Shown here piece by piece: positions 1-64,000 of a stretch of 64,000 bases of DNA. Source of the DNA: Roseobacter sp. MED193 (GTDB taxonomy: Bacteria > Pseudomonadota > Alphaproteobacteria > Rhodobacterales > Rhodobacteraceae); NCBI RefSeq assembly GCF_000152965.1, contig NZ_AANB01000005.1, forward strand, positions 62,001 through 126,000. Reading direction: 5' to 3'. The notes below the pieces were generated by a model. The model ran no database searches. It was given only the letters and a program-made list of their open reading frames with translations, and had not been told where the DNA came from. Both the position numbers and the translations under genes were made by a program. The stretch's first letter is position 1; every line of letters begins with the position of its first letter.

Positions 1-107
1 CTGGGCTGAGCCGCACGCTCCATTTCGGCAAAGGCCGGGTCATACACGAGGTTATCGCCACTCGGGGCGTCCTCCTCCATGGACTGTAATAACACAGCCA
101 AATCCAT
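1..107 (-). CDS. tssA: Type VI secretion protein TssA (ImpA family), N-terminal fragment
   Basis: Only the first 35 codons lie in the window; the gene continues beyond base 1. The reverse strand from the ATG at 107 reads MDLAVLLQSMEEDAPSGDNL followed by VYDPAFAEMERAAQP. The pattern of an acidic stretch, then SGxxLxYDPxFxxxE, is the hallmark of the ImpA_N domain at the start of TssA. TssA is a baseplate and sheath-assembly factor of the type VI secretion system and works in the cytoplasm. The call rests on this short motif, so the family is likely, but the TssA subtype cannot be told. It implies a T6SS locus to the left of the window. Confidence 0.7.
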   Translation of the reverse strand, partial: MDLAVLLQSMEEDAPSGDNLVYDPAFAEMERAAQP

Positions 108-283
108 ACGACTGACCCCCCAATAATCAGGTCAAGCGCCATCTGGAAAACCACATACCATATCAACGTACAGACATGCAGCGACCCCAGGTGCGCCACT
201 CACAAAACAATAACTTGACGTGGAGTGAGCCTTATCGCCATCTTAAAGTCAATTGTTTTTGCACCTTTTTGTGAGTGGTTATC

Positions 284-1132
284 ATGTGTGCAGACCGTGT
301 TACTGGTGACGAAATTCGGGCCATGGTACGTGAAGGTACCAAGCGGCGGACGAGCTTTGCTTTCTGTCTGGATCCGCTCAAGGACCCCTTGATGATGATA
401 CAACCCGGCAGCAAACCAGAGACCCTGCGCGCGCCTCTGAAGCAGGCCGGCGGCAAGCCTCCGGTGCTCTGGGGAACCTATGTTGTACAGGGTGACCAGA
501 TGGAAATGACCTGCGAGCAGGCCCCGACGCAAATGCTGTTGCAGCTCAAACGGTTTATGAAAGCCAACCGTCCCAAAGTGAATGTTTTGTTCCTAGACGA
601 TGGCGGCAATACGCTCGACAGTCTCAAACCTGACTCTGCAACAGACGCCGCCGCGCAAAATGCCGATGCCAGTGATATTTCCGCGCCGGGAATTGACGCC
701 AGCGCCATAGAGCCGCTCAAGCGCCGACTGAAACGCATTCAACCGCGAATCGCTCTGGCCCCTGGACCGTTGGAACTGAAACTGAACCGCGCCCTGGGCA
801 AATCCGTTTCCCTCATCAATGCGGGGCGCTTGCAAGAAGCCGAAACCCTGGTGCTGGTGATAGAACGCGCCCTGGCCGCTTTGGGCAAGGATCGCGAAGA
901 CGAAGAAACCACCCTCAAACGCGGCCAGCGCGAATCCGATCAGCGCTCACTTGGGGCGCAGGTCAAACGGGCGCAGGGTTTGCAGGCGCATGTGGCCCGC
1001 GCCCCCGGACCGGCCCGTGATCGGTTGACCCAGGCCATCCACAAAGCCGCAAGATTGTTGAAACAACGTGATTTGAACGGTGCCCGAGACGCGATGGACA
1101 AGATCGAAAAGGCCCTGACCTCTTTGGTTTGA
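284..1132 (+). CDS. Uncharacterised T6SS-neighbour protein with an internal repeat
   Basis: I do not recognise this 282-residue protein. It is divergent from tssA. An N-terminal domain (about residues 1-110, mixed alpha/beta, containing WGTYVVQGDQ) is joined by an Ala/Asp-rich linker (about 115-145) to a charged helical C-terminal half. That half holds two copies of a module of about 40 residues, each starting APGP and ending IE(R/K)AL, which align without a gap at an 81-residue offset (about 159-197 and 240-278). There is no signal peptide or membrane segment, so it is probably cytoplasmic. The ATG at 284 follows a GAGTGG and is preferred over a GTG at 275. A T6SS accessory role is inference from position only. 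Confidence 0.6.
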   Translation: MCADRVTGDEIRAMVREGTKRRTSFAFCLDPLKDPLMMIQPGSKPETLRAPLKQAGGKPPVLWGTYVVQGDQMEMTCEQAPTQMLLQLKRFMKANRPKVNVLFLDDGGNTLDSLKPDSATDAAAQNADASDISAPGIDASAIEPLKRRLKRIQPRIALAPGPLELKLNRALGKSVSLINAGRLQEAETLVLVIERALAALGKDREDEETTLKRGQRESDQRSLGAQVKRAQGLQAHVARAPGPARDRLTQAIHKAARLLKQRDLNGARDAMDKIEKALTSLV

Positions 1133-1212
1133 TCACCCCCAGGCCCAAGCCACCGGAACACATAGATAAGATTGAGACTTAACACAGATCCCTTGCAAAC
1201 CCGGAGACCGCG

Positions 1213-1656
1213 ATGCCCTTCACCTCCTCTTTTCTTTCCGTCATGAGCCGTAGTTTAGCCATTGTCCTGCTGGTCATGCTTCCGCAGTTCAGCAGAGCCG
1301 AAACCGGGCCGCTTTTGGTCGAGCTGAACAAGATGGAAGAGATCGACAGCGGCGGGTGTCGCGCCTTTTTCCTGTTTCGCAATCAAACAGGAAAAAGCTT
1401 TGCCGGCTTTGAAATGTCGCTGGCCATTCTGGATGGTCAGGGCGTTATCGACCGGTTGCTCTCGGTGGATGCCTCCCCCCTACCGGTCCAGCGTACAACC
1501 TTGAAACTGTTTGAGGTTCCTGAGATTTCCTGCAGCAATATCTCAGAGATCCTGCTCCATGATGTGACCGCCTGCCAGCCACAAAACGAGGCTGAAATGG
1601 ATTGTTTTGCGATCCTTACTCTGGGCTCGCGCGCCAGTGCCAAACTGGTGAAATAA
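1213..1656 (+). CDS. Exported hypothetical protein preceding the ExbB/TolQ-like operon
   Basis: This 147-residue protein has a typical Sec signal peptide: a basic start, a hydrophobic core LAIVLLVML and a likely cut after FSRA near residue 29. The mature part (about 118 residues) looks beta-rich and holds four cysteines (in GGCRAF, ISCSN, TACQ and MDCF) that could form two disulfides in the periplasm. I cannot name a family. It ends two bases before the TolQ-like start, so it is very likely the first gene of that operon and may be a periplasmic or outer-membrane partner of the motor. Confidence 0.6.
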   Translation: MPFTSSFLSVMSRSLAIVLLVMLPQFSRAETGPLLVELNKMEEIDSGGCRAFFLFRNQTGKSFAGFEMSLAILDGQGVIDRLLSVDASPLPVQRTTLKLFEVPEISCSNISEILLHDVTACQPQNEAEMDCFAILTLGSRASAKLVK

Positions 1657-1658
1657 CA

Positions 1659-2276
1659 ATGGGAGCAATTTTGCAAAACCTCACCACCGGAGGGCCGATC
1701 ATCGCGCTCTTGGCGGTGATCTCGCTGCTCTCGCTCACCCTGATCGCGGTGAAGCTGGCGCAGCTTTGGCCGGTGACCTCGGGCAAAGACCAACGCCAGG
1801 CCGCGATTGAGCTTTGGCGGGGCGGCGATAAACACGGAGCTCAGGCCAAGGTTGCATCGGGAAAATCTCCTGCTGACAGGATCCTGCATTTCGCCATGAG
1901 CGCGATGCAAGGGGGGCTGAAAGGCCCGGTGCTGACCTCTGAACTGGAGCGACGCGGCAATGAAGAAATCCAAGGCATGAATGGGCTGATCCGGCTGTTG
2001 GAGCTCATCGCGATGGTCTCTCCGCTGCTGGGGTTGCTGGGCACCGTTTTGGGTATGATCCAATCGTTTCAGGAGTTGGAACTGGCACAGGGTGCCGCCA
2101 ATGCCTCGGTGCTGGCCGGGGGGATCTGGCAGGCCTTGCTCACCACCGCTGCTGGCCTGGTTGTCGCTATTCCTGCGGCCATTGCGGCGGGGCTGTTTTC
2201 TGCCCGCATTGATCACGCCGCAATGCTGATAGAAAGCGCTGTCGGCCAGTTGATGTTGGCGGATCATGCCAGATAA
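1659..2276 (+). CDS. MotA/TolQ/ExbB-type proton channel protein
   Basis: This protein of about 205 residues has three hydrophobic segments in the ExbB/TolQ arrangement: one near the N terminus (IIALLAVISLLSLTLIAV) and two in the C-terminal half (LIAMVSPLLGLLGTVLGMI and ALLTTAAGLVVAIPAAIAA). The SPLLGLLGTVLGM and LLTTAAGLVVAIPA motifs are diagnostic. The family forms the pentameric inner-membrane channel that couples proton flow to a periplasmic partner. The start at 1659 directly follows the upstream stop. Two ExbD-like genes and a TonB-like gene follow, so this is the stator of a Tol/Exb-like motor. The lack of TolA, TolB and Pal suggests it is not the housekeeping Tol-Pal system. Confidence 0.85.
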   Translation: MGAILQNLTTGGPIIALLAVISLLSLTLIAVKLAQLWPVTSGKDQRQAAIELWRGGDKHGAQAKVASGKSPADRILHFAMSAMQGGLKGPVLTSELERRGNEEIQGMNGLIRLLELIAMVSPLLGLLGTVLGMIQSFQELELAQGAANASVLAGGIWQALLTTAAGLVVAIPAAIAAGLFSARIDHAAMLIESAVGQLMLADHAR

Positions 2277-2294
2277 CGGCAGGAGCATATCCTG

Positions 2295-2705
2295 ATGGTG
2301 CTCAACCGTCGCGCCCGCCCCCAGGCCCTGATCTCGTTGGTGCCGATGATCGACGTGATGTTGATCCTTTTGGTGTTCTTCATGGTGACATCAACCTATC
2401 TCAACCTCGATATGATCCCAGCCCTGCGCCCCGGTGAAGGCAGCGCCAGGTCTGACAGTGCGCCTGATGTGCGCCTGATGATCCGCATACAGGCGGATGG
2501 TCAGCCTAGTCTGCGCGGCGAAACGCTGTCCCCCCGAGATCTGAACCGGGTTCTGGATCAGGCCCTGGCCAAAGATCCCCTGACGCAGCTGGTCATTTTG
2601 CCCTCAGGAGCCGCCTCTACTCAGGCTTTGATTACGGTGATGGATCTCGCCGCGACAGCAGGCATGCAAAACATGCGCGTCTTGCGCCTGGAGGCCCGGC
2701 AATGA
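2295..2705 (+). CDS. ExbD/TolR family protein, first copy
   Basis: The 136 residues follow the ExbD/TolR plan: a short cytoplasmic start, one membrane helix with the proton-carrying Asp (SLVPMIDVMLILLVFFMV; D in PMID) and a small periplasmic domain. ExbD/TolR proteins sit inside the ExbB/TolQ pentamer, where this Asp is the protonation site. The gene is 18 bases after the channel gene and overlaps the next ExbD-like gene by four bases, so the module carries two different ExbD paralogues. Such tandem pairs occur in Exb-like systems beside other energised machines. Confidence 0.85.
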   Translation: MVLNRRARPQALISLVPMIDVMLILLVFFMVTSTYLNLDMIPALRPGEGSARSDSAPDVRLMIRIQADGQPSLRGETLSPRDLNRVLDQALAKDPLTQLVILPSGAASTQALITVMDLAATAGMQNMRVLRLEARQ

Positions 2706-3127
2706 AGCTAAAACGCGCCAGCACCAGGCCTCAATCCGAGACCATTATCGCATTGATCGACGTGGTGTTTTTTCTGTTGGTGTTCTTTATGCTGATTGGG
2801 CGCATGGATGCCACTGCCCCCTTTGACGTTGCCCCTCCGCATGCTCAGACAGGTCGTGACATGCCCGCAGGCGGTGTCACCTTGGCGATCTCCCCGATGG
2901 GTGATCTGGCCCTGGATGGTCGTGCAATTGCCGCTGAAACCCTTGCCTCTAAACTGACTGTCGAATTGGTCAAGGACCCTGACCTGCGTCTGCGCATCAA
3001 TGCCCATCGTGACACGGATCTGCGCCATGTTCTGCCCTTTGTCAGCCAAGCAGAGGGCCTGGGTATCCTTGACGTCATCCTTGTGGTGACACCGGAACGG
3101 TCCGCAGCATCGGGTGGGCGCCCGTGA
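2702..3127 (+). CDS. ExbD/TolR family protein, second copy
   Basis: This second 141-residue ExbD/TolR paralogue has the motif ETIIALIDVVFFLLVFFML, with the conserved Asp in the membrane helix followed by a periplasmic domain. It overlaps the preceding copy at its start (ATGA) and the following energy-transducer-like gene at its end, indicating translational coupling. The two copies are clearly different outside the helix, so they may form a heterodimer in the channel pore. That is inference from the known ExbD dimer and the adjacency. Confidence 0.85.
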   Translation: MKLKRASTRPQSETIIALIDVVFFLLVFFMLIGRMDATAPFDVAPPHAQTGRDMPAGGVTLAISPMGDLALDGRAIAAETLASKLTVELVKDPDLRLRINAHRDTDLRHVLPFVSQAEGLGILDVILVVTPERSAASGGRP

Positions 3128-4722
3128 AACCAGCGGCGCATAGTTTGGACCCAGAAAATCGCTCACCCGGTGTCAGCCTCTGGGCCCTGGGGATTGCCGC
3201 CTCTGCCTCCGCGCATCTTGGGGTTCTGGCAGGCCTTATTCCATTTCTGGCGCCTGACCCTGTGGTCCAGCAACCAAGTCCGGAAAGCGCCCTGACGATG
3301 GAATCGCAACAGGTTGCACGCAGTCGGGCACAGGAGCAAAGGGCCAACCCAGAACGCGGAAAACAGATTTCAGCGCAAGGCGATAGCCTAGGCGCTGGGG
3401 CAGTGCAGGAAACCTCAGCACGCCCCAGCTCCCCCGCCCTGCTCCCCGTTACAGCGGCACCAAGCCAGGGCGACCAAATCGCCAGCAGAGCGCCCCAAGG
3501 CGTCACCACCTCTTCTCAGATCCCAAAACCACAGCCCGCAGTCGCCCGTGTCGCCTCAGGAGAACCCGCGCCAGTGCGCCTCGCTCCCAGCCAGCCCGTG
3601 TCAGCCCGCCCTGCCCTTGCACAGCCTGTCCCGACCCGTCCCGTAGAGGCTCAGCCCCTGTCAGAGCGCCCGGCAGCGGCTCAAACCCTGCAAGCCCAAC
3701 GCCCCGAACTGCCCGCAGCTCTGGTGCAAACCCCTGCGTCGAATGTAGTCACTGCCGCGGCGCAAAACCCGACCGATGCCAGTGCTACCTCTCCACAGGC
3801 GCTTGCCCATGTGACACAGACCAGTATCGCCCCAACCCAGCCCCTTGCAGAGGCTGCCACCGCGCCCCAACACGCCCCAGAAAGCCAACCGCAAGCAGAA
3901 GCCATTACCGCCGCCTTGGCCTTTCAGGGCGATGCAACCAAAGACCTTGATCCCGCCTCAATCGCAGCCTTTCAAAGCTTCACCAGACCTGGCGATCCAA
4001 CCAGCCAAGCTGCAGGGCTTCGCGATGGTGTCGCAGGTTTGCTGGCAGCGGTGCCCTGTTCCCGCCTGCAAGTGGTCTTTGATCCCGAAACTGCCACGCT
4101 GGAGTTACGGGGCCATCTGCCCGAAGACGCCCTGCGCCAGCCGATTTTAGCTGCCCTGCAGGGCCAGATGGGGCGGGATATTGCCCTGTCAGACAAAATG
4201 CGGCTGTTGCCGCGCCCGCAGTGTGGCGCGCTCAGCGGGATCTCCTCCGTTGGTCTGCCACAAAGTACAGATCAGATTACCAACCCGCTGCTGCTTGGGC
4301 CCGATGCACAGGCCCGCGTTCTGGGCTATTCCGGCGGTGAACAACTCTACTTTGACCTGACAGCGCCCGATTATCCGGCCTATCTCTATGTCGATTACTT
4401 TGACGCCGCAGGCGATGTTATCCATCTCAGCCCCAATGCGCATATTCCCCTGAAACTGGCCGCCCCCAAGAGCCCCCAGCGGGTTGGCGCAAAGACACCC
4501 GAAGATCCAGGTTTGCGCATTACCGTCGGACCACCCTATGGCCAGGAGATCGCCGTGGCTTTTGCAGCGTCCACCCCCCTCTATGAGGGCCTCCGCCCTC
4601 TCAGCGAACCTGCTGCTCCCTATCTGGATTTTCTGCGCCGCAAAGTCGCAGAGAAACGTGGCGAAGATGCCGATTTCAAGGGGGAATGGGTCTACTTCCT
4701 CGTGGAAACTCAGGCAAACTGA
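3124..4722 (+). CDS. TonB-like envelope protein with a DUF4384-like C-terminal domain
   Basis: The 532-residue protein starts with one membrane anchor (about residues 18-40, WALGIAASASAHLGVLAGL). A long Pro/Ala/Gln-rich spacer follows (about 55-260) with imperfect units such as PVSARPALAQ, PVPTRPVEAQ and PLSERPAAAQ. Next comes a globular region (about 290-375, BON-like in feel, with CSRLQVVFDPETATLELRG), and then a C-terminal domain (about 395-530) with YLYVDYFDAAGDVIHLSPN, typical of DUF4384. The anchor and spacer recall TonB/TolA, but no TonB-C domain is seen. Overlap with the ExbD-like gene suggests it is the energised periplasm-spanning partner of this motor. Its target is unknown. Confidence 0.7.
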   Translation: MKPAAHSLDPENRSPGVSLWALGIAASASAHLGVLAGLIPFLAPDPVVQQPSPESALTMESQQVARSRAQEQRANPERGKQISAQGDSLGAGAVQETSARPSSPALLPVTAAPSQGDQIASRAPQGVTTSSQIPKPQPAVARVASGEPAPVRLAPSQPVSARPALAQPVPTRPVEAQPLSERPAAAQTLQAQRPELPAALVQTPASNVVTAAAQNPTDASATSPQALAHVTQTSIAPTQPLAEAATAPQHAPESQPQAEAITAALAFQGDATKDLDPASIAAFQSFTRPGDPTSQAAGLRDGVAGLLAAVPCSRLQVVFDPETATLELRGHLPEDALRQPILAALQGQMGRDIALSDKMRLLPRPQCGALSGISSVGLPQSTDQITNPLLLGPDAQARVLGYSGGEQLYFDLTAPDYPAYLYVDYFDAAGDVIHLSPNAHIPLKLAAPKSPQRVGAKTPEDPGLRITVGPPYGQEIAVAFAASTPLYEGLRPLSEPAAPYLDFLRRKVAEKRGEDADFKGEWVYFLVETQAN

Positions 4723-4728
4723 GGCACT

Positions 4729-4751
4729 GCAGCATGCCAAGGGCATGCTGC
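4729..4751. terminator. Hairpin after the Exb-like operon
   Basis: A perfect 10-bp inverted repeat (GCAGCATGCC / GGCATGCTGC) with a 3-base loop starts six bases after the stop of the DUF4384-like gene. No T run follows, so it may be an mRNA-stabilising hairpin rather than a strict intrinsic terminator. It lies between convergent genes. Confidence 0.5.
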
Positions 4752-4876
4752 CAGGCCCAACCGAGATTGGTCGATCTTTGATTGACCGGTCTTGGGCGGG
4801 AGCCCCCCGTTTTCAGCCTGAAATGCCCGCTGTCAAAGCCCCACCGAACCAATGCCACTCTGACTAAGGTGTCAAA

Positions 4877-6388
4877 CTACTGACATCCCCCCGCAGCCCA
4901 GGATTTCAGGCTTCGTTTCATCACACCACCAAAAGGGTGTTGTTTGCTCAGAGATCGCTGCATGTTCAGGCTCAGATAGGTATTGGCCTGGGTACACAGG
5001 CGCTCTTGGGTCCATTGATGGCACGAACTGCAGGTCTGGGTTTTCCAGTAACTTTCTGGCAGACCTTCAACCGGAGGAAACAAAGGCGTTTGTTCAATAA
5101 GCTCTGCCAGGCTGCGGCCGCTAATCGTCTCCAGGTCAGACTCCAGAGGGCTGACAAAGGTCACAGGGCCAGCTTCCTTGTGGCGCGGCACAGCTTCGGG
5201 TTCCGGAGTTGCCACTGCGGTGTCGTTTTCCACGCCCTCGCCAACTGGATCTGTGCTTTGCCCAGCCTGCAATGCTGCAATTTCCGTTGTGGCTATTTCA
5301 GCATATGTTCCAGTGGGGTAGCTTTGCAAATAGGCTTCATACCCCGCCAGAGATCCGTCTTCTTGCGCCGCTTTGAACAGGGCTGTTTCAGTTGCATCCG
5401 GAGCAGCCGGAGCTGAGGTCGTTTCCTTCGGTGCAGCAGATCCAACAGAAAGCTCTTCAGCCATGACGTCTGCCAACAACCTGCGGGCCTCATCGGCAAA
5501 ACTTCCATCAGGATAGCCCCGCAAGAACAGCATCAGCTGTACCGGGTCCCGCGCGGACCGGACCGAGCGCCAGAGCTGCAATTCCTCGGTTTCAGCAACG
5601 GTCAAAATCGGGCTTTCAGGCGCCTCGACGAACATGAAATCGCTCACCAAAGAGGAGGTATCCCAGGGTGTCTGTTGTCCCCCACTCTGTGCCAGCACCG
5701 CGCGGCGCACTTCTTTGAACGCCTGTTCAATCGGCTGCCCCGGCACCACGATCTGTTCGACCACAGCCTGGGTAAAGGGACTGTTTTCCCCCTGCCCGTC
5801 CAAGGCCACCCCGCCCGGCGCGGTGGCATAGGCCAGGAAGGTTCCGGTTGGGGCTTTCATTTCTGCAAGCCCGCTTTCGTTCAGTTCAGGCACATTTTCA
5901 AAAGGATTGTTCCGACAGGCATCCAGGATCACCAGATTGGTCCGATTACGAGCCGAAGCCATCTGTCGCAGTACCGTCTGCGCTTCAACCGCCATCAGAT
6001 CCAGATCAGCAGCATCCGCCAGCGCAACATCCACCGGCAGCAGGTAGTTGTTGCCAAAGCTCTGCACACCGTGGCCCGCGTAGTAAAACAGCCCCGTGGC
6101 CTCTGACCCGGCCGCGCGCAGGTCTCGACCGAACTGCGCGATGGCCCGCTTCATCTTTGTCTGGCCGAGATCAACCGCCATGGTGACACTAAAGCCCAGG
6201 CCCTGCAAAGTTTGAGAAATCATTTGAGCATCATTCACCGGATTATCCAGCGCAGATACACTTCCATAAGACGCATTACCGATGACCAGCGCGAGACGCG
6301 CGTCATCTTCAGAGGCCCGCGCCGCACCCGTCAGCAGTGCTACCAGCACAACAATGCGAAAGAGGCAGCTCGCCCAGAAACCAGTCAC
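4877..6388 (-). CDS. Caspase-family (peptidase C14) exported protein
   Basis: A signal peptide or anchor (LFRIVVLVALLTGAARA) is followed by a caspase-like domain. It begins RLALVIGNASY, carries the catalytic His in LFYYAGHGVQ and has the catalytic Cys in LVILDACRNNPF. The later part has a helical repeat-like stretch (FKAAQEDGSLAGYEAYLQSY) and a Cys-rich tail with CSSCHQW. The longest frame starts with TTG at 6418; a GTG at 6388 has a GGAGAG eight bases upstream and still keeps the signal peptide. Caspase-like proteins of this class are common near bacterial envelope systems, and their substrates are mostly unknown. It is divergent from the YceI-OmpA gene. Confidence 0.8.
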   Translation of the reverse strand: MTGFWASCLFRIVVLVALLTGAARASEDDARLALVIGNASYGSVSALDNPVNDAQMISQTLQGLGFSVTMAVDLGQTKMKRAIAQFGRDLRAAGSEATGLFYYAGHGVQSFGNNYLLPVDVALADAADLDLMAVEAQTVLRQMASARNRTNLVILDACRNNPFENVPELNESGLAEMKAPTGTFLAYATAPGGVALDGQGENSPFTQAVVEQIVVPGQPIEQAFKEVRRAVLAQSGGQQTPWDTSSLVSDFMFVEAPESPILTVAETEELQLWRSVRSARDPVQLMLFLRGYPDGSFADEARRLLADVMAEELSVGSAAPKETTSAPAAPDATETALFKAAQEDGSLAGYEAYLQSYPTGTYAEIATTEIAALQAGQSTDPVGEGVENDTAVATPEPEAVPRHKEAGPVTFVSPLESDLETISGRSLAELIEQTPLFPPVEGLPESYWKTQTCSSCHQWTQERLCTQANTYLSLNMQRSLSKQHPFGGVMKRSLKSWAAGGCQ

Positions 6389-6569
6389 AACAGTTACTCT
6401 CCAAATATTCTGTCCCAAGGGGACACCTCACAGAATCGAGGTTTTTACAGGCCGAAGCTACGCAATCCTTGCATTTTACCCTAGGATTTTCGTTAATCGT
6501 CACAGGCGCCCAGTTTTCAGTCACCTTCGGGGCAACCCTAATTGATCTTTCTAGTATGAGTATTTTGCC

Positions 6570-7613
6570 ATGGTACGCCAGTTTCTTCGCCCGCTCCTAG
6601 TCTTATTCTATTTCATCGCGCAGCCTGCGCTGGCGGCGGACCCTTTTGAGCATGGCTGGCAGCTCGACCCGGAGGCCTCCGCCATCACCTTCTTGTCGGT
6701 GAAGAAAGACACAATCGCGGAAACCAGCCAGTTTGCTGCCATCAGCGGTCAAATCACCGAGCGTGGCGTGGCCCAATTGATCATCGCACTGGACTCTGTT
6801 GATACAAAAATCGACCTGCGCAATGTTCGCATGCGGTTTTTGTTCTTTGAAACCTTCACCTTCCCAGAGGCCACGGTGACCGCTGTTCTTGATCCTGTGC
6901 CCCTCCAGGATTTGCCCAGCCTGCGGCGTAAAGTGATCAACCTACCGGTTACGCTCTCCCTGCATGGCGTCGAGGTCGAGCTGGAAGCGGAGGTGGCAGT
7001 CACCCTGATCAGCAATGACCGGATCAATATCTCAACCCTCAACCCTGTCATCCTGCAACTCGAAGATTTCAACCTGATGGGAGGGCGAGACAAGCTTCAG
7101 GAGGCGGCAAATGTTACGATCACTCCTTTGGGCATTGTGAACCTGAACCTTGCTTTTGATCGCCGTGCCCCTGGCACCCCGGTTCTGGCCGCAGTGCCAG
7201 CGGTGAGTGGCGCCACAGCCGCACTGGAAACTGCGGGCGATTTCAGTCGGGAGGCCTGCATTGGGCGTTTTGACATTCTGTCACAAAGCCGCAGTGTGAA
7301 CTTCGCGCCCGGAACCTCGCGGCTGGACCAACGCTCCACCAGCTTTCTGGACAGCCTGTTTGATATCATCAGCCGCTGCCCGGCAATGGTGATTGAGGTC
7401 GGGGGTCACACGGATGACAAGGGCAGCGCTGCCGCAAACACCCGTCTCAGTCAGAAACGGGCAAGCTCGGTCGTCCGCTACCTGTCAGATAAAGGGATTG
7501 CGCGGGACCGTCTACAGTCGGTGGGCTATGGAGAATCCACCCCCCTGGTTCCCAATAACTCAGCCCAAAACCGGGCAAAGAACCGCCGCATTGCCTTTAA
7601 GGTCCTGAACTAA
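6570..7613 (+). CDS. YceI-like / OmpA fusion lipid-binding and peptidoglycan-binding protein
   Basis: The 347 residues comprise a signal peptide (ending AQPALA), a YceI-like beta-barrel domain (about 25-195, beginning WQLDPEASAITFLSVKK) and an OmpA C-terminal domain (about 235-347). The latter has the peptidoglycan-binding signature VIEVGGHTDDKGSAAANTRLS and ends with RVGYGES-like and NRAKNRRIAF elements. YceI domains bind isoprenoid-like lipids, and OmpA domains bind peptidoglycan in the periplasm. The fusion suggests an envelope-anchored lipid binder. It starts 150-180 bases from the divergent caspase-like gene, and the two may share control. Confidence 0.8.
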   Translation: MVRQFLRPLLVLFYFIAQPALAADPFEHGWQLDPEASAITFLSVKKDTIAETSQFAAISGQITERGVAQLIIALDSVDTKIDLRNVRMRFLFFETFTFPEATVTAVLDPVPLQDLPSLRRKVINLPVTLSLHGVEVELEAEVAVTLISNDRINISTLNPVILQLEDFNLMGGRDKLQEAANVTITPLGIVNLNLAFDRRAPGTPVLAAVPAVSGATAALETAGDFSREACIGRFDILSQSRSVNFAPGTSRLDQRSTSFLDSLFDIISRCPAMVIEVGGHTDDKGSAAANTRLSQKRASSVVRYLSDKGIARDRLQSVGYGESTPLVPNNSAQNRAKNRRIAFKVLN

Positions 7614-7767
7614 GCGCGGGCAGCTTCCCCTAAGTCGCAAAGAACTCTGCCCCTTACAGGGGATCTGGATTTTGCCAAAGGCGACCATAACCGATGTGAC
7701 CGGTCGGGGCCGCCGCGCTGACGCAGAGGCCTAACAGACCCATGGGCCTGGGCCGTTCACCTTGGGG

Positions 7768-9087
7768 TCAGATATCAAGAGTGGTATCGCGTTCCCATTG
7801 GGAGAAATGGGTTACAAAAGACGTCCATTCCTGCATCTTCATCTTGATGTAAGAAGCAGAGAATTCCTCGCCCAGCTTTGCCTTCAACGCGGCGTCCTCG
7901 TCGAACCAGCGGATCGCGTCCAGCAGGTTCAGCGGCAGTTTGGGCGCGTCGGTGACAGTGTGGCCCTCGGCATACATGTCGATGTCGTAACGCGGGCCAG
8001 GATCGGCCTTGGTTTTGATCCCCGACAGGCCAGCGGCGATGATCACGGCCTGCAGCAGGTAGGGGTTGGCAGCGCCATCAGGCAGGCGCAGCTCAAAACG
8101 GCCAGGCCCCGGTACGCGCACCATATGCGTGCGGTTGTTGCCGGTCCAGGTCACGGTATTCGGAGCCCAGGTGGCGCCCGACATGGTGCGCGGCGCGTTG
8201 ATACGCTTGTAGCTATTCACGGTCGGATTGGTGATCGCCGCCAGCGCGCTTGCGTGTTTCATAATGCCACCCAGGAAGGCAGCGCCCTGCTCGGACAGGC
8301 CCAGCTCACCTGTCTGACCAGTGCCCTTGTCGGTGGCAAAGACATTTGTCTTGCCCGCCAGATCCCAGACCGAGATATGGGCGTGGCAGCCGTTGCCGGT
8401 CAGCCCTTCAACGGGTTTTGGCATGAAGGTCGCGCGCAGCCCGTGTTTTTCAGCGACAGATTTCACCATGAACTTGAAAAAGCTGTGCTTGTCGGCGGTT
8501 TTCAGGGCGTCGTCGAATTCCCAGTTCATCTCGAACTGGCCGTTGGCGTCCTCATGGTCATTCTGGTACGGGCCCCAGCCCAGCTCTAACATGTAATCAC
8601 ACACTTCGGCGATCACGTCATAGCGCCGCATCACGGCCTGTTGGTCATAACAGGGTTTTTCAGCCGTATCGGCGGGGTCTGAAATCTTGTCGCCCTCAGG
8701 CGTCAGCAGGAAAAATTCTGCCTCGATGCCAGTTTTTACGTTCAGGCCAAGTTCGGCGGCCTCGGCCACCAGTTTGCGCAGCACATTGCGCGGCGCCTGT
8801 GCGACGTCTGCGCCCTCCATCACTGGATTGGCGGCGACCCAGGCGACCTCTGGCTTCCAGGGCAGCTGAATGACAGTTTCGGGGTCTGGCACCGCAAGCA
8901 TGTCGGGATGCGCTGGTGTCATGTCCAGCCAGGTTGCAAAGCCGGCAAAGCCTGCACCGTCTTCCTGCATATCCGCAATGGCTTGCGCAGGCACCAGCTT
9001 GGCCCGCTGTCCACCGAAAAGATCGGTGAATGAAATCATGAAGTACTTGATGCCCTTTTCCTGGGCGAAGGCGGCCAGATCGGTCAT
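7768..9087 (-). CDS. glnT: GlnT-type glutamine synthetase (or gamma-glutamylmethylamide synthetase)
   Basis: About 439 residues with glutamine-synthetase motifs: IEAEFFLL (metal-binding Glu pair), GQFEMNWEF, GNGCHAHISVWD (His and Asn of the active site) and RFELRLPDGAANPYL. It lacks the length and adenylylation region of GlnA and matches the short GlnT/GmaS branch. GlnT makes glutamine; the near-identical GmaS joins glutamate and methylamine. Sequence reading alone cannot separate them, and the methylamine genes mgdABCD are absent nearby. An AGGGAA eight bases before the ATG at 9087 supports this start over the one at 9105. It is the last gene of a four-gene operon, after a hairpin. Confidence 0.85.
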   Translation of the reverse strand: MTDLAAFAQEKGIKYFMISFTDLFGGQRAKLVPAQAIADMQEDGAGFAGFATWLDMTPAHPDMLAVPDPETVIQLPWKPEVAWVAANPVMEGADVAQAPRNVLRKLVAEAAELGLNVKTGIEAEFFLLTPEGDKISDPADTAEKPCYDQQAVMRRYDVIAEVCDYMLELGWGPYQNDHEDANGQFEMNWEFDDALKTADKHSFFKFMVKSVAEKHGLRATFMPKPVEGLTGNGCHAHISVWDLAGKTNVFATDKGTGQTGELGLSEQGAAFLGGIMKHASALAAITNPTVNSYKRINAPRTMSGATWAPNTVTWTGNNRTHMVRVPGPGRFELRLPDGAANPYLLQAVIIAAGLSGIKTKADPGPRYDIDMYAEGHTVTDAPKLPLNLLDAIRWFDEDAALKAKLGEEFSASYIKMKMQEWTSFVTHFSQWERDTTLDI

Positions 9088-9106
9088 TTGGTCGTTCCCT
9101 GTCATT

Positions 9107-9134
9107 GAAAGAAAGGCGGGGAAGTCTCCCCGCC
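9107..9134 (-). terminator. Terminator-like hairpin between the glutamate-synthase-like gene and glnT
   Basis: Perfect 8-bp stem (GGCGGGGA / TCCCCGCC) with a four-base loop, followed on the minus strand by TTTCTTTC. It sits in the 57-base gap before glnT, so it probably acts as a partial terminator that lowers or separately sets glnT expression. Confidence 0.55.
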
Positions 9135-9144
9135 CCTGGGCGTT

Positions 9145-10470
9145 TCAGAATCCGGGTTTTCCGGGGTACCAGTTGGTGCCTGCCAGCGGCACCTGGGCCA
9201 TGGCGGCGGCCTCCATCGTCAGCGCACATAGATCCTCGGGTTCGAGGTTGTGCACATGGCTTTTGCCGCAGGCGCGCGCCAGCGTCTGGCATTCCAGCGT
9301 CAGCACATTGAGGTAGTTGCGCAGGCGCCGACCGGCCTCGGTCGGGTCAAGACGGGCCATCAGATCGGCGTCCTGCGTGGTGATACCAGCAGGGTCGCGG
9401 CCTTCGTGCCAATCGTCATAGGCGCCGGTGGTGGAGCCCAGTTTCTGGTATTCGGCCTCCCACTTGGGGTCATTATCCCCCAGCGCAACAAGCGCGGCAG
9501 TCCCAATGGAGACAGCATCAGCCCCGAGCGCCAGGGCCTTGGCCACATCCGCGCCGGTGCGAATGCCACCGGAGACCACCAGCTGGACTTCGCGGTGCAT
9601 GCCCAGATCCTGCAAGGCCTGAACGGCGGGGCGAATGCAGGCCAGCGTCGGCTGGCCCACATGTTCGATGAACACGTCCTGTGTGGCAGCGGTGCCGCCC
9701 TGCATACCATCCAGAACCACCACATCGGCCCCAGCCTTCACGGCAAGTGCTGTGTCGTAATAGGGGCGCGCACCGCCGATCTTGACATAGATCGGCTTCT
9801 CCCAATTGGTGATCTCGCGCAGCTCGAGGATCTTGATCTCCAGATCGTCGGGGCCGGTCCAGTCTGGGTGACGGCAGGCTGAACGCTGGTCGATCCCCTC
9901 AGGCAGGCAACGCATCCCAGCAACGCGTTCGGTGATCTTCTGGCCCAGCAACATGCCGCCGCCGCCGGGCTTGGCACCCTGCCCGACCACAACCTCAATC
10001 GCATCGGCGCGACGCAGGTCATCGGGGTTCATCCCATAACGACTGGGCAGGTATTGATAGACCAGCTTTTCAGAATGGCCGCGCTCTTCCTCGGTCATGC
10101 CGCCGTCGCCTGTGGTGGTCGAGGTGCCAGCCATGGTGGCGCCACGGCCCAGGGCCTCTTTTGCCGGGCCGGAAAGCGAGCCAAAGGACATCCCCGCGAT
10201 GGTGATCGGGATATCCAGCTCGATCGGTTTCTTGGCGAACCGTGTGCCCAGCGTCACGCTGGTGGTGCATTTCTCACGGTATCCTTCCAGCGGGTAGCGG
10301 CTCATAGAGGCGCCGAGGAACAGCAGATCGTCGAAATGCGGCACCCGGCGTTTGGCGCCACCACCACGAATGTCATAGATGCCAGTATCCGCAGCACGGC
10401 GAATTTCCGAGTTGGTATCGTTTGAGAAGGTCCACGACTGACGCGGCAGGGTATTTGGGGTGTTTTCCAT
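9145..10470 (-). CDS. FMN-binding glutamate synthase-family protein (GlxD/MgsC type)
   Basis: The 441-residue protein corresponds to the FMN/Fe-S synthase domain of the glutamate synthase large subunit. It shows ITIAGMSFGSLSGPAKEAL, STTTGDGGMTEEER, GQGAKPGGGGMLLG and VVSGGIRTGADVAKALALGA, the TIM-barrel FMN and 2-oxoglutarate site pattern. In N-methylglutamate synthase (MgsABC) and the rhizobial GlxBCD set, the three domains of glutamate synthase are separate proteins encoded in this same order. A GAGGAG ribosome site precedes the ATG at 10470. The product is either N-methylglutamate or another glutamate-derived compound. No NAD(P)H beta subunit is adjacent. Confidence 0.85.
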   Translation of the reverse strand: MENTPNTLPRQSWTFSNDTNSEIRRAADTGIYDIRGGGAKRRVPHFDDLLFLGASMSRYPLEGYREKCTTSVTLGTRFAKKPIELDIPITIAGMSFGSLSGPAKEALGRGATMAGTSTTTGDGGMTEEERGHSEKLVYQYLPSRYGMNPDDLRRADAIEVVVGQGAKPGGGGMLLGQKITERVAGMRCLPEGIDQRSACRHPDWTGPDDLEIKILELREITNWEKPIYVKIGGARPYYDTALAVKAGADVVVLDGMQGGTAATQDVFIEHVGQPTLACIRPAVQALQDLGMHREVQLVVSGGIRTGADVAKALALGADAVSIGTAALVALGDNDPKWEAEYQKLGSTTGAYDDWHEGRDPAGITTQDADLMARLDPTEAGRRLRNYLNVLTLECQTLARACGKSHVHNLEPEDLCALTMEAAAMAQVPLAGTNWYPGKPGF

Positions 10471-10482
10471 CTGTCGCTCTCC

Positions 10483-11169
10483 TCAGTATTCGCCGGCGTG
10501 GTCGATGTTGAAGTTGTAAAGCCTGCGCGCTGAGCCATAGCGTTTGAACTCTTGCGGTTGCGCGTCAGCACCGGCACGGGCCAGCAGATCGGTCAGCAGC
10601 TCTATGTGTTCTGGGCGCATCTCTTTTTCGATGCAGTCGGCGCCAAGGGATTTGACCTCTCCGCGCACGAACAAGCACGCCTCGTAAAGACTGTCCCCCA
10701 GGGCGTCCCCGGCATCGCCCAGGACAACCAGGTTGCCTTTTTGCGCCATGAAGGCAGACATATGGCCAATGTTGCCATGCACCACGATGTCGATGCCTTT
10801 CATCGAAATGCCACAGCGCGAAGAGGCGTTGCCTTTGATATTCAGCAGACCACCATGGCCGGTGGCTCCGGCGTATTGGCTGGCGTCACCTTCGATGGTA
10901 ACGATGCCGGACATCATGTTTTCCGCAACACCCGGACCCGCCGAACCTGTCACGGTGATCTCAGCCTCCTGGTTCATGCCTGCACAGTAATAGCCGGTCG
11001 AGCCGTTCACGGTCACGCGGATCGCGCCATCCAAACCGCAGGCCATGGCGTGGCTGCCACGGGGGTTTTCAATGACAAATTCATCGTTCGCCTGGGCCTT
11101 GGCAGCAGCCTGCAGGCTGGTGTTGACCGCGCGCAGGTCAAGCTGCGCCATGTCGAGAGTGGTACTCAT
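10483..11169 (-). CDS. GXGXG-domain protein (glutamate synthase alpha C-terminal domain; GlxC/MgsB type)
   Basis: The 228 residues form the right-handed beta-helix GXGXG domain of glutamate synthase: repeated turns such as GSTGYYCAGMNQEAEITVTG, GPGVAENMMSGIVTIEGDAS and GATGHGGLLNIKGNAS. In the complete enzyme this domain braces the amidotransferase and FMN domains. Here it is a free subunit encoded between the genes for those two domains (3-base and 12-base gaps), so all three should assemble into one enzyme. A GGGAG precedes the start. Confidence 0.85.
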   Translation of the reverse strand: MSTTLDMAQLDLRAVNTSLQAAAKAQANDEFVIENPRGSHAMACGLDGAIRVTVNGSTGYYCAGMNQEAEITVTGSAGPGVAENMMSGIVTIEGDASQYAGATGHGGLLNIKGNASSRCGISMKGIDIVVHGNIGHMSAFMAQKGNLVVLGDAGDALGDSLYEACLFVRGEVKSLGADCIEKEMRPEHIELLTDLLARAGADAQPQEFKRYGSARRLYNFNIDHAGEY

Positions 11170-11172
11170 GGT

Positions 11173-12063
11173 TCAGCGCTCCCAGAAATAGACGGTTGCG
11201 GGTTCGGGTTCCCAGACACGGGCCCCATCGATACCAGGTAAATCTGCGAAAGCACGGTATTCGCTGGCAAAAGCAACATAGTCGTCGGTTTCGGCCATCA
11301 CGGCGGGCTTGCAGGCGATCGGGTCACGCACGACACCAAAGCCGTCTTTGGTGCCCGCCACGAAGGTAAAGAACCCGTCCAGGTCCTCCAGCGTGCCCTC
11401 TAGCGCTTCACCCAAAGTGGCCCCTTCGGCAACGCGCGAGGAGATATAGGCCGCCCCAACCTCGGTATCGTTTTCCGAGCGGGTGAAGACCCCCTTGCGC
11501 GCCAGCGTGCGGCGCATCTGGTTGTGGTTCGAAAGTGAACCATTGTGCACCAGACACTGGTCATCGGCGGTCGAAAACGGGTGCGCACCCATTGTGGTGA
11601 CAGCACTTTCGGTGGCCATACGGGTATGGCCAATCCCGTGGCTGCCGCCCATGCCCCGCAGGTCAAAACGTGCGGCCACATCCTCGGGCAAACCGACCTC
11701 TTTGTAGATTTCCATCGACTGGCCCGACCCCATGATACGCAGGCCATTCTCCTCAAGAAAAGCAATCGCAGCCGTTTCTGTGTCAGCTGGCACAGTCAGC
11801 ACGGCATGTGTGCTGATCACTTTTATGCCCACTGGCTTGTTGATCGCAGCGCTCAGGCGCCCGTCCAACCCGAGGAATGCCTCATTTGGCGTATCCGATT
11901 GAATGGTGATCTTGATCACACCCTCGGTCTCATCGCCATAGATCGCGATCCCGGCGCTATCAGGCCCCCGGTCGGTCATGGTGATGAGCATCTCCGTGAG
12001 CATGTCGCCCAATTGCGGGCGCAGTTCTTCCTTTTTCAGGAACAGCCCTACGATGCCACACAT
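11173..12063 (-). CDS. Class II glutamine amidotransferase subunit (GlxB/MgsA type)
   Basis: About 296 residues. The protein must begin at the ATG at 12063, because removal of this Met exposes the nucleophile Cys in MCGIVGLF; the longer frame from 12075 would bury it. Further Ntn-hydrolase signatures are TDRGPDSAGIAIYGDE, GIGHTRMATESAVT and HNGSLSNH. It releases ammonia (or performs amide transfer) from glutamine for the FMN subunit. In MgsA the homologous domain works with gamma-glutamylmethylamide. It is the first gene of the operon, downstream of a palindromic promoter region. Confidence 0.85.
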   Translation of the reverse strand: MCGIVGLFLKKEELRPQLGDMLTEMLITMTDRGPDSAGIAIYGDETEGVIKITIQSDTPNEAFLGLDGRLSAAINKPVGIKVISTHAVLTVPADTETAAIAFLEENGLRIMGSGQSMEIYKEVGLPEDVAARFDLRGMGGSHGIGHTRMATESAVTTMGAHPFSTADDQCLVHNGSLSNHNQMRRTLARKGVFTRSENDTEVGAAYISSRVAEGATLGEALEGTLEDLDGFFTFVAGTKDGFGVVRDPIACKPAVMAETDDYVAFASEYRAFADLPGIDGARVWEPEPATVYFWER

Positions 12064-12144
12064 TGCTTTCTCCAATTTGCTTCGGCCTCTATGCCGTCAC
12101 AAATTGACTACAGGGAAAGTTTATTTACTAAAAATGCAATTATT

Positions 12145-12157
12145 TTCCCCTGGGGAA
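12145..12157. promoter_or_regulatory. Palindromic candidate operator for the amidotransferase-glnT operon
   Basis: TTCCCCTGGGGAA is a perfect 6-bp inverted repeat around one base, in an AT-rich stretch 82 bases upstream of the operon's first start codon. The XRE-cupin gene ends about 90 bases further upstream on the same strand, so its product is the natural candidate to bind here. That pairing is inference. Confidence 0.45.
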
Positions 12158-12247
12158 TTTTCCTTACACTTTCCGCCCGCATCGAAGATTTTGCTCAACA
12201 GATCGGCAAAAATGCCGTCAACGCACATCTATTGAGCACACAGGAAA

Positions 12248-12913
12248 TCATCTTTGTTGTGGGTAAGTAATCACCGACAGGTAGCGCGCAGGAAGAGACA
12301 CCAGATTTTCGGGACCGTGTGGTGCATCCGCGTCAAAAAGCAAGCTGTCCCCTGGCTCCAGGTGATAGATCTGATCTCCGTGGCGGTAGTCGACAGCACC
12401 CTCCAACATGTATAACAGCTCCAGGCCTTCGTGCTGAAACGTCGGGAACCGGTCGCTCTCGGTGGTCAGCTCGATCAAATAGGGCTCAATCACGACACCC
12501 GAATTGTTAGATCCGATATGTCCCAACAGCTGGTACTGGTGGCCTGCACGGGTGCCTGCGCGTTCAATCTCAGCGCCCTGCCCGGCTTTGACATGCATCG
12601 CTCCGCGTGCCTCTTCAAAGCCTGAAAACAACTGCATCAAAGGCACCCGAAGGGCGTCGGCCAATACCTGAAGCGTATTGAGCGATGGAGAAATCACGCC
12701 ATTTTCGATTTTCGACAGCATCCCGACGGACAGCCCCGTCAGCTCCGCAAGATTGGCCCCTGTCAGGCGCTGCCGTTTTCGCAGCTCCCGCACCTGACGT
12801 CCGATGGCGACCTCCAGGTTCTTTTCGCGGACCTCCCGAACCGCATGGGGATTTTGAGACAAGGCCGCTCTCCCAGCCGAGGCGGTGGAGGTTTTGGGAG
12901 AATTCTTTGCCAT
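12248..12913 (-). CDS. XRE-family regulator with cupin domain
   Basis: An N-terminal helix-turn-helix (IGRQVRELRKRQRLTGANLAELTGLSVGMLSKIENG) is followed by a C-terminal cupin (GLELLYMLEGAVDYRHGD ... YHLEPGDSLLFDADAPHGPENL). Regulators of this build sense small metabolites and often control amine, polyamine or glutamate-derived compound use. It lies upstream of the amidotransferase-glnT operon in the same direction, with a 184-base gap holding a palindrome, and so probably controls it. The start is uncertain: ATGs at 12940 and 12913 are possible, and the longer frame to 13039 adds a non-conserved extension. Without it the length is about 222 residues, near the family's norm. Confidence 0.8.
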   Translation of the reverse strand: MAKNSPKTSTASAGRAALSQNPHAVREVREKNLEVAIGRQVRELRKRQRLTGANLAELTGLSVGMLSKIENGVISPSLNTLQVLADALRVPLMQLFSGFEEARGAMHVKAGQGAEIERAGTRAGHQYQLLGHIGSNNSGVVIEPYLIELTTESDRFPTFQHEGLELLYMLEGAVDYRHGDQIYHLEPGDSLLFDADAPHGPENLVSLPARYLSVITYPQQR

Positions 12914-13238
12914 AGCTGCCGATAATCCTGAACTGTTCATCTGACCGGGTCGAATCCCGCCAGCACGTTTCACCCACTGGCGCCAAGATTCTGAAACAAC
13001 ATCGCCATAGGGCGGCCGGAACGCAACGACCAATCCCACAGCCTGCCCGCAGGCCGCAATGTCCGGCGAATTTTGAACACAGGCCCCTCCCCGGACCTTC
13101 GCACCAGTCCATTGTGCCCTGTTGAGACTGGCGCATGCGGGTTCCTTTCACCTGTAACGCCACGTGCTGGGGGCTTGCAAAGGCAGGCTGTCTAGCGGAG
13201 GTTTTATGTTACATTAACTGATGTGCTGGGAGCATATG
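12914..13238. other. Divergent intergenic region between the XRE-cupin and acyl-CoA synthetase genes
   Basis: About 325 bases without a supported gene. It should hold both promoters. An AT-rich stretch (TATGTTACATTAACT) just before the acyl-CoA synthetase is a plausible promoter core for the plus strand, and part of the region could encode extra N-terminal residues of the XRE protein. No clear hairpin or repeat was seen. Confidence 0.4.
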
Positions 13239-15116
13239 ATGGCAGATTTCGGTACACATCCGATTAAGTCCCAAAGTGATCTTTTGCGCTTTGAAACCGA
13301 GATGTCGCTTGAGGCACGTTTGCCCGAGCAGAGCATTTTGGACGTGTTCATCAACAGCGCCGCACGGTCCCCAGACGCCACAGCGATGACAATGCTCATG
13401 ACCGGCGCGCCAGATGAAACCCCACGGCAGGTCAGCTATCAGGACTTGCTGGGACAGATCCGGCGCGCCGCCAATCTGTTTGCACAGATCGGCGGTACAG
13501 CGCCAGGTGTCGCCTTCATGCTGCCTGCGCTGGTGGAAACCCATGCCACCCTGTGGGGCGCTGAGACGGTGGGATATGCAGTTCCCATCAACTTTCTGCT
13601 GCAACCTGAAAGCATCGTCGAACTGCTCCGGGCCGCGGAGGTGAAGATACTGGTGGCTTTGGGACCCCACCCGCAACTGGACATCTGGGAAAAGGCGCTA
13701 GTGATACAGGCGCAAATGCCTGAGCTCCAGTTGGTGCGCCTGTCGCCTCCGGGCGCCGCGGCAGACGACGGGATTATTGATTTCGCCACTGCGATGGCAG
13801 AACAGCCTGACGATCACCTGACATTTGGGGATGCCCGCAGCGGGGATGATCTCGCCGCCTATTTCCATACTGGCGGCACCACAGGCGTGCCAAAGTTGGT
13901 GGCGCATACCCATCGCAGTCAGCTGGTAGCGGCCTTTGGCGGGGCGGTCATGTGCGGCTACACGCCAGATGATGTTTTGACCGCCACCTTCCCATTATTT
14001 CATGTTGCCGGCACCATCGTCGCTGGCTTGAGCGGCTTCATGGCGGGTATTGAGCTGCTGGTCATAACACCGGCGGGATTGCGTAACCCTGCTGTGGTTG
14101 CCAACTTTTGGCAATTGGTCGCCGATCACAAGGTCACACTGGTGGCCGGCGTGCCAACAGCGCTGGGGGCTGTGTTGCAAACACCTTTGGGTGACAATGA
14201 CATCAGCACCGTCCGCGCGGGCATGACGGGCGCCTCGCTGTTGCCACCAGCCGTCGCCAACAGTTTCAAAGACGTCACAGGATGCACGCTGTACGAAATT
14301 CTCGGGATGACAGAGGCCTCCGGCCTGATCAGCATTGACCCACCATTTGGCAAAGGCACCTCCGGCTCCGTGGGCTGGGCCTTGCCCTATACGCAGGTCG
14401 ATGTGTTGAAACTCAATGCCGATGGAAGCCTGGGTGGGGTTTGCGATGTCGAAGAGATCGGTGTGATCGCAATCCGTGGGGATCATATTTCGCCCGGGTA
14501 CCGCGACCCGGCCCACAATGACGGTGTCTTTGCACAGGGCGTGCTGAACTCAGGTGACCTGGGGTACAAAGACGCCAATGGCTGTCTCTACGTGGCAGGT
14601 CGCTCCAAAGATCTGATCATTCGATCCGGACACAACATCGATCCAACCATGATCGAAAACGCCCTGAGCACGCACCCCGATGTGGCCCTTGCCGCAGCGG
14701 TTGGCCTGCCCGATGCCTATGCAGGTGAACTCCCCATGTGCTATGTGCAGCTGCACCCAGAGGCCAGTGTCAGCATTGCAGAACTTATGGCACATGCACA
14801 AAAGACCATCGATGAACGCCCCGCTTGGCCTAAAATCATAGAGGTGATTGACGCAATTCCACTGACCTCGGTTGGCAAGATTTTCAAACCGAGCCTTCGC
14901 TGTGACGCAGCAAAACTGGTGGTGTCCAAAGTACTTACAGAGGAGTTCAACCTGCCCAACGCGCAGGTGGATGCCGCGACGGGTGGTCCACGCGGGCTTT
15001 GCGTGACAGTGACCCTGCCCAGCGACGCCCAAGCATCGGCACAAGCGGTTGAAGCGGCCTTGGCCAACTATCTGTTCGAGACAGATATCGAAATCGCCCC
15101 AGCCGTACCCGGATAA
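13239..15116 (+). CDS. AMP-dependent acyl-CoA synthetase
   Basis: About 625 residues of the ANL superfamily. The ATP/AMP-binding loop is YFHTGGTTGVPKLVAHTH. The adenylate motif region reads ILGMTEASGLIS, and the hinge region GDLGYKDANGCLYVAGRSKDLI is followed by RSGHNIDPTMIE. The enzyme activates a carboxylic acid as an acyl-AMP and passes it to CoA. The substrate is not evident. The start at 13239 has GGGAG six bases upstream. It is a single-gene unit ending in a strong hairpin. Its divergence from the XRE-cupin gene may be coincidental. Confidence 0.85.
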   Translation: MADFGTHPIKSQSDLLRFETEMSLEARLPEQSILDVFINSAARSPDATAMTMLMTGAPDETPRQVSYQDLLGQIRRAANLFAQIGGTAPGVAFMLPALVETHATLWGAETVGYAVPINFLLQPESIVELLRAAEVKILVALGPHPQLDIWEKALVIQAQMPELQLVRLSPPGAAADDGIIDFATAMAEQPDDHLTFGDARSGDDLAAYFHTGGTTGVPKLVAHTHRSQLVAAFGGAVMCGYTPDDVLTATFPLFHVAGTIVAGLSGFMAGIELLVITPAGLRNPAVVANFWQLVADHKVTLVAGVPTALGAVLQTPLGDNDISTVRAGMTGASLLPPAVANSFKDVTGCTLYEILGMTEASGLISIDPPFGKGTSGSVGWALPYTQVDVLKLNADGSLGGVCDVEEIGVIAIRGDHISPGYRDPAHNDGVFAQGVLNSGDLGYKDANGCLYVAGRSKDLIIRSGHNIDPTMIENALSTHPDVALAAAVGLPDAYAGELPMCYVQLHPEASVSIAELMAHAQKTIDERPAWPKIIEVIDAIPLTSVGKIFKPSLRCDAAKLVVSKVLTEEFNLPNAQVDAATGGPRGLCVTVTLPSDAQASAQAVEAALANYLFETDIEIAPAVPG

Positions 15117-15122
15117 CCATGG

Positions 15123-15150
15123 GACATGGCCGGAAATCTCCGGCCATGTC
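15123..15150. terminator. Bidirectional hairpin between convergent genes
   Basis: Perfect 12-bp inverted repeat (GACATGGCCGGA / TCCGGCCATGTC) with a 4-base loop, six bases after the acyl-CoA synthetase stop and 21 bases from the end of the convergent PfpI gene. There is no long T run, but position and strength support termination for both genes. Confidence 0.6.
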
Positions 15151-15171
15151 AGCGATGAAAGATGAGGAACG

Positions 15172-15858
15172 TTAGGCCCGCAGTTGCTGCAACAGCAGCT
15201 CCGCCACTTTCTCAGACGAGGCAGGGTTTTGGCCCGTGATCAGATTGCCGTCTTGGCTGGCAAAAGGAGCCCAGTCGGCGCCTTTGGAGAACTTGCCTCC
15301 GCGGTCAATGAGCGTGTCTTCGACCAGCAATGGTACGATATCCGTCAGGCCAACGGCGTCTTCTTCACTATTGGTGAAACCTGTCACAGCGCGGTCTTTG
15401 ACAATATATGCGCCATTTGCGTCCTTGGTGTTGGCCAGCACGATGGGGGCATGACAGACGGCAGCAACAGGCTTGTTTGTGGCCCAAAAGGCCTCGATCA
15501 ACGCGATCGAGTTTGTGTCTGTCACCAAATCCCACATCGGACCGTGGCCACCAGGATAAAAGACCGCATCATAATCTTCGGCCTTCACCTCGGACAGTTT
15601 GGCCGTCTCGCTCAACGCCGCATTGGCGGCTGCGTCCGCCTTAAAGCGCCGTGTTGCCTCGGTTTCTGCGGCCGGATCATCGCTTTTGGGGTCCAGTGGT
15701 GGCTGCCCGCCCTTGGGGGAGGCCAGAGTGATTTTCACACCAGCATCTTGCAACAGGTAATAGGGTGCCGCCAGTTCTTCCAGCCAGAAGCCGGTAGGCT
15801 CGCCTGTGTCGCCCAGTTTGTCGTGTGAGGTGACTACCACCAGAACAGAGTTGGTCAT
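15172..15858 (-). CDS. DJ-1/PfpI family protein (Hsp31-like)
   Basis: This 228-residue protein of the type 1 glutamine amidotransferase fold has the nucleophile Cys in the elbow VAAVCHAPIVL and the acidic residue region YDAVFYPGGHGPMWDL. These match Hsp31-like class I DJ-1/PfpI proteins, which act as glyoxalase III, deglycase or chaperone. It also has FTNSEEDAVGL near the C-terminal part, as in this subgroup. It is divergent from a LysR gene with a palindrome between them, the usual arrangement for a LysR-controlled gene. Electrophile or methylglyoxal stress response is inference. Confidence 0.85.
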   Translation of the reverse strand: MTNSVLVVVTSHDKLGDTGEPTGFWLEELAAPYYLLQDAGVKITLASPKGGQPPLDPKSDDPAAETEATRRFKADAAANAALSETAKLSEVKAEDYDAVFYPGGHGPMWDLVTDTNSIALIEAFWATNKPVAAVCHAPIVLANTKDANGAYIVKDRAVTGFTNSEEDAVGLTDIVPLLVEDTLIDRGGKFSKGADWAPFASQDGNLITGQNPASSEKVAELLLQQLRA

Positions 15859-15946
15859 CGCGGTTTTCCTTGATCAGAATACAGTGCTGAAACGGACCTA
15901 TCATTGTTGCCGTGCATTCATTATCCCGCTAATTGTCAAAACATAA

Positions 15947-15960
15947 TTGCAGCACTGCAA
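15947..15960. promoter_or_regulatory. Candidate LysR binding site
   Basis: TTGCAG-CA-CTGCAA is a perfect 6-bp inverted repeat in the 123-base region between the divergent PfpI and LysR genes, 22 bases before the LysR start. Such dyads with a T at one end and an A at the other fit the LysR T-N11-A style of box only loosely. Its position favours autoregulation plus control of the PfpI gene. Confidence 0.45.
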
Positions 15961-15981
15961 CAATAAGGTGACGGGCGGCCC

Positions 15982-16857
15982 ATGTTTGAAGGCATTTTAG
16001 AGTTTGCAACCGTGGCGGAGTGCGGCAGCTTCACCAAGGCCGCGCAAAGGCTGCGTGTCTCTACCTCTCATGTGTCTCGACAGGTCAGCGCGTTAGAAGA
16101 TCGGCTTGGGGTGAAACTTCTCAACCGCACCACACGGGTGGTGCAGCTCAGCGACATCGGCCAGCGCTATCACCAACAGGTGCAACGGGTAATCGAAGGG
16201 CTGCAGGAGGCCAACCAGACGGCCATCAGCACCCACGCTGATTTGGCCGGTCCCATTCGCATGTCAGGGGCTGGGCCATTTGTCGAAGAGCAGGTGGCGC
16301 CTTTACTGGTGCAATTCGCGGCGCAACACCCAAAAATCACGCTGGAAATGGATTTTGAAACCCGGCTGGTGGATCTTGTCGATCAGGGCTTTGACTTTGC
16401 CATTCGATACGGGGTTTTGGCAGAAAGTGGCATGATCGCCCGCAAGCTGTCCAGCCGCCCCTTGGTCTGCGCTGCGTCCCCCGCCTACCTGGACCGGCAC
16501 CCAGCACCACACCATCCCCGCACGTTGCGCGACCATTCCTGCCTGGTGATCAACAATGATCTTTGGCGCTTCAGTGACCCTGACCAGAAAACGAACATCG
16601 AACTCCGCGTGTCCGGGCGGGTACGCGCCAACAGTATCGTCGCAGCGCGTGAAGCAGCTGTCCAAGGGCTGGGCGTGATCTATACGCCCGCCAGCAATGT
16701 TGTGTCTCAGATTCAGGCGGGCACGCTCGTGGAGATCTTGCCTGAATTCGTCGACACCACGCGATCTCATTGGCTTGTCTATCCAGAGCGTCAACACATG
16801 CCAACACGCGTGCGCGCCGCAATAGACCACCTGATAGCTGGGCTGGACAACAAGTGA
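15982..16857 (+). CDS. LysR-family transcriptional regulator
   Basis: 291 residues. The N-terminal winged helix is typical (FATVAECGSFTKAAQRL then VSTSHVSRQVSALEDRLGVK and LLNRTTRVVQLSD). The C-terminal effector domain (about 90-290) is of the CrgA/AaeR-like subgroup, with GPIRMSGAGPFVEEQVAPLL and FDFAIRYG. It is divergent from the PfpI gene and ends with a clear intrinsic terminator. It most likely controls its neighbour and itself; the inducer is unknown. Confidence 0.88.
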   Translation: MFEGILEFATVAECGSFTKAAQRLRVSTSHVSRQVSALEDRLGVKLLNRTTRVVQLSDIGQRYHQQVQRVIEGLQEANQTAISTHADLAGPIRMSGAGPFVEEQVAPLLVQFAAQHPKITLEMDFETRLVDLVDQGFDFAIRYGVLAESGMIARKLSSRPLVCAASPAYLDRHPAPHHPRTLRDHSCLVINNDLWRFSDPDQKTNIELRVSGRVRANSIVAAREAAVQGLGVIYTPASNVVSQIQAGTLVEILPEFVDTTRSHWLVYPERQHMPTRVRAAIDHLIAGLDNK

Positions 16858-16891
16858 TCTCTGATCATGTGTAGCAGGGTGGGGTTTATTG

Positions 16892-16923
16892 CACTCTTCC
16901 AGCATGGAAGGGTGTCTTCTTTT
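16892..16923 (+). terminator. Intrinsic terminator of the LysR gene
   Basis: A 9-bp stem (CACTCTTCC / GGAAGGGTG, one wobble pair) with a 5-base loop, followed by TCTTCTTTT, 34 bases after the LysR stop. Confidence 0.7.
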
Positions 16924-17101
16924 GAAACTGACCCACCCGGTTATTGAATGGCGAACCTAGCAGCTTGCCAAGACATATCTTAGCCTTCAACTTGACAGGC
17001 TCTACTTCTGGCAACAGCGAAACTTCAGCTACCCATTTCAAACTCAGTATAATTCAATACGATCCAGCCCTATTTCGCTAAGGTAAAGTGACGTCCCGAC
17101 G

Positions 17102-18271
17102 ATGAATGCAAAACCATCCGTGTTAATCACCGGAGCACGCGCACCCGTCGCGCTGCATCTGGCAAGGTTGCTTAACGACGCAGGGCATGGCGTGTCCTTG
17201 CTGGATCACGTGAAGCATCCTCTCGCCGCGGCCAGCCAAATGAATATCCCCTATTACCGGATACCGCCATTTAGCACAGAGCCAGAGGCGGCAGGTGACG
17301 CCCTGCATGATATCATAGAAGAAAGAGGCATCACCCTCGTCATTCCAACCTGTGAAGAGGTCTTGCATCTAGGCGCACTTTGGCAACGCAGACCCCCCAA
17401 TGCTCGGCTTTTTGCGCCAAAACTGGCGAAGCTCTCTCAGGTCCACAACAAATACCATTTCATCCGTCTGTGTGAGGGCTTGGGCCTGCCAACACCACAA
17501 ACCCAGCTGGTCACGACACAGCGAGAGCTCGCCCTTCATGTGCAAAACGCCCAGAACCTGGTGTTCAAACCGGTCTGGTCCCGGTTTGGATCTCAGGTTC
17601 TCATCAAGCCAAAAGCACCAAAACTCCAGCGGCTTCGCCCCACGGCTCAAAATCCCTGGGTTGCACAGGAATATGTTGATGGAACGGAACTCTGTATCTA
17701 CGCCATTGCCCGCGCTGGCCATCTGGTGGCGCTGAGCGCTTATCGCGGTCTGGTCCGTGCGGGAGTGGGCGCAGCGGTCTGTTTTACCCCAGAGGAAACT
17801 GCACCACTGCGCGCCTTTGTTGAACGGATCGTTTCAGCAACAAACTGGACCGGACAGATATCCTTTGACGTCGTACAGACAGCGCACGGGCGGCTCTTGC
17901 CCTTGGAATGCAACCCACGCGCCACCAGCGGTTTACATTTCTTCTCAAAAGGGACCGCGTTCTGCGAGGCCCTTTTTGGGGAAAACCACGAGGTCGAACC
18001 TGATGTAACAGCGCCCCTAACGCTGCCCCTTGCTCTTTGGCTTTATGGATTGCCAATGATGCTGAACCCTGATCAAAGGCCGGTATTCTTAAACGCCTTG
18101 CGCAGCGCAGGGGATGTCATGCGCTGGCCCTCAGACAGGGTCGGATATGGGGCGCAGCTAAGCGCCTTGGCAGAATTCGCGGGCATCGCCCTGCGTCATA
18201 AGATCAGCCTCGAGCGCGCCTCTACCTGGGGCATTGAATGGAATGGTGCGGAACAAAGCGTCCTTTCGTAA
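17102..18271 (+). CDS. ATP-grasp domain protein (carboxylate-amine ligase-like)
   Basis: The 389-residue protein has a nucleotide-binding-fold N-terminal part (VLITGARAPVALHLARLL), a middle ATP-grasp domain (LVFKPVWSRFGSQVLIKP, then WVAQEYVDGTELCIYAIA) and the metal-binding end LLPLECNPRATSGLHFF. ATP-grasp ligases join a carboxylate to an amine or other nucleophile through an acyl-phosphate. It stands alone on the plus strand and converges, 17 bases apart, on a five-gene minus-strand operon of biosynthetic enzymes. A joint pathway is inferred from that adjacency. An AT-rich region (ACTCAGTATAATTCAATAC) upstream at about 17042-17060 looks like its promoter. Confidence 0.8.
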   Translation: MNAKPSVLITGARAPVALHLARLLNDAGHGVSLLDHVKHPLAAASQMNIPYYRIPPFSTEPEAAGDALHDIIEERGITLVIPTCEEVLHLGALWQRRPPNARLFAPKLAKLSQVHNKYHFIRLCEGLGLPTPQTQLVTTQRELALHVQNAQNLVFKPVWSRFGSQVLIKPKAPKLQRLRPTAQNPWVAQEYVDGTELCIYAIARAGHLVALSAYRGLVRAGVGAAVCFTPEETAPLRAFVERIVSATNWTGQISFDVVQTAHGRLLPLECNPRATSGLHFFSKGTAFCEALFGENHEVEPDVTAPLTLPLALWLYGLPMMLNPDQRPVFLNALRSAGDVMRWPSDRVGYGAQLSALAEFAGIALRHKISLERASTWGIEWNGAEQSVLS

Positions 18272-18288
18272 TGCGGCAACCGCCTTGG

Positions 18289-19383
18289 TTACAGCTCGAA
18301 CCTTTTCAAAAGGGGCACCCCAACACGCGACAGGACCGATCCAATTATGCCTGTCGCGATGCGACGCCTGCGCGACAAATGACGGGTATAGACGGCACTA
18401 TATTCGATCGCAGGAATCGCGCCTCTGTTGCGTTTAAAGCCCGCCGCCCCCGCACTCATGTTAAACAGAAGCCCCTCCGCCAGTGCATCGCGCTTCGCCA
18501 TCGCCGTGATCATACGGTACAGCCCCTCTTTTTGTGGGCGCCTGGTATCATAGCCCACCAACGGCTGCGTCAGCGTGCGCCCATATTGAAACCGCCCCCC
18601 AATAGCGACGAGCTGCCCGTCAGCATCGCGCAGTCCTTTCAATCTCAAAATGCCCGACTGATGCGCCATCTCGAGAAAGGCAGGCGTATACTGCGGGTTA
18701 AGAGGGGTGTATTTTTCAAGATAGAGCTGTTCATAGAGCCCTATGCAGGCTGGATAGTCGGCCTGGGTAAAGCCTTCATTGTCGACCTCCTCAAAGGGTG
18801 TTTTACGCAGCAAGGCCAGATCCTTTTCCATATCCGGGTTCAGGCCCATGGGCGCTGTTGCGTCAAAGAGATAAATCTGGCGGGATGGCAACAACTGGAA
18901 TCCCTCCTGCACCAATGCGGTCAGCGCGCTTTGGTCAGAGTAGGTATTCAGGGAACGCAAAAGGATGGCATGGCCTGGAAACTGCGCCGCCAGTTGATCA
19001 CGCAGGGCTGCCGCCATGTCTCGTGTAACAACCGGGGCAGGGTTGGTGGAAAACAGCCAATTATTCACATGCACCGCACGGTCCAGGCCACTAGCGCGTA
19101 CGACAACAGCCGCCGCTCTTATCATGGTGATCAGGGATTTGCGCAACAACGGGTTGGGCGCAAAATTACGGGTCTCTTCCAAGGCATAATCGATATAGCC
19201 AGTAACTGGATTGCAGATGTAGCAATTGCCCGGCAGACCCCCGTCATTGACCGTGATCGGAAAGGCCTGCCCCCTCACATCCAGCCGCGCAACCCGTGTT
19301 TGCAGGTTGCGGATCAGCGCCTCACTCGGGTGGCGCGCGAAACACTCAACAAAAGCATCCAGAGGCTGTGATGGCTGCTCCAT
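18289..19383 (-). CDS. GNAT/FemAB-like acyltransferase, cluster gene 5
   Basis: About 364 residues, choosing the ATG at 19383 because it overlaps the upstream stop as TGATG; the longer frame starts at 19410. The C-terminal half has a GNAT-like pattern: GILRLKGLRDADGQLVAIGG, LTQPLVGYDTRRPQKEGLYR and FNMSAGAAGFKRNRG, as in the FemAB/acetyltransferase_6 group. It would transfer an acyl or aminoacyl group to an amine. It is last in the KASIII operon. No close functional relative can be named by eye. Confidence 0.7.
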   Translation of the reverse strand: MEQPSQPLDAFVECFARHPSEALIRNLQTRVARLDVRGQAFPITVNDGGLPGNCYICNPVTGYIDYALEETRNFAPNPLLRKSLITMIRAAAVVVRASGLDRAVHVNNWLFSTNPAPVVTRDMAAALRDQLAAQFPGHAILLRSLNTYSDQSALTALVQEGFQLLPSRQIYLFDATAPMGLNPDMEKDLALLRKTPFEEVDNEGFTQADYPACIGLYEQLYLEKYTPLNPQYTPAFLEMAHQSGILRLKGLRDADGQLVAIGGRFQYGRTLTQPLVGYDTRRPQKEGLYRMITAMAKRDALAEGLLFNMSAGAAGFKRNRGAIPAIEYSAVYTRHLSRRRRIATGIIGSVLSRVGVPLLKRFEL

Positions 19384-20648
19384 CACGGCTTTACCGATTG
19401 GGCGCGACATTCGACACGCCTCAGTTTTCGGCTCACATCCAAGGGCAGTGGGCCATAGGTCAACGCGATTTTTGCATGCAGACCGCGCGCGTCAAACAAG
19501 GACTGCAGCCCATGTCTAGCCGCCAGCCCTGCGCCCGGTGGCAGGTCTGCGGGCAACGCAAGTTCCACAGTCCGCGGTCCGGTCTGAATGACACGAAAAT
19601 CGGAAATTCTGTGATCCGCCATGACCACCGCATTGCGCAGCACATCAGGGGTCAGCATTTGCAGCCCCCTTGCCCCATGCAAATGAAAACAATCATCCAT
19701 CCGCCCAACGATCTCCGTCACGGCTTGCAAGGGCGTGCCACAGGAACAGGGCTCGGGGTCCAGCCGCAACAAATCATTCATCCGATAACGGGCGAGGATC
19801 TGTGTCCCACGACGAAATGAAGAGATCAGCGGCGTGACCAAGCCATCGCCCACTGGCTCAAATTCAAAATGCACAGAGTCCTCGGCCAGATGCAGCCGCC
19901 CGTGGCGGCAGGTAGTGCCCAACAATCCTTCGGTCGCCATGTAGATCTGTCCAAGTCCGCGCCCGAATGCTGCCTCGATGACAGGGCGATCAAGAGGGTC
20001 AAGCGTTTCAGCGGCAGAGAACACCCGCAAGGGACGCAGGCTGAACTTCTCTTCAGCCATGGCCCGCAGCACTTTGGGCGCGGCGACAATAACCGTAGGA
20101 TCAAAAGCTTCCAGCTCTGCGCGCCAAGCATCCGGTCCTCGGGTCACATCAAAAAACCGCAACTGGAGCCGCTGGATTTGGTTGGCACTGTCATAGAGCC
20201 CCGTGCCCCGCGGCAATAGGATGGCCACACGCTGTTTGTGCCACAACAGATCCGCCATCGTTTTGGCAAGGATGCTGCCCAACCAGCGAAATCGCTCAGC
20301 ATCAGAGATAACAAATAGTCCCTGATTGCCACTTGTTCCGGTGCTGGCCCCGACGGTCAGTGCACCTATCTGATCCCCGCTCTTCAGCGCCCCACGTACC
20401 TGATCAGCTGAAATGCCTTGGCTATTGTACTGCGCAAAATTTGCCATCAGCTGCGCCTTATCCATTACTGGCAAGATCGACAAATGGGGGGGAGCATCTA
20501 CGAAGGCAGGCACCTTTGGGACGGCACGGTGCAACCATTTGCCCAGAGCCCGTTCTTGGTGCTGCAAAAAACGGGCACGGGTCAGCCCAGGGCGCGATAG
20601 ATATCGGGTAGAGAGAAAACTAATAGGCGCATTTAGCCGGGCGATCAC
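19383..20648 (-). CDS. F390-synthetase/PaaK-like adenylate-forming enzyme, cluster gene 4
   Basis: The 421-residue protein matches the family of putative adenylate-forming enzymes related to coenzyme F390 synthetase and PaaK. It has LTVGASTGTSGNQGLFVIS as the nucleotide-binding loop, FSAAETLDPLDR, QIYMATEGLLGTTC and RMNDLLRLDPEPCSCGTPL, with a probable zinc-type CxC site. The enzyme should activate a carboxylate as an acyl-adenylate. The GTG start overlaps the MBL gene stop (GTGA) and its own stop overlaps the GNAT start, so it is tightly coupled. The family occurs in small metabolite clusters and its substrate is unknown here. Confidence 0.8.
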   Translation of the reverse strand: MIARLNAPISFLSTRYLSRPGLTRARFLQHQERALGKWLHRAVPKVPAFVDAPPHLSILPVMDKAQLMANFAQYNSQGISADQVRGALKSGDQIGALTVGASTGTSGNQGLFVISDAERFRWLGSILAKTMADLLWHKQRVAILLPRGTGLYDSANQIQRLQLRFFDVTRGPDAWRAELEAFDPTVIVAAPKVLRAMAEEKFSLRPLRVFSAAETLDPLDRPVIEAAFGRGLGQIYMATEGLLGTTCRHGRLHLAEDSVHFEFEPVGDGLVTPLISSFRRGTQILARYRMNDLLRLDPEPCSCGTPLQAVTEIVGRMDDCFHLHGARGLQMLTPDVLRNAVVMADHRISDFRVIQTGPRTVELALPADLPPGAGLAARHGLQSLFDARGLHAKIALTYGPLPLDVSRKLRRVECRAQSVKP

Positions 20649-21469
20649 AGCTCAGCCCCCTGTGCAAAATCAAACTGCGATGGCGCGGTATCGTGGCACA
20701 AGAGAACTTCGCCTCCGGCCTTTTGGAAGGCAGAAACCTGTTCACTGCTGCGCACGACCTCGGAAAAACTGTCAGAAATCAGGCGCGGGAAGAGGCGCGG
20801 CCTCCCGCCCGGCAATAGTGCTTCACCAACCCATTGCGTATCTGTGGCATAGAGAAATGGCACCTCAAGCTGGCCAAACAACAGCCCGAAATGCCCATGT
20901 GCATGACCGGGCAGAGGCACCGCCAAGACACTGCCATCCCCAAAAATATCATGCCCATCCGGTAAATGGGCGATCTTTTGGCTGGCGCATTTCTCGACCA
21001 CCTCAAGCCGAGTTCCGAAATCACCAGGAATAAGCTCGGCAAAGACCCCATGCCGCAGGTTTTGCAAGGCGCTATTACCTTGCACCTGCGCCCAGGCTGC
21101 ACCGCTGGCAATAAAGCGGGCGTTTGGGAAAGCCGCAAGGCCAGAGACATGATCAGCGTGAAAATGCGTGACGATCACCCGCGAGATATCAACAGCGGTC
21201 AGCCCAAACTGTGTCAGGAACGGTCCAGCCTGTTCTTGAACAACTAGGCGAGGTGCCAATATGCCAGCATAGCTGCGCAACGCCAATGTGCGCGACGAAG
21301 TGTTGAGACTATGGCTGGTATAGCCGGTATCAATCAGTGTTGGTCCTGCTTTGGGGTGGATAAACAGACCATAACGCACCTGAAGCCACCGCCGCCGCCA
21401 ACGCCCATTGCGCAGGATCAACCGCTCTGGGGCCGCGACCCAGGCACTATTGGCAAAAACCGGCCTCAC
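20645..21469 (-). CDS. MBL-fold metallo-hydrolase, cluster gene 3
   Basis: This 274-residue metallo-beta-lactamase-fold enzyme has the two-metal motif VIVTHFHADHVSG, then VPLPGHAHGHFGLL and FLYATDTQWV, with a final His in LLCHDTA. Members hydrolyse lactones, thioesters or esters. It starts with GTG overlapping the epimerase stop and ends overlapping the next start, so it belongs to the same transcript. In a KASIII/adenylate-forming pathway a thioesterase or lactonase step is plausible, but that is inference. Confidence 0.82.
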   Translation of the reverse strand: MRPVFANSAWVAAPERLILRNGRWRRRWLQVRYGLFIHPKAGPTLIDTGYTSHSLNTSSRTLALRSYAGILAPRLVVQEQAGPFLTQFGLTAVDISRVIVTHFHADHVSGLAAFPNARFIASGAAWAQVQGNSALQNLRHGVFAELIPGDFGTRLEVVEKCASQKIAHLPDGHDIFGDGSVLAVPLPGHAHGHFGLLFGQLEVPFLYATDTQWVGEALLPGGRPRLFPRLISDSFSEVVRSSEQVSAFQKAGGEVLLCHDTAPSQFDFAQGAEL

Positions 21470-22440
21470 CCCGCCTCCCCTTGATCAAACACACGGTCCA
21501 GCCCCTCAGCAAAAGCGACCCGAGGCGCCCAGCCAAGACCATCTCGCGCACGCGAAATATCAAGGCTCTGCTGATAGGCAAATAGACCCAAACTATAGCG
21601 AGACACCACCGGTTCGCGTGGGTCACGGCGCATCAGTGCCAGGGTTTCGGCCACACGGGCGGCAAACAATGTCGGCGCAAGCGGCATATCCCGCCAGCGC
21701 GGCACAATGCCCGCCCGCTCGCAGACACTTTCGACAATCTCACTGATCGGAAGCACTTCGCCGCCCGAGATATTGAAGGCCCGCCCTTCCTGGAGCTGCT
21801 TGGCACTGATCGCGCTCATAACCGCGTCTACAACATCATCGATATAGGTCAGGTCAATCCGCGCCTGCCCTTGGCGAAAACGCGGCAAGGCGCGTGTCGT
21901 TGTGGCTTTGAGCAATCGTGGCAAGAGGGCGCTGTCTCCGCGGCCATATATGCCGCGTGGGCGTAGGATGATCGGCCCCACCTCTGGTGCCGCTCTCACC
22001 AGCTGCTCTGCGGCAATCTTGCTTTGAGCATAGGGGGTGAAAGCAGGCGGCAAAGGCATATCCTCGGGCACATCCAGCTGATCGCTGAGGGCAAAATAGA
22101 TCGATGGGCTGGAGATAAAGACAAATCGCTTAACCCCCTGCAGCCGCGCGAAATTCAGGACTGACGCTGTGCCAAGTACGTTTGCCGCATGAAAGGCCTC
22201 GGCGCGGCCAAAGGGGGACGAGAGCCCGGCACAATGCACAATCGTATCCACCTGTGCCAACTGCGGGCTTTGGGGGGCCGCACCGGGCAGGGTCCAATTA
22301 ACGACATTGATCCCTGCGGCATCCAATGCCGCACAGTGAGAAGGGTTGCGCCCCTGTCCGACGCCATTGTCCCCAAGCCGACGCAGCACCGCGCCGCCCA
22401 GAAAACCGGTGGCGCCAGTCACAAGAACGCGTGCGGCCAT
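21466..22440 (-). CDS. NAD-dependent epimerase/dehydratase-family protein, cluster gene 2
   Basis: The 324-residue protein is an extended short-chain dehydrogenase: VLVTGATGFLGGAVLRRL for NAD(P) binding, FVFISSPSIYFAL for the catalytic Ser region, and the YxxxK pair in PYAQSKIAAEQLV. It is similar in layout to 3-beta-hydroxysteroid or dihydroflavonol-type reductases and to sugar epimerases. It starts two bases after the KASIII stop. A reductase acting on a beta-keto product of the KASIII enzyme would fit, but the substrate is not visible in the sequence. Confidence 0.83.
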   Translation of the reverse strand: MAARVLVTGATGFLGGAVLRRLGDNGVGQGRNPSHCAALDAAGINVVNWTLPGAAPQSPQLAQVDTIVHCAGLSSPFGRAEAFHAANVLGTASVLNFARLQGVKRFVFISSPSIYFALSDQLDVPEDMPLPPAFTPYAQSKIAAEQLVRAAPEVGPIILRPRGIYGRGDSALLPRLLKATTTRALPRFRQGQARIDLTYIDDVVDAVMSAISAKQLQEGRAFNISGGEVLPISEIVESVCERAGIVPRWRDMPLAPTLFAARVAETLALMRRDPREPVVSRYSLGLFAYQQSLDISRARDGLGWAPRVAFAEGLDRVFDQGEAG

Positions 22441-22441
22441 C

Positions 22442-23428
22442 TCAGGTCACCACCGCCGCGCCGCCCAGACTCACCCCGGCAGAGGTGCCTAAAAACAGGA
22501 CTTTGCTCCCGGCAGGCACACGGCCTTGCTCGCGTGCGATATCAAATGCAAAGGGGATCGAGGCGGCAATCTGATTGCCGTAGTCCTCTACGATGCGGAC
22601 CACCTTTTCGCGCGGCCAGCCTGTTTGGCGGATCATGTGATCAAGAGCGCCGGGGCTGGCCTGATGCGGCACGATAAGATCCACATCACTGTGATCCCAC
22701 CCCGCTTCGCGCAAGAGCGCATCAACAAAACCGTTGAAATGCTGGGTCGTGAGCCGGAAAAGCGCTTTGCCGTCCATGTTGAATTTGGAATGCTCAGCAA
22801 AGGCCTCACGATCGATGTTGAAATCAAAACGCGTGCCCCCCGCCCCAATCCCGCAGGCCTCATACGCAGACGGATAGCTGCGCAGCCTTATTGCTTTGAT
22901 TGCGGCAGCACTCCCTGATGAAGCGGCGCCAATCACGGCAGCGCCAGCGCCATCCCCAAAAAATGCGGCAGTTTCAGGCTGCGTGCTCCACGGGAGCGCT
23001 CGGGAGGCGATTTCTGACGAGACAACCAATGCAGTTTTTGCGGCCCCGCCACAAATCATGCGGGCGGCCATGTCCAGACCCGTCACAAAACTCAGGCAGG
23101 TGCTGTTGACGTCAAACGCTGCCGCAGATCCGTCCTCCATCCCGAGGCCGCGCATGATCAACGGAGCCATCGCTGGAATGGGTTGATAGGCGACGGAGGC
23201 CCCTGAGATTATCAAGTCGATCTCACCAATCTTGCACCCCGCATTTTCCAATGCGCGCTGACAGGCCAATACGGCAAGATCAATCTGGCTCTCATCCGTG
23301 CAGTGGTGGCGCCTGCGGACGCCACTCGCCGCAATACGCCCCCCTGCGGACCATTTGATGTCAAGGTCAGTGCTCTGCGCGCAATGAAGCGGCAAAGCCC
23401 GTCCTGTGCCAAGAATAAAAGTGTTCAA
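22442..23428 (-). CDS. 3-oxoacyl-ACP synthase III (FabH-like), cluster gene 1
   Basis: About 328 residues of the thiolase fold. The three catalytic residues are seen in order: Cys in DVNSTCLSFVTG, His in LIVPHQASPGAL and Asn in EDYGNQIAASIPFAF. KASIII-type enzymes condense an acyl-CoA with malonyl-ACP, or join two acyl units in head-to-head or ester-forming variants. Sequence differs enough from FabH that a pathway-specific role is likely, and no fab genes are adjacent. The start is uncertain: a TTG at 23428 has GGAG four bases upstream and gives the family-like start LNTFILGTGRALP; a TTG at 23446 is also possible. It heads the operon. Confidence 0.8.
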   Translation of the reverse strand: MNTFILGTGRALPLHCAQSTDLDIKWSAGGRIAASGVRRRHHCTDESQIDLAVLACQRALENAGCKIGEIDLIISGASVAYQPIPAMAPLIMRGLGMEDGSAAAFDVNSTCLSFVTGLDMAARMICGGAAKTALVVSSEIASRALPWSTQPETAAFFGDGAGAAVIGAASSGSAAAIKAIRLRSYPSAYEACGIGAGGTRFDFNIDREAFAEHSKFNMDGKALFRLTTQHFNGFVDALLREAGWDHSDVDLIVPHQASPGALDHMIRQTGWPREKVVRIVEDYGNQIAASIPFAFDIAREQGRVPAGSKVLFLGTSAGVSLGGAAVVT

Positions 23429-23840
23429 AGGAACTCCATTAGCCAATCGCTTTCAGGAACATATGGGACCACCCCTTGTTTTGAAATGCTGGAATCCCGC
23501 CATTGAAAACAACATGACAAATGCCACACAGGGGCTAAAGCGTGGCAGGCTGCCCCCTACGAGTGCGCCCCCTTCATTGGCCTTTGCCACTGGTCGGCAC
23601 TTTTGACCGGGGCCCAGATTGGGTTGCCGCATCTGCGCACGTCGCTGCAAAGTGTTTTCAACCCTGTCGTGGTTATCTCTCTTTTCTTCTTATCACCGGT
23701 AATCCGGAGTTCTGACGCATTTAGCGCGCCGCCCCAGGGCTGGAGCCGCACCTATGAAACACGCGCCACAAGCGTCGAGACCCTGAACCCATACGGCTCT
23801 TAGTTGGGCCGGATAATCCACCTGAGTATGAGGTCGTACC
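23429..23840. other. Divergent intergenic region between the KASIII cluster and ghsA
   Basis: About 410 bases without a supported gene. It must contain the leftward promoter of the biosynthetic operon and the rightward promoter of ghsA. A pyrimidine-rich AT stretch (TTATCTCTCTTTTCTTCTTA) lies around 23670-23690. I saw no clear terminator, RNA gene or palindromic operator. Confidence 0.4.
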
Positions 23841-24104
23841 ATGCCCCCGAATGATCCTTTTTCCGCCATGAGCCGCAGCTTGACCAGCCCCGCAACAGAG
23901 CATTTCGCTATTGTGCCGACGGATGGTGTCGATCTTCCGACACGCCCCCGGGTGCTACGGGTTGTGTCCTCAGGCGATATCTCCATGCGAGACGCGAAAG
24001 GTGTGGTGATCACCTATTCCGTCTCTGCCGGGGAGACTTTGCAATTCTCCGCTATCGGCATCGAAGCGACAGGGACTACGGCAACCGTAGTCGGGTGGCT
24101 CTGA
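23841..24104 (+). CDS. ghsA: Gene transfer agent head spike base protein (Rcc01079 family)
   Basis: The 87-residue protein follows the spike-base family pattern: DPFSAMSRSLTSPATEH, then LPTRPRVLRVVSSGDISMRD, GVVITYSVSAGETLQF and a C-terminal EATGTTATVVGWL. In Rhodobacter capsulatus the matching pair rcc01079/rcc01080 (ghsA/ghsB) lies outside the main GTA cluster and makes spikes on the GTA head that help binding to recipient cells. GAGGT sits seven bases upstream of the ATG. The downstream gene overlaps its stop (TGATG). No other phage or GTA structural genes are in the window. Confidence 0.8.
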   Translation: MPPNDPFSAMSRSLTSPATEHFAIVPTDGVDLPTRPRVLRVVSSGDISMRDAKGVVITYSVSAGETLQFSAIGIEATGTTATVVGWL

Positions 24105-25456
24105 TGCCTGGTCTTGGCTTGGGACTGGGGGTGCGTGGCATGCAACCCGCCCTCCTGGCGCGCTACAGTCTCGGCGGCAAGGCCCCTGCTGTGATCGCGG
24201 ATACAGTGGCAGGGGTCTATGGCGTTGGCGGGCGGTCTGTGGGTTTTGACGGCCTGTTCACCTTCTCGCGGCTCTCTGCCGCTTGGAAGTTGAATGCCCT
24301 GGGGCATTGGGTCAAGGTGCTGGCCGGCGAGCCGCGCACCGGGCACCACGTCTGGAGGGATGGCAAACTGGCACCTGCTGGCATTGCTGTCTGCTCAGAG
24401 GTGCGGACGAACCTGGCAAGCTACAGCGACGACCTGCGCAGCTGGTCACTCGACAACAATATCACCGTAACACCGCAGGGCACTCTTGGTGGAAGCCCCT
24501 CATTTGCCCTATCCGATCAGACAGACACCTTTGGGCAGATAAGCCAGAACATTGGGGCCATCGGAGATGGTGAATTTTGCTGTCAGGTGAAGGTTGCTAA
24601 GTCTAGGACCAAGGTAAATGCTTTTGGTATTCGCGCCACCTATTCCGCTGGAGGCGTTACCCAGTTTAATGGTATTTCGTTCAACGCTGAAACAGGCGGT
24701 GGAATTATTGGCATGTGGGGGTCTACAATCATTGAGCGAAAGGTTCAGGACTGTGGCGATTATTGGCTTGCTTGGTTCTCTTTTGATGCCACTGGGATAG
24801 GGCTCAACGAAGCAAAAATTCAGGTGTTTCCAGCACATAATGGGGTGAACGGCAATGGTGGACCTCATTGGACGGGGGACCACCGATGCACGGCCATTCA
24901 GGTGAATGCGGGCCGCTGTCCAAAGAACTATATCAAGACCGAAACCGCTCCGGTTTCTACCGCCTCTGAGAGCTTGCAGATCAACCCATCTCTGCTGTCC
25001 TCCGCCTTTGGCGGGGTCATGCCCGAGGCACTGACCTTCGTAATGAAGGGAACCATGAGCTACGCAGACGTAGGGCTTAACCCCCAGGTTCGCATGCTGC
25101 TCTGGCAGGCAGATAGCATCGACCGAATCCGGCTCCAGCTCAATACGGTCGATGCGCGCACCGGGCAATTCATCGCCTTCACCCAAAAGGACGGTGTCGC
25201 CAATTCGGCGCTTTCTGCACCCGATGCATATTCGCCGGGGGTGGAAGTTCCCTTCTCAGTTGCCGCTGTCCTGACCGCAACCGATATTGAAGGCTTTTAC
25301 AATGGGGTCTCCACTGGAAAAGTGGCGCATGGTGGCCTGCCGAGCCTCATGGCTGCACCTATGGAGTTCTTTTCTCCAGGAACGGGCACAATCACTGAGT
25401 TTTGCCTCTGGCCCGAGGCGCTGACCAGCTCCACCCTTCTGGAGGCTACGGCCTGA
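24104..25456 (+). CDS. ghsB: Gene transfer agent head spike fiber-like protein (Rcc01080 type)
   Basis: About 450 residues, starting at the ATG that overlaps the ghsA stop. The Gly-rich start (PGLGLGLGVRG), the YSDDLRSWSLDNN-type carbohydrate-binding stretch, and the C-terminal lectin/glucanase-like part (FVMKGTMSY, FYNGVSTGKVAHGG, EFCLWPEALT) resemble phage spike or fiber proteins that present binding modules. The role is attachment of GTA particles to the capsule of recipient cells, by analogy with R. capsulatus. The middle (about 24,560-24,850) is visibly richer in A+T than the ends, suggesting exchange of a receptor-binding module. Confidence 0.7.
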   Translation: MPGLGLGLGVRGMQPALLARYSLGGKAPAVIADTVAGVYGVGGRSVGFDGLFTFSRLSAAWKLNALGHWVKVLAGEPRTGHHVWRDGKLAPAGIAVCSEVRTNLASYSDDLRSWSLDNNITVTPQGTLGGSPSFALSDQTDTFGQISQNIGAIGDGEFCCQVKVAKSRTKVNAFGIRATYSAGGVTQFNGISFNAETGGGIIGMWGSTIIERKVQDCGDYWLAWFSFDATGIGLNEAKIQVFPAHNGVNGNGGPHWTGDHRCTAIQVNAGRCPKNYIKTETAPVSTASESLQINPSLLSSAFGGVMPEALTFVMKGTMSYADVGLNPQVRMLLWQADSIDRIRLQLNTVDARTGQFIAFTQKDGVANSALSAPDAYSPGVEVPFSVAAVLTATDIEGFYNGVSTGKVAHGGLPSLMAAPMEFFSPGTGTITEFCLWPEALTSSTLLEATA

Positions 25457-25545
25457 GTTGCCAAAGCGAACAACCGCCAGATGTTCAGACAGTTCGTGCA
25501 AGTGGCAACAAAGCGCACTGACCGGAATTCGCCACCTAACGACAG

Positions 25546-26415
25546 CTAGACATGAACTGTCACCGAATAGCCAAACTGAACTGCCAGGCCGGGCTGCAAA
25601 TCGATACTATTCGGACGCCGCGCAATTTGAGGGCCATCGCCAAGATAAGACGCCGTGCCGTGCCAGGGTTCGATGCACAAAAAGGGCGCGCCTGGTGGAC
25701 GCCATAGCGCCAAATCTGGGAGATTGTGAAACTGAAATTCCAGGCTTGGTCCATCTGGCGGCCCATAGCGCAGGGACTCTGCACCGTGAGGAAAGACAAG
25801 GGCTCCGTCTTTGAAAAGCGCCTCATGAAGTTCCAACTCCCCATCAGAAAACGGGCCAGCAACAGGCTGCGGGCGCAACAGGCCATCCTGCAATCCAACC
25901 CTGTTGGGGTTGCCACCCGATGCCAGTGAAATGCTGTGGGTTTTCTGGTCGCTCTTCGGAAGTGGCCAGCAAAATGCAGGGTGAAAGCCAAAGCCAAATG
26001 GCATGACCCGCTGATCGGTGTTTTGCACCTCAGCCGTCACATGCAGCCTGTTACCGTCAAGTTCATGCGTCACCTGCAAAACAAAGGAGAACGGATAGAG
26101 CGCCAGGCTTTCAGGGCTTTCTTTGAGCACATGACGGCAGGAGGTTTCAGTCTGTTCTTCTAAGGCAAACACTTGGCGTCGGGCAAATCCATGCTGCGGC
26201 ATGGCAGCAGTGTGATCCCCGACAGCGATTAAATCATCCACTGCCCGCCCGACGATGGGGAACAGCACAGGCGCCCGCCCAGACCAGAAGGCAGCATCCC
26301 CATGCCAAAGAAGATCTTCACCGGAACCTGTCCGAAGATACTGCATTTCGGCCCCCAGAGGGGCGACCGCAAGGCTAAGAGCTTCATTGGTCAACAAACA
26401 GCACGAAGACGTCAT
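25546..26415 (-). CDS. Aldose 1-epimerase family protein
   Basis: 289 residues of the galactose mutarotase fold: LGAEMQYLRTGSGEDLLWHG near the start, the His-containing MPQHGFARRQVFAL, GFGFHPAFCWPLP (second His) and the Glu in FLCIEPWHG. These enzymes interconvert alpha and beta anomers of hexoses or of hexose 6-phosphates; this shorter subgroup (LacX-like) is poorly defined. It stands next to nucleotide-sugar genes but is separate from them by about 170 bases, so a role in sugar supply is inference. Confidence 0.8.
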   Translation of the reverse strand: MTSSCCLLTNEALSLAVAPLGAEMQYLRTGSGEDLLWHGDAAFWSGRAPVLFPIVGRAVDDLIAVGDHTAAMPQHGFARRQVFALEEQTETSCRHVLKESPESLALYPFSFVLQVTHELDGNRLHVTAEVQNTDQRVMPFGFGFHPAFCWPLPKSDQKTHSISLASGGNPNRVGLQDGLLRPQPVAGPFSDGELELHEALFKDGALVFPHGAESLRYGPPDGPSLEFQFHNLPDLALWRPPGAPFLCIEPWHGTASYLGDGPQIARRPNSIDLQPGLAVQFGYSVTVHV

Positions 26416-26587
26416 GGTTTAGAATCCTGACAGATGAGAATCATTGATAAATAGGCGCCCAAATTCAGTTCTGGGGCATTCCCCAACCTAAATCCATTGC
26501 TTTGCAGCCCAGCGAAAGTCTGCTGGGCCACATCTCGAATTTCACCCCACCTAATCCCAGGACCAACCAGATTTGAAACCCTTCCTT

Positions 26588-27637
26588 CTAATCGGTGCCT
26601 GACAAGTCGCGGGTGAAGATTTTACTTTCAACATCGCGGATTTCATCCGTCAACCGGTTTGCAACAATCACATCCGATACCTGTTTAAAGGTCTCCAGGT
26701 CGCGCACCACTGCTGAGCCGAAGAAATCATCCTGCTGCAAGACAGGTTCAAAGACCACAACCTTGATCCCCTTGGCCTTGATCCGTTTCATGATGCCCTG
26801 GATGGAAGACCGGCGGAAATTGTCCGATCCTGCCTTCATAACCAGACGGTAGATGCCCACCACATTGGGCGCCTTGGCAATAATCTGATCGGCGAGAAAG
26901 TCCTTACGGGTATGGTTGGCATCCACAATGGCGCGGATGAGGTTCTGTGGCACCTCGGAATAGTTCGCCAATAGCTGTTTGGTGTCCTTGGGCAGGCAGT
27001 AACCGCCATAGCCAAAGAAGGGGTTGTTGTAATGATTGCCGATCCGGGGATCGTGGCCAGTGCCCGCGATGATCTGGCGCGCCTCCATGCCGCCCGCCAT
27101 GGCATAACTGTCCAGCTCGTTAAAGAACGCCACCCGCATGGCAAGATAGGTATTGGCAAAGAGCTTGATCGCCTCGGCCTCGCTTTGCGAGCCAACAATG
27201 ATCCGTGAAGGATGAAGATTGTCATAGAGCGCCTGGCCTTCGCGCAGGAACTCTGGCGAGAACATCAGGGTGTTGATGCCCCGTTCAGCACGCAGCCGTT
27301 GCACAAATCCGACTGGAATCGTCGATTTGATAACAATCGTGGCTGCCGGGTTCACCGCCGACACCTGATCAATCACCGCCTCAACACTGGATGTATCAAA
27401 ATAATTTGTGTCGGTATCATAGTCGGTTGGCGTCGCGATGATCACAAACTCTGCATCGCTATAGGCCGCCTCAGCGTCCAAGGTTGCTCGTAATTTCAGG
27501 GGTTTGTCTGAAAGAAAGGTCTCCAGCTCAGCATCAACAATAGGGCATTTGAGGGCGTTGATCATATCGACCCGCTCTTTTGCAACATCCACTGCCGTCA
27601 CCTGATGGTTCTGCGCCAGTAAGACGGCAATTTTCAT
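26588..27637 (-). pseudogene. UDP-sugar 6-dehydrogenase copy with two in-frame deletions
   Basis: This 349-residue reading frame aligns gaplessly with the intact 388-residue paralogue at 30506-31672, except for two deletions of 12 and 27 residues, which add up exactly to the length difference. The first removes [12 protein letters not shown]-type residues and so the whole GxGYVG dinucleotide-binding loop: the start reads MKIAVLLAQ instead of MKIAV-(12)-LLAQ. The second removes the segment between RIIVGxxSE and AEAIKLF. The catalytic Cys in [13 protein letters not shown] is kept. NAD+ binding should be lost, so I call it a decaying copy, although no stop or frameshift is present and a non-catalytic role is not excluded. 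Confidence 0.7.
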
Positions 27638-28012
27638 TCCACACCCACAATGCTCTACCTCTATGCGGCCTGGTGTGTAATCGAAATGTTCCGCCAAGCC
27701 AGATCGTTAAGACAAACCAAATCGTTAAGAACTGGGCAGATCAATAGACGCGGTGTTTCATTTGGCAGCGCTGGCGGGGGCAGAGCGACAGGCACGATAT
27801 ATTAATGGCAGGGCGAGAAGAACCCAGCCCTGCAAGGGCGCGAGACGCTGCTGTTCGTTAAAGCATGAGCTCAAGCTATTAATATAATTTAACATTTATT
27901 ACCAGAAAACTAGCAATAAGCTCCGCATTTTCGCCACACCTTTAACCCCAAGCACGACCCCTCGCCTTCCTATCCAGACTTCGAAGCCTCTTTCTGCATC
28001 GGAGATCTGACC
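27638..28012. other. Intergenic region with hairpin and direct repeat
   Basis: About 375 bases with no convincing gene. It holds a 10-bp direct repeat at 27703-27730, a 7-bp inverted repeat GCAGGGC / GCCCTGC at 27808-27833, and a strongly AT-rich stretch near 27877-27900 (TATTAATATAATTTAAC) that is a good promoter candidate for the exported ClpP-like gene at 28013. Confidence 0.45.
27703..27730. repeat. Two perfect copies of ATCGTTAAGA
   Basis: The 10-mer ATCGTTAAGA occurs at 27703-27712 and 27721-27730, 18 bases start to start. Both copies contain TTAA. The spacing does not fit the CtrA consensus exactly. They lie upstream of the deleted dehydrogenase copy and may be remnants of its promoter. 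Confidence 0.4.
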
Positions 28013-28498
28013 ATGTCGTTCCTCAACTCTGCCGTTTCGAAACCTAGCCTGCGCAAGATTGTAACTGTGGCAACCTTGGGCCTGTCCGCACTGCTGCTCC
28101 CATTGGAAACTGCCAAGGCTGCCCAACGTGCCACCTATGTTGTTGGCAATGACCGAGGCGGTTATCTGCACGACCGCCTGATTGAGCTCGGCAATCTCCA
28201 GCGCAATGGCACTCGCGTTCAGATACGCGGCAACATTTGTTACTCGACCTGCACCATGTTCCTTGGACTGTCAGGTACCTGTGTCAATCCCAATACCACC
28301 TTTGGCTTTCACGGCCCCTCCAAGAGCGGCAGGCGGCTTGCACCGCAAAAGTTCGAGTATTTTTCACAGGTGATGGCAAACCATTATCCGACACAACTGC
28401 GGGATTGGTTCATGCGCGAAGGGCGCCACCGGATTTCAGGTGTCTACAAGATTAAGGGGTCAGAGCTGATCCGCATGGGCGTAAAATCCTGCGCCTGA
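28013..28498 (+). CDS. Exported protein with a ClpP/crotonase-like Ser-His pattern
   Basis: 161 residues. A signal peptide (LRKIVTVATLGLSALLLP, cut near AKAA, about residue 36) leads to a mature part with VQIRGNICYSTCTMFLGL and TTFGFHGPSKSG. A Ser within CxSxCT placed shortly before a His in an FHGP turn recalls ClpP-fold proteins found in alphaproteobacteria, often annotated only as hypothetical. Three or more cysteines suggest a disulfide in the periplasm. A periplasmic serine hydrolase is a guess; the Asp of a triad is not identified. It is a monocistronic gene with its own AT-rich promoter region. Confidence 0.6.
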   Translation: MSFLNSAVSKPSLRKIVTVATLGLSALLLPLETAKAAQRATYVVGNDRGGYLHDRLIELGNLQRNGTRVQIRGNICYSTCTMFLGLSGTCVNPNTTFGFHGPSKSGRRLAPQKFEYFSQVMANHYPTQLRDWFMREGRHRISGVYKIKGSELIRMGVKSCA

Positions 28499-28905
28499 TG
28501 CTTGATTGCCGCTTCGCACTAGGTTGCTCACCTGCAATACAACACCAAATGGCAGGATGCAGGGATGGTCTGAACACCGCTTAAATCCTGCGGTACAGAA
28601 CCAAGCGCATGTGTCAAAAAGTTGTGGCGACACCTTCCGCGCTAGACAGATTGCCACAGTCCTTGTGGCAATCTGGCGGTGTTCGGACACGCCAAGCTTG
28701 GGCGAATCTCACAGCGGCATCCGTCAATTAGGGTTATCAAAGTTTGGGCTGAACCTACTGCCAACCAAAATTCCCTGCTCAATATTCATTCAACTGGCCC
28801 AACGAAAACGAAATTTTAACGACAAAGCGGCCCATCATCTTGTTTAGAAGCTAAAGCTCCGGTACCAAGACATAATTGCACCTTTTGTGTAGCCGAGTAT
28901 TTCTT
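28499..28905. other. Gene-poor region upstream of manC
   Basis: About 400 bases. A 113-codon open frame inside it has low-complexity, unfamiliar content and no ribosome site, so I do not call it. The main structure is a strong hairpin at 28647-28675. The last 150 bases are A+T rich and probably hold the manC promoter. Confidence 0.4.
28647..28675. repeat. Strong 12-bp inverted repeat
   Basis: CAGATTGCCACA and TGTGGCAATCTG form a perfect 12-bp stem with a 5-base loop (GTCCT). Outside it, CCGC and GCGG could extend the stem across a bulge. No T run follows, so it may be a processed hairpin, part of a small RNA, or a protein-binding dyad. Confidence 0.55.
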
Positions 28906-30342
28906 GTGACCGATATTATCCCCATTCTGCTTTGCGGAGGCTCTGGCACCCGGTTGTGGCCTCTGTCGCGCAAGAGCTATCCGAAACAATTTGTCCCGCT
29001 GATGGGCGAGGAGACCCTGTTTCAGGCCTCGGCAAAACGGCTGACGGATCAGGGGCATGGCGTTGGATTTACCGCCCCCATGGTGCTGACCAACTCCGAT
29101 TTTCGCTTTATCGTCACCGAACAGTTGCAGGCGGTTGGCATTGATCCCGGCGCCATTTTGATCGAACCCGAAGGGCGCAATACCGCCCCCGCGGTTCTGG
29201 CCGCCGCGCTGAATGCCCAGGCCCAGGACCCCGAGGCCATTCTGCTGGTCGCCCCCTCGGATCACGTGGTTCCGGATGTGGCAGCCTTCCACGCCGCGCT
29301 CAATCAGGGGCTGCAGGCGGTGGCCGAGGGCCAGCTGGTCACCTTTGGCATCACCCCGACCCATCCGGAAACCGCCTATGGCTATCTGGAACTGGCTGAG
29401 ATGCCGGATGCAACGGGCCGCCCGGTGCGGCTCAAACAGTTTGTGGAAAAACCCGATACCCTTCGTGCCAGCGATATGCTGGCTGCCGGTAATTTCAAAT
29501 GGAACGCCGGGATTTTTCTGTTTGCCGCCAAAGACATCATTGCCGCATTCCAGGCCCATGCCACCGAGTTGATGGCGCCCGTAGAGGCCGCGCTGGATCA
29601 GGCACAGACCGATCTTGGCTTTTTGCGGCTGGCACCAAACCCCTGGTCACAGGCGGATGATATCTCGGTCGACTATGCGGTGATGGAGCATGCCCAGAAC
29701 CTCTCGGTGGTGCCTTTTGATGCGGCCTGGTCCGATCTGGGCGGCTGGGACGCGGTCTGGCGCGAAGCGGGTCCGGACGAAAACGGTGTGGTGACCAGCG
29801 GAGAGGCCACCGCGATTGACTGCACCGACAGCCTGCTGCGCTCAGACAGCGACCGGCTGGAGGTCGTCGGCATCGGATTGGACGGCATCATGGCCGTGGC
29901 GATGAATGACGCGGTTCTGGTGGCGGATAAATCCCGCGCCCAGGACGTGAAACTGGCGGTTGCGGCGCTCAAGGAAAAGGGCGCGGCCCAGGCCACCGCC
30001 TTCCCCAAGGATCACCGCCCCTGGGGCTGGTTTGAGAGCCTGGTGGTGGGCGACCGGTTCCAGGTCAAACGGATCCTGGTCCACCCCGGCGCCAGCCTGT
30101 CGCTGCAAAGCCATTTCCACCGCTCGGAACACTGGATCGTGGTTGAGGGCACCGCACGGGTGACCATTGATGACGAGGTCAAGCTGGTGACCGAAAACCA
30201 GTCGGTCTACCTGCCACTTGGCTGCGTCCACCGCATGGAAAACCCCGGCAAAGTCCCCATGGTACTGATCGAAGTCCAAACCGGCGCCTATGTCGGCGAA
30301 GACGACATCGTCCGATATGAGGACAAATATGCTAGGAGCTGA
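28906..30342 (+). CDS. manC: Mannose-1-phosphate guanylyltransferase / mannose-6-phosphate isomerase
   Basis: About 478 residues from a GTG start (a TTG 30 bases upstream is less likely). The nucleotidyltransferase domain has PILLCGGSGTRLWPLSRKSYPKQF and LVAPSDHVVPD. The C-terminal cupin domain of type II phosphomannose isomerase reads PWGWFESLVVGDRFQVKRI, then HFHRSEHWIVVEGTARV. It makes GDP-mannose from mannose 1-phosphate, and mannose 6-phosphate from fructose 6-phosphate. With gmd and fcl a few kb downstream, it supplies GDP-L-fucose for surface polysaccharide. Confidence 0.92.
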   Translation: MTDIIPILLCGGSGTRLWPLSRKSYPKQFVPLMGEETLFQASAKRLTDQGHGVGFTAPMVLTNSDFRFIVTEQLQAVGIDPGAILIEPEGRNTAPAVLAAALNAQAQDPEAILLVAPSDHVVPDVAAFHAALNQGLQAVAEGQLVTFGITPTHPETAYGYLELAEMPDATGRPVRLKQFVEKPDTLRASDMLAAGNFKWNAGIFLFAAKDIIAAFQAHATELMAPVEAALDQAQTDLGFLRLAPNPWSQADDISVDYAVMEHAQNLSVVPFDAAWSDLGGWDAVWREAGPDENGVVTSGEATAIDCTDSLLRSDSDRLEVVGIGLDGIMAVAMNDAVLVADKSRAQDVKLAVAALKEKGAAQATAFPKDHRPWGWFESLVVGDRFQVKRILVHPGASLSLQSHFHRSEHWIVVEGTARVTIDDEVKLVTENQSVYLPLGCVHRMENPGKVPMVLIEVQTGAYVGEDDIVRYEDKYARS

Positions 30343-30505
30343 AAGATGAGCGAAAGAGGTCGTTTTGGGGCGCGGGACATTGGCTACACAATTGTCTGCT
30401 GCAGTTTTACCATACGGTTTTAGGGGCCGGTTTCCCATTTTTTTTGCGCTGCGATTGTTCACAGAGCACTGGCGCGGATAGATCACATAATACAAGGCGC
30501 TAACT

Positions 30506-31672
30506 ATGAAAATTGCAGTTGCCGGAATTGGCTATGTCGGGCTTTCCAACGCGGTTTTGCTGGCACAGAGGCATGCGGTTGTCTCCGTTGATATCGACGA
30601 GGGCCGGGTTGCAATGGTCAACTCGAACCAAAGCCCCATTGTTGACCAGGAGTTGGAAGACTTCTTAGCAACGCGGGACCTGCAACTCAGCGCAACAACA
30701 AATAGCGCTGAGGCCTACGGCGGGGCTGACTATGTCATCGTAGCGACGCCAACGAATTATGACGCACAGACCAACTCTTTTGATACCTCCAGCGTTGAGG
30801 CAGTCGTGGCCGAGGTCATTCAGATCAACCCGCAGGCCACCATCGTCATTAAGTCGACAATCCCTGTGGGATATGTGCGCGACCTGCGTGCCCGGTTAGG
30901 GACAGATCAGGTGATCTTTTCCCCAGAGTTCCTGCGTGAAGGCAAAGCTCTTTATGACAACCTCCATCCCAGCCGGATCATTGTCGGGGAACGGTCCGAA
31001 CGCGCTCGGGTTTTTGCGGAGCTGTTGCTTGATGGCGCCGAAGATGAAGATGTCGAGATCCTCTTCACTGACCCGAATGAAGCCGAGGCCATCAAGCTTT
31101 TCGCGAATACCTATCTTGCCATGCGGGTGGCGTTTTTCAACGAGTTGGACAGCTATGCCATGGCGGGCAGCATGGACAGCCGTCAGATCATCCAAGGAAT
31201 CAGCCTCGACCCTCGGATTGGTGATCACTATAACAATCCCTCGTTTGGCTATGGCGGTTATTGCTTACCCAAGGATACCAAGCAGCTCCTTGCGAATTAC
31301 AACCACGTACCGCAAAATCTCATCCGTGCAATTGTGGACGCCAACCGCACCCGCAAGGATTTTCTCAGCGATCAGATTCTGATGCGCGGTCCAAAGGTAG
31401 TCGGAATTCACCGGTTGGTCATGAAAGCAGGATCAGACAATTTTCGGCAATCCTCAATCCAAGGCATTATGAAGCGGTTAAAGGCGAAAGGTATTGAGGT
31501 CATTATCTATGAGCCTGTTATGGAAGAGGATCATTTCTTCCACAGCCGAGTAATTCGCGACCTTTCTACGTTTAAGAGTCAGTCTGATCTCATCGTGGCC
31601 AACCGAATGACAGATGAAATTCAGGACGTAGCGGCCAAGGTCTTTACCAGAGATCTTTTTGGCGGGGATTAG
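30506..31672 (+). CDS. UDP-glucose/nucleotide-sugar 6-dehydrogenase, intact copy
   Basis: 388 residues with every expected motif: the Rossmann loop [47 protein letters not shown] and the catalytic Cys in [14 protein letters not shown]. The length fits the short Ugd branch. It oxidises the C6 of a UDP-hexose twice, using NAD+, to give a UDP-uronic acid for polysaccharides. Its base composition is lower in G+C than manC and gmd and closer to the glycosyltransferase that follows. A partly deleted paralogue lies 2.9 kb away in inverted orientation. Confidence 0.92.
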
Positions 31673-31749
31673 GCACAAAAGAAGCTCACTATCAACGAAA
31701 ACTGATCGTATCATTTCTTTCCACCAACAATATTGGCCGCCAAAACTCA

Positions 31750-32976
31750 ATGACCCGAAAAAAGAAAAACATACTTTATCTGTCCCCCTATTTCTGGCCT
31801 GAAGAAATAGGCTCTGCGCCCTATAGCCGTGAGCTGGCCCAATATCTTTCACACAAAGGTTATGACGTTTCTGCACTTACCTTTCGCCCGCATTATCCGA
31901 GCATTGAACCCTTCAAGGCCTGGGCCGGAGGTGAACGTGATTTTGAAACCCACGAAAAAATCAAGATTGAACGTGTCGCGGTTAGCCCGCGTGGAAAAGG
32001 CGGCTTCAAAGACCGGCTGAAAAACGATCTGCGCTATCTGAAGTCCTGTCTCACACATGCGATCAAAGGATCGTATAGTGATGCGGAAGCCATCTACGCC
32101 TATATCCCCAGTGTCCTGACCCTTTATGGTGCCAAAGTCCTGAAAATGAGATCTGGGGCCCCTCTTATTGCTATCGTGCATGACATTGAGAGTGGCCTCG
32201 CACATTCCCTTGGCATCACCTCAAAACCCATCATGCTCAAAATCATGCGCATGGTAGAGCGGATCGGGTTAAACTTTGCAGACCATGTCATCGTTCTAAC
32301 CGAAGGCATGAAAAATGAGATCATCGACATTGGATGCCGCAAACCAATCGACGTATTGCCCATCTGGTCGCAGGTCGCTGACATAGCGCCCATCGACGAT
32401 GCAGGCCCAGTGCGCGTTATGTATTCTGGAAACTTTGGCAAGAAACAAAACTTGGATCAGTTGCTGCCTCTGCTTTCTCATATTTCTTCGACCCTCCCGG
32501 CCGTGGAAATCGTGATGAGAGGCGGCGGTTCTGAGCGGCCTAGGATCGAAGAAGAGGTGCAAAAGCGTGGAATAACCAGTGCTCAATTCCTGGAGCTCGC
32601 TCCATCCGACGCCTTCATGGCCTCCCTACAAAGCGCAAACGTGCACCTTGTTCCCCAAGCCCTAAACGTAGCAAATTATGCGCTGCCGTCGAAGTTGTTT
32701 TCAGTTATGTCTGCTGGGCGCCCTTTTGTTTGCATCGCCGAAAAAAACAGCCCCCTAGATGTACTCGCACAGGATTCTGGAGCTGGCATTTGTGTTTATC
32801 CTGAGGATGAAGCAAAGTTATGTCAGGAAGTAGAGGCACTGCTGTCGGATATTCCACGTCAACAGAAGATGGGTGAATCTGGTCGTCAGTTTGTTCAAAA
32901 GAACATGAATCGAGAGACCATCTTGAGCCGGTACGAACAGATCATGTTGAGTAAAGCCCACCAAAGGGCCGCGTAG
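31750..32976 (+). CDS. Glycosyltransferase family 4 (WcaI-like)
   Basis: The 408-residue protein has a GT-B fold with an N-terminal YLSPYFWPEEIGSAPYSREL and a donor-binding half with VRVMYSGNFGKKQNLDQLL, then PQALNVANYALPSKLFSVMSAGRPF. These resemble colanic-acid WcaI-type fucosyl/glycosyltransferases. It probably adds a sugar to a lipid-linked repeat unit on the inner face of the membrane. It is notably A+T richer than the flanking genes, a common sign of transferred surface-polysaccharide genes. Specificity cannot be read from sequence; fucose is plausible because gmd and fcl follow. Confidence 0.85.
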   Translation: MTRKKKNILYLSPYFWPEEIGSAPYSRELAQYLSHKGYDVSALTFRPHYPSIEPFKAWAGGERDFETHEKIKIERVAVSPRGKGGFKDRLKNDLRYLKSCLTHAIKGSYSDAEAIYAYIPSVLTLYGAKVLKMRSGAPLIAIVHDIESGLAHSLGITSKPIMLKIMRMVERIGLNFADHVIVLTEGMKNEIIDIGCRKPIDVLPIWSQVADIAPIDDAGPVRVMYSGNFGKKQNLDQLLPLLSHISSTLPAVEIVMRGGGSERPRIEEEVQKRGITSAQFLELAPSDAFMASLQSANVHLVPQALNVANYALPSKLFSVMSAGRPFVCIAEKNSPLDVLAQDSGAGICVYPEDEAKLCQEVEALLSDIPRQQKMGESGRQFVQKNMNRETILSRYEQIMLSKAHQRAA

Positions 32977-32997
32977 AGAAATTTGGAAGTTAAAATA

Positions 32998-34116
32998 ATG
33001 AAAAAAGCGCTTATCACCGGTGTGACCGGCCAGGACGGATCCTATCTGGCGGAGTTCCTGCTGGAAAAAGGCTATGAGGTGCACGGCATTAAGCGCCGGG
33101 CTTCCTCGTTTAATACCCAGCGGGTAGATCACATCTATCAAGATCCCCATGTGGATCACGCCAATTTCAAACTGCATTACGGCGATCTGACCGACACGTC
33201 CAACCTCACCCGTATCCTGCAGGAGGTTGAGCCGGACGAGGTCTATAACTTAGGCGCCCAAAGCCATGTGGCGGTCTCCTTCGAGAGCCCGGAATATACC
33301 GCAGATGTCGATGCCATGGGCACGCTGCGCCTGCTGGAGGCCATTCGGTTCCTAGGCCTGGAGAAAAAGACCCGGTTCTATCAGGCCTCCACCTCGGAGC
33401 TCTATGGGTTGGTGCAGGAGATCCCGCAGCGCGAGACCACGCCGTTTCATCCGCGCAGCCCCTATGCGGTGGCCAAGATGTACGCCTATTGGATCACGGT
33501 AAACTACCGTGAAGCCTATGGCATGTATGCCTGCAACGGCATCCTGTTCAACCACGAGAGCCCGCGCCGCGGCGAGACATTTGTGACCCGCAAGATCACC
33601 CGTGGACTGGCCAATATCGCCCAGGGTCTCGAGGATTGTCTCTACATGGGCAATATCGACGCGCTGCGCGACTGGGGTCATGCCAAGGATTACGTGCGCA
33701 TGCAGTGGATGATGCTGCAGCAGGACGCACCGGATGATTTTGTCATCGCCACCGGCGTGCAATATTCGGTGCGCCAGTTCATCACCTGGTCCGCAGCTGA
33801 GCTGGGCATCAGCCTGGAATTTAGCGGCACAGGTCTGGATGAGATCGCCACGGTTGCGGCGATTGAAGGCGATATGGCGCCGGCCCTGAAACCGGGCGAT
33901 GTGGTGCTGCGGATTGATCCACGCTATTTCCGCCCTGCCGAGGTTGAAACCCTGCTGGGGGACCCCACCAAGGCCAAGGAAAAACTGGGCTGGGTGCCCG
34001 AAATCACCACCGAAGAGATGTGCGCAGAAATGGTCCGCGAAGACCTGAAAACCGCGCGCCGCCATGCCCTGCTCAAAGAACATGGCATGGACCTGCCCGT
34101 GAGTGTGGAGGGGTAG
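32998..34116 (+). CDS. gmd: GDP-mannose 4,6-dehydratase
   Basis: About 372 residues. The NADP-binding loop is [38 protein letters not shown] is a signature of Gmd. The catalytic Thr/Glu region is [10 protein letters not shown] and the YxxxK pair is in [12 protein letters not shown]. It turns GDP-D-mannose into GDP-4-keto-6-deoxymannose. The ATG at 32998 (GGAAG upstream) is preferred over a frame beginning at 32983. The fcl gene starts five bases after the stop. Confidence 0.93.
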
Positions 34117-34121
34117 CCGAG

Positions 34122-35096
34122 ATGAAGATCTATGTGGCTGGTCACCGCGGCATGGTGGGGGGCGCAATCCTGCGCCAGCTTGAGGCGCGCCGGGCTGGCG
34201 GGGAGGATCTGCAGCTGGTGACCCGCACCAGCGCCGAGCTGGACCTGACCAATCAGCAGCAGGTGCAGAGCTTTATGCAGGCCGAAGGCCCCGATCAGGT
34301 TATTCTGGCAGCGGCCAAGGTGGGGGGCATTGTGGCCAACAATTCCTACCCTGCGCAGTTCATCTATGAAAACCTGATGATGGAATGCAATGTCATCCAC
34401 GCCGCCTATGAGGCCGGGGTGAAACAGCTTTTGCAGCTGGGATCCTCTTGCATCTATCCAAAACTGGCGGCCCAACCGATGGCCGAGGATGCCCTGCTCA
34501 CAGGGGTTCTGGAGCCCACAAACGAGCCCTATGCCATTGCCAAGATCGCCGGCATCAAGCTCTGCGAGAGCTACAATCGCCAATATGGCGTGGACTATCG
34601 CTCGGTGATGCCCACCAATCTCTATGGGCCCGGAGATAATTTCCACCCCGATAACTCCCATGTTTTGCCAGCTCTTATCCGTCGTTTCCACCTGGCCAAG
34701 CTGAATGGGGACGCCAGTGTCACCATCTGGGGCAGCGGTGCGCCGCGCCGCGAATTCCTGCATGTGGATGACATGGCTGCAGCGGCGCTGTTTGTGCTGG
34801 ATCTGCCCCAAGCGACCTATGCAAGCGAGACACAAGAGATGCTGAGCCATATCAATGTGGGCTGCGGCACCGATATCTCGATTCTGGAACTGGCACAGCT
34901 GGTGGCCCAGGTCACCGGATTTGAGGGCGAGATCCTGACCGATCCCAGCAAACCTGACGGCACGCCCCGCAAACTGATGGATGTGACCCGGTTGGAACGC
35001 CTGGGCTGGAAGGCCTCCATCGAGCTGAACGACGGTATTGCCGAAACCTATCAATGGTTCCTAAAGCAAGACACCAAAAACCTGCGCAGTAAGTGA
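34122..35096 (+). CDS. fcl: GDP-L-fucose synthase
   Basis: About 324 residues. The NADP loop is [18 protein letters not shown]. The catalytic Ser and Cys are in [14 protein letters not shown], the YxxxK pair is in [14 protein letters not shown], and [14 protein letters not shown] is a family signature. It epimerises and reduces GDP-4-keto-6-deoxymannose to GDP-L-fucose. The start at 34122 directly follows gmd; the longer frame overlapping gmd is not a real extension. Together with manC this completes a GDP-fucose pathway. Confidence 0.93.
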
Positions 35097-35144
35097 TTTA
35101 CTGCACAGGACCCTTGGGTCTGAACCAGCGCGCAAACGCCTTTC

Positions 35145-37058
35145 TTAGTCGCTGCGCGGCTTAAAGACGCCCTCGAAAAAACTGCTCAGCGCCTCATGGG
35201 CAGTCAGCGGCAAAACATGGGCAACATACTGATCAGGGCGCACCACAACCATGCAGCCCTTTTTACGGTCAACGCCACGTATCTCAAAAATGTCCCCCGC
35301 GTCTTTGTGATCAACGCCAAAGACCTTTTCATGGTCCTGCAGGCCCAGCTTGCCGGTGCGCGGTTTCAAAATTTCAGGCAATTCCTGATCTAACAGCGCA
35401 TCAAAACTTTGCTGAAAGATAGCGCGCAGATCTATCACCGCATCAATATCCTCATCCTGACCACGGTATTTCTGCACCACCGAGTCAGGATCCTCCATCA
35501 GCCACGTGCACAGCCGATAGAGATCGGAGCCCGCCGCGCTGTCCTCTCCCGCAAAGGCATAAATCCGCCAACGCCCATCGGCCTCGGCCACATGGCCCAG
35601 CTGCATCTGCATGGCATCTGCAACCCGAACCACTGGCGCGGAATGAAACCGGCGCCCGATTTCAAACCTAGGTGCCAAGGCCTGAAACTGGTCAGGACCC
35701 GTCAGTGCCGAAGGCAGGTATTTCACAGCAAGCCCACCGGTGAACTCGAGATTTTCGATGAACTGTTTTTGGAACCGTGGCATATCCCCGCTGTCCAGCT
35801 CGGACTCTCCCGGGGGTGCCGACATAATCCGTGCCCACTGGTGATCCGTCTCAATCAACCGCTTTGCCTCTTTCCAGCGCTCAGCCGAGTAACTGCGCAG
35901 AAGGTGAGGGTCAGAACGCCCCTGCAGCACCTGCACAAGTTTCCAGCCCAGATTAAAGCTATCCTGCATCGAAACATTCATCCCCTGCCCAGCCTTTGGG
36001 CTATGGGTGTGGCAGGCATCGCCAGCGGTAAAGACCCGCGGATTTCGATCCATCCCTTCAGCCACATCATCAAACCTATCTGTTAGCCGGTGACCGATTT
36101 CGTAGATGGACCACCACACCACCTCTTTCACGTCGATGGCGTAGGGCTGCATAATTCTGTTGGCCGCCGCAATCATATGGTCAGCTGTGAAATTCCGGCT
36201 TGAGACCCGTTCATTGGGGTTCAGCTTGTCCAGTTCGACATACATCCGAAACAGATAGCCCCCCTCACGGGGCAAGATCAGGATGTTTCCTTCTGTGGCG
36301 GAGCTGATAAGACATTTCTGACGTACATCAGGAAAGTCGGTATTGGCCAAAATATCCATCACACCCCAGGCTTGATGGGCTGCATCGCCGTGCAGTTCTC
36401 CGCCAATTGCAGTGCGCACTTTGGAACGCGCCCCGTCGCAGCCCACCACATAGTTCGCACGTACCGTTTTGGTTTCACCAGCATTGATGCCAGTATTTTC
36501 CAAGGTAACGGTTACCGGATGGTCCTCGGTACTCGGGTCAATCACCAGATCCTTCACCCCCCAAGAGTAATCTGGCTCCAGCCGGGTTGGGGCGTTTTTC
36601 ATCACGTCTAGAAACAGCTCATGCACCCTGGCCTGGTTGATCAGCGCATGCGGCATCTCAGAGGACCCCTCGGGCACATCCTGCACGCGGCCAATGCGAC
36701 TGATATGCCCCTGGTTCTGCGGATCAGGCGCCCAGAAAGCTGTTTGGTTCACCCAATAGCTTTCCCGCTTGACCGTCTCACCAAAGCCAAAGGCCTGAAA
36801 CATCTCCATTGTGCGGGTATTGATGCCATCCGCCTGCCCCTTCTCAATTGGCCCGGGTTTTGGCTCTACGATCATTGTCTTGATTTCTGGGAATTGTGCC
36901 AGCTGTGCCGCAAGGCACAACCCTGCCGGGCCACAGCCTGCGATCAAAACATCCACCTCCGAAGGCAAAGCTGCAAAGGAATCCCGCACGCGCCATCCTG
37001 GCACTGCTGATTTCACATCCGGGTCGCCACCGCGAAAACCCTCTTTGTAGAACTGCAT
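35145..37058 (-). CDS. FAD-dependent aromatic hydroxylase, MobA-like (3-hydroxybenzoate 4-monooxygenase type)
   Basis: 637 residues in the phenol-hydroxylase/PHBH-type group. The FAD loop is VDVLIAGCGPAGLCLAAQLA; the second FAD region includes YVVGCDGARSKVR and VFTAGDACHTHSPKAGQGMN; and there is a thioredoxin-like C-terminal domain (after about 470). The length and layout match MobA, which hydroxylates 3-hydroxybenzoate to protocatechuate with NADPH. The substrate is inferred from similarity, and other hydroxylated aromatics are possible. A divergent MarR gene with two palindromes mirrors the MobR-mobA arrangement. Confidence 0.82.
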   Translation of the reverse strand: MQFYKEGFRGGDPDVKSAVPGWRVRDSFAALPSEVDVLIAGCGPAGLCLAAQLAQFPEIKTMIVEPKPGPIEKGQADGINTRTMEMFQAFGFGETVKRESYWVNQTAFWAPDPQNQGHISRIGRVQDVPEGSSEMPHALINQARVHELFLDVMKNAPTRLEPDYSWGVKDLVIDPSTEDHPVTVTLENTGINAGETKTVRANYVVGCDGARSKVRTAIGGELHGDAAHQAWGVMDILANTDFPDVRQKCLISSATEGNILILPREGGYLFRMYVELDKLNPNERVSSRNFTADHMIAAANRIMQPYAIDVKEVVWWSIYEIGHRLTDRFDDVAEGMDRNPRVFTAGDACHTHSPKAGQGMNVSMQDSFNLGWKLVQVLQGRSDPHLLRSYSAERWKEAKRLIETDHQWARIMSAPPGESELDSGDMPRFQKQFIENLEFTGGLAVKYLPSALTGPDQFQALAPRFEIGRRFHSAPVVRVADAMQMQLGHVAEADGRWRIYAFAGEDSAAGSDLYRLCTWLMEDPDSVVQKYRGQDEDIDAVIDLRAIFQQSFDALLDQELPEILKPRTGKLGLQDHEKVFGVDHKDAGDIFEIRGVDRKKGCMVVVRPDQYVAHVLPLTAHEALSSFFEGVFKPRSD

Positions 37059-37111
37059 GCCACTCCTCCTTCATTGTTCAACCAGACCTGTCGGGGCCCT
37101 TACAGCACTAT

Positions 37112-37129
37112 TAGTAACTATACTTACTA
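37112..37129. promoter_or_regulatory. Candidate MarR operator 1
   Basis: TAGTAA-CTATAC-TTACTA is a perfect 6-bp inverted repeat with a 6-base spacer in the 168-base divergent region, 54 bases upstream of the monooxygenase start. It shares TAGTA half-sites with the second palindrome. Confidence 0.55.
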
Positions 37130-37145
37130 TTTTGAGTCAAGAAAT

Positions 37146-37159
37146 TAGTATGTATACTA
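37146..37159. promoter_or_regulatory. Candidate MarR operator 2
   Basis: TAGTAT-GT-ATACTA is a perfect inverted repeat centred 32 bases from the centre of operator 1, roughly three helical turns. The pair would allow two MarR dimers to bind on the same DNA face and control both divergent genes. Confidence 0.55.
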
Positions 37160-37226
37160 CCTACTATCGCCAGCCGGGCTGTATTAAACAGAAATCATCG
37201 AGGCAGAATTACAAAGGGACCGGCAA

Positions 37227-37667
37227 ATGAAAGTTCAGAACATGGCAGGTCACCTGATACGGCGGTTGAACCAGGCCTCCACCCATATTTTTGCAAAGCG
37301 CATGCAAGAAACCGGCGTCGATCTCACCCCAGTTCAGTTTGCGGCCATGGACGCAATTGCGTCATATCCGGGGATCGACCAAGCCGGTGTAGCCGCCAGG
37401 ATCGCCTATGACCGGGCCACCATTGGTGGCGTCATCGACCGTTTGGAGCAAAAGGGGTATGTCCGTCGTAGCGTCAGCACACGTGACCGCCGTGCCCGCG
37501 AGGTCCACCTCACGGATCAAGGACTTGCGCTCTTTCAAGATGTCCTGCCCTTGGTTGAACACATGCAGGGTGAAATGCTGGAGATGCTGACAGGTGAAGA
37601 ACGCTCCGCCTTTTTGTCCTTGGCGCGCAAAGCGCTCGGGAAGGTTGCCACTGATGACGCCAGTTAG
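37227..37667 (+). CDS. MarR-family regulator (MobR-like)
   Basis: The 146-residue winged-helix protein has the recognition region QAGVAARIAYDRATIGGVIDRLEQKG followed by the wing YVRRSVSTRDRRAREVHLT, both typical of MarR. In Comamonas a MarR protein, MobR, represses the divergent mobA and is released by 3-hydroxybenzoate. The same gene pair, orientation and tandem TAGTA palindromes are seen here, so aromatic-acid-responsive repression is likely. The ligand is inferred. Confidence 0.88.
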   Translation: MKVQNMAGHLIRRLNQASTHIFAKRMQETGVDLTPVQFAAMDAIASYPGIDQAGVAARIAYDRATIGGVIDRLEQKGYVRRSVSTRDRRAREVHLTDQGLALFQDVLPLVEHMQGEMLEMLTGEERSAFLSLARKALGKVATDDAS

Positions 37668-37703
37668 CGCGTGACAGGACTGCCGCCTGATTGTGTCAGC
37701 GCC

Positions 37704-38348
37704 CTACCAGTCGACGTCAAACTTTTTAACAATCGCCTGTACCTGCGCATCGCTAAGCATCTTTGGCTGCAGGCCCTGTGTCAAAAGTGCGAGCTTAGCT
37801 GTTTCTTCCAGCTCTTCAATCGCATGGGCTGCTGCCCAAAGATCTTTGCCAGCAACAACCGGCCCGTGATTGGCCAATAAAACCGCCGAGCGTTTCCCAG
37901 CCAGTCCGCGCACCGCCTCCCCCATGCGATCATCGCCAGGCAGGAAAAACGGTAACAACTGTACTTTTCCCAAGCGCATGATCCCGTAGGGAGTCATCGG
38001 TGGCAATACATTGTCTGGATCCGTATCCGGCAACATCGACAGTGCAACGGAATGCGTGGAATGCAGGTGCACAACCGCACCAGTCTGCGCCCGGGTCTCA
38101 TAAAAGGCGCTGTGTAACGGAATCTCTTTGGTTGGCTGGTCGCCCCCAATGTGACGCATCTGCGCATCCATATGCGAGATCCGACCTGGGTCGAGGAACC
38201 CCATCGAAGAACCCGTTGGCGTCACCAGATAGGTGCCATCCGACAGCCGTTGTGAAATGTTGCCCGAAGCGCCACAGGTCAGCCCACGGTCAAACATAGA
38301 CTTGGCGATCCGGCAGATGTCTTCTCGCGCCCTTGTCTCCTCGCTCAT
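37704..38348 (-). CDS. otnC: 3-oxo-tetronate 4-phosphate decarboxylase (class II aldolase family)
   Basis: The 214-residue class II aldolase/adducin protein has GLTCGASGNISQRL, VTPTGSSMGFLDP, the zinc ligands in VVHLHSTHSV and the third His region LANHGPVVAG. OtnC decarboxylates 3-oxo-tetronate 4-phosphate to dihydroxyacetone phosphate. It overlaps the otnK stop by four bases (ATGA), and the pair OtnK-OtnC is a well-known two-step module in the breakdown of threonate and erythronate. It is the last gene of the seven-gene minus-strand operon. Confidence 0.85.
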   Translation of the reverse strand: MSEETRAREDICRIAKSMFDRGLTCGASGNISQRLSDGTYLVTPTGSSMGFLDPGRISHMDAQMRHIGGDQPTKEIPLHSAFYETRAQTGAVVHLHSTHSVALSMLPDTDPDNVLPPMTPYGIMRLGKVQLLPFFLPGDDRMGEAVRGLAGKRSAVLLANHGPVVAGKDLWAAAHAIEELEETAKLALLTQGLQPKMLSDAQVQAIVKKFDVDW

Positions 38349-39574
38349 GCCTTGCCCTCCATCTGGGCCAAGGCATCGCCAAAAAACGCCTCACCGCCAA
38401 AATTTCCTGATTTTAGGGCCAGGGCCACGGATTGATCAGACATCCGCAGCAAAGGCACACCAGCAGCAATCCGAGGCCCGATTACCAAGGCGCGCGCCTT
38501 CAGCCCCTTGACGACAGCGCCGGAGGTCTCACCACCCGCAACAACGATCCGGGCAATCCCGCGTGCCGCCAATTCTGCCGCCAGCTCCGCAAACAGCCCT
38601 TCAATCGCGCTTGCCGCCAGCTCTGCCCCCAGGCCCTCCTGCGCCTGGCGAACCACGATCGGATTCGCCGAGGAATAGACCAATGGCGCGCACCGCTGCC
38701 CCAAGACCCACTCCGCCAGCCCAGCAACGGTGATTTCCCCATTTACGATCGCCTCAGCGCTGACTTCAAAGCAGGGATTGTCCGCCGCATAGGCTGCGAC
38801 CTGCCTCCGCGTGGCCTGGGAACAGGATCCTGAGATGACCACTCCGCCCCCGGTTATTGGCGTCCAGTCTGGCTGGGCCGGTTTAGCGCCAAAATTCAGC
38901 GGCAATCCCAGCGCAATCCCAGAGCCACCACAAAGCAGCTTAGCGCCCTTTGCGGCAGCGCCAATCTGCAAAAGGTCCGCCTCGGTGATGGCATCAACAA
39001 CCACCATGCGCGGCAACGCAGGCAGCGCCGCCCGAATAGCACCGCCCCCCTGCATTACTACCTTCGATGGGATATGGGAAACCTGCCAGTCAGTCTGAAC
39101 AGCCAGAACCCGGCGCAAATCCGGGTCCGTCATCGGGGTAAGCGGGTGGTCCTGCATGCCGCTTTCACTCAGCAGCACATCATTCACAAACAAATGCCCC
39201 TGATAGACTGAGCGGCCATTTTCAGGAAACGCCGGACAAACAATCACGGATTGCGCGCCCAATCGTTCCGCCAGAGCCTGTAGAACCGGGCCGATATTGC
39301 CTTTGGGCGTGCTATCGAAAGTCGAACAAACCTTAAAGATGATCTGTTCCGCCCCTTGGGCCAGCAACCACTCGCAGGCGGCAAGACTGCTCTGGATCGC
39401 CTCCGCCACCGGGGCAGTGCGCGATTTCAAGGCGACGACGCCCGCCCCCAGATCAGCAGGTGCAGGCGCCCCAGGGACTCCAATAAACTGCGCCACCGAG
39501 AGACCCGCCTCTGCGATGGTCAGCGCAATGTCAGATGCGCCCGTAAAATCATCAGCGATAACGCCAAGCTTCAT
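38345..39574 (-). CDS. otnK: 3-oxo-tetronate kinase (four-carbon acid sugar kinase family)
   Basis: 409 residues. The N-terminal DUF1537-type domain begins KLGVIADDFTGASDIALTIA, the family signature. The C-terminal nucleotide-binding domain carries RIVVAGGETSGAVVKGL and RIAAGVPLL. The enzyme phosphorylates O4 of a 3-oxo four-carbon sugar acid with ATP. It overlaps both neighbours by four bases (otnC and the lactonase-like gene), so it should be made with them. Related DUF1537 kinases act on other oxo-acids such as 3-oxo-isoapionate, but the paired class II aldolase favours the tetronate reaction. Confidence 0.85.
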   Translation of the reverse strand: MKLGVIADDFTGASDIALTIAEAGLSVAQFIGVPGAPAPADLGAGVVALKSRTAPVAEAIQSSLAACEWLLAQGAEQIIFKVCSTFDSTPKGNIGPVLQALAERLGAQSVIVCPAFPENGRSVYQGHLFVNDVLLSESGMQDHPLTPMTDPDLRRVLAVQTDWQVSHIPSKVVMQGGGAIRAALPALPRMVVVDAITEADLLQIGAAAKGAKLLCGGSGIALGLPLNFGAKPAQPDWTPITGGGVVISGSCSQATRRQVAAYAADNPCFEVSAEAIVNGEITVAGLAEWVLGQRCAPLVYSSANPIVVRQAQEGLGAELAASAIEGLFAELAAELAARGIARIVVAGGETSGAVVKGLKARALVIGPRIAAGVPLLRMSDQSVALALKSGNFGGEAFFGDALAQMEGKA

Positions 39575-40389
39575 GAAGAAATCTCCGAAATCGGACCCTG
39601 GTCGAGACGGGTGATATGATCCGCCACGCCCCGTGGGAACAGTTGGCGCACCAATGGATCGTGGCCGGGGATGATAAGGTTAGGCGAAGAGGCTAGTTGC
39701 TCAAGCCTGGCAAAACCATCGAGCATATTCTGCAAATCCACCACGATAGGGAAGGGTTTGCGCGCGGTGACATTCTCATAATAATGCGCTGCGTCCGAGG
39801 CCAGCACCAGCCAGCCAGCCGCGGTGCGCACCCGCACGCATTGCAGCCCGCGCGAATGACCGCCGATGCAATGCACCGTAACCCCGTCAGCAATCTGACT
39901 GTCGCCCGCATGAAAGCTGAGCTTGCCGCGATACAGCCGGGTCACCGCCTCGCAGATATGGCTGGCCGTAAAGGGCGCTTTCAACGTGTCGTGACACATA
40001 CAAGGGCCAGTGGCAAAGGCCATCTCTGCCTCTTGCAGATGCAGATGCGCGTTGGGAAACAGCGCCAGCCCGCCTGCGTGGTCATAATGCAGATGGGTGA
40101 CGATTACCTCGGTGATATCCTCTGGCGTTATACCCAATGGGTCCAGGGCTTCACGCGGATCCAACCGGATCGGGCGACCCCGCTGGGCCGCCTCAGCATG
40201 GTCATAGCCGGTATCCACCAGGATCACTCGATCGCCGCATCGCAGTAGCCACATGAAAAAATCCATGGCGTGCGGCGCATCGTGATTGTCGTCAAACAGA
40301 AAGCTATCCGCACGCCTACGGGCATTGCGGTCAGCATATTTGATTGCATGGACCTCCCAGGTCAACGCCCCGATCATAAGCCCTGTCAT
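39571..40389 (-). CDS. Lactonase-like MBL-fold hydrolase
   Basis: 272 residues of the N-acyl-homoserine-lactonase type: VILVDTGYDHAEA, the metal motif VIVTHLHYDHAGGLALFPN, VHCIGGHSRGLQCVRV, LASDAAHYYEN and a final LIIPGHDPLV. Members open lactone rings. In this operon a sugar lactone is a more natural substrate than a quorum signal, giving the acid that the later enzymes use. That role is inferred from the operon. It overlaps the ABM-domain gene and otnK by four bases each. Confidence 0.82.
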   Translation of the reverse strand: MTGLMIGALTWEVHAIKYADRNARRRADSFLFDDNHDAPHAMDFFMWLLRCGDRVILVDTGYDHAEAAQRGRPIRLDPREALDPLGITPEDITEVIVTHLHYDHAGGLALFPNAHLHLQEAEMAFATGPCMCHDTLKAPFTASHICEAVTRLYRGKLSFHAGDSQIADGVTVHCIGGHSRGLQCVRVRTAAGWLVLASDAAHYYENVTARKPFPIVVDLQNMLDGFARLEQLASSPNLIIPGHDPLVRQLFPRGVADHITRLDQGPISEISS

Positions 40390-40667
40390 CGGATCACCTC
40401 ATCAAAGAACTGCACCTGTTTTTCGGCAATCATATCAGCGGTACCGACTTCAAACCTCCGGAAATGGGGGCTGGCCAGATGCGCCTCAAAGGCGGCGTGA
40501 TCATCGTAGATCTCATAGAGGAAGATCATGTCCCCCGCCCGGCAGATATCAAACTGCTGGCAGCCCGGTTCTAAGGCGCGCGACGTGCGGGCATTCTCAA
40601 CCATTTGCGGTAGGAATTGATCCATCTGGCCGGGTCTAATTTTGAATGTCACACAGACAGCATACAT
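40386..40667 (-). CDS. ABM-domain protein (putative quinol monooxygenase family)
   Basis: The 93-residue protein is a ferredoxin-like antibiotic-biosynthesis-monooxygenase (ABM) domain, with VCVTFKIRPGQMDQFLPQM, EPGCQQFDICRAGDMIFLYE and FEAHLASPHFRRFE. Some relatives (YgiN) oxidise quinols, but others in sugar-acid operons act as mutarotase-like or isomerase helpers. It overlaps tctA by one base and the lactonase gene by four, so it is an integral member of the operon. Its reaction is unknown. Confidence 0.75.
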   Translation of the reverse strand: MYAVCVTFKIRPGQMDQFLPQMVENARTSRALEPGCQQFDICRAGDMIFLYEIYDDHAAFEAHLASPHFRRFEVGTADMIAEKQVQFFDEVIR

Positions 40668-42193
40668 TATGTTTCCTTTCGGCGCAGGCGGGCAAAGATC
40701 CGACGCATTGCTGGAAATTGCGCCGTTATCAGCGCGATATTGAGTGACAGCAGGGTGGCAGCGCCTGGGCGCGAAACAAAGCCTGCAAGGCTGCCGTCGG
40801 CCAAGAACAACGATCGACGGAAGGTTTCATCAAACAACCCTCCAAGGATGACGCCAATCACCAACGGCGCAATTGGGTATTTCATCAGGTTCATGAAATA
40901 GGCCACAAATCCGACCCCCAGCATCAGATACAGATCATTGATACCCCCGCCCACAGAGAACGACCCAATCGCCGTCAGCACCATGACCACCGGTAGGAAC
41001 ACGGTCTGCGGGATGCGCAGGATCTTGATAAACACCCGCGCGGTGAACAGCCCCAGGATCCACATGGTCAAAGAGGCCAGCACCATGATCGCCACCACCC
41101 GCAGAATGATATTGGGGTCGATCGTTGGCCCTGGAATAATGTTGTTGATCTTGAAGGCCCCCATCAAGGCGGCTGCTGGCGGTGAGCCGGGAATGCCCAG
41201 TACCAATAGCGGGATCAGCGCGCCGCCGATGCAGGCGTTATTGGCGGTCTCAGAAGATAGTAACCCTTCGAGCGAGCCTTTACCAAAGTTCTTGCCATCC
41301 TTGGAGACTGTCTTGCCAACACCGTAGGAAACCCAGCCCGCCACGTCTTCGCCCACACCTGGCAGCGCCCCGATACCGGTGCCGATCACCCCGGATCGGG
41401 TGATGGTCGGCATATGGCGGCGCACTGTGGCAAGGTTTGGCAAAATGCGCCCCTGCAATGCGACAATTTTTCCCACTTCGATATGACGCAGGCCTTCGAT
41501 GATCTGCGGCACGGCAAAGGCCCCCATGAGAACCGGCACCACCTGAAAACCAGACAACATATAGGACCAGCCAAACGTGTAGCGCGGCTCAGAGAGCAAA
41601 GGATCCATCCCCACCATGGCCATGGCCAACCCGATAAGGCCAGCAATCCAGCCCTTGATCACAAGATCCTCGGACATCAGTGTGCCTGAGAGCAAAATAC
41701 CAAAGAGCGCAAGCAAAGCCTTTTCCGGGCTGGCGATATTCTTTGACACCAAGAGCAGCACCCAAACAAAGATCAACAGCGCAGCTGTGCCAATCAAGGT
41801 GCCAATAAAGGAGGCTGTTGTGGTCAGCCCCAGCGCCTCACCACCACGACCGGCCTTGGCCAACGGGTGGCCATCCATCGCCGTCGCGGCCGAGGCAGCC
41901 GTGCCAGGAATATTTAGCAGGATCGACGGATATGAACCGCCATATATGGCACCGACATAGGCACCCAACAGGGCAATCAGGGAGTAATCCAGTGGGATCT
42001 TATTGCCAAAGAAGCCCGTCAGGATGGTGACAGCGAGGGTCGCAGTCAGTCCCGGCAAAGCGCCAATGGTGATGCCAAGGAAAACTGATGTCACCAGGTA
42101 GACATAGGTCCAGGGGTCGGCCACCAGGGCTGCAAAAGCGCCGCCAAATCCTGCAAGCTGTGAAAATACAAACTCCATCAGGTCCGGCTCCAC
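40667..42193 (-). CDS. tctA: Tripartite tricarboxylate transporter large permease (TctA)
   Basis: The 508-residue multi-span membrane protein has the TctA signature near its start (LVTSVFLGITIGALPGLTA) and a second Gly/Pro-rich loop, IGALPGVGEDVAGWVSYG. It has 10-12 hydrophobic segments. With TctB and the binding protein TctC it takes up a carboxylate from the periplasm using an ion gradient. Its start overlaps tctB by 16 bases. The downstream operon suggests a sugar acid or its lactone as the cargo. Confidence 0.9.
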   Translation of the reverse strand: MEPDLMEFVFSQLAGFGGAFAALVADPWTYVYLVTSVFLGITIGALPGLTATLAVTILTGFFGNKIPLDYSLIALLGAYVGAIYGGSYPSILLNIPGTAASAATAMDGHPLAKAGRGGEALGLTTTASFIGTLIGTAALLIFVWVLLLVSKNIASPEKALLALFGILLSGTLMSEDLVIKGWIAGLIGLAMAMVGMDPLLSEPRYTFGWSYMLSGFQVVPVLMGAFAVPQIIEGLRHIEVGKIVALQGRILPNLATVRRHMPTITRSGVIGTGIGALPGVGEDVAGWVSYGVGKTVSKDGKNFGKGSLEGLLSSETANNACIGGALIPLLVLGIPGSPPAAALMGAFKINNIIPGPTIDPNIILRVVAIMVLASLTMWILGLFTARVFIKILRIPQTVFLPVVMVLTAIGSFSVGGGINDLYLMLGVGFVAYFMNLMKYPIAPLVIGVILGGLFDETFRRSLFLADGSLAGFVSRPGAATLLSLNIALITAQFPAMRRIFARLRRKET

Positions 42194-43056
42194 AACGGTT
42201 TGAGGGTCACGTAGTAGTGGTATTCAATGGTTTTGAAGATCAGCCCGCCACGGTTTGGCACATTCTGGCGAAACCCAAAGGCCATGGCGCAGACCAGCAC
42301 CAGCGGCGCAACGAGGGCAATCGCCGGGATGGCCCGCGCCACAGGATCGCCCCGGCCAAGGATCAGCACCCAAAGCGTCAACCCCAGCCACAGAGCCAAT
42401 GTTAGCCAATCATCATCATGCAACCGCCACTCCGCACGCGGCAGATGCATCATCATCGCATAGCCTCCGGCCAAGGCCACAACCCCCGCCGCCACTATCA
42501 TGCGTCGCGGATGCCCTCCGTGATACCCGTAGATCAGTGCGGTGATCAAAAGCCCTGATCCAATGACAAAATCGACACGTGGCACCAGGCCCGCGATATA
42601 GAAGAAAAGGACCACGCTGATCGTTGTGAACCGCAACGCCTCGGTCCGGTTCCACCCGATCCCCACAGAGCTGAGCGCCCGCTTCGCTCCGCCTGCTGTG
42701 ACCGCGATCCGCATCAGAACCAACGAGAGCACCAACAAGGCACTGAAAATGCCAAGCGGCACAAGCGCTGCGGAGTTGTACCAATCACCCCCCTGCACCC
42801 CTGCCCGATTTTCACCCCAAAGCGGAATGAGGGAGGTGCGCCACAGAAAAAACAACGACAGCAAAAGAAGCGCTAAGGACGCCCAGAAATCACGCGCCCG
42901 CAAAACCGCCAACTGCTCCGCCTCAATTCCGACCACCCCATCCGAAACCCTGTCAGGTGCCTGTGGTTTGGCCCGAGATAGAGCCGGTTTTATTTCGTTT
43001 TCGCTGTTGTCCTTGACCACCGTCGCATTCCCATCTTTCACCTGTTCAAAACCCAA
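42178..43056 (-). CDS. tctB: Tripartite tricarboxylate transporter small permease (TctB)
   Basis: 292 residues. A long hydrophilic N-terminal tail (about 50 residues) precedes four to five membrane helices (ASLALLLLSLFFLWRTSLI, IFSALLVLSLVLMRIAV, TTISVVLFFYIAGLV, ALVAPLVLVCAMAFGF), the TctB plan with a larger size than usual because of the tail and an extra central helical part. It overlaps tctA and is separated from tctC by a 66-base gap containing a hairpin. Confidence 0.85.
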   Translation of the reverse strand: MGFEQVKDGNATVVKDNSENEIKPALSRAKPQAPDRVSDGVVGIEAEQLAVLRARDFWASLALLLLSLFFLWRTSLIPLWGENRAGVQGGDWYNSAALVPLGIFSALLVLSLVLMRIAVTAGGAKRALSSVGIGWNRTEALRFTTISVVLFFYIAGLVPRVDFVIGSGLLITALIYGYHGGHPRRMIVAAGVVALAGGYAMMMHLPRAEWRLHDDDWLTLALWLGLTLWVLILGRGDPVARAIPAIALVAPLVLVCAMAFGFRQNVPNRGGLIFKTIEYHYYVTLKPLWSRT

Positions 43057-43074
43057 TCCGGGCGCCTATTAGAA

Positions 43075-43097
43075 AGGACGCGGCAGAGCCACGTCCT
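43075..43097 (-). terminator. Hairpin between tctC and tctB
   Basis: A 6-bp inverted repeat (AGGACG / CGTCCT) with an 11-base loop lies in the tctC-tctB gap. Such hairpins after a binding-protein gene commonly stabilise its mRNA or partly stop transcription, giving more binding protein than permease. It is weak on sequence alone. Confidence 0.35.
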
Positions 43098-43122
43098 CTC
43101 CTGCTTCTGCGGATCTGTCGGG

Positions 43123-44142
43123 CTAGGGTTTTTCAATACCCAAAGAGGCCGGATCTACGGTGGTCGCGCCCAGATCTTTCAGGGTGTAGGCAAAATTGGC
43201 TTCCAGCGTAGAAAAGATCTTGCTGGCCTCGTCGCCATATTGCCCCCCGACATCGTAGTTGTTAGCAGCGGCCCATTCCGCAACGGCATCACCCGACATT
43301 GCTTTTTCAAAGGCAGCGCCCAGGGCCGCCTTCACATCGGCGCTGGCCGAACTATGCACGGCAAAGCCAATGGCCTGTTTCAAAGGCAGGTATTTGTCGA
43401 GACCTTCATAGGATGAGAAGGCCGAGGGAACTGTCATGCCAGCGATCTGAGCACTCTCAGGAGTCAGCATCGCCAAGGGCTTCAACTGCCCCCCCTGGAT
43501 CAGAGCCGCCTGCTCCGCCAGTGAGGTCACAACCAACTGTACTTCGCCCGCAATGGCGGCTTCTTGACCGGGGGCAGAGCCCTTGTAGGGGACGAATTTG
43601 AACTCAACTCCGGCACCATTCTGGATCGCCAAGAGATTTAGATGGTGGATCGATCCCGCACCGGAGGCCGCTGCAGGAATGGTCCCTGGCGCGGCCTTGG
43701 CCGCATCGACCAATTCTTGGATTGTTGAATAGGGAGAAGTCGCAGGCACCGAGATCAGATCCGGCGAGCCGCCAACGATAAAGGGATACCAATAGTCGAA
43801 TTTCTTGTCCCAGCCCCCCTGGACTGCCGCTGTCACGTTGGATTCCGACAGGCCCACCAACGTATAGCCATCATCGGGCTGGTTCATCACATAGACCATG
43901 CCGTTGGACCCCGCGACACCGCCAGTCTGGTTGGTCACATTGATCGATACCGGCAGGTGCTTTTCCATCTCTGCCATGATCATGCGGTTAATGGTGTCGG
44001 TGCCGCCACCTGCCCCCCAGACCACCGCAGCTGTAATGTCACGGTAGGGATAGTCCTGCGCTGACACACCGCCGGCCAGCCCTACAGCATAGCCGCCAAG
44101 CAGCGCCGCCAGACCAAGCGTTCTACCAAATTTGAGTTCCAT
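43123..44142 (-). CDS. tctC: Tripartite tricarboxylate transporter substrate-binding protein (TctC)
   Basis: About 339 residues. The ATG at 44142 has a strong GGGAGGA ribosome site, so a longer frame to 44163 is rejected. A signal peptide (LGLAALLGGYAVGLAGGVSA) is followed by a periplasmic binding protein of the Bug family: ITAAVVWGAGGGTDTINRM, TNQTGGVAGSNGMVYV and AAPGTIPAAASGAGSIHHLN. It captures a carboxylate in the periplasm and delivers it to TctAB. It is the first gene of the minus-strand sugar-acid operon. Confidence 0.9.
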   Translation of the reverse strand: MELKFGRTLGLAALLGGYAVGLAGGVSAQDYPYRDITAAVVWGAGGGTDTINRMIMAEMEKHLPVSINVTNQTGGVAGSNGMVYVMNQPDDGYTLVGLSESNVTAAVQGGWDKKFDYWYPFIVGGSPDLISVPATSPYSTIQELVDAAKAAPGTIPAAASGAGSIHHLNLLAIQNGAGVEFKFVPYKGSAPGQEAAIAGEVQLVVTSLAEQAALIQGGQLKPLAMLTPESAQIAGMTVPSAFSSYEGLDKYLPLKQAIGFAVHSSASADVKAALGAAFEKAMSGDAVAEWAAANNYDVGGQYGDEASKIFSTLEANFAYTLKDLGATTVDPASLGIEKP

Positions 44143-44194
44143 ATCATGTCCTCCCAGACTCAATGCGTTTCCTATTGCATCTTTTTACGTATGC

Positions 44195-44223
44195 ATTAAT
44201 AAATGCTTGTCAAATTTATTAAT
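44195..44223. promoter_or_regulatory. Long inverted repeat, candidate GntR operator
   Basis: ATTAATAAAT and ATTTATTAAT form perfect 10-bp arms around a 9-base spacer in the 132-base region between the divergent tctC operon and the dehydrogenase-GntR operon. Inside it, GCATT-AATA-AATGC is a second overlapping dyad (44193-44206). The GntR gene at the end of the plus-strand operon is the natural regulator. Confidence 0.6.
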
Positions 44224-44274
44224 AGATCTCTGCAGCGAAATCAGCCAAAGAGGTAAGAAAAGGAACGCGTGACC

Positions 44275-45372
44275 ATGGCCAACACTTTCGAGATCGCAGT
44301 ATTTTCAGGCGACGGCATCGGCCCCGAAATCACAGGGCCCACGGTAAAAATCCTGCGTCTCATGTCAGAGGTTTCCACGGGCTATGACCTCAGTTTCGCC
44401 GAGGCTCCCGCAGGGGCCGCGCATTACGCAAAAACCGGAGAATCTCTGCCTGAGACCTCCATGCGGATCGCCCAAAACGCAGATGCGATTCTGCTCTCAG
44501 CCATGGGACTGCCCGACGTGCGCTATGAGGATGGCACCGAGATTTCACCGCAGATTGATCTGCGCAAGGCGCTGACGCTTTTTGCTGGCGTACGCCCGGT
44601 AACGGTCCGCCCAGGCCAGTTGACGCCGTTGAAAATGCCGGCAGGTAAGGAGATCGACTTTGTCTTGGTACGGGAAAGCACCGAGGGTCTCTTCCACACC
44701 CAGGGCTGCGGCGAAGTCACAAAAGACGAGGCCCGTGAGACCCTGCTCATCACCCGCGAGATCTCAGAAAAGCTGTTCGAGTTCAGCTTTAATCTGGCCA
44801 AACAACGCCAAACCGCCGGCCGTGGCCAGGGGCGCGTGACCTGCGTAGACAAGGCCAATGTGTTCCGCGCCTTTGCCTTTTTCCGCGAGATCTACGACGC
44901 CGAAGCGGCAAAGCACCCAGATCTGACGGCAGATCACGCCTATGTTGATGCCACTGCTTTGTGGATGGTGCAAAAGCCCTGGGACTTTGACGTTCTGGTC
45001 ACCGAAAACATGTTTGGTGACATTCTTTCCGACCTAGGTGCCGGGTTGATGGGCGGGCTGGGTTTAGCTCCTTCTGCCGATATCGGGTTAGACCACGCCG
45101 TGTTTCAGCCCTGCCATGGATCTGCCCCGGATATTGCCGGTCAAGGCGTGGCCAACCCTTTCGCCATGATCCTATCAGCGGCGATGATGCTGGAGTGGCT
45201 GGGCATAAAACACGACAATGACGCGCTGCGAACCGATGGCCAGCGCCTGCGCGAGGCAGTCGAGAGCGTCGTTGCCAGTGGTCAAATTCTAACCAGAGAC
45301 CTGGGCGGCTCAGCCAGTACCAAAGATGCGGCCAGCGCGGTCGAAGCGCTCTTGGCGATGGCGCCCGCATGA
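44275..45372 (+). CDS. Isocitrate/isopropylmalate dehydrogenase-family enzyme
   Basis: About 365 residues of the beta-decarboxylating dehydrogenase family: [42 protein letters not shown] and [20 protein letters not shown], followed by [19 protein letters not shown]. Relatives oxidise isopropylmalate, tartrate or malate with NAD+ and a divalent metal. In this locus it should oxidise the C3 or C2 hydroxyl of a sugar acid, possibly giving the 3-oxo-tetronate that OtnK needs. That assignment is inference. The ATG at 44275 with AGGAA upstream is chosen over a GTG at 44269. Confidence 0.83.
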
Positions 45373-46400
45373 CCTCTGCTTCACCTATAAAAGTTGCCTG
45401 CGTTGGGGCTGGCTATTTCAGCCAGTTCCACTACGCAAGTTGGGCCCGGATGGAAAATGTTACCCTGGTGGGCTCCTGCAACCGAGGCATCGAAAAGGCC
45501 CGCGCGACCGGTCTGGCAGCCTATGACGATCTGGCGCAGATGTTGGTGGAAACTGCCCCGGATCTGCTCGACATCATCTTGCCGCCCGTTGCGCATGCGG
45601 CGTGCATCCGGATGGCGCTGGCTGCTGGGGTAAAAACCATGATCTGTCAAAAACCCTTTTGTCGGGATCTTTCAGAGGCCCGCGAAATGGTCTCTCTGGC
45701 CAAGGCCCAGGGGGCCCGGATTATTGTGCATGAGAACTTTCGGTTTCAGCCCTGGTACCGCGCAATGAAGCAAGCGCTGATGCGCAGCGATATTGGAACC
45801 GTCCAGCAGCTGACCTTTCGACTACGCCCTGGTGACGGACAGGGGCCAAAGGCCTATCTTGCGCGCCAGCCCTATTTTCAAACAATGGAACGGTTCCTGG
45901 TGCATGAGACCGCGGTGCACTGGATAGATACTTTTCGCTACCTGTTGGGCGACCCCATAGCCATCTATGCAGATCTGCGGCAGGTGAACCCTGTGATCGC
46001 TGGGGAAGATGCAGGCTATATTCTCTCAGAGCATCCCGGCGGCGTACGCGCGCTATTTGACGGCAACCGTTCCCTGGATCACGCCGCTGAAAACCACCGC
46101 CGCACCATGGGCGAAGCCCTGTTGGAGGGCACGGAAGGCAGCATTACGCTCACCGGCGATGGCGCGCTGCATTTGCGCCGCTTTGGGGCCCAAAATCAAA
46201 TCTGCCTTCTGGCCCCGGACACCTGGGACGGATTTGGCGGCGATTGTGTTCACCACTTGCAGTCCCACGTCATTTCTGGCCTTCTTGGCGCAGGTGACTT
46301 TGAAAACGAAGCCGCCAGTTATCTGCGTGTCATCGAAATCGAAGAAGCGGTTTATCACTCCGCGCAGACAGGCAGAAAGATAAGTTTGGAGACAGAGTGA
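45369..46400 (+). CDS. Gfo/Idh/MocA-family oxidoreductase
   Basis: 343 residues. The N-terminal Rossmann loop is KVACVGAGYFSQFHYASWA, and the family EKP-like motif appears as MICQKPFCRDLSEA. It is followed by RIIVHENFRFQPWYRAMKQA and a C-terminal dehydrogenase domain with FLVHETAVHWIDTFRYL. Such enzymes oxidise a sugar or sugar acid at C1-C3 with NAD(P)+. It overlaps both flanking genes by four bases. With a lactonase in the opposite operon, oxidation of a sugar to a lactone is a reasonable inferred step. Confidence 0.85.
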   Translation: MTSASPIKVACVGAGYFSQFHYASWARMENVTLVGSCNRGIEKARATGLAAYDDLAQMLVETAPDLLDIILPPVAHAACIRMALAAGVKTMICQKPFCRDLSEAREMVSLAKAQGARIIVHENFRFQPWYRAMKQALMRSDIGTVQQLTFRLRPGDGQGPKAYLARQPYFQTMERFLVHETAVHWIDTFRYLLGDPIAIYADLRQVNPVIAGEDAGYILSEHPGGVRALFDGNRSLDHAAENHRRTMGEALLEGTEGSITLTGDGALHLRRFGAQNQICLLAPDTWDGFGGDCVHHLQSHVISGLLGAGDFENEAASYLRVIEIEEAVYHSAQTGRKISLETE

Positions 46401-47074
46401 CACCTCTATCGGAGAAACCGCCATCCAATTCGCAACGGGCCTATCAGGCCCTGCGTGACATGATCTTTTCTGGCGAGCTTGCCCCTGGATCTGATCATTT
46501 GGAAAGCGAAATGGCGTCCCGTCTGGGCGTGTCACGTACCCCCGTACGTGAGGCTGCGCTGATGCTGGAGAGCCAGGGGTTGCTGGAGCTTCGACCGCGC
46601 AAAGGGGTGCGCATCCTGCCTGTGTCACCGGATGACATGGCTGAAATCTACGATGTCTTGACCGAACTGGAATGCCTTGCCGCCCGCAGCGCCGCAGAGA
46701 AGAGGCTTACAGACAAGAGCTTGCAGACCCTCACCAATGCGATCGAGAGTATGGAGCTGGCCGTTTCCGCAGGGGATCTAGAACAATGGGCCCAATCTGA
46801 CGACGCTTTCCACCGCGAACTGGTTCGGTTGGGTGGCAATTCTAGGGTCACGGCGATTTTTGAGATGATGAACGACCAGGTGCGCCGCGCGCGCGCCGTC
46901 ACCCTGTTCATGCGGGATATGCCAGTGCAATCCAACGAGGACCACCGCCAGGTCTATGAGGCCATCAAAGCCGGGGATGCGAAACGCGCCGGGGAGGTCC
47001 ACCGGTCCCATCGGCAGAACGCCAAACAGATGATGCTGGATCTATTGCAAAAGCACCGCCTGCTGAGCGTCTGA
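46397..47074 (+). CDS. GntR-family regulator (FadR/FCD subfamily)
   Basis: 225 residues. The N-terminal winged helix reads AYQALRDMIFSGELAPGSDH, then ASRLGVSRTPVREAALMLES. The C-terminal all-helical FCD ligand domain has ELECLAARSAAEKR and DAFHRELVRLGGNSR, with the metal-binding His in HRQVYEAIKAGD and VHRSHRQNAKQ. It starts with GTG overlapping the oxidoreductase stop (GTGA). Regulators of this class bind an organic acid, here presumably the pathway substrate, and it likely acts on the inverted repeat at 44195-44223. Confidence 0.87.
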   Translation: MTPLSEKPPSNSQRAYQALRDMIFSGELAPGSDHLESEMASRLGVSRTPVREAALMLESQGLLELRPRKGVRILPVSPDDMAEIYDVLTELECLAARSAAEKRLTDKSLQTLTNAIESMELAVSAGDLEQWAQSDDAFHRELVRLGGNSRVTAIFEMMNDQVRRARAVTLFMRDMPVQSNEDHRQVYEAIKAGDAKRAGEVHRSHRQNAKQMMLDLLQKHRLLSV

Positions 47075-47110
47075 CACTCCTGCCCCAAGGCGAGATCACA
47101 GAAAACAAAG

Positions 47111-47141
47111 AAGGCGGCCCCTAAAACAGGAGCCGCCTTTT
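47111..47141. terminator. Bidirectional intrinsic terminator between the GntR gene and nqrF
   Basis: An 8-bp perfect stem (AAGGCGGC / GCCGCCTT), with inner CCT/AGG pairs and a short loop, is followed on the plus strand by TTTT and preceded by an A-rich stretch that serves the minus strand. It lies between convergent operons. Confidence 0.75.
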
Positions 47142-47162
47142 CTAATTGCACATCACAGCGGC

Positions 47163-48386
47163 TTAACCGCCAAAATCATCCAGCATGATATCTTCGCGGT
47201 CCACACCAAGATCCACCAGCATGTTGATCACCGATTGGTTCATGATGGGCGGACCACACATGTAGAATTCACAGTCTTCAGGGGCCGGGTGGTTCTTGAG
47301 GTATTCCTCAAACAGCACGTTATGAATAAAGCCGGTATAGCCTTCCCAGTCGTCTTCGGGCATCGCGTCTGACAGGGCGACATGCCAGTCGAAGTTATCG
47401 AACTCTTTCGCGAGCGTGTCGAAGTCCTCGACAAAGAACATCTCTTTCTTGGACCGCGCACCGTACCAGAAGCTGATCTTGCGATCCCGGTTTTCCAGGC
47501 GCTTGAGCTGGTCAAAAATATGGCTGCGCATCGGCGCCATACCGGCGCCCCCACCGATGAAGACCATCTCTTTTTGCGTGTCGCGGGCAAAGAATTCGCC
47601 AAAGGGACCAGAGATCGTAACCTTGTCACCGGGCTTCAGGTTGAAGATATAGCTCGACATCAGACCAGCGGGGATGCCCTCGGAACCGGGAGGCGGCGAG
47701 GCCACCCGAACGTTGAGCATGATCATGCCCTTTTCATCCGGGTAGTTCGCCATGGAATAGGCACGTTCAACGGGCTCATCCACCACCGACTCATACTGCC
47801 AGAGGTTAAAGCGGTCCCAGTCCTCGCGGTACTCTTCCTCGATGTCAAAGTCCGTGTATTTCAGCGCATGGGCCGGGGCTTCGATCTGGATGTAGCCACC
47901 AGCGCGGAAATTCACATCCTCGCCTTCGGGCAGATCCAGCACCAGGGCCTTGATGAAGGTGGCGACGTTCTCATTAGAACGCACGGTGCATTCCCACTTT
48001 TTAACGCCGAACACTTCTTCGGGCACTTCCACTTCCATGTCCTGTTTGACCGCAACCTGACAGGACAAACGGTCGCCGCAGCTGGCCTCACGCTTGGTGA
48101 TATGGCCTTCCTCAGTCGGCAGAATAGATCCGCCACCAGAATGCACCTTGACCCGACACTGGGCACAGGTGCCGCCGCCGCCACAGGCCGAAGGTACAAA
48201 CAGCTTTTCCGCCGCCAGCGTCTGCAACAGTTTACCACCTGCAGGCACCGAGATGGTTTTCTCGCCGTTGATGGTGATGTTCACATTGCCGGTCGACACC
48301 AGCTTGGAACGGGCCGCGATAATGATGCTGACAAGCGCCAGAACAATCAGGGTGAAGAGGACAATGCCAAGTCCAAAAGTAGCCAT
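47163..48386 (-). CDS. nqrF: Na+-translocating NADH:quinone reductase subunit F
   Basis: 407 residues. One N-terminal membrane helix ([20 protein letters not shown]) is followed by a 2Fe-2S ferredoxin domain with [15 protein letters not shown] and the later Cys in RLSCQVAV. Then come an FAD domain ([13 protein letters not shown]) and an NADH domain ([30 protein letters not shown]). It takes electrons from NADH and passes them via FAD and 2Fe-2S to the membrane complex. It is the last gene of nqrABCDEF. Confidence 0.95.
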
Positions 48387-48399
48387 TGTGTCAGCCCCC

Positions 48400-49007
<608 letters not shown>

Positions 49008-49008
<1 letters not shown>

Positions 49009-49661
49009 CAGTGGGCCTCTACAACTTGAATTTTATGTTCACGCTCTTCCACCTGATCTGGTTTCCAGGTCCGGAAGGCCCAGATCAAAAGACCGATGAT
49101 GAAAAAGGCCGAAGGCGGCAGCAACAGCATCCCGTTTGGCACATACCAGCCACCGTTGTTCACGGTTTCCAGAATGGTGACGCCAAACAGCGAGCCAGAG
49201 CCGAAGAGCTCGCGGACAAAGCCCACCAGCATCAGGATCAGACCATAGCCCAAGCCGTTGCCAATGCCGTCGATGAAGGAGGCCACGGGCGGGTTCTTCA
49301 TGGCAAAGGCTTCGGCGCGGCCCATGACGATACAGTTGGTAATGATCAGGCCAACAAAAACCGACAGGGTTTTTGAGATCTCAAAGGCATAGGCCTTGAG
49401 CACCTGATCCACCAGGATCACCAGCGAGGCGATGATCACCATCTGCACGATAATCCGGATCGAGCTGGGGATCTGGTTGCGCAGCACCGAGATGAACATG
49501 GACGAAAACGCCGTCACCAAGGTCACCGCGATGGTCATCACCAGCGCCACCTTGAGCGAAGAGGTCACCGCCAGGGCAGAACAGATGCCAAGCACCTGCA
49601 GGGTGATCGGGTTATTGTCGACCAGCGGGTCGAGCAGCATTTCCCTACGTGTCTGGGACAT
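49008..49661 (-). CDS. nqrD: Na+-NQR subunit D
   Basis: This 217-residue protein has six membrane helices with [20 protein letters not shown] and [20 protein letters not shown]. The latter Cys matches the one in NqrE and helps hold the intramembrane iron-sulfur centre. The one-base overlaps with nqrC and nqrE suggest coupled translation. Partners and order match the canonical operon. Confidence 0.95.
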
Positions 49662-50467
49662 CAGATATCTCCTGCTTTGAGATTGGCAAGGAAAGGCGCA
49701 TAGCCGGTTTCGCCCATCCAGAAGCGCACCAGATTGTCGACACCCACAGAGGTCAGCGTCGCACCTGACAGGGCATCCACATGGAACTCTTTGCCAGCAG
49801 CGGTCGTAGTTTTGGCGACAGTGATCTGCAATTCACCTGCCTCATCGGTCAGACGTTTGCCATTCCACAGCGCCTTCCAGCGGGGGTTGTCCACCTCAGC
49901 ACCCAGACCGGGGGTCTCGGCATGGCTGTAGAACTGCAGGCCAAAGATGTCATTGGCGTTTTCTTCCACGGCGATAAAGCCATAGAGCGTTGACCACAGA
50001 CCATAGCCATGCAGCGGCAGGATCACCTTGTCGATCTCGCCTGCATCGTCTTTCAGCAGGTAGACAGTCATATATTTTGACTGACGCCCAATCGAGGCTG
50101 GGTCATCCTCCAGCGCAATCGAAGTCGCCGGATCATCCGCTGAGGCGCGATCATCAAAACTGGCCACATCGAAGTCATCGTTAAACTGACCAGTGGCCAG
50201 CTCCAGAATGCGTGGCTCGAAGGATGCGTTAAAGGCCTCTGTCACGTTGACACCAGGTTCATAAAGACCTGCGACCTGCAGAATGTTGATCTGCTTGTCC
50301 TTCAGCTTGTTGGCCTCCTGCGTCGGACGCAGGGCCACGGCCGCCGCCGAAACAATCATCGAGGCACAGAGACAAAGCGCCACGGCGACAAACAGGGTTT
50401 TGCCAGTGGAATCCGGCGAGGCCTCAAGGAAGCGCTGGAGAGCGCCTTTTTTGGTTTGCTCAGACAT
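49661..50467 (-). CDS. nqrC: Na+-NQR subunit C
   Basis: About 268 residues with one N-terminal membrane helix ([19 protein letters not shown]) and an FMN-binding domain. The Thr that carries covalent FMN is seen in the motif [13 protein letters not shown] near the C terminus. The FMN is attached by ApbE, which is encoded across the divergent promoter. The ATG at 50467, which overlaps nqrB by eight bases, is preferred over a longer frame to 50506. Confidence 0.95.
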
Positions 50468-51659
50468 GACGCTTCGCTCTCCGTTTGATATTGGCCTGCA
50501 CGACAAAATAGTCGATCAGCGGCGCAAAGACGTTGCCGAACAGGATGGCCAGCATCATGCCTTCTGGGAAGGCCGGGTTGATCACCCGGATCATCACCAC
50601 CATGAAGCCAATCAGCGCGCCATAGATGTAACGGCCCAGATTGGTGTGGCTGGCCGAGACCGGCTCGGTAACCATAAAGACCATGCCAAAGGCAAAACCA
50701 CCGGTGACCAGATGCCAATACCAAGGCATCGCGAACATCGGGTTACTGTCCGAGCCGATGGTGTTGAGCAGCAGCGAGAAACCCACCATGCCCGCCATAC
50801 AGCCAACGATCAGACGCCAGTTGGCGATCTTGGTGATCAACAGAAAGGCCAGACCGATGAGGCAGGCAATCGTAGAGGTCTCGCCAAAGGAGCCCTGGAT
50901 CGTGCCGACAAAGGCATCCATCCACTCAATCCCGTTGGCCGCCAGCTGATCAAAGCCCTGCGACGCGGAAACCGAAAGCGCCGTCGCGCCGGAAAAGCCA
51001 TCCACGGGCGTCCAGATGCTATCGCCCGACATATAGGCCGGATAGGCAAAATACAGGAAGGCCCGGCCCGTCAGCGCCGGGTTGAGGAAGTTCTTGCCAG
51101 TGCCGCCAAAGACCTCTTTGCCAATGACAACGCCAAAGGCGATGCCCAGGCCCACTTGCCACAATGGAATGCTGACCGGCACGATCAGCGCATAAAGCAT
51201 CGAAGTCACCAAGAAGCCCTCGTTGACTTCATGGCCGCGCACCGTGGCAAAGATCACCTCAAAAATACCACCAACAACCAAAGTGGTGATATAGATGGGC
51301 AGGAAATACAGCAGACCATGCAGCATATTGCCCAGCGGGTTTTCAGGATTGAACCCAATGCCAAGCGCCTCGATCACAGCCGCACGCCAGCCGGAGGCAC
51401 CATAGGTACCAATGGCGGTGTTAACCTGAAGCCCCGTGTTATACAGGCCAAACAGAATACAGGGGATCGTCGCGATGACCACATAGGTCATGATCCGCTT
51501 CATATCGATATAGGACCGCGCATGAGGTGCAGCGGTAGTGACCGTCTTTGGTGTGTAGAGGAAGCTTTCCACCATCTCATAGATGGGGAACAGTTTCTCC
51601 CACTTGCCGCCCTTGGTAAAGTTCGGCTCGATGCGGTCAAAAAAGTTACGGAGACCCAA
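50460..51659 (-). CDS. nqrB: Na+-NQR subunit B
   Basis: 399 residues. This is the main membrane subunit with about ten helices. The covalent-FMN Thr lies in VDGFSGATALSVSAS. Other landmarks are FGGTGKNFLNPALTGRAF and GGFAFGMVFMVTEPVSA. It holds riboflavin and FMN and is thought to carry the Na+ path. It is four bases downstream of nqrA. Confidence 0.95.
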   Translation of the reverse strand: MGLRNFFDRIEPNFTKGGKWEKLFPIYEMVESFLYTPKTVTTAAPHARSYIDMKRIMTYVVIATIPCILFGLYNTGLQVNTAIGTYGASGWRAAVIEALGIGFNPENPLGNMLHGLLYFLPIYITTLVVGGIFEVIFATVRGHEVNEGFLVTSMLYALIVPVSIPLWQVGLGIAFGVVIGKEVFGGTGKNFLNPALTGRAFLYFAYPAYMSGDSIWTPVDGFSGATALSVSASQGFDQLAANGIEWMDAFVGTIQGSFGETSTIACLIGLAFLLITKIANWRLIVGCMAGMVGFSLLLNTIGSDSNPMFAMPWYWHLVTGGFAFGMVFMVTEPVSASHTNLGRYIYGALIGFMVVMIRVINPAFPEGMMLAILFGNVFAPLIDYFVVQANIKRRAKRHV

Positions 51660-51663
51660 GAGA

Positions 51664-53001
51664 CTATCCCTCCTTTTCGATCTTCGTCAGACTGTCGCGC
51701 AGCGCCAGTCCGTATTCGTATTTTGCCGGGCAGGCAAAGCCGACCAGCCCGAGATCTTCTTCGTCCAGTTCCAGCGCACCCAGCGCTTGGGCCTGATCGG
51801 TATCCATTACCAGCAACGCACGCAAAAGCTGCGTTGGCAGATAGTCCTGCGGCATCAGCTGCTCAAAGGTGCCGGTAGGCACCATGGCGCGACGCCCGCC
51901 GTTGAGGTTCGATGTCAGCGCATAGAGCTTTTTGGAGAACAATGAGCCAAGCACCGGCTGCACCGCATATTTGCTCGCCATGGGGCGGATCCAGCCCATG
52001 GGGATTTGCTTGTGATCTTCTTCGATCACGGTGATCTGACGCGCGTAGCGACCCAGGTAGCCATCGGCCCCTTCGCCTGCACGTCCCGACAGGATCGAAC
52101 CGGAAATCATCCGTGGTGCCGCAGCACTGTCGAGCTCACCAGCCAGCAGCTCCGCCATCGACGCCCCAACGCTGGTGCGGACCAGACGTGGCTTGCTCAC
52201 CAATGGGCCCGTGAGGGCCACAATACGTTCGCCACTCACCACACCCGTTTTCAGCAGACGGCCAATGGCGATCACATCCTGATAGCCAATGCTCCAGACA
52301 GTCTTAGTGGCGGTGGGGGGCTCGATGAAATGCATATGGGTGCCAGCAAGACCCGCAGGATGCGGACCGTCAAAACCGACAACCTCAACGCCATCTGCGC
52401 TGGGGATGGATGCGTCGCCCGACTGACAGAGGTAAGTCTTCCCCTCACTCAGAACCGCGATAGCCTTAAGCCCCGCAGCAAACTCATCCGCTGCCTGGTT
52501 GATGATCACACTGGCATCCGCAGCCAGAGGTTCTGATTCCATCGCCGTCACATAGATCGCTGCTGGGCGTGTATCGGATGCGGGCACCTTGGAATAGGGC
52601 CGGGTGCGGAACGAGGTCCACAGACCCGCCGCACAAAGACGCTCAGCCAGACCTTCTGCAGTAGAGACATCTCCCACCGATGAGAAATCGACAGGCTCTG
52701 CCGCTGTCGCGTCCACTTCGATCTCGACGCTTACCAGCACCCGGCGGGCACCACGGTTCACCGCTTTGACGCGGCCCGACACCGGCGAGACCACCTGCAC
52801 ATCGGCTGTGTCCTTATGGGCAAAGACCGGGGCGCCAGCGGCGATGACATCGCCCTCTTGCACCGCAAGACGGGGTTTCAAACCTAGGTAGTCGCTGCCC
52901 AGCAAGGCAACGGTCCTGACTGCCGGACCATCGTGAATTTCCTGCGCGGGAGCGCCCGCAACCGGAAGTTCGAGTCCTTTTCGTAGCTTGTAATGCCGCA
53001 A
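51664..53001 (-). CDS. nqrA: Na+-NQR subunit A
   Basis: The 445-residue cytoplasmic subunit begins KLRKGLELPVAGAPAQ and contains ALLGSDYLGLKPRLAVQEGD, then EPPTATKTVWSIGYQDVIAI. It binds the ubiquinone head group region of the complex with NqrB. It is the first gene of the operon. An FNR-like box and a second dyad lie 77-105 bases upstream in the region shared with apbE. Confidence 0.93.
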   Translation of the reverse strand: MRHYKLRKGLELPVAGAPAQEIHDGPAVRTVALLGSDYLGLKPRLAVQEGDVIAAGAPVFAHKDTADVQVVSPVSGRVKAVNRGARRVLVSVEIEVDATAAEPVDFSSVGDVSTAEGLAERLCAAGLWTSFRTRPYSKVPASDTRPAAIYVTAMESEPLAADASVIINQAADEFAAGLKAIAVLSEGKTYLCQSGDASIPSADGVEVVGFDGPHPAGLAGTHMHFIEPPTATKTVWSIGYQDVIAIGRLLKTGVVSGERIVALTGPLVSKPRLVRTSVGASMAELLAGELDSAAAPRMISGSILSGRAGEGADGYLGRYARQITVIEEDHKQIPMGWIRPMASKYAVQPVLGSLFSKKLYALTSNLNGGRRAMVPTGTFEQLMPQDYLPTQLLRALLVMDTDQAQALGALELDEEDLGLVGFACPAKYEYGLALRDSLTKIEKEG

Positions 53002-53077
53002 CTCTATCTCTTCTTCTTTTGCTGTTGGTCAGAGCCAACATCTCTGGGCCGTTGTTCGGATTCGGCCTGCAAATAGT

Positions 53078-53091
53078 CTGATCTGGATCAA
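53078..53091. promoter_or_regulatory. FNR/FnrL-like box between nqrA and apbE
   Basis: CTGAT-CTGG-ATCAA differs by one base from the FNR consensus TTGAT-N4-ATCAA. It lies 77 bases upstream of nqrA and about 120 upstream of apbE. This suggests oxygen control of the complex, which is inference from one site. Confidence 0.45.
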
Positions 53092-53106
53092 TTTCCCACC
53101 GGGAAA
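53092..53106. promoter_or_regulatory. Dyad TTTCCC-ACC-GGGAAA
   Basis: A perfect 6-bp inverted repeat with a 3-base spacer directly abuts the FNR-like box. It could be the site of a second regulator for the nqr or apbE promoter. No matching regulator is encoded nearby. Confidence 0.4.
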
Positions 53107-53153
53107 ATGAAAAAGCCTCGTATCGTGTCATTCACGACCATACGCGACCTTGA

Positions 53154-53180
53154 TTGACAGGGCCGCGAATAGCGTACAAT
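53154..53180 (+). promoter_or_regulatory. Possible apbE-nqrM promoter
   Basis: TTGACA and TACAAT are separated by 15 bases, 30 bases upstream of the apbE start. The hexamers are close to the sigma-70 consensus, but the spacing is short. Confidence 0.4.
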
Positions 53181-53209
53181 AGAAGGGCGTTTCAAGGGTA
53201 GGTGAATAA

Positions 53210-54235
53210 ATGGCTCGCTTCTTTGTTGTTGCACTGATGTTTATTTTGGCAGCATGCAAATCAGACCCACTCACGTTGAAGTTCAGCGGTGAGACCATGG
53301 GCACGACATATAACATCGTGGCAATCGACAAAACCGCAGATCTATCACCAGAGACGCTGCAAGCCGACATCACCGCAGCACTGGCCAAGGTGAACAGCCA
53401 GATGTCAAACTGGGACCCGAACTCTGAAATCTCACAGTTCAACAGCGCCCCCACCACTGATCCGGTCGCGATCTCGCCCGAACTGGCCCGCGTTGTGGCG
53501 GCCGCCAATGAGATCCATCGCAAAAGCGAAGGCCTGTTTGATGTGACCCTTGGCCCCCTGATCGAAATCTGGGGCTTTGGCGCCCGCACCGCCGACAGCC
53601 CCGTCCCTGCTGATGAAGAGATCGCCGCCGCACTGAAAGTCGTGGGCCAGGGCAAAATCCTCTCGCTGTCGCAGGATGACCTGACGCTCCGCAAAAACCT
53701 GCCGGAGACCTCCGTCTATCTTGCGGCCATCGCCAAGGGCTATGGTGTGGATCAGGTTGCCGCTGTTCTGGCCGAGGCCGGTATCACCGACTACATGGTT
53801 GAAATCGGTGGTGATCTGGTCACCGCAGGGCTGAACCCCAATGGGGAAGCCTGGCGCATTGGCATTGAACGCCCCGATTCGGCCAGCCAGACGATAGAGG
53901 AAATTGTCGATGTCTCGGGGCTTGGCATGGCCACATCAGGGGATTACCGCAACTACTTTGAGCAAGACGGGACCCGTTATTCTCACATCATCGATGGCGT
54001 CACCGGCCGCCCGATCACCCATGGAACAGCCTCTGTTACGGTGCTGGCGGAGAATGCCATGATGGCCGACGGTTGGGCAACGGCGCTGCTCGCCTTGGGT
54101 CAGGAACGCGGGCTTAAGATTGCCGAGGCCGAGGGCCTCGCGGTTTTGTTCATTGCACGCCAGCCTGATTCCGGTGAAACAGGCTTTGAAACCACGACCA
54201 GCACGCAGTTCTCCAAACTGCAGTCCAAGCAATAA
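53210..54235 (+). CDS. apbE: FAD:protein FMN transferase (NQR flavinylation factor)
   Basis: 341 residues. An N-terminal lipoprotein-type signal (ALMFILAACKSD, lipobox Cys) is followed by the ApbE domain: FSGETMGTTYNIVAI, YLAAIAKGYGVDQVAAVL, MVEIGGDLVTAGLN and SHIIDGVTGRPITHG. ApbE attaches FMN to the Thr of the SGAT motifs of NqrB and NqrC on the periplasmic side. It is divergent from nqrA and followed after 11 bases by nqrM, so both maturation factors form their own transcript. Confidence 0.93.
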   Translation: MARFFVVALMFILAACKSDPLTLKFSGETMGTTYNIVAIDKTADLSPETLQADITAALAKVNSQMSNWDPNSEISQFNSAPTTDPVAISPELARVVAAANEIHRKSEGLFDVTLGPLIEIWGFGARTADSPVPADEEIAAALKVVGQGKILSLSQDDLTLRKNLPETSVYLAAIAKGYGVDQVAAVLAEAGITDYMVEIGGDLVTAGLNPNGEAWRIGIERPDSASQTIEEIVDVSGLGMATSGDYRNYFEQDGTRYSHIIDGVTGRPITHGTASVTVLAENAMMADGWATALLALGQERGLKIAEAEGLAVLFIARQPDSGETGFETTTSTQFSKLQSKQ

Positions 54236-54246
54236 GGATAGATCCA

Positions 54247-54495
54247 ATGGCAACCTTTCTTTTCACCTTTGGGTTTTTGGCGCTGATCATGCTGGGCATG
54301 TCGCTGGGCGTTTTGCTGATGGGCAAGACGATCAAGGGCAGCTGCGGCGGGCTAAACGCCATTTCAGGCGCCGATAAATGTGTGGTCTGCAGCAAAGACA
54401 TCGATCCAGACAGCCCGCTGCGCGACAAGTTGCAGTGCAAGCGCGCCCGCAAGATGGTCGAGCAGATGGAAGCAGAGATGCGCGCGGAGAGCTAG
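54247..54495 (+). CDS. nqrM: Na+-NQR maturation protein NqrM
   Basis: This 82-residue protein has one membrane helix (FGFLALIMLGMSLGVLLM) and the conserved Cys-containing stretch IKGSCGGLNAISGADKCVVC. NqrM is needed to deliver iron for the NqrD/NqrE centre. The size, helix and Cys spacing fit the family. It follows apbE and ends with an intrinsic terminator. Confidence 0.92.
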   Translation: MATFLFTFGFLALIMLGMSLGVLLMGKTIKGSCGGLNAISGADKCVVCSKDIDPDSPLRDKLQCKRARKMVEQMEAEMRAES

Positions 54496-54526
54496 CATCT
54501 GTTTCAATCCGCCGGGTAAATGTTCG

Positions 54527-54552
54527 AAAGGCAGTCGCTGTGGCTGCCTTTT
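54527..54552 (+). terminator. Intrinsic terminator of apbE-nqrM
   Basis: A perfect 8-bp stem (AAAGGCAG / CTGCCTTT) with a 9-base loop ends in TTTT, 31 bases after the nqrM stop. Confidence 0.75.
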
Positions 54553-54712
54553 GCTTTGTAATACTACGTTGAAACGGTGGCAAAAATAATTGCCCCTGCT
54601 CTCGTAAAGAGGCTAGGATTTTTACGGCCTGCAGCCTGTATTCAGGCCTGAGGCCCGCCGTTGATTTGCTAGGGCTTCATGCGCCTTTTTATATTTGCCC
54701 CGGAAGAGCCAA

Positions 54713-55480
54713 ATGACCACAAACCGCCTGGCGGCCACCGCGCCTGCCTCTTCAGATCGTCGCGACATCTACTGGTGTGACGGTCTGCCTGCTGCGCCTG
54801 CAACGCCGCGAGACCCTTTGCCCCAAGTAGATGTGGCTATCATTGGGTCAGGCTATACTGGATTAAACGCCGCCCTGGTCACAGCACGGGCCGGAAGATC
54901 AACACTGGTCCTGGATGCAGGCGCGCCCGGCTGGGGCTGTAGCACCAAAAACGGCGGCCAGATCAGCACCAGCATCAAACCCACATTAAAAATGTTGACC
55001 TCACGCTACGGCGCGCAAAAGGCCCGCGCCATTCGCCAGGAAGGCATTGATGCGCTGAATTGGATTGATGGGTTCATCCAGTCAGAGGCGCTTGATTGCG
55101 ATTTTGCCCGCTGCGGGCGCTATCAAGCGGCCCATAGCCCCAAGCATTTTGACGCTCTGCTGATGTTCTGAACAAGACCGAAGGCGCAGAAGCCTATGCC
55201 ATTCCGCGCCACCAGCAACATACCGAGCTGGGCTCGGAAACCTATTTTGGTGGGGTGGTCTTTCCACACCATGCCTCGCTGGATCCGGCAAAATACCACC
55301 GGGCCTTGCTGAATACGGCAATTGAAGCCGGGGTCCATGTCACCGGCAACTGCGCTTGATGGGTTAAAGTTCCCAACCCGACCCTTTTATCGCGGCACCC
55401 CGTGGTTCCTGCCCGCCGCCGTTAGCTGGTATCGCTGGAAGGACCAGTTGGAACTGCACCGCGCCGCGCGCAACAACTAG
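54713..55480 (+). pseudogene. Decayed FAD-dependent amine/glycine oxidase-type gene
   Basis: The start is intact for about 150 codons (ribosome site GGAAG, then YWCDGLP, VDVAIIGSGYTGLNAAL and GCSTKNGGQISTS). Near 55165 the frame shifts: the old frame stops at 55171, while another frame continues with VLNKTEGAEAYAIPR and TYFGGVVFPHHASLD. At about 55360 the middle of the protein is missing, and the true C-terminal end FPTRPFYRGTPWFLPAAVSW ... HRAARNN appears, stopping at 55480. The family (PuuB/DadA-type oxidases) normally has about 430 residues; only about half remain. It is a clear relic of a frameshift plus a large internal deletion. Confidence 0.8.
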
Positions 55481-55659
55481 GGCATCGGCACAAAAGCCAG
55501 TGTCAGCAGAGACGCAGCCGCGATCAAACCAAAGAGCCACAGCTGCCAGCGCGGCCCCTCGGCCTTCCAGACCCGACGATAGCGGTTGCCCGCCAGCACC
55601 GCCAAGAAAATCAAAATGGTGGCGATTAACGGCGTCAGTGTGATCTGCGAGGCAAGCAA
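55477..55659 (-). CDS. Small two-helix membrane protein, hypothetical
   Basis: Sixty residues with two hydrophobic segments (LIATILIFLAVLAG and LWLFGLIAAASLLTLAFV) joined by a short basic loop (NRYRRVWKAEGPRW). This pattern is typical of genuine small membrane proteins, and the gene faces away from its neighbours with its start 63 bases inside an otherwise free region. I cannot assign a function. It overlaps the end of the oxidase relic by four bases. Confidence 0.5.
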   Translation of the reverse strand: MLASQITLTPLIATILIFLAVLAGNRYRRVWKAEGPRWQLWLFGLIAAASLLTLAFVPMP

Positions 55660-55782
55660 GCTATTCCCCCTAAGGCATTTTGTCGTCTAAGCTACCCTAA
55701 GGCACTATGGTGTCTGACCTGAATGACACAGCACAGGACCATTAGACAACCAGGCGCAGCCAACAACAGGGAGCATTTCAAC

Positions 55783-56304
55783 ATGCCAAGTTCTTATCAG
55801 GCCCCCAGCCGCGGGGATCAGGCCAAAAAGACCACTCATAGCCAGTCCGCCCAGAGCAATATCTCACACGAAACGGCTATTGTTGGCCAGCTGATCAGCA
55901 AAAAGGGCGGCACCACCTATACCATCACCTCAAGTGATACGCTCAGCACGGCTGTCACCGTTTTGCGCGATCGTCGCATTGGTGCGCTGCTTGTCACTGG
56001 CGAAGGTGGAGCCCTGGAGGGGATCCTGTCAGAGCGCGATATCGTGCGAAAACTGGCGGAAACACCTGGTCAAACCCTGCCACAAACCGTGGGTGAGAAC
56101 ATGACCAGCAAGGTTGAAACCTGTTCGCCCAGCGATCCTCTGGTGGCGGTCCTGCGGCGCATGAACGAGGGGCGTTTCCGTCACATGCCGGTGGTCGATG
56201 ACGGCAAACTCTGCGGGATGCTGACCATTGGCGATGTGGTCAACTACCGCCTGAACGAACTGGAATATGAAGCGCTGCAGCTTAAACAGATGATTGTCGG
56301 CTAA
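55783..56304 (+). CDS. CBS-domain pair protein
   Basis: About 173 residues from the ATG at 55783 (GGGAG ten bases upstream); the frame is open further, to 55723. Two CBS motifs are seen: TYTITSSDTLSTAVTVLRDR with GILSERDIVRKLAE, and VETCSPSDPLVAVLRRMNEG with GMLTIGDVVNYRL. CBS pairs bind adenine nucleotides such as AMP or ATP. Stand-alone proteins of this size are common in alphaproteobacteria, and their partners are mostly unknown. It appears monocistronic. Confidence 0.85.
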   Translation: MPSSYQAPSRGDQAKKTTHSQSAQSNISHETAIVGQLISKKGGTTYTITSSDTLSTAVTVLRDRRIGALLVTGEGGALEGILSERDIVRKLAETPGQTLPQTVGENMTSKVETCSPSDPLVAVLRRMNEGRFRHMPVVDDGKLCGMLTIGDVVNYRLNELEYEALQLKQMIVG

Positions 56305-56353
56305 TAGCCTCTGCCCTTTTGCCATCGGCGGCGAAAGGGCAACTCCCCAACTC

Positions 56354-57148
56354 TTAGTCGTCAGACATGATCGGAAAACGTCTGCCAGTGATGTGCAGCA
56401 ACTCCTGCACCGCTGTCACCAGTGCCGGGCCAACGCTTTCAGTGACCTGCTCATCCGTCAGGTCCGATTTGCGCGCGCCGCTCAGAAAGGCGACCGGTTC
56501 CCCAAATTCCGAGGGGCGATAGGGCGCGGCAATAGCGTTGATGGTGGCGTTGAACCGTTGTTCTCCGCGCACAAAAGCATAGCCATCGCTCAACAGGCTG
56601 GACTGCGCTTTCCCGCCAAAATCCTGATACAGGGCCTGATCCTCAGCGGACATGGCCTGCGTCAGCTTTGCCAGCTCGCTGCGCGCCAAGGCCCCCAGGA
56701 AGGCCGCCCCCGAAGACGACTGCAACATCGGCATCCGATAGCCAACGTTGAGCCAGGTGGTGGTGGAATTGCGCGGGCGCCAAGTCTTGACGATCAGCAT
56801 CTTGCCATCGTCCTGAATGGCCACACCAATCAGGGTCTTGGTGGCATCCGCCAGCTTTTGCATGATCGGCCCGGCTGTTTCCACAAAACCAAAAGAGGCC
56901 CCCGCGATATTGCCAAGTGCCAGGGCCGCAGGCCCAAGGCGATATTTGTCGTGGTGATGGCCATGGGTCAGATACCCAAGTGCACATAGGGTAAAGGTCA
57001 GCCGCGACACGGTAGAACGCGGCAGACCCGTGCGCTCTGAGATCTCCAGATTGCCAAGACCATCGTCATTGGGTCCAAAAGCCCGGAGCACATTGAGGCC
57101 GCGCGCCAGAGTATTGGCAAATCGCTTGTCGTCTTTCAGATCTGGCAT
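56354..57148 (-). CDS. IclR-family transcriptional regulator
   Basis: 264 residues. The winged helix reads FANTLARGLNVLRAF, then LEISERTGLPRSTVSRLTFT. The C-terminal effector domain carries MLQSSSGAAFLGAL and VAFLSGARKSDLT. The IclR family senses small carboxylic and aromatic acids. It is encoded 67 bases after the TRAP operon on the same strand. A strong inverted repeat directly upstream of its start, and related sites elsewhere in the block, suggest it controls the TRAP and CoA-ligase genes and itself. Confidence 0.87.
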   Translation of the reverse strand: MPDLKDDKRFANTLARGLNVLRAFGPNDDGLGNLEISERTGLPRSTVSRLTFTLCALGYLTHGHHHDKYRLGPAALALGNIAGASFGFVETAGPIMQKLADATKTLIGVAIQDDGKMLIVKTWRPRNSTTTWLNVGYRMPMLQSSSGAAFLGALARSELAKLTQAMSAEDQALYQDFGGKAQSSLLSDGYAFVRGEQRFNATINAIAAPYRPSEFGEPVAFLSGARKSDLTDEQVTESVGPALVTAVQELLHITGRRFPIMSDD

Positions 57149-57171
57149 CGCCTCAAGTCCTAGCGGTGGTT

Positions 57172-57196
57172 AGAAATTCCAACGTATAGAATTTCT
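57172..57196. promoter_or_regulatory. Candidate IclR operator A
   Basis: AGAAATTC and GAATTTCT form perfect 8-bp arms around a 9-base spacer, 24 bases upstream of the iclR-type start. It is the best match to a pattern (ATTC-N9-GAAT) seen again before dctP. Confidence 0.55.
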
Positions 57197-57215
57197 TGCA
57201 AATGAAAAACCCCGT

Positions 57216-58556
57216 TCATTTCGCTGTCATCGACAACACTAAAGAAATCGACGGAAAGCCGACAATCAGTGCCAGAACAACCACATCAACGCACAAGAAC
57301 CGCCAGATGCCAGCAAAGACGGTGCCGATTGGCGCGGCCTTGCCCACCACATTTGACAGGACAAAGACGTTCAACCCGACGGGCGGTGTAATCAGACCAA
57401 TCTCCAACAGCTTGACCACCACGACCCCAAACCAGATCAGGTTCATTCCGTAAGATTCCACCAGCGGCACCACCAGGGGCAGGGTCAGAACCATGATCCC
57501 GATCGGATCCAGGAACATACCCAGCATCAGGTAGACGGCACAGATGCAGATCAGCAGCACCACAGGCGAAAGCTGCGCATCCGCCACCGATTGCACCAGA
57601 GCTGGCGCCATACCTGTAAGCGCAATTGCTGCCACAAAGATTTTCGCCCCTGCCGCCACCACAAAGATCGCTGAGGTCTGTACGCAGGTCTCGCGCACCG
57701 CCTCCCAGAGCCCCTGCAGGGTCAAACGTCTCTGGGCAAAGCCAATCAGCGTGGTCACAACCACACTCACCGCCGCTGCAGCCGTCGCCGTGAAAAAGCC
57801 GCCGTAGATGCCGATTACAATGATCAAGAAGATCAACGCCGCTGGCCAGGCTTCACGCACGGCGGCCATTTTTTCGGACCAACTGGCAGCTGCGCCCTGC
57901 TCAGGAACAAGTTTGGGATTGACACGGATCCACACCCAGATCACCAAAACAAAACCTGCCAGTGTCAACAACCCAGGTAGTACACCGGCCAGGAACAGCT
58001 TACTGACCGAGGTTTCGGTAAAGATCGCATAGATGATGAACAGGATGCTCGGCGGGATCAGCGATCCCAGGGTGCCACCCGCAGCGACACTCGCCGTGGC
58101 CAGGCGGGGATCGTAGCCCAGTCGCAACATCTCGGGCGTGCAGATCTTCCCCATGGTCGAAGCACAGGCGAGGCTGGAGCCGGTGATCGCAGAAAACCCG
58201 CCGCAGCCCATGACCGAAGCCACTGCCAACCCGCCGCGCTGACGCACCAGCCAGACCTTGGCCGAGTTGTAAACAGCCGTGGTGATGCCTGCACGATAGG
58301 CAATATTGCCAAGTGCGACGAACAGCGGGATCATCGACAGGTCAAAACTGTGCACCAGATCAAAGGAGTTGGAAAACACCAAAGACGAGGTCGCGCGAAT
58401 GGCCCGCTCGGGCATGAATGTGCCGGTCCTGAAGGCAAAGATAGTAAAGGCGGCCAGCGTGGCTACCCCAATCAATGCAAAGGCAATCGGCACCCGCATC
58501 GCCAAGAGTACCAGCATCAGGCCAAAGGCCACTAATCCAATCGTTGCCGGATCCAT
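57216..58556 (-). CDS. TRAP transporter large permease (DctM), first system
   Basis: The 446-residue protein has about 12 hydrophobic segments and DctM signatures: LAMRVPIAFALIGVA at the start, MGCGGFSAITGSSLACASTMG, and SVAAGGTLGSLIPPSILFI. It carries the Na+-driven substrate path. It is encoded 119 bases downstream of the small permease and followed by the IclR gene. The cargo is unknown; adjacency to a CoA ligase suggests an organic acid. Confidence 0.9.
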   Translation of the reverse strand: MDPATIGLVAFGLMLVLLAMRVPIAFALIGVATLAAFTIFAFRTGTFMPERAIRATSSLVFSNSFDLVHSFDLSMIPLFVALGNIAYRAGITTAVYNSAKVWLVRQRGGLAVASVMGCGGFSAITGSSLACASTMGKICTPEMLRLGYDPRLATASVAAGGTLGSLIPPSILFIIYAIFTETSVSKLFLAGVLPGLLTLAGFVLVIWVWIRVNPKLVPEQGAAASWSEKMAAVREAWPAALIFLIIVIGIYGGFFTATAAAAVSVVVTTLIGFAQRRLTLQGLWEAVRETCVQTSAIFVVAAGAKIFVAAIALTGMAPALVQSVADAQLSPVVLLICICAVYLMLGMFLDPIGIMVLTLPLVVPLVESYGMNLIWFGVVVVKLLEIGLITPPVGLNVFVLSNVVGKAAPIGTVFAGIWRFLCVDVVVLALIVGFPSISLVLSMTAK

Positions 58557-58675
58557 GAAGTCTATTCCCGAAATTGAAGTGTTCTACGAAGCGCACCGAC
58601 CCTCAGCAGCCGACGCGCCGGGGACGCGATCTTGTTGTGAAAAGGGCGCGCTCCGGTAACCCGTCAGCTAACCTG

Positions 58676-59197
58676 TCAGTGGCCTGTGGGTTCAAAATTG
58701 AGGGTCTTGCCGCGCCAGACGGTCCTCATGTCGCCCAAAGCCATGATCAACAAACGTAGCCAGCACAACGAGATGCCAATGACAAAGGCGAGACGCCCGG
58801 GCCATTGCGGCAGGTTCAGATCGCCATAAAAAGCGCTGCCGGTATTGATCTGATGCATCAGCTCCTTGGCACCCGAATAGATCAGCGGGGACAGGGCAAA
58901 GACGCCAAACAGAGTACCAAAGACAACAAAATACTCCACCACTTTGGGCGGCAGCATATTGGTCAGGAACTCAACAGAGATATGCGCCCGCTGGGTGGTG
59001 GCCGCCGCCAAGGGCATGATGATCGCCAGCACCATCAGTTCGCGTACAATGATCACCGCATCCGGCACCGAAGCTTTGAACAGGTTAAGCGCAACCACAT
59101 CAGCAAAGATCATCAAAGCCAATAGAATGATCGCTGCCGTTGCCACGTCGATAAAGAGTTTTTCAATACGATCCAGCATCTTGCCCCCTCCCTGCAA
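58676..59197 (-). CDS. TRAP transporter small permease (DctQ), first system
   Basis: The 173-residue protein has four membrane helices, including AAIILLALMIFADVVALNLF and VVEYFVVFGTLFGVFALSPL, plus the DctQ-type region RELMVLAIIMPLAAATTQRAH. It pairs with the large permease. A strong hairpin lies between it and the binding-protein gene upstream. Confidence 0.88.
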   Translation of the reverse strand: MQGGGKMLDRIEKLFIDVATAAIILLALMIFADVVALNLFKASVPDAVIIVRELMVLAIIMPLAAATTQRAHISVEFLTNMLPPKVVEYFVVFGTLFGVFALSPLIYSGAKELMHQINTGSAFYGDLNLPQWPGRLAFVIGISLCWLRLLIMALGDMRTVWRGKTLNFEPTGH

Positions 59198-59214
59198 GCG
59201 AGTGAATTTTGAAA

Positions 59215-59244
59215 CACCGGGGCAGAATCTCCCCTGCCCCGGTG
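59215..59244 (-). terminator. Hairpin between dctP and dctQ
   Basis: Perfect 11-bp arms (CACCGGGGCAG / CTGCCCCGGTG) with an 8-base loop lie in the 67-base gap. There is no long T run. It probably raises binding-protein expression relative to the permeases by attenuation or mRNA protection. Confidence 0.6.
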
Positions 59245-59264
59245 CCTCTGATCAGTGGCGCAGC

Positions 59265-60329
59265 TTAGTTGCGCTCCCAAGGATAGCCCTTGGCTTCGAA
59301 CTCGGCGGTGTAATCCGCGACCGCCTGGGTATAGACCTCGATCATCTTGTCAGGGTTCAGACCAACGCTGGCTGCGTTTTCTTTCCAATCCGCCAGGAAA
59401 GGTTCGGTGGCTGCGTTCAACGCAGCGCGTTCCTCTGCTGAAACTTCCAGCACCTTGACCGGACGCTCATATTCATCTGCCCGCATTGCGTTCAGGGCCT
59501 TGGAATTAGCGCCAATAACGATCTGAGCAAATTTGTCCGCCAGCTCTGTGCCCGCCTGGGTCATCACAGCTTTCTGTTCATCGCTCAGCGCGTCATAGCT
59601 TTGCTTGTTCATGAACATACCGTAGCCACCGATTTGGCCCCAGTTCAACACAGTATAGCTGTCGATGACTTCGTGCCATTTCAGCGCGGGGATGATGTAG
59701 GAATAGCCCTGCGTGCAGTCGATCAACCCGGTGTCGAGCCCCTGATAGGCGTCGTAGACGCTGAGGTTCACCATAGTTGCACCCAGCTCGCCAAAGACCT
59801 TGCCGTAAACGCCGGCACCGCGCACTTTCAGACCTGCGATATCCTGGATCGAATTGATCTCAGCGCCTTTACAGGCAACGTTCACATCAGACGCGGTGAA
59901 AGTGCCGATATAGACCAGGTTCTGGCGCGCCAGATTCTCGGTGATCTCTGGCATGGTGCGCATCAGGTGGTCGGTGGCGCGCAGACCAACCCAAGGGTTG
60001 GGACCACCCAGCGGCAGGTCCGCCAGGGAGTATGCCGCCATTTCCTTTTGGAAATAGGCCGAGATGATCGACCCCGCGTCCGCCACACCGTCGCCAATCG
60101 ACTGAACCGAAGCGGAAGCTTTGAACAGGGCACCGCCCCATTGTACGTCCAATTTCAGATCACCCTCGGACAATTCACCGATGCGGCCATCAAACCATTT
60201 CAGCGCCGCCGGAACCGTACCGCGCGCCGGGCCACTGTGGCCGTAGAAAATCGTTGTCTGCGCCGCTGCAACGGTGCCAAAGGACAGGGCAACAGCAGCT
60301 GCACCCAATGTGGTTTTAATTACGCTCAT
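59265..60329 (-). CDS. TRAP transporter substrate-binding protein (DctP), first system
   Basis: About 354 residues. The ATG at 60329 follows GGGGAGGAG and begins a clear signal peptide (TTLGAAAVALSFGTVAAA). The mature protein shows the DctP pattern: FDGRIGELSEGDLKLDVQ, AGLKVRGAGVYGKVFGELGA, and LNWGQIGGYGMFMNKQSYDA. It binds an organic acid in the periplasm. A conserved Arg in LKVRG usually holds the substrate carboxylate. Confidence 0.9.
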   Translation of the reverse strand: MSVIKTTLGAAAVALSFGTVAAAQTTIFYGHSGPARGTVPAALKWFDGRIGELSEGDLKLDVQWGGALFKASASVQSIGDGVADAGSIISAYFQKEMAAYSLADLPLGGPNPWVGLRATDHLMRTMPEITENLARQNLVYIGTFTASDVNVACKGAEINSIQDIAGLKVRGAGVYGKVFGELGATMVNLSVYDAYQGLDTGLIDCTQGYSYIIPALKWHEVIDSYTVLNWGQIGGYGMFMNKQSYDALSDEQKAVMTQAGTELADKFAQIVIGANSKALNAMRADEYERPVKVLEVSAEERAALNAATEPFLADWKENAASVGLNPDKMIEVYTQAVADYTAEFEAKGYPWERN

Positions 60330-60385
60330 AGTCAAAATCTCCTCCCCGAGATTATCATGCAAGAATGGCTACCATACAGAATCAC

Positions 60386-60402
60386 ATTCCGTATAGTAGA
60401 AT
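60386..60402. promoter_or_regulatory. Candidate IclR operator B
   Basis: ATTC-CGTATAGTA-GAAT lies between the CoA-ligase gene and dctP. It has the same half-sites and spacer length as operator A, with CGTATAG shared in the spacer. Confidence 0.45.
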
Positions 60403-60408
60403 TTTTGT

Positions 60409-61935
60409 TTAGTGAGTGGTTTCGGGCATCAACTGATCCGCAAAGGTGCTGATCAACTTTGCCTTGAGAATTTTTCCTGTCGGTGCCGCAGGCAGATCCT
60501 GTGCCAAGACAATTCTTGTAGGCCGTTTGTAGGGGGCCAGTTTGTCCTTCACGAAGGCGGAGAGATCCGCCTCGCTCAAGCTGCAATCGGCTGCAACCTT
60601 CACAAAGGCCAGCACTTCCTCATTGCCAGACACCTGCCTGCCAACGACACCGGCCATGATCACCTCTGGATGGTCCGTCAACGCGCCTTCGACCTCCACC
60701 GGGTAGACATTGAACCCTGAGCGGATGATCAGTTCTTTTGACCGACCGACAATATGCAGGCGTCCCGCGTCATCAAACCGGCCCAAATCACCAGTGCGGA
60801 AGAACCCATCCTCTGTCAGCACCTTGGCGCTTTGCTCTGGATCGCGGAAATAGCCGTTCATTATCTGCGGGCCACCCACGAGGATCTCACCGATCCCCTC
60901 ATCCGGAGTGGCACCTTCGGCCTCAAAATCCAGCCGGAACAGGCTGTCCTGCATCGGGTGACCAACACTCACATCCGGGTCCCCCAGCGGGCTGGCGGTG
61001 GCACAGACCCCGGCAGTGCCCTCCGTCAAACCATAGCCGTTTTGCAGTGGAATGCCATAGAACGCCTCTGCCTCGCGCTTCCACACCGGATCCAGCGGCG
61101 CCCCGCCAGAGGAGACAAAGCGCAACAGACCGACGTCATAGCGCGGGTTCTTCTGCGCCCGCGCATAGTGGAACAAAAGGGCATGCATCTGTGGCACAGC
61201 AGGCAGCAGGGTCACATCCATTTGCAGGGCCTTGTACAGCCGCTCAACTGCGAACCGCGCCTCTAGCCGCATCGCACCCTGCGCGCCGCAGATCGACACA
61301 AAGGTGACAAAGCCAAAGATATGCGACAATGGCAGCGCCAGATAAGTCATATCGTCGTCCTGCATGCCGCGCACCTTTGCCGAGGCCACAGCTGCACACA
61401 GCAGATTGTTATGAGTCAGCATCGCCGCCTTTGGCACGCCGGTGGTCCCTGAGGTATAAAGCAGCAGCGCCACCTGTTCTGCACCATCTTCAAAACAGGG
61501 CTCCGGCTGGCTGCCCCGGCGTTGAAACAGACCGACGGTGCCATAGCGGCCAATGGCCGCCTTGGCCGAAAAGGCTTTCCCGTGAATTACTGCGGACTCT
61601 GAAGCATCATTGCAAAACACCACTACGCTTGGGTCGCTGTGGGTGATCAGCCGGTCGAGCTCGGCATGGGTCAGCCGCGCATTCAGTGGCACAGAGATCG
61701 CGTCGAGTTGACTGGTGGCAAAGATAAAGGCGCAAACGGCCAAACAATTCTCAAACACCATGACCACACGGTCCCCGGGTTTGACACCCTGCGCCAGCAA
61801 AACCTCCCGTGCTGCAGCCGTGGCCTCAGCCAGGTCGGACCAGGTGAACTTCCCATCCGCATAGTCGATCATCGCCAAGGCGTCAGGCTTTGCAGCGACA
61901 GCCGCGCTTAATGTGTCGTGAATTCGGGTCTGCAC
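60409..61935 (-). CDS. Acyl-/aryl-CoA synthetase (class I adenylate-forming)
   Basis: 508 residues. The phosphate-binding loop is LLLYTSGTTGVPKAAMLTH, the mid motif is NGYGLTEGTAGVC, the hinge is FRTGDLGRFDDAGRLHIVGR, and the catalytic Lys is in APTGKILKAKL. It activates an acid to its CoA thioester. The length and motif spacing suit short/medium-chain or aromatic acid ligases. It is transcribed just ahead of the first TRAP operon and divergent from the second, so it probably activates the imported acid. Confidence 0.87.
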   Translation of the reverse strand: MQTRIHDTLSAAVAAKPDALAMIDYADGKFTWSDLAEATAAAREVLLAQGVKPGDRVVMVFENCLAVCAFIFATSQLDAISVPLNARLTHAELDRLITHSDPSVVVFCNDASESAVIHGKAFSAKAAIGRYGTVGLFQRRGSQPEPCFEDGAEQVALLLYTSGTTGVPKAAMLTHNNLLCAAVASAKVRGMQDDDMTYLALPLSHIFGFVTFVSICGAQGAMRLEARFAVERLYKALQMDVTLLPAVPQMHALLFHYARAQKNPRYDVGLLRFVSSGGAPLDPVWKREAEAFYGIPLQNGYGLTEGTAGVCATASPLGDPDVSVGHPMQDSLFRLDFEAEGATPDEGIGEILVGGPQIMNGYFRDPEQSAKVLTEDGFFRTGDLGRFDDAGRLHIVGRSKELIIRSGFNVYPVEVEGALTDHPEVIMAGVVGRQVSGNEEVLAFVKVAADCSLSEADLSAFVKDKLAPYKRPTRIVLAQDLPAAPTGKILKAKLISTFADQLMPETTH

Positions 61936-62065
61936 GCAGGTCCCCTCCCTATGAATCCTACAAAATCCGAGTGCCTCTCCCCTTATGGCACTGGAAGGCT
62001 GCGTACCGCGGCCCCGAAAGCTGCGGGGGACGCGCTACAGCCAAGGGTATAGACCCCTTCATTGT

Positions 62066-62085
62066 AAATTTCAATATGTGGAATT
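62066..62085. promoter_or_regulatory. Weak candidate IclR operator C
   Basis: AAATTTC-N8-GAATTC resembles operators A and B but has an 8-base spacer and an imperfect left arm. Its position between the divergent CoA ligase and second TRAP operon fits shared control. Confidence 0.3.
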
Positions 62086-62241
62086 CATGTCGCCATAGTG
62101 AAACTTGAAACCACTCCTAAGCCCTTGTTCGCCATAGCTCAAAAATTACGCATAGCGCCTTGGGCCTAAGCAGGATTGAGCCAAAACGACCCATAAAAGC
62201 CTTGTTTCAGCGCCCTTGGCTCCTTCAAAATCAAAGGAGAA

Positions 62242-62270
62242 TTGACATTAATTATGTGCAGACTTAAAAA
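62242..62270 (+). promoter_or_regulatory. Sigma-70-type promoter of the second TRAP operon
   Basis: TTGACA, a 17-base spacer and TAAAAA precede the start codon at 62317 by about 46 bases. The -35 box is a perfect consensus match. Confidence 0.6.
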
Positions 62271-62316
62271 ATTCATGCGTATGCTTAATAAAAAATCTTC
62301 AGGGACGGAGAGTGAA

Positions 62317-63402
62317 ATGAAACGCAGAGACTTTATCAAAATTGGCGCCGCGGGTGCCGCGGCCAGCTCTTTGGCTGCGCCAGCAACAGCGCAGGGGATT
62401 CGCCAGTGGAACATGGTCACCGCCTGGCCCAAGAACCTCCCCGGGCCCGGTGTCGCCGCGCAGATGCTGGCAGATCGGATCACCACCCTGTCGGGCGGGC
62501 GCATTGAAGTGAAACTGCACGCCGCAGGGGAGCTGGTGCCCGGACGCGGTGTGTTTGATGCCGTCTCTGAAGGCACGGCAGAGCTCTATCACGCGGTTCC
62601 GGCCTATTGGGGCTCCAAGTCCAAGGGCATGCTGTTGTTTGGCTCGCAACCCTTTGGCCTGCGCGCGGACGAACAGTTTGGCTGGCTGTATCACGGCGGC
62701 GGACAGGCGCTCTATGATGAGATCTATGGCCGGTTCAACCTCAAGCCCTTCCTCTGTGGCAACTCTGGCCCGCAATGGCAGGGCTGGTTCCGCGATGAGA
62801 TCCACTCGCTAGATGACCTGAAAGGTCTCAAGTTCCGCACCACAGGTCTGGCCTCAGAAATGTGCTCCAAGATCGGCATGGCAGTGCAGGCGATGGGGCC
62901 ACGCGACATGTTCCAGGCTCTGCAGACCGGCGCGCTGGATGCCGGCGAATTCATCGGCCCCTGGACCGACAGCGCCGTGGGTTTCTATCAGGTTGCCAAA
63001 AACTACTACTGGCCCGGCGTAGGTGAGCCCTCTTCGGCTGAGGAATGCGCCGTAAACGCCACCGCCTATGCGGAGCTGCCGGATGATCTGAAACAGGCGG
63101 TCAGCTTTGCCTGCGAGAGCCTCTACAACCCGGTCTGGACGGAATACACCACCAAACATGCTCAGGCGTTGAAACAGATGGTGGAAAACGAAGGCGTTCA
63201 GGTCAAAATGCTGCCTGACGATGTGGTCGCCGCCATGGCTGCGGCCGCGGCTGAGGTGATGGCGGAACTGGCGGAGGACGAGGACGAACTGGTGCGCCGC
63301 ATCACTGCAAGCTTCACCGCCTATCGCGACTCGGTTGGCTCTTACATGAGCTATGCCGACAACGGTCAAATGAACGCCCGCGCCAAGGCGCTCGGCTACT
63401 AA
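62317..63402 (+). CDS. TRAP transporter substrate-binding protein, TakP-like, second system
   Basis: 361 residues. A twin-arginine signal is visible (MKRRDFIKIGAAGAAASS, cut near ATAQG), which is usual for this branch. The mature part begins WNMVTAWPKNLPGPGVAAQ and has GWLYHGGGQALYDEIY, then LKGLKFRTTGLASEMCSKIG, as in the TakP (alpha-keto acid) and related lactate-type binders. The ATG at 62317 with GGGACGGAG upstream is chosen because it starts the Tat signal. It begins the operon with the two permeases. Confidence 0.9.
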   Translation: MKRRDFIKIGAAGAAASSLAAPATAQGIRQWNMVTAWPKNLPGPGVAAQMLADRITTLSGGRIEVKLHAAGELVPGRGVFDAVSEGTAELYHAVPAYWGSKSKGMLLFGSQPFGLRADEQFGWLYHGGGQALYDEIYGRFNLKPFLCGNSGPQWQGWFRDEIHSLDDLKGLKFRTTGLASEMCSKIGMAVQAMGPRDMFQALQTGALDAGEFIGPWTDSAVGFYQVAKNYYWPGVGEPSSAEECAVNATAYAELPDDLKQAVSFACESLYNPVWTEYTTKHAQALKQMVENEGVQVKMLPDDVVAAMAAAAAEVMAELAEDEDELVRRITASFTAYRDSVGSYMSYADNGQMNARAKALGY

Positions 63403-63471
63403 GAGCCGTTTATATACGAAGCAATACCGGTGCGGGGTCTCTCGCGCCGGTTTTCTGGATTTGAGGCGCAG

Positions 63472-63975
63472 ATGCAGCGAATACTCTCAGTTTTGGACGG
63501 CATCAGCCGGACCACGGGCAATCTGGTGCGCTGGCTGGCGCTGGCCATGTTGCTGGCGCAGTTCCTGATCGTGATCGCGCGCTATGTCTTTGGCTACTCT
63601 TCTATCGCAGCGCAGGAATCAGTGCTCTATATGCATGCCACCCTGTTCATGCTGGGCGCTGGCTATACCCTGCTGAACGATGGCCATGTGCGGGTTGATA
63701 TCTTTTACGACAGGTTGAGCACCTCTGGCAAAAACCGCATTGATCTGGCTGGGCATCTGCTGCTTTTGATGCCCGCCATGGTGATGGTGATCTATTGGTC
63801 CTGGCCCGCTGTCACAAACGCCTGGAAGATCCTGGAAGGCCCCATCTCCGTTGGCGGAATCAAGGCGGTTTTCCTGTTGAAAAGCCTGATCCCCGCCTTC
63901 TGCATCCTTGTCCTGCTGCAATCGCTCTCCTGCGTGCTGCGCATCCTGTTCCAGAGCGAGACCCGTGATGGCTGA
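63472..63975 (+). CDS. TRAP transporter small permease (DctQ), second system
   Basis: About 167 residues with four membrane helices (WLALAMLLAQFLIVIARYV, ESVLYMHATLFMLGAGYTLL, LAGHLLLLMPAMVMVIYW, KSLIPAFCILVLLQSL). The segment AQESVLYMHATLFMLGAGYT with DGHVRVDIFYDRLS is a signature of the TakQ-type small permease. The ATG at 63472 has GAGG upstream; a GTG at 63430 is less likely. Confidence 0.88.
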   Translation: MQRILSVLDGISRTTGNLVRWLALAMLLAQFLIVIARYVFGYSSIAAQESVLYMHATLFMLGAGYTLLNDGHVRVDIFYDRLSTSGKNRIDLAGHLLLLMPAMVMVIYWSWPAVTNAWKILEGPISVGGIKAVFLLKSLIPAFCILVLLQSLSCVLRILFQSETRDG

Positions 63976-64000
63976 ATATCTCGATATCCTCATGTTTGGC
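63968..64000 (+). CDS. TRAP transporter large permease (DctM), second system, start only
   Basis: The first 11 codons (MAEYLDILMFG) are in the window, and the rest lies beyond it. The start overlaps the small permease stop by eight bases, the usual DctQ-DctM coupling. The family call rests on this position more than on the short sequence. Confidence 0.65.
   Translation, partial: MAEYLDILMFG

Follow-up and report, generated by a model that had tools for sequence, protein, structure and literature searches.

Related biosynthetic systems

Several described systems combine enzyme types that also occur in the locus analyzed here. In the PqsA-PqsD-PqsE system, an adenylating ligase, a KASIII enzyme and a hydrolase of the metallo-beta-lactamase (MBL) fold stand together, as they do in our cassette. 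The OleABCD olefin and oleACD/lipstatin beta-lactone pathways likewise cluster a thiolase-fold condenser, an OleD-type SDR, an adenylate-forming enzyme and a hydrolase; the Ole hydrolase has the OleB fold, whereas the cassette hydrolase is MBL-fold. An active-site glutamate signature is given in two papers as E117 in OleA and E105 in PpyS (PMC4578411, PMC7064751), and structure 3S23 is named as OleA in another (PMC5724707). The stand-alone ketosynthases MxnB (myxopyronin) and CorB (corallopyronin), which contain a CHN triad, are described as terminal enzymes of PKS/NRPS assembly lines, where alpha-pyrones are formed from two beta-keto chains. Among the titles listed in searches of an open-licence library, none dealt with the present cassette.

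Organization of the locus

The window, the whole stretch of 64,000 nucleotides of Roseobacter sp. MED193 DNA that was analyzed, contains six genes at the places where a sequence-only reading had put them. Five lie on the minus strand: a KASIII-type condensing enzyme (KAS; 22442..23428; nearest model PRK07204), an extended SDR (21466..22440; nearest OleD, a 2-alkyl-3-oxoalkanoate reductase), a lactonase/thioesterase-like MBL-fold hydrolase (MBL; 20645..21469; GTG start), a PaaK-like adenylate-forming enzyme of the TIGR02304 'F390 synthetase-related' type (F390; 19383..20648; GTG start), and a GNAT-fold transferase resembling the aminoacyl-tRNA transferases Sbb17, MprF and FemX (18289..19383). 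The first four are core genes 1 to 4, and the GNAT gene forms a finishing module with its partner, an ATP-grasp ligase on the plus strand (17102..18271; nearest model PRK06849). Overlaps among the five minus-strand genes (GTGA at SDR/MBL and at MBL/F390, TGATG at F390/GNAT) and the 17 bases that separate the convergent stop codons of GNAT and ATP-grasp (18272..18288) were read in the sequence as claimed. The KAS start needed correction: it is TTG at 23428, preceded by GGAG, and not ATG; another in-frame TTG lies at 23446. The GNAT gene starts with ATG at 19383 and has an alternative ATG upstream at 19410.

The statement that no regulator gene is adjacent was not strictly right: upstream of the ATP-grasp gene, at a distance of 244 bases and in the same orientation, is a LysR-type gene (15982-16857). 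Of the 38 loci compared, the near-identical L034 is the only other one with this gene in that position, and a different LysR gene adjoins KAS in L038. The remark that the locus is unlike PKS/NRPS loci held: the carrier protein expected inside such clusters is lacking in the window cassette, with none of the eight PP-binding sites of the genome falling in the window and the nearest (C4:141973) lying ~16 kb past its end. No RepC or RPA replication genes were found on the window's contig, which gives no support for a plasmid nature.

Conservation and spread of the core

The 38 loci were collected through F390 alone as anchor, and their neighbours were assigned from codon-score gene calling and BLAST searches with the ORFs, a first clustering having been swamped by antisense shadow ORFs. 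The order KAS-SDR-MBL-F390 is kept in 36 of them, the two exceptions being contigs that begin inside F390. Since 36 of 38 F390-anchored loci share one order, the linkage of the core genes is far beyond chance. The same order was found in 18/20 further genome regions, including L088, where the SDR is split over two ORFs; four regions of this set (L085, L093, L096 and L097) seem to repeat contigs from the 38 loci and are not independent. It was also found in E. coli and in 9/12 plasmid records opened via F390, in the latter with an ATP-grasp gene as the sole insertion allowed. GNAT as an independent anchor gave 12 plasmid records, 10 of them with GNAT within 1.5 kb of an F390 match and two (Deinococcus) with GNAT beside ATP-grasp. 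ATP-grasp as anchor gave 13 records: in 10 of these it lies no more than 2.4 kb from F390, in the two Deinococcus ones it stands beside GNAT, and in one it is located elsewhere on a megaplasmid that also carries F390. Distance matrices of the core proteins correlated at r 0.88-0.92, and those of GNAT and ATP-grasp at r 0.94, values that the common ancestry of the organisms confounds.

The view that unrelated genes are neighbours by chance, or that annotation produced an artefact, could appeal to the F390 relatives in L094, L111 and L119 and to one distant GNAT in L120, all of which stand without the core. The conserved order in 36/38 loci and the independent GNAT and ATP-grasp anchors refute this explanation, leaving it a negligible probability. 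The search for co-occurrence and conserved order proposed with the sequence-only reading came out in its favour, as the linkage of the core is conserved and the set turns up again both in distant Rhodobacteraceae and well outside that family.

The distribution is patchy. The cassette occurs in 2/12 genomes of the genus, its own included; matches at E 1e-40 or better were found in 12/295 family genomes, and 26 plasmid records carry matches. The core is also present in Betaproteobacteria and Gammaproteobacteria, in Bacillota with ATP-grasp inserted, and in Fusobacterium with KAS last. In E. coli, it occurs in 672/5,426 complete genomes, a biased sample, and the carriers among the matches listed include records named O25b:H4-ST131 and UPEC 26-1.

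Enzymes of the core

The window KAS matched PRK07204 (NF005541) best of all models with 269 bits, short of the cut-off of 402, which a Paenibacillus homologue passed with 424.9 bits. Cys111, His255 and Asn285, reported as intact from the sequence, are invariant in 60/60 sequences including the window. Against TIGR00747 (FabH), the window KAS scored 176.4 bits (cut-off 292.1), and the FabH of the genome, scoring 408.4 bits, sits elsewhere (L001), adjoining a plsX gene that runs off the edge of the locus (207 bits, cut-off 243.4). This rules out that the window KASIII is the housekeeping FabH. Long KAS calls in L060, L067, L087 and L100 were read as frames open upstream rather than as proven fusions.

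Among solved structures, the KAS profile was closest to MxnB (304 bits) and CorB (294), with every FabH at or below 263; in a separate comparison, the bit scores were 153 for CorB, 90 for the PQS enzyme 3h76 and 76 for OleA (3s21/3s23). The position of the OleA/PpyS glutamate, the residue before a conserved Pro, with its register set via MxnB/CorB V94 and the KAS profile alignment, is Ile in 31 and Leu in 29 of 60 sequences. Because this essential glutamate is replaced in 60/60 KAS, an OleA-type two-chain condensation is unlikely for this enzyme, and a condensation of the MxnB/CorB type would be compatible with the replacement. The same observations bear on an Ole/lipstatin-like beta-lactone pathway, in which two acyl chains would be joined and reduced, the adenylating enzyme would close the ring, and MBL would replace OleB. 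Four functional slots (condenser, reductase, adenylating enzyme and hydrolase) match, the SDR is nearest to OleD-type models, and a glycosyltransferase, together with a P450, accompanies oleA, oleC and oleD in a described cluster (PMC7064751). Against it stand the missing glutamate, the 76 bits to OleA versus 153 to CorB, and the lack of any OleC model among the five matches of the adenylating enzyme, so that a beta-lactone product appears very improbable.

The window SDR matched NF042422 (OleD) best of all models with 165.8 bits, below the cut-off of 580, and 2-alkyl-3-oxoalkanoate reductase models are also the best matches in L081 and E. coli. Sterol-4-carboxylate dehydrogenase (NSDHL) is the nearest solved structure; both this enzyme and 2-alkyl-3-oxoalkanoate reductase work on beta-keto/hydroxy acids. 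Ser110, Tyr137 and Lys141 are conserved in 65/65 sequences. The hydrolase matches the Lactamase_B family and has the residues of an MBL-fold hydrolase, HxHxDH, His189 and Asp210, in 67/67 sequences. It is nearest to quorum-quenching lactonases.

The F390 enzyme passed the curated cut-off of TIGR02304 (254.7 bits, cut-off 251.9) and scored only 17.6 bits against PF00501 (cut-off 29.9). Ser102, Gly104, Glu240, Asp292, Arg316 and Lys408 are conserved in 68/68 sequences and Gly100 in 67/68; we take these positions to be the ANL motifs, which gives the enzyme a phosphate loop, conserved Glu/Asp and a C-terminal catalytic Lys. Its nearest solved structure is PaaK (4r1l), and its profile is nearest to phenylacetate-CoA ligase and AjiA1. 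For PaaK relatives of known function, the substrates are often aromatic acids.

These likenesses, and functional slots equal to those of PqsA, PqsD and PqsE, would fit a PQS-like aromatic pathway, in which an aromatic acid is first activated by the PaaK-like ligase and extended by KASIII, MBL takes the thioesterase role of PqsE, and the product is reduced by the SDR and decorated by a Rieske oxygenase and other enzymes. A Rieske oxygenase gene occurs in 18/38 loci but is absent from the window, whose genome has a single partial 31% match elsewhere; in L035, the C-terminal part of the Rieske protein gives a VanA-type match barely above the cut-off (24.5 versus 23.5 bits), which also speaks for aromatic substrates. 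However, KAS is far closer to CorB than to 3h76, the cluster contains no second KASIII-like gene, and tailoring on other branches is of lipid type, which together make an aromatic product improbable.

Finishing modules

The predicted GNAT fold has Sbb17, MprF and FemX as its nearest Foldseek matches (E 1.9e-9 to about 1e-7). These aminoacyl-tRNA transferases of the Fem/MprF type are its top matches at TM only 0.40-0.53, and ordinary GNATs match too, at TM about 0.3. The score against Acetyltransf_6 (21.5 bits) is slightly below the cut-off of 22, and the sequence profile recovered none of the Sbb17/MprF/FemX-type enzymes. An amphipathic C-terminal helix, sought as a membrane hint, was not found (median P 0.175, 34 sequences). 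In 289 genomes of the class, the profile matched only the window's own genome and G912, a distant GNAT of 29% identity; this profile search gave no support to an identification as bacterial ceramide synthase (bCerS).

The partner has the match of an ATP-grasp ligase (PF02655, ATP-grasp_3; 31.8 bits, cut-off 23.2), a predicted model of pLDDT 90.9 with PurK/PylC-like folds, and Lys156, Glu269, Asn271 and Arg273 in 39/39 sequences. It was found in 26 of the 27 GNAT loci in the set of 38, and GNAT in the core loci opened is always partnered by ATP-grasp or DUF3419.

The finishing types that are exchanged around the core are ATP-grasp with GNAT, as in the window, a DUF3419 transferase, a sulfotransferase, a glycosyltransferase, and a PAP2 type comprising PAP2, a lipid hydroxylase and desaturases. 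The PAP2/desaturase type and the sulfotransferase type with TetR are on branches other than the window's, and the core in L060, L062 and L069, among the 38 loci, has none of the finishing genes searched for. The cassette is a constant core with invariant catalytic residues joined to an exchangeable module, here the ATP-grasp ligase and the GNAT-fold transferase. Of the earlier proposal, the conserved biosynthetic unit therefore stands, and the fixed set of six genes gives way to four core genes with swappable modules.

Proposed pathway and significance

The best reading is that the core yields a reduced acyl-derived acid, to which, in the window, an amino-acid head group would be added. KASIII would join an acyl thioester to a malonyl- or beta-keto-thioester in an MxnB/CorB- or FabH-like rather than OleA-like manner, MBL may release the acid from its thioester, and the SDR could reduce the beta-keto group of the acid to a beta-hydroxy group. 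The carboxylate activated by F390 would presumably be that of the starter or that of the finished acid. ATP-grasp would then add an amine, which may be an amino acid, and GNAT could transfer either an acyl or an aminoacyl group to this newly attached amine. Several arrangements of the F390 role and the step order are compatible with the data. The scheme of making, reducing, activating and joining to an amine proposed before thus fits the enzyme families, with the chemistry itself deduced from those families. We consider the six genes to be one version of a patchy conserved cassette whose most likely product is amphiphilic, either an acyl-amino-acid or an aminolipid, and carries a beta-hydroxy acyl moiety, at a probability of roughly 0.45.

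The core product is probably lipid-like, an assessment that leans on the lipid-type finishing genes of some relatives, namely PAP2, fatty-acid hydroxylase, desaturases, an HpnI/GT21-like glycosyltransferase and DUF3419. The "small signalling or protective compound" of the sequence-only reading is accordingly one option only. Such a secreted metabolite, in which an amino acid is linked to a beta-hydroxy acid of short or medium acyl length, and which acts like an acyl-homoserine lactone or N-acyl amino acid, would be compatible with the enzyme set, with the closeness of MBL to quorum-quenching lactonases, and with a patchy, partly plasmid-borne spread, as is usual for secondary metabolism. TetR-type genes adjoining L091, L092, L106 and L109 (BLAST) and the Rhizobium BT03 cassette (annotation) also recall regulated secondary metabolism. 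Nevertheless, no transporter has a constant place across the 38 loci (a group of ABC-ATPases in 16/38, found by neighbour clustering at varying places, is taken as common unrelated genes), and the desaturases, fatty-acid hydroxylase, PAP2 and HpnI-like glycosyltransferase of some relatives suggest membrane-bound substrates, so that we regard a secreted signal as unlikely.

Beyond the acyl-amino-acid or aminolipid product preferred for the window, it is conceivable, though doubtful, that the core makes the backbone of an undescribed class of amphiphilic lipids with head groups swapped between lineages: an amino acid (ATP-grasp with GNAT), 3-amino-3-carboxypropyl (DUF3419), sulfate, sugar, or a hydroxylated/desaturated form with PAP2. 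If true, this class would span Roseobacters, rhizobia, Bacillota and Fusobacteria as well as roughly one complete E. coli genome in eight. A core that stays together in groups as far apart as Roseobacteraceae, Enterobacteria and Bacillota, and whose modules have been swapped repeatedly, should make a widely used compound class, and its presence in E. coli at the frequency given above suggests that the chemistry may matter outside environmental bacteria.

Comparison with known systems

TIGR02304, NF005541 (PRK07204) and NF005315 (PRK06849) are the best NCBI models for three cassette enzymes; only TIGR02304 passes, the window KAS and ATP-grasp lying below their cut-offs, and the entries name no pathway, substrate or product. 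MprF and other aminoacyl-PG synthases, FemX and Sbb17 are the closest fold matches of the GNAT of the cluster, which nevertheless differs in having no profile-level sequence match to them and no membrane domain. MxnB and CorB are the closest solved KAS relatives and likewise lack the glutamate base; unlike in their setting, the cassette has no PKS in the cluster and places an SDR after KAS. Compared with PqsA-PqsD-PqsE, the cassette has an SDR, a single KASIII-like gene and a KAS distant from PqsD. Compared with the Ole systems, it combines a KAS without the OleA glutamate and an adenylating enzyme of the PaaK/TIGR02304 type with an additional ATP-grasp ligase and GNAT-fold transferase.

Gene Layout and Enzyme Families

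Re-reading of the sequence confirmed the coordinates and junctions of the six genes. Five lie on the minus strand with abutting or overlapping stops and starts, namely a KASIII (KAS, 22442–23428), an SDR (21466–22440), an MBL enzyme (20645–21469), an F390-like adenylating enzyme (F390, 19383–20648), and a GNAT (18289–19383), and a plus-strand ATP-grasp gene (17102–18271) converges on this block across a 17-base gap. Two details of the sequence-only reading needed correction: the codon at 23428, the described KAS start, is a TTG preceded by GGAG, and the absence of an adjacent regulator does not strictly hold, as a LysR-type gene is found 244 bases upstream of ATP-grasp. The GC content of the cluster stretch (57.9%) matches that of the window (57.2%). 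At 24095–25456 the window encodes a protein whose phage/GTA head spike fibre domain scores 47 bits against a cut-off of 36. The window is borne by contig C4 (262,888 bases). Judged by size, the contigs of the genome (4.12 Mb, 263, 167, and 123 kb) point to extrachromosomal replicons; RepC genes were located on C2 and C3, and none on C4.

The top model for the window KAS was PRK07204 (269 bits, cut-off 402), followed by FabH-type models. Among the three KASIII-type genes of the genome, the true FabH adjoins plsX elsewhere (434 bits, PRK09352; 408 bits, TIGR00747) and another is PRK07515-type (603 bits); the window KAS is therefore not the housekeeping enzyme. The SDR matched OleD best (165.8 bits, cut-off 580), with the sterol-4-carboxylate dehydrogenase NSDHL as closest solved relative, F390 scored above the TIGR02304 cut-off, and the MBL enzyme was lactonase-like. 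The GNAT matched Acetyltransf_6 slightly below cut-off (21.5 versus 22 bits); its structure model (pLDDT 89.1) was closest to Sbb17, MprF-type aminoacyl-PG synthases, and FemX (TM 0.40–0.53), and ordinary GNATs matched at TM about 0.3. The ATP-grasp protein was PRK06849-like (312 bits, cut-off 406) and a sequence search at E 0.01 gave no relative of solved structure; its model (pLDDT 90.9) was nearest to a carbamoyl-phosphate-synthase-like protein, PurK, GAR synthetase, and PylC.

Active-site residues were counted over all called sequences within the length filter, including the window and near-duplicates. KAS Cys111, His255, and Asn285 (60/60), SDR Ser110, Tyr137, and Lys141 (65/65), MBL His102, His104, Asp106, His107, His189, and Asp210 (67/67), F390 Ser102, Gly104, Glu240, Asp292, Arg316, and Lys408 (68/68), and ATP-grasp Lys156, Glu269, Asn271, and Arg273 (39/39) were invariant, and F390 Gly100 was kept in 67/68, with L119 deviating. 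Smaller hand-picked alignments gave the same conservation, and judged from these residues the enzymes look catalytically competent.

Conservation and Distribution of the Core

With F390 as the sole query, a scan of GTDB contigs yielded 38 loci, including Mesorhizobium, Stappia, Roseibium, Ruegeria, Yoonia, Shinella, Asticcacaulis, and Kiloniella, the nearest to the window being L034 from an uncultured Roseobacter (F390 96% identical). The proposed co-occurrence and conserved order were borne out for KAS-SDR-MBL-F390 (the core), which stood in this order on one strand at 36 loci; the contigs of the other two (L036 and L071) start inside F390. Core gene junctions had a median of −4 bases and were ≤0 in 142 of 196, near-duplicates being kept and gene starts chosen by codon score. 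The four core proteins gave distance matrices that correlated pairwise at r 0.88–0.92, and those of GNAT and ATP-grasp correlated at r 0.94 (0/2000 permutations as high), values computed after removal of eight near-duplicate loci and inflated by common organism ancestry.

TIGR02304 matched 12 of 295 genomes of the family at E 1e-40 or better, and the core or most of it surrounded F390 in 11, including the window's genome and L100, where the SDR is farther away on the opposite strand. In the twelfth (G007, locus L094), KAS, SDR, and MBL were absent within the stretch examined around the F390 relative (8334–9635), which adjoins an MFS_2 transporter and a protein of 345 aa that matched no Pfam family. 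Ten of 398 genomes in the phylum sample matched at E 1e-30, and all nine besides the window have the core, with the SDR split over two ORFs in L088; regions L085, L093, L096, and L097 probably duplicate contigs of the 38-locus set. A class sample centered on G509 gave three matches among 321 genomes (E 1e-40), with the core in G509 and G1104 and F390 alone, with one in-frame TGA, on a 10.7-kb contig of G1136 (L119). Of 12 genomes of the genus, two carry F390.

F390 also retrieved 26 plasmid records, 12 of which were opened at the match. Nine (Pontibacillus, Paenibacillus, Burkholderia, E. coli KE48, Ketogulonicigenium, Pseudomonas FeN3W, Paracoccus, Rhizobium BT03, and Paraburkholderia) keep the core order, interrupted at most by an ATP-grasp gene; KAS is placed last in Fusobacterium, core genes are dispersed among others in Pseudomonas Leaf58, and the core was not found in the stretch examined around F390 in pMPPla107. 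A thirteenth record, Rhizobium NIBRBAC000502774, opened at its GNAT match, has the core, DUF3419, and GNAT. The KE48 cluster DNA matched 672 of 5,426 complete E. coli genomes, 671 over at least 80% of its length, and 671 of 673 match places were chromosomal. The seven-gene E. coli cassette (core, PAP2, sterol-desaturase-family hydroxylase, and desaturase; L105, 5029–11910; L121, 6001–12882) lies in clone D i2 (L121) between narI and the tRNA-Tyr pair beside purU.

Exchangeable Finishing Modules

GNAT occurs in 27 and ATP-grasp in 26 of the 38 loci; ATP-grasp never occurs there without GNAT, and L053, a DUF3419 locus, is the one place where GNAT lacks ATP-grasp. The pair is kept together in at least three arrangements, with GNAT downstream of the core and ATP-grasp convergent, with these positions reversed, or with GNAT placed upstream of KAS in divergent orientation, and this constancy speaks for a joint function. 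Outside this set, ATP-grasp without GNAT was found in L087, L088, L089, L101, L103, and L111. As plasmid query, GNAT gave 12 records, 10 with GNAT within 1.5 kb of the F390 match, and ATP-grasp gave 13, 10 within 2.4 kb of F390 and one on a Pseudomonas megaplasmid far from its F390. Both queries found two Deinococcus plasmids with an ATP-grasp/GNAT two-gene unit (L122, 6766–9023; L123, 6781–9029; ATP-grasp annotated as hypothetical), and the core was not found in the stretch examined around these units. The GNAT profile matched 2 of 289 class genomes, the window's own and G912 (29% identity), where the core was not found in the stretch examined. At L120 (8346–9464), a distant GNAT relative (29%) is not part of a core; its neighbors are a flavin monooxygenase and an ABC protein, with a 1920-aa ORF nearby. 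In the core loci opened, the partner of GNAT was always ATP-grasp or DUF3419, either of which could leave a free amine, suggesting that GNAT may act on that amine.

Rieske genes occur in 18, DUF3419 in five, and sulfotransferase in three of the 38 loci; GNAT, ATP-grasp, DUF3419, and sulfotransferase are all absent from L060, L062, L069, and L070, in the last case owing to a contig end within F390. Modules beside the core include DUF3419 (BtaA-like; 163 and 146 bits in two proteins scanned), sulfotransferase (in one group together with a TetR gene), a UDP-glycosyltransferase-like gene (L090), and PAP2 with one or two desaturases and a fatty-acid hydroxylase that matches OlsE weakly in E. coli, Burkholderia, and L081–L083 (one Pseudomonadota family). 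L063 has a fatty-acid desaturase gene on the strand opposite the core, and L047 combines DUF3419, Rieske, PAP2, and hydroxylase matches (BLAST only). The window's genome has a separate strong DUF3419 (L126, C1:3008484–3009611, 340.8 bits). In Fusobacterium vincentii (L108, 3234–10174), an extra SDR, an HpnI/GT21-like glycosyltransferase, and a 215-aa protein without assignment precede SDR-MBL-F390-KAS, possibly a glycolipid form of the cassette in which KAS has shifted to last place.

A module-labeled F390 tree (60 rows, quick method, seven near-duplicate loci removed, without rows outside the length filter such as L045 and L104; L119 unlabeled and, together with L094, a long branch) pooled ATP-grasp without GNAT with the pair and labeled L053 as DUF3419 and L100 as glycosyltransferase (BLAST alone). 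Its labels require 10 module changes, or 16 if the "none" class is counted, and starred branches alone force two for sulfotransferase and three for DUF3419. These changes indicate, at the level of this tree, repeated module exchange on a constant core.

Predicted Chemistry and Relation to Known Systems

The KAS profile was nearest MxnB (304 bits) and CorB (294), with every FabH at or below 263. According to published work, MxnB joins two long chains, with two tunnels proposed (PMC5724707), OleA and PpyS require a glutamate that is valine in MxnB and CorB (PMC4578411, PMC7064751), and the latter two fall within the FabH clade (PMC4578411), so that kinship to them does not itself show two-chain condensation by KAS. 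At the glutamate position all 60 KAS sequences have Ile (31) or Leu (29), and together with the MxnB/CorB kinship this indicates that KAS should work like FabH or MxnB, with a malonyl or beta-keto extender, unlike OleA. The MBL enzyme would free the acid and the SDR would then reduce the condensation product. Such an order fits the nearest relatives of the SDR, which use beta-keto or beta-hydroxy acids. The adenylating enzyme could either load the starter or activate the product.

No study of the cluster was found in listings of the open-licence literature, and NCBI models name individual enzymes without a pathway; the cluster is therefore taken as a new form of KASIII/ANL acyl condensation. 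As in Ole and PQS, the cassette would carry out a KASIII-initiated acyl condensation with ANL activation, and it differs from both in its distinct enzyme set and its exchangeable finishing modules.
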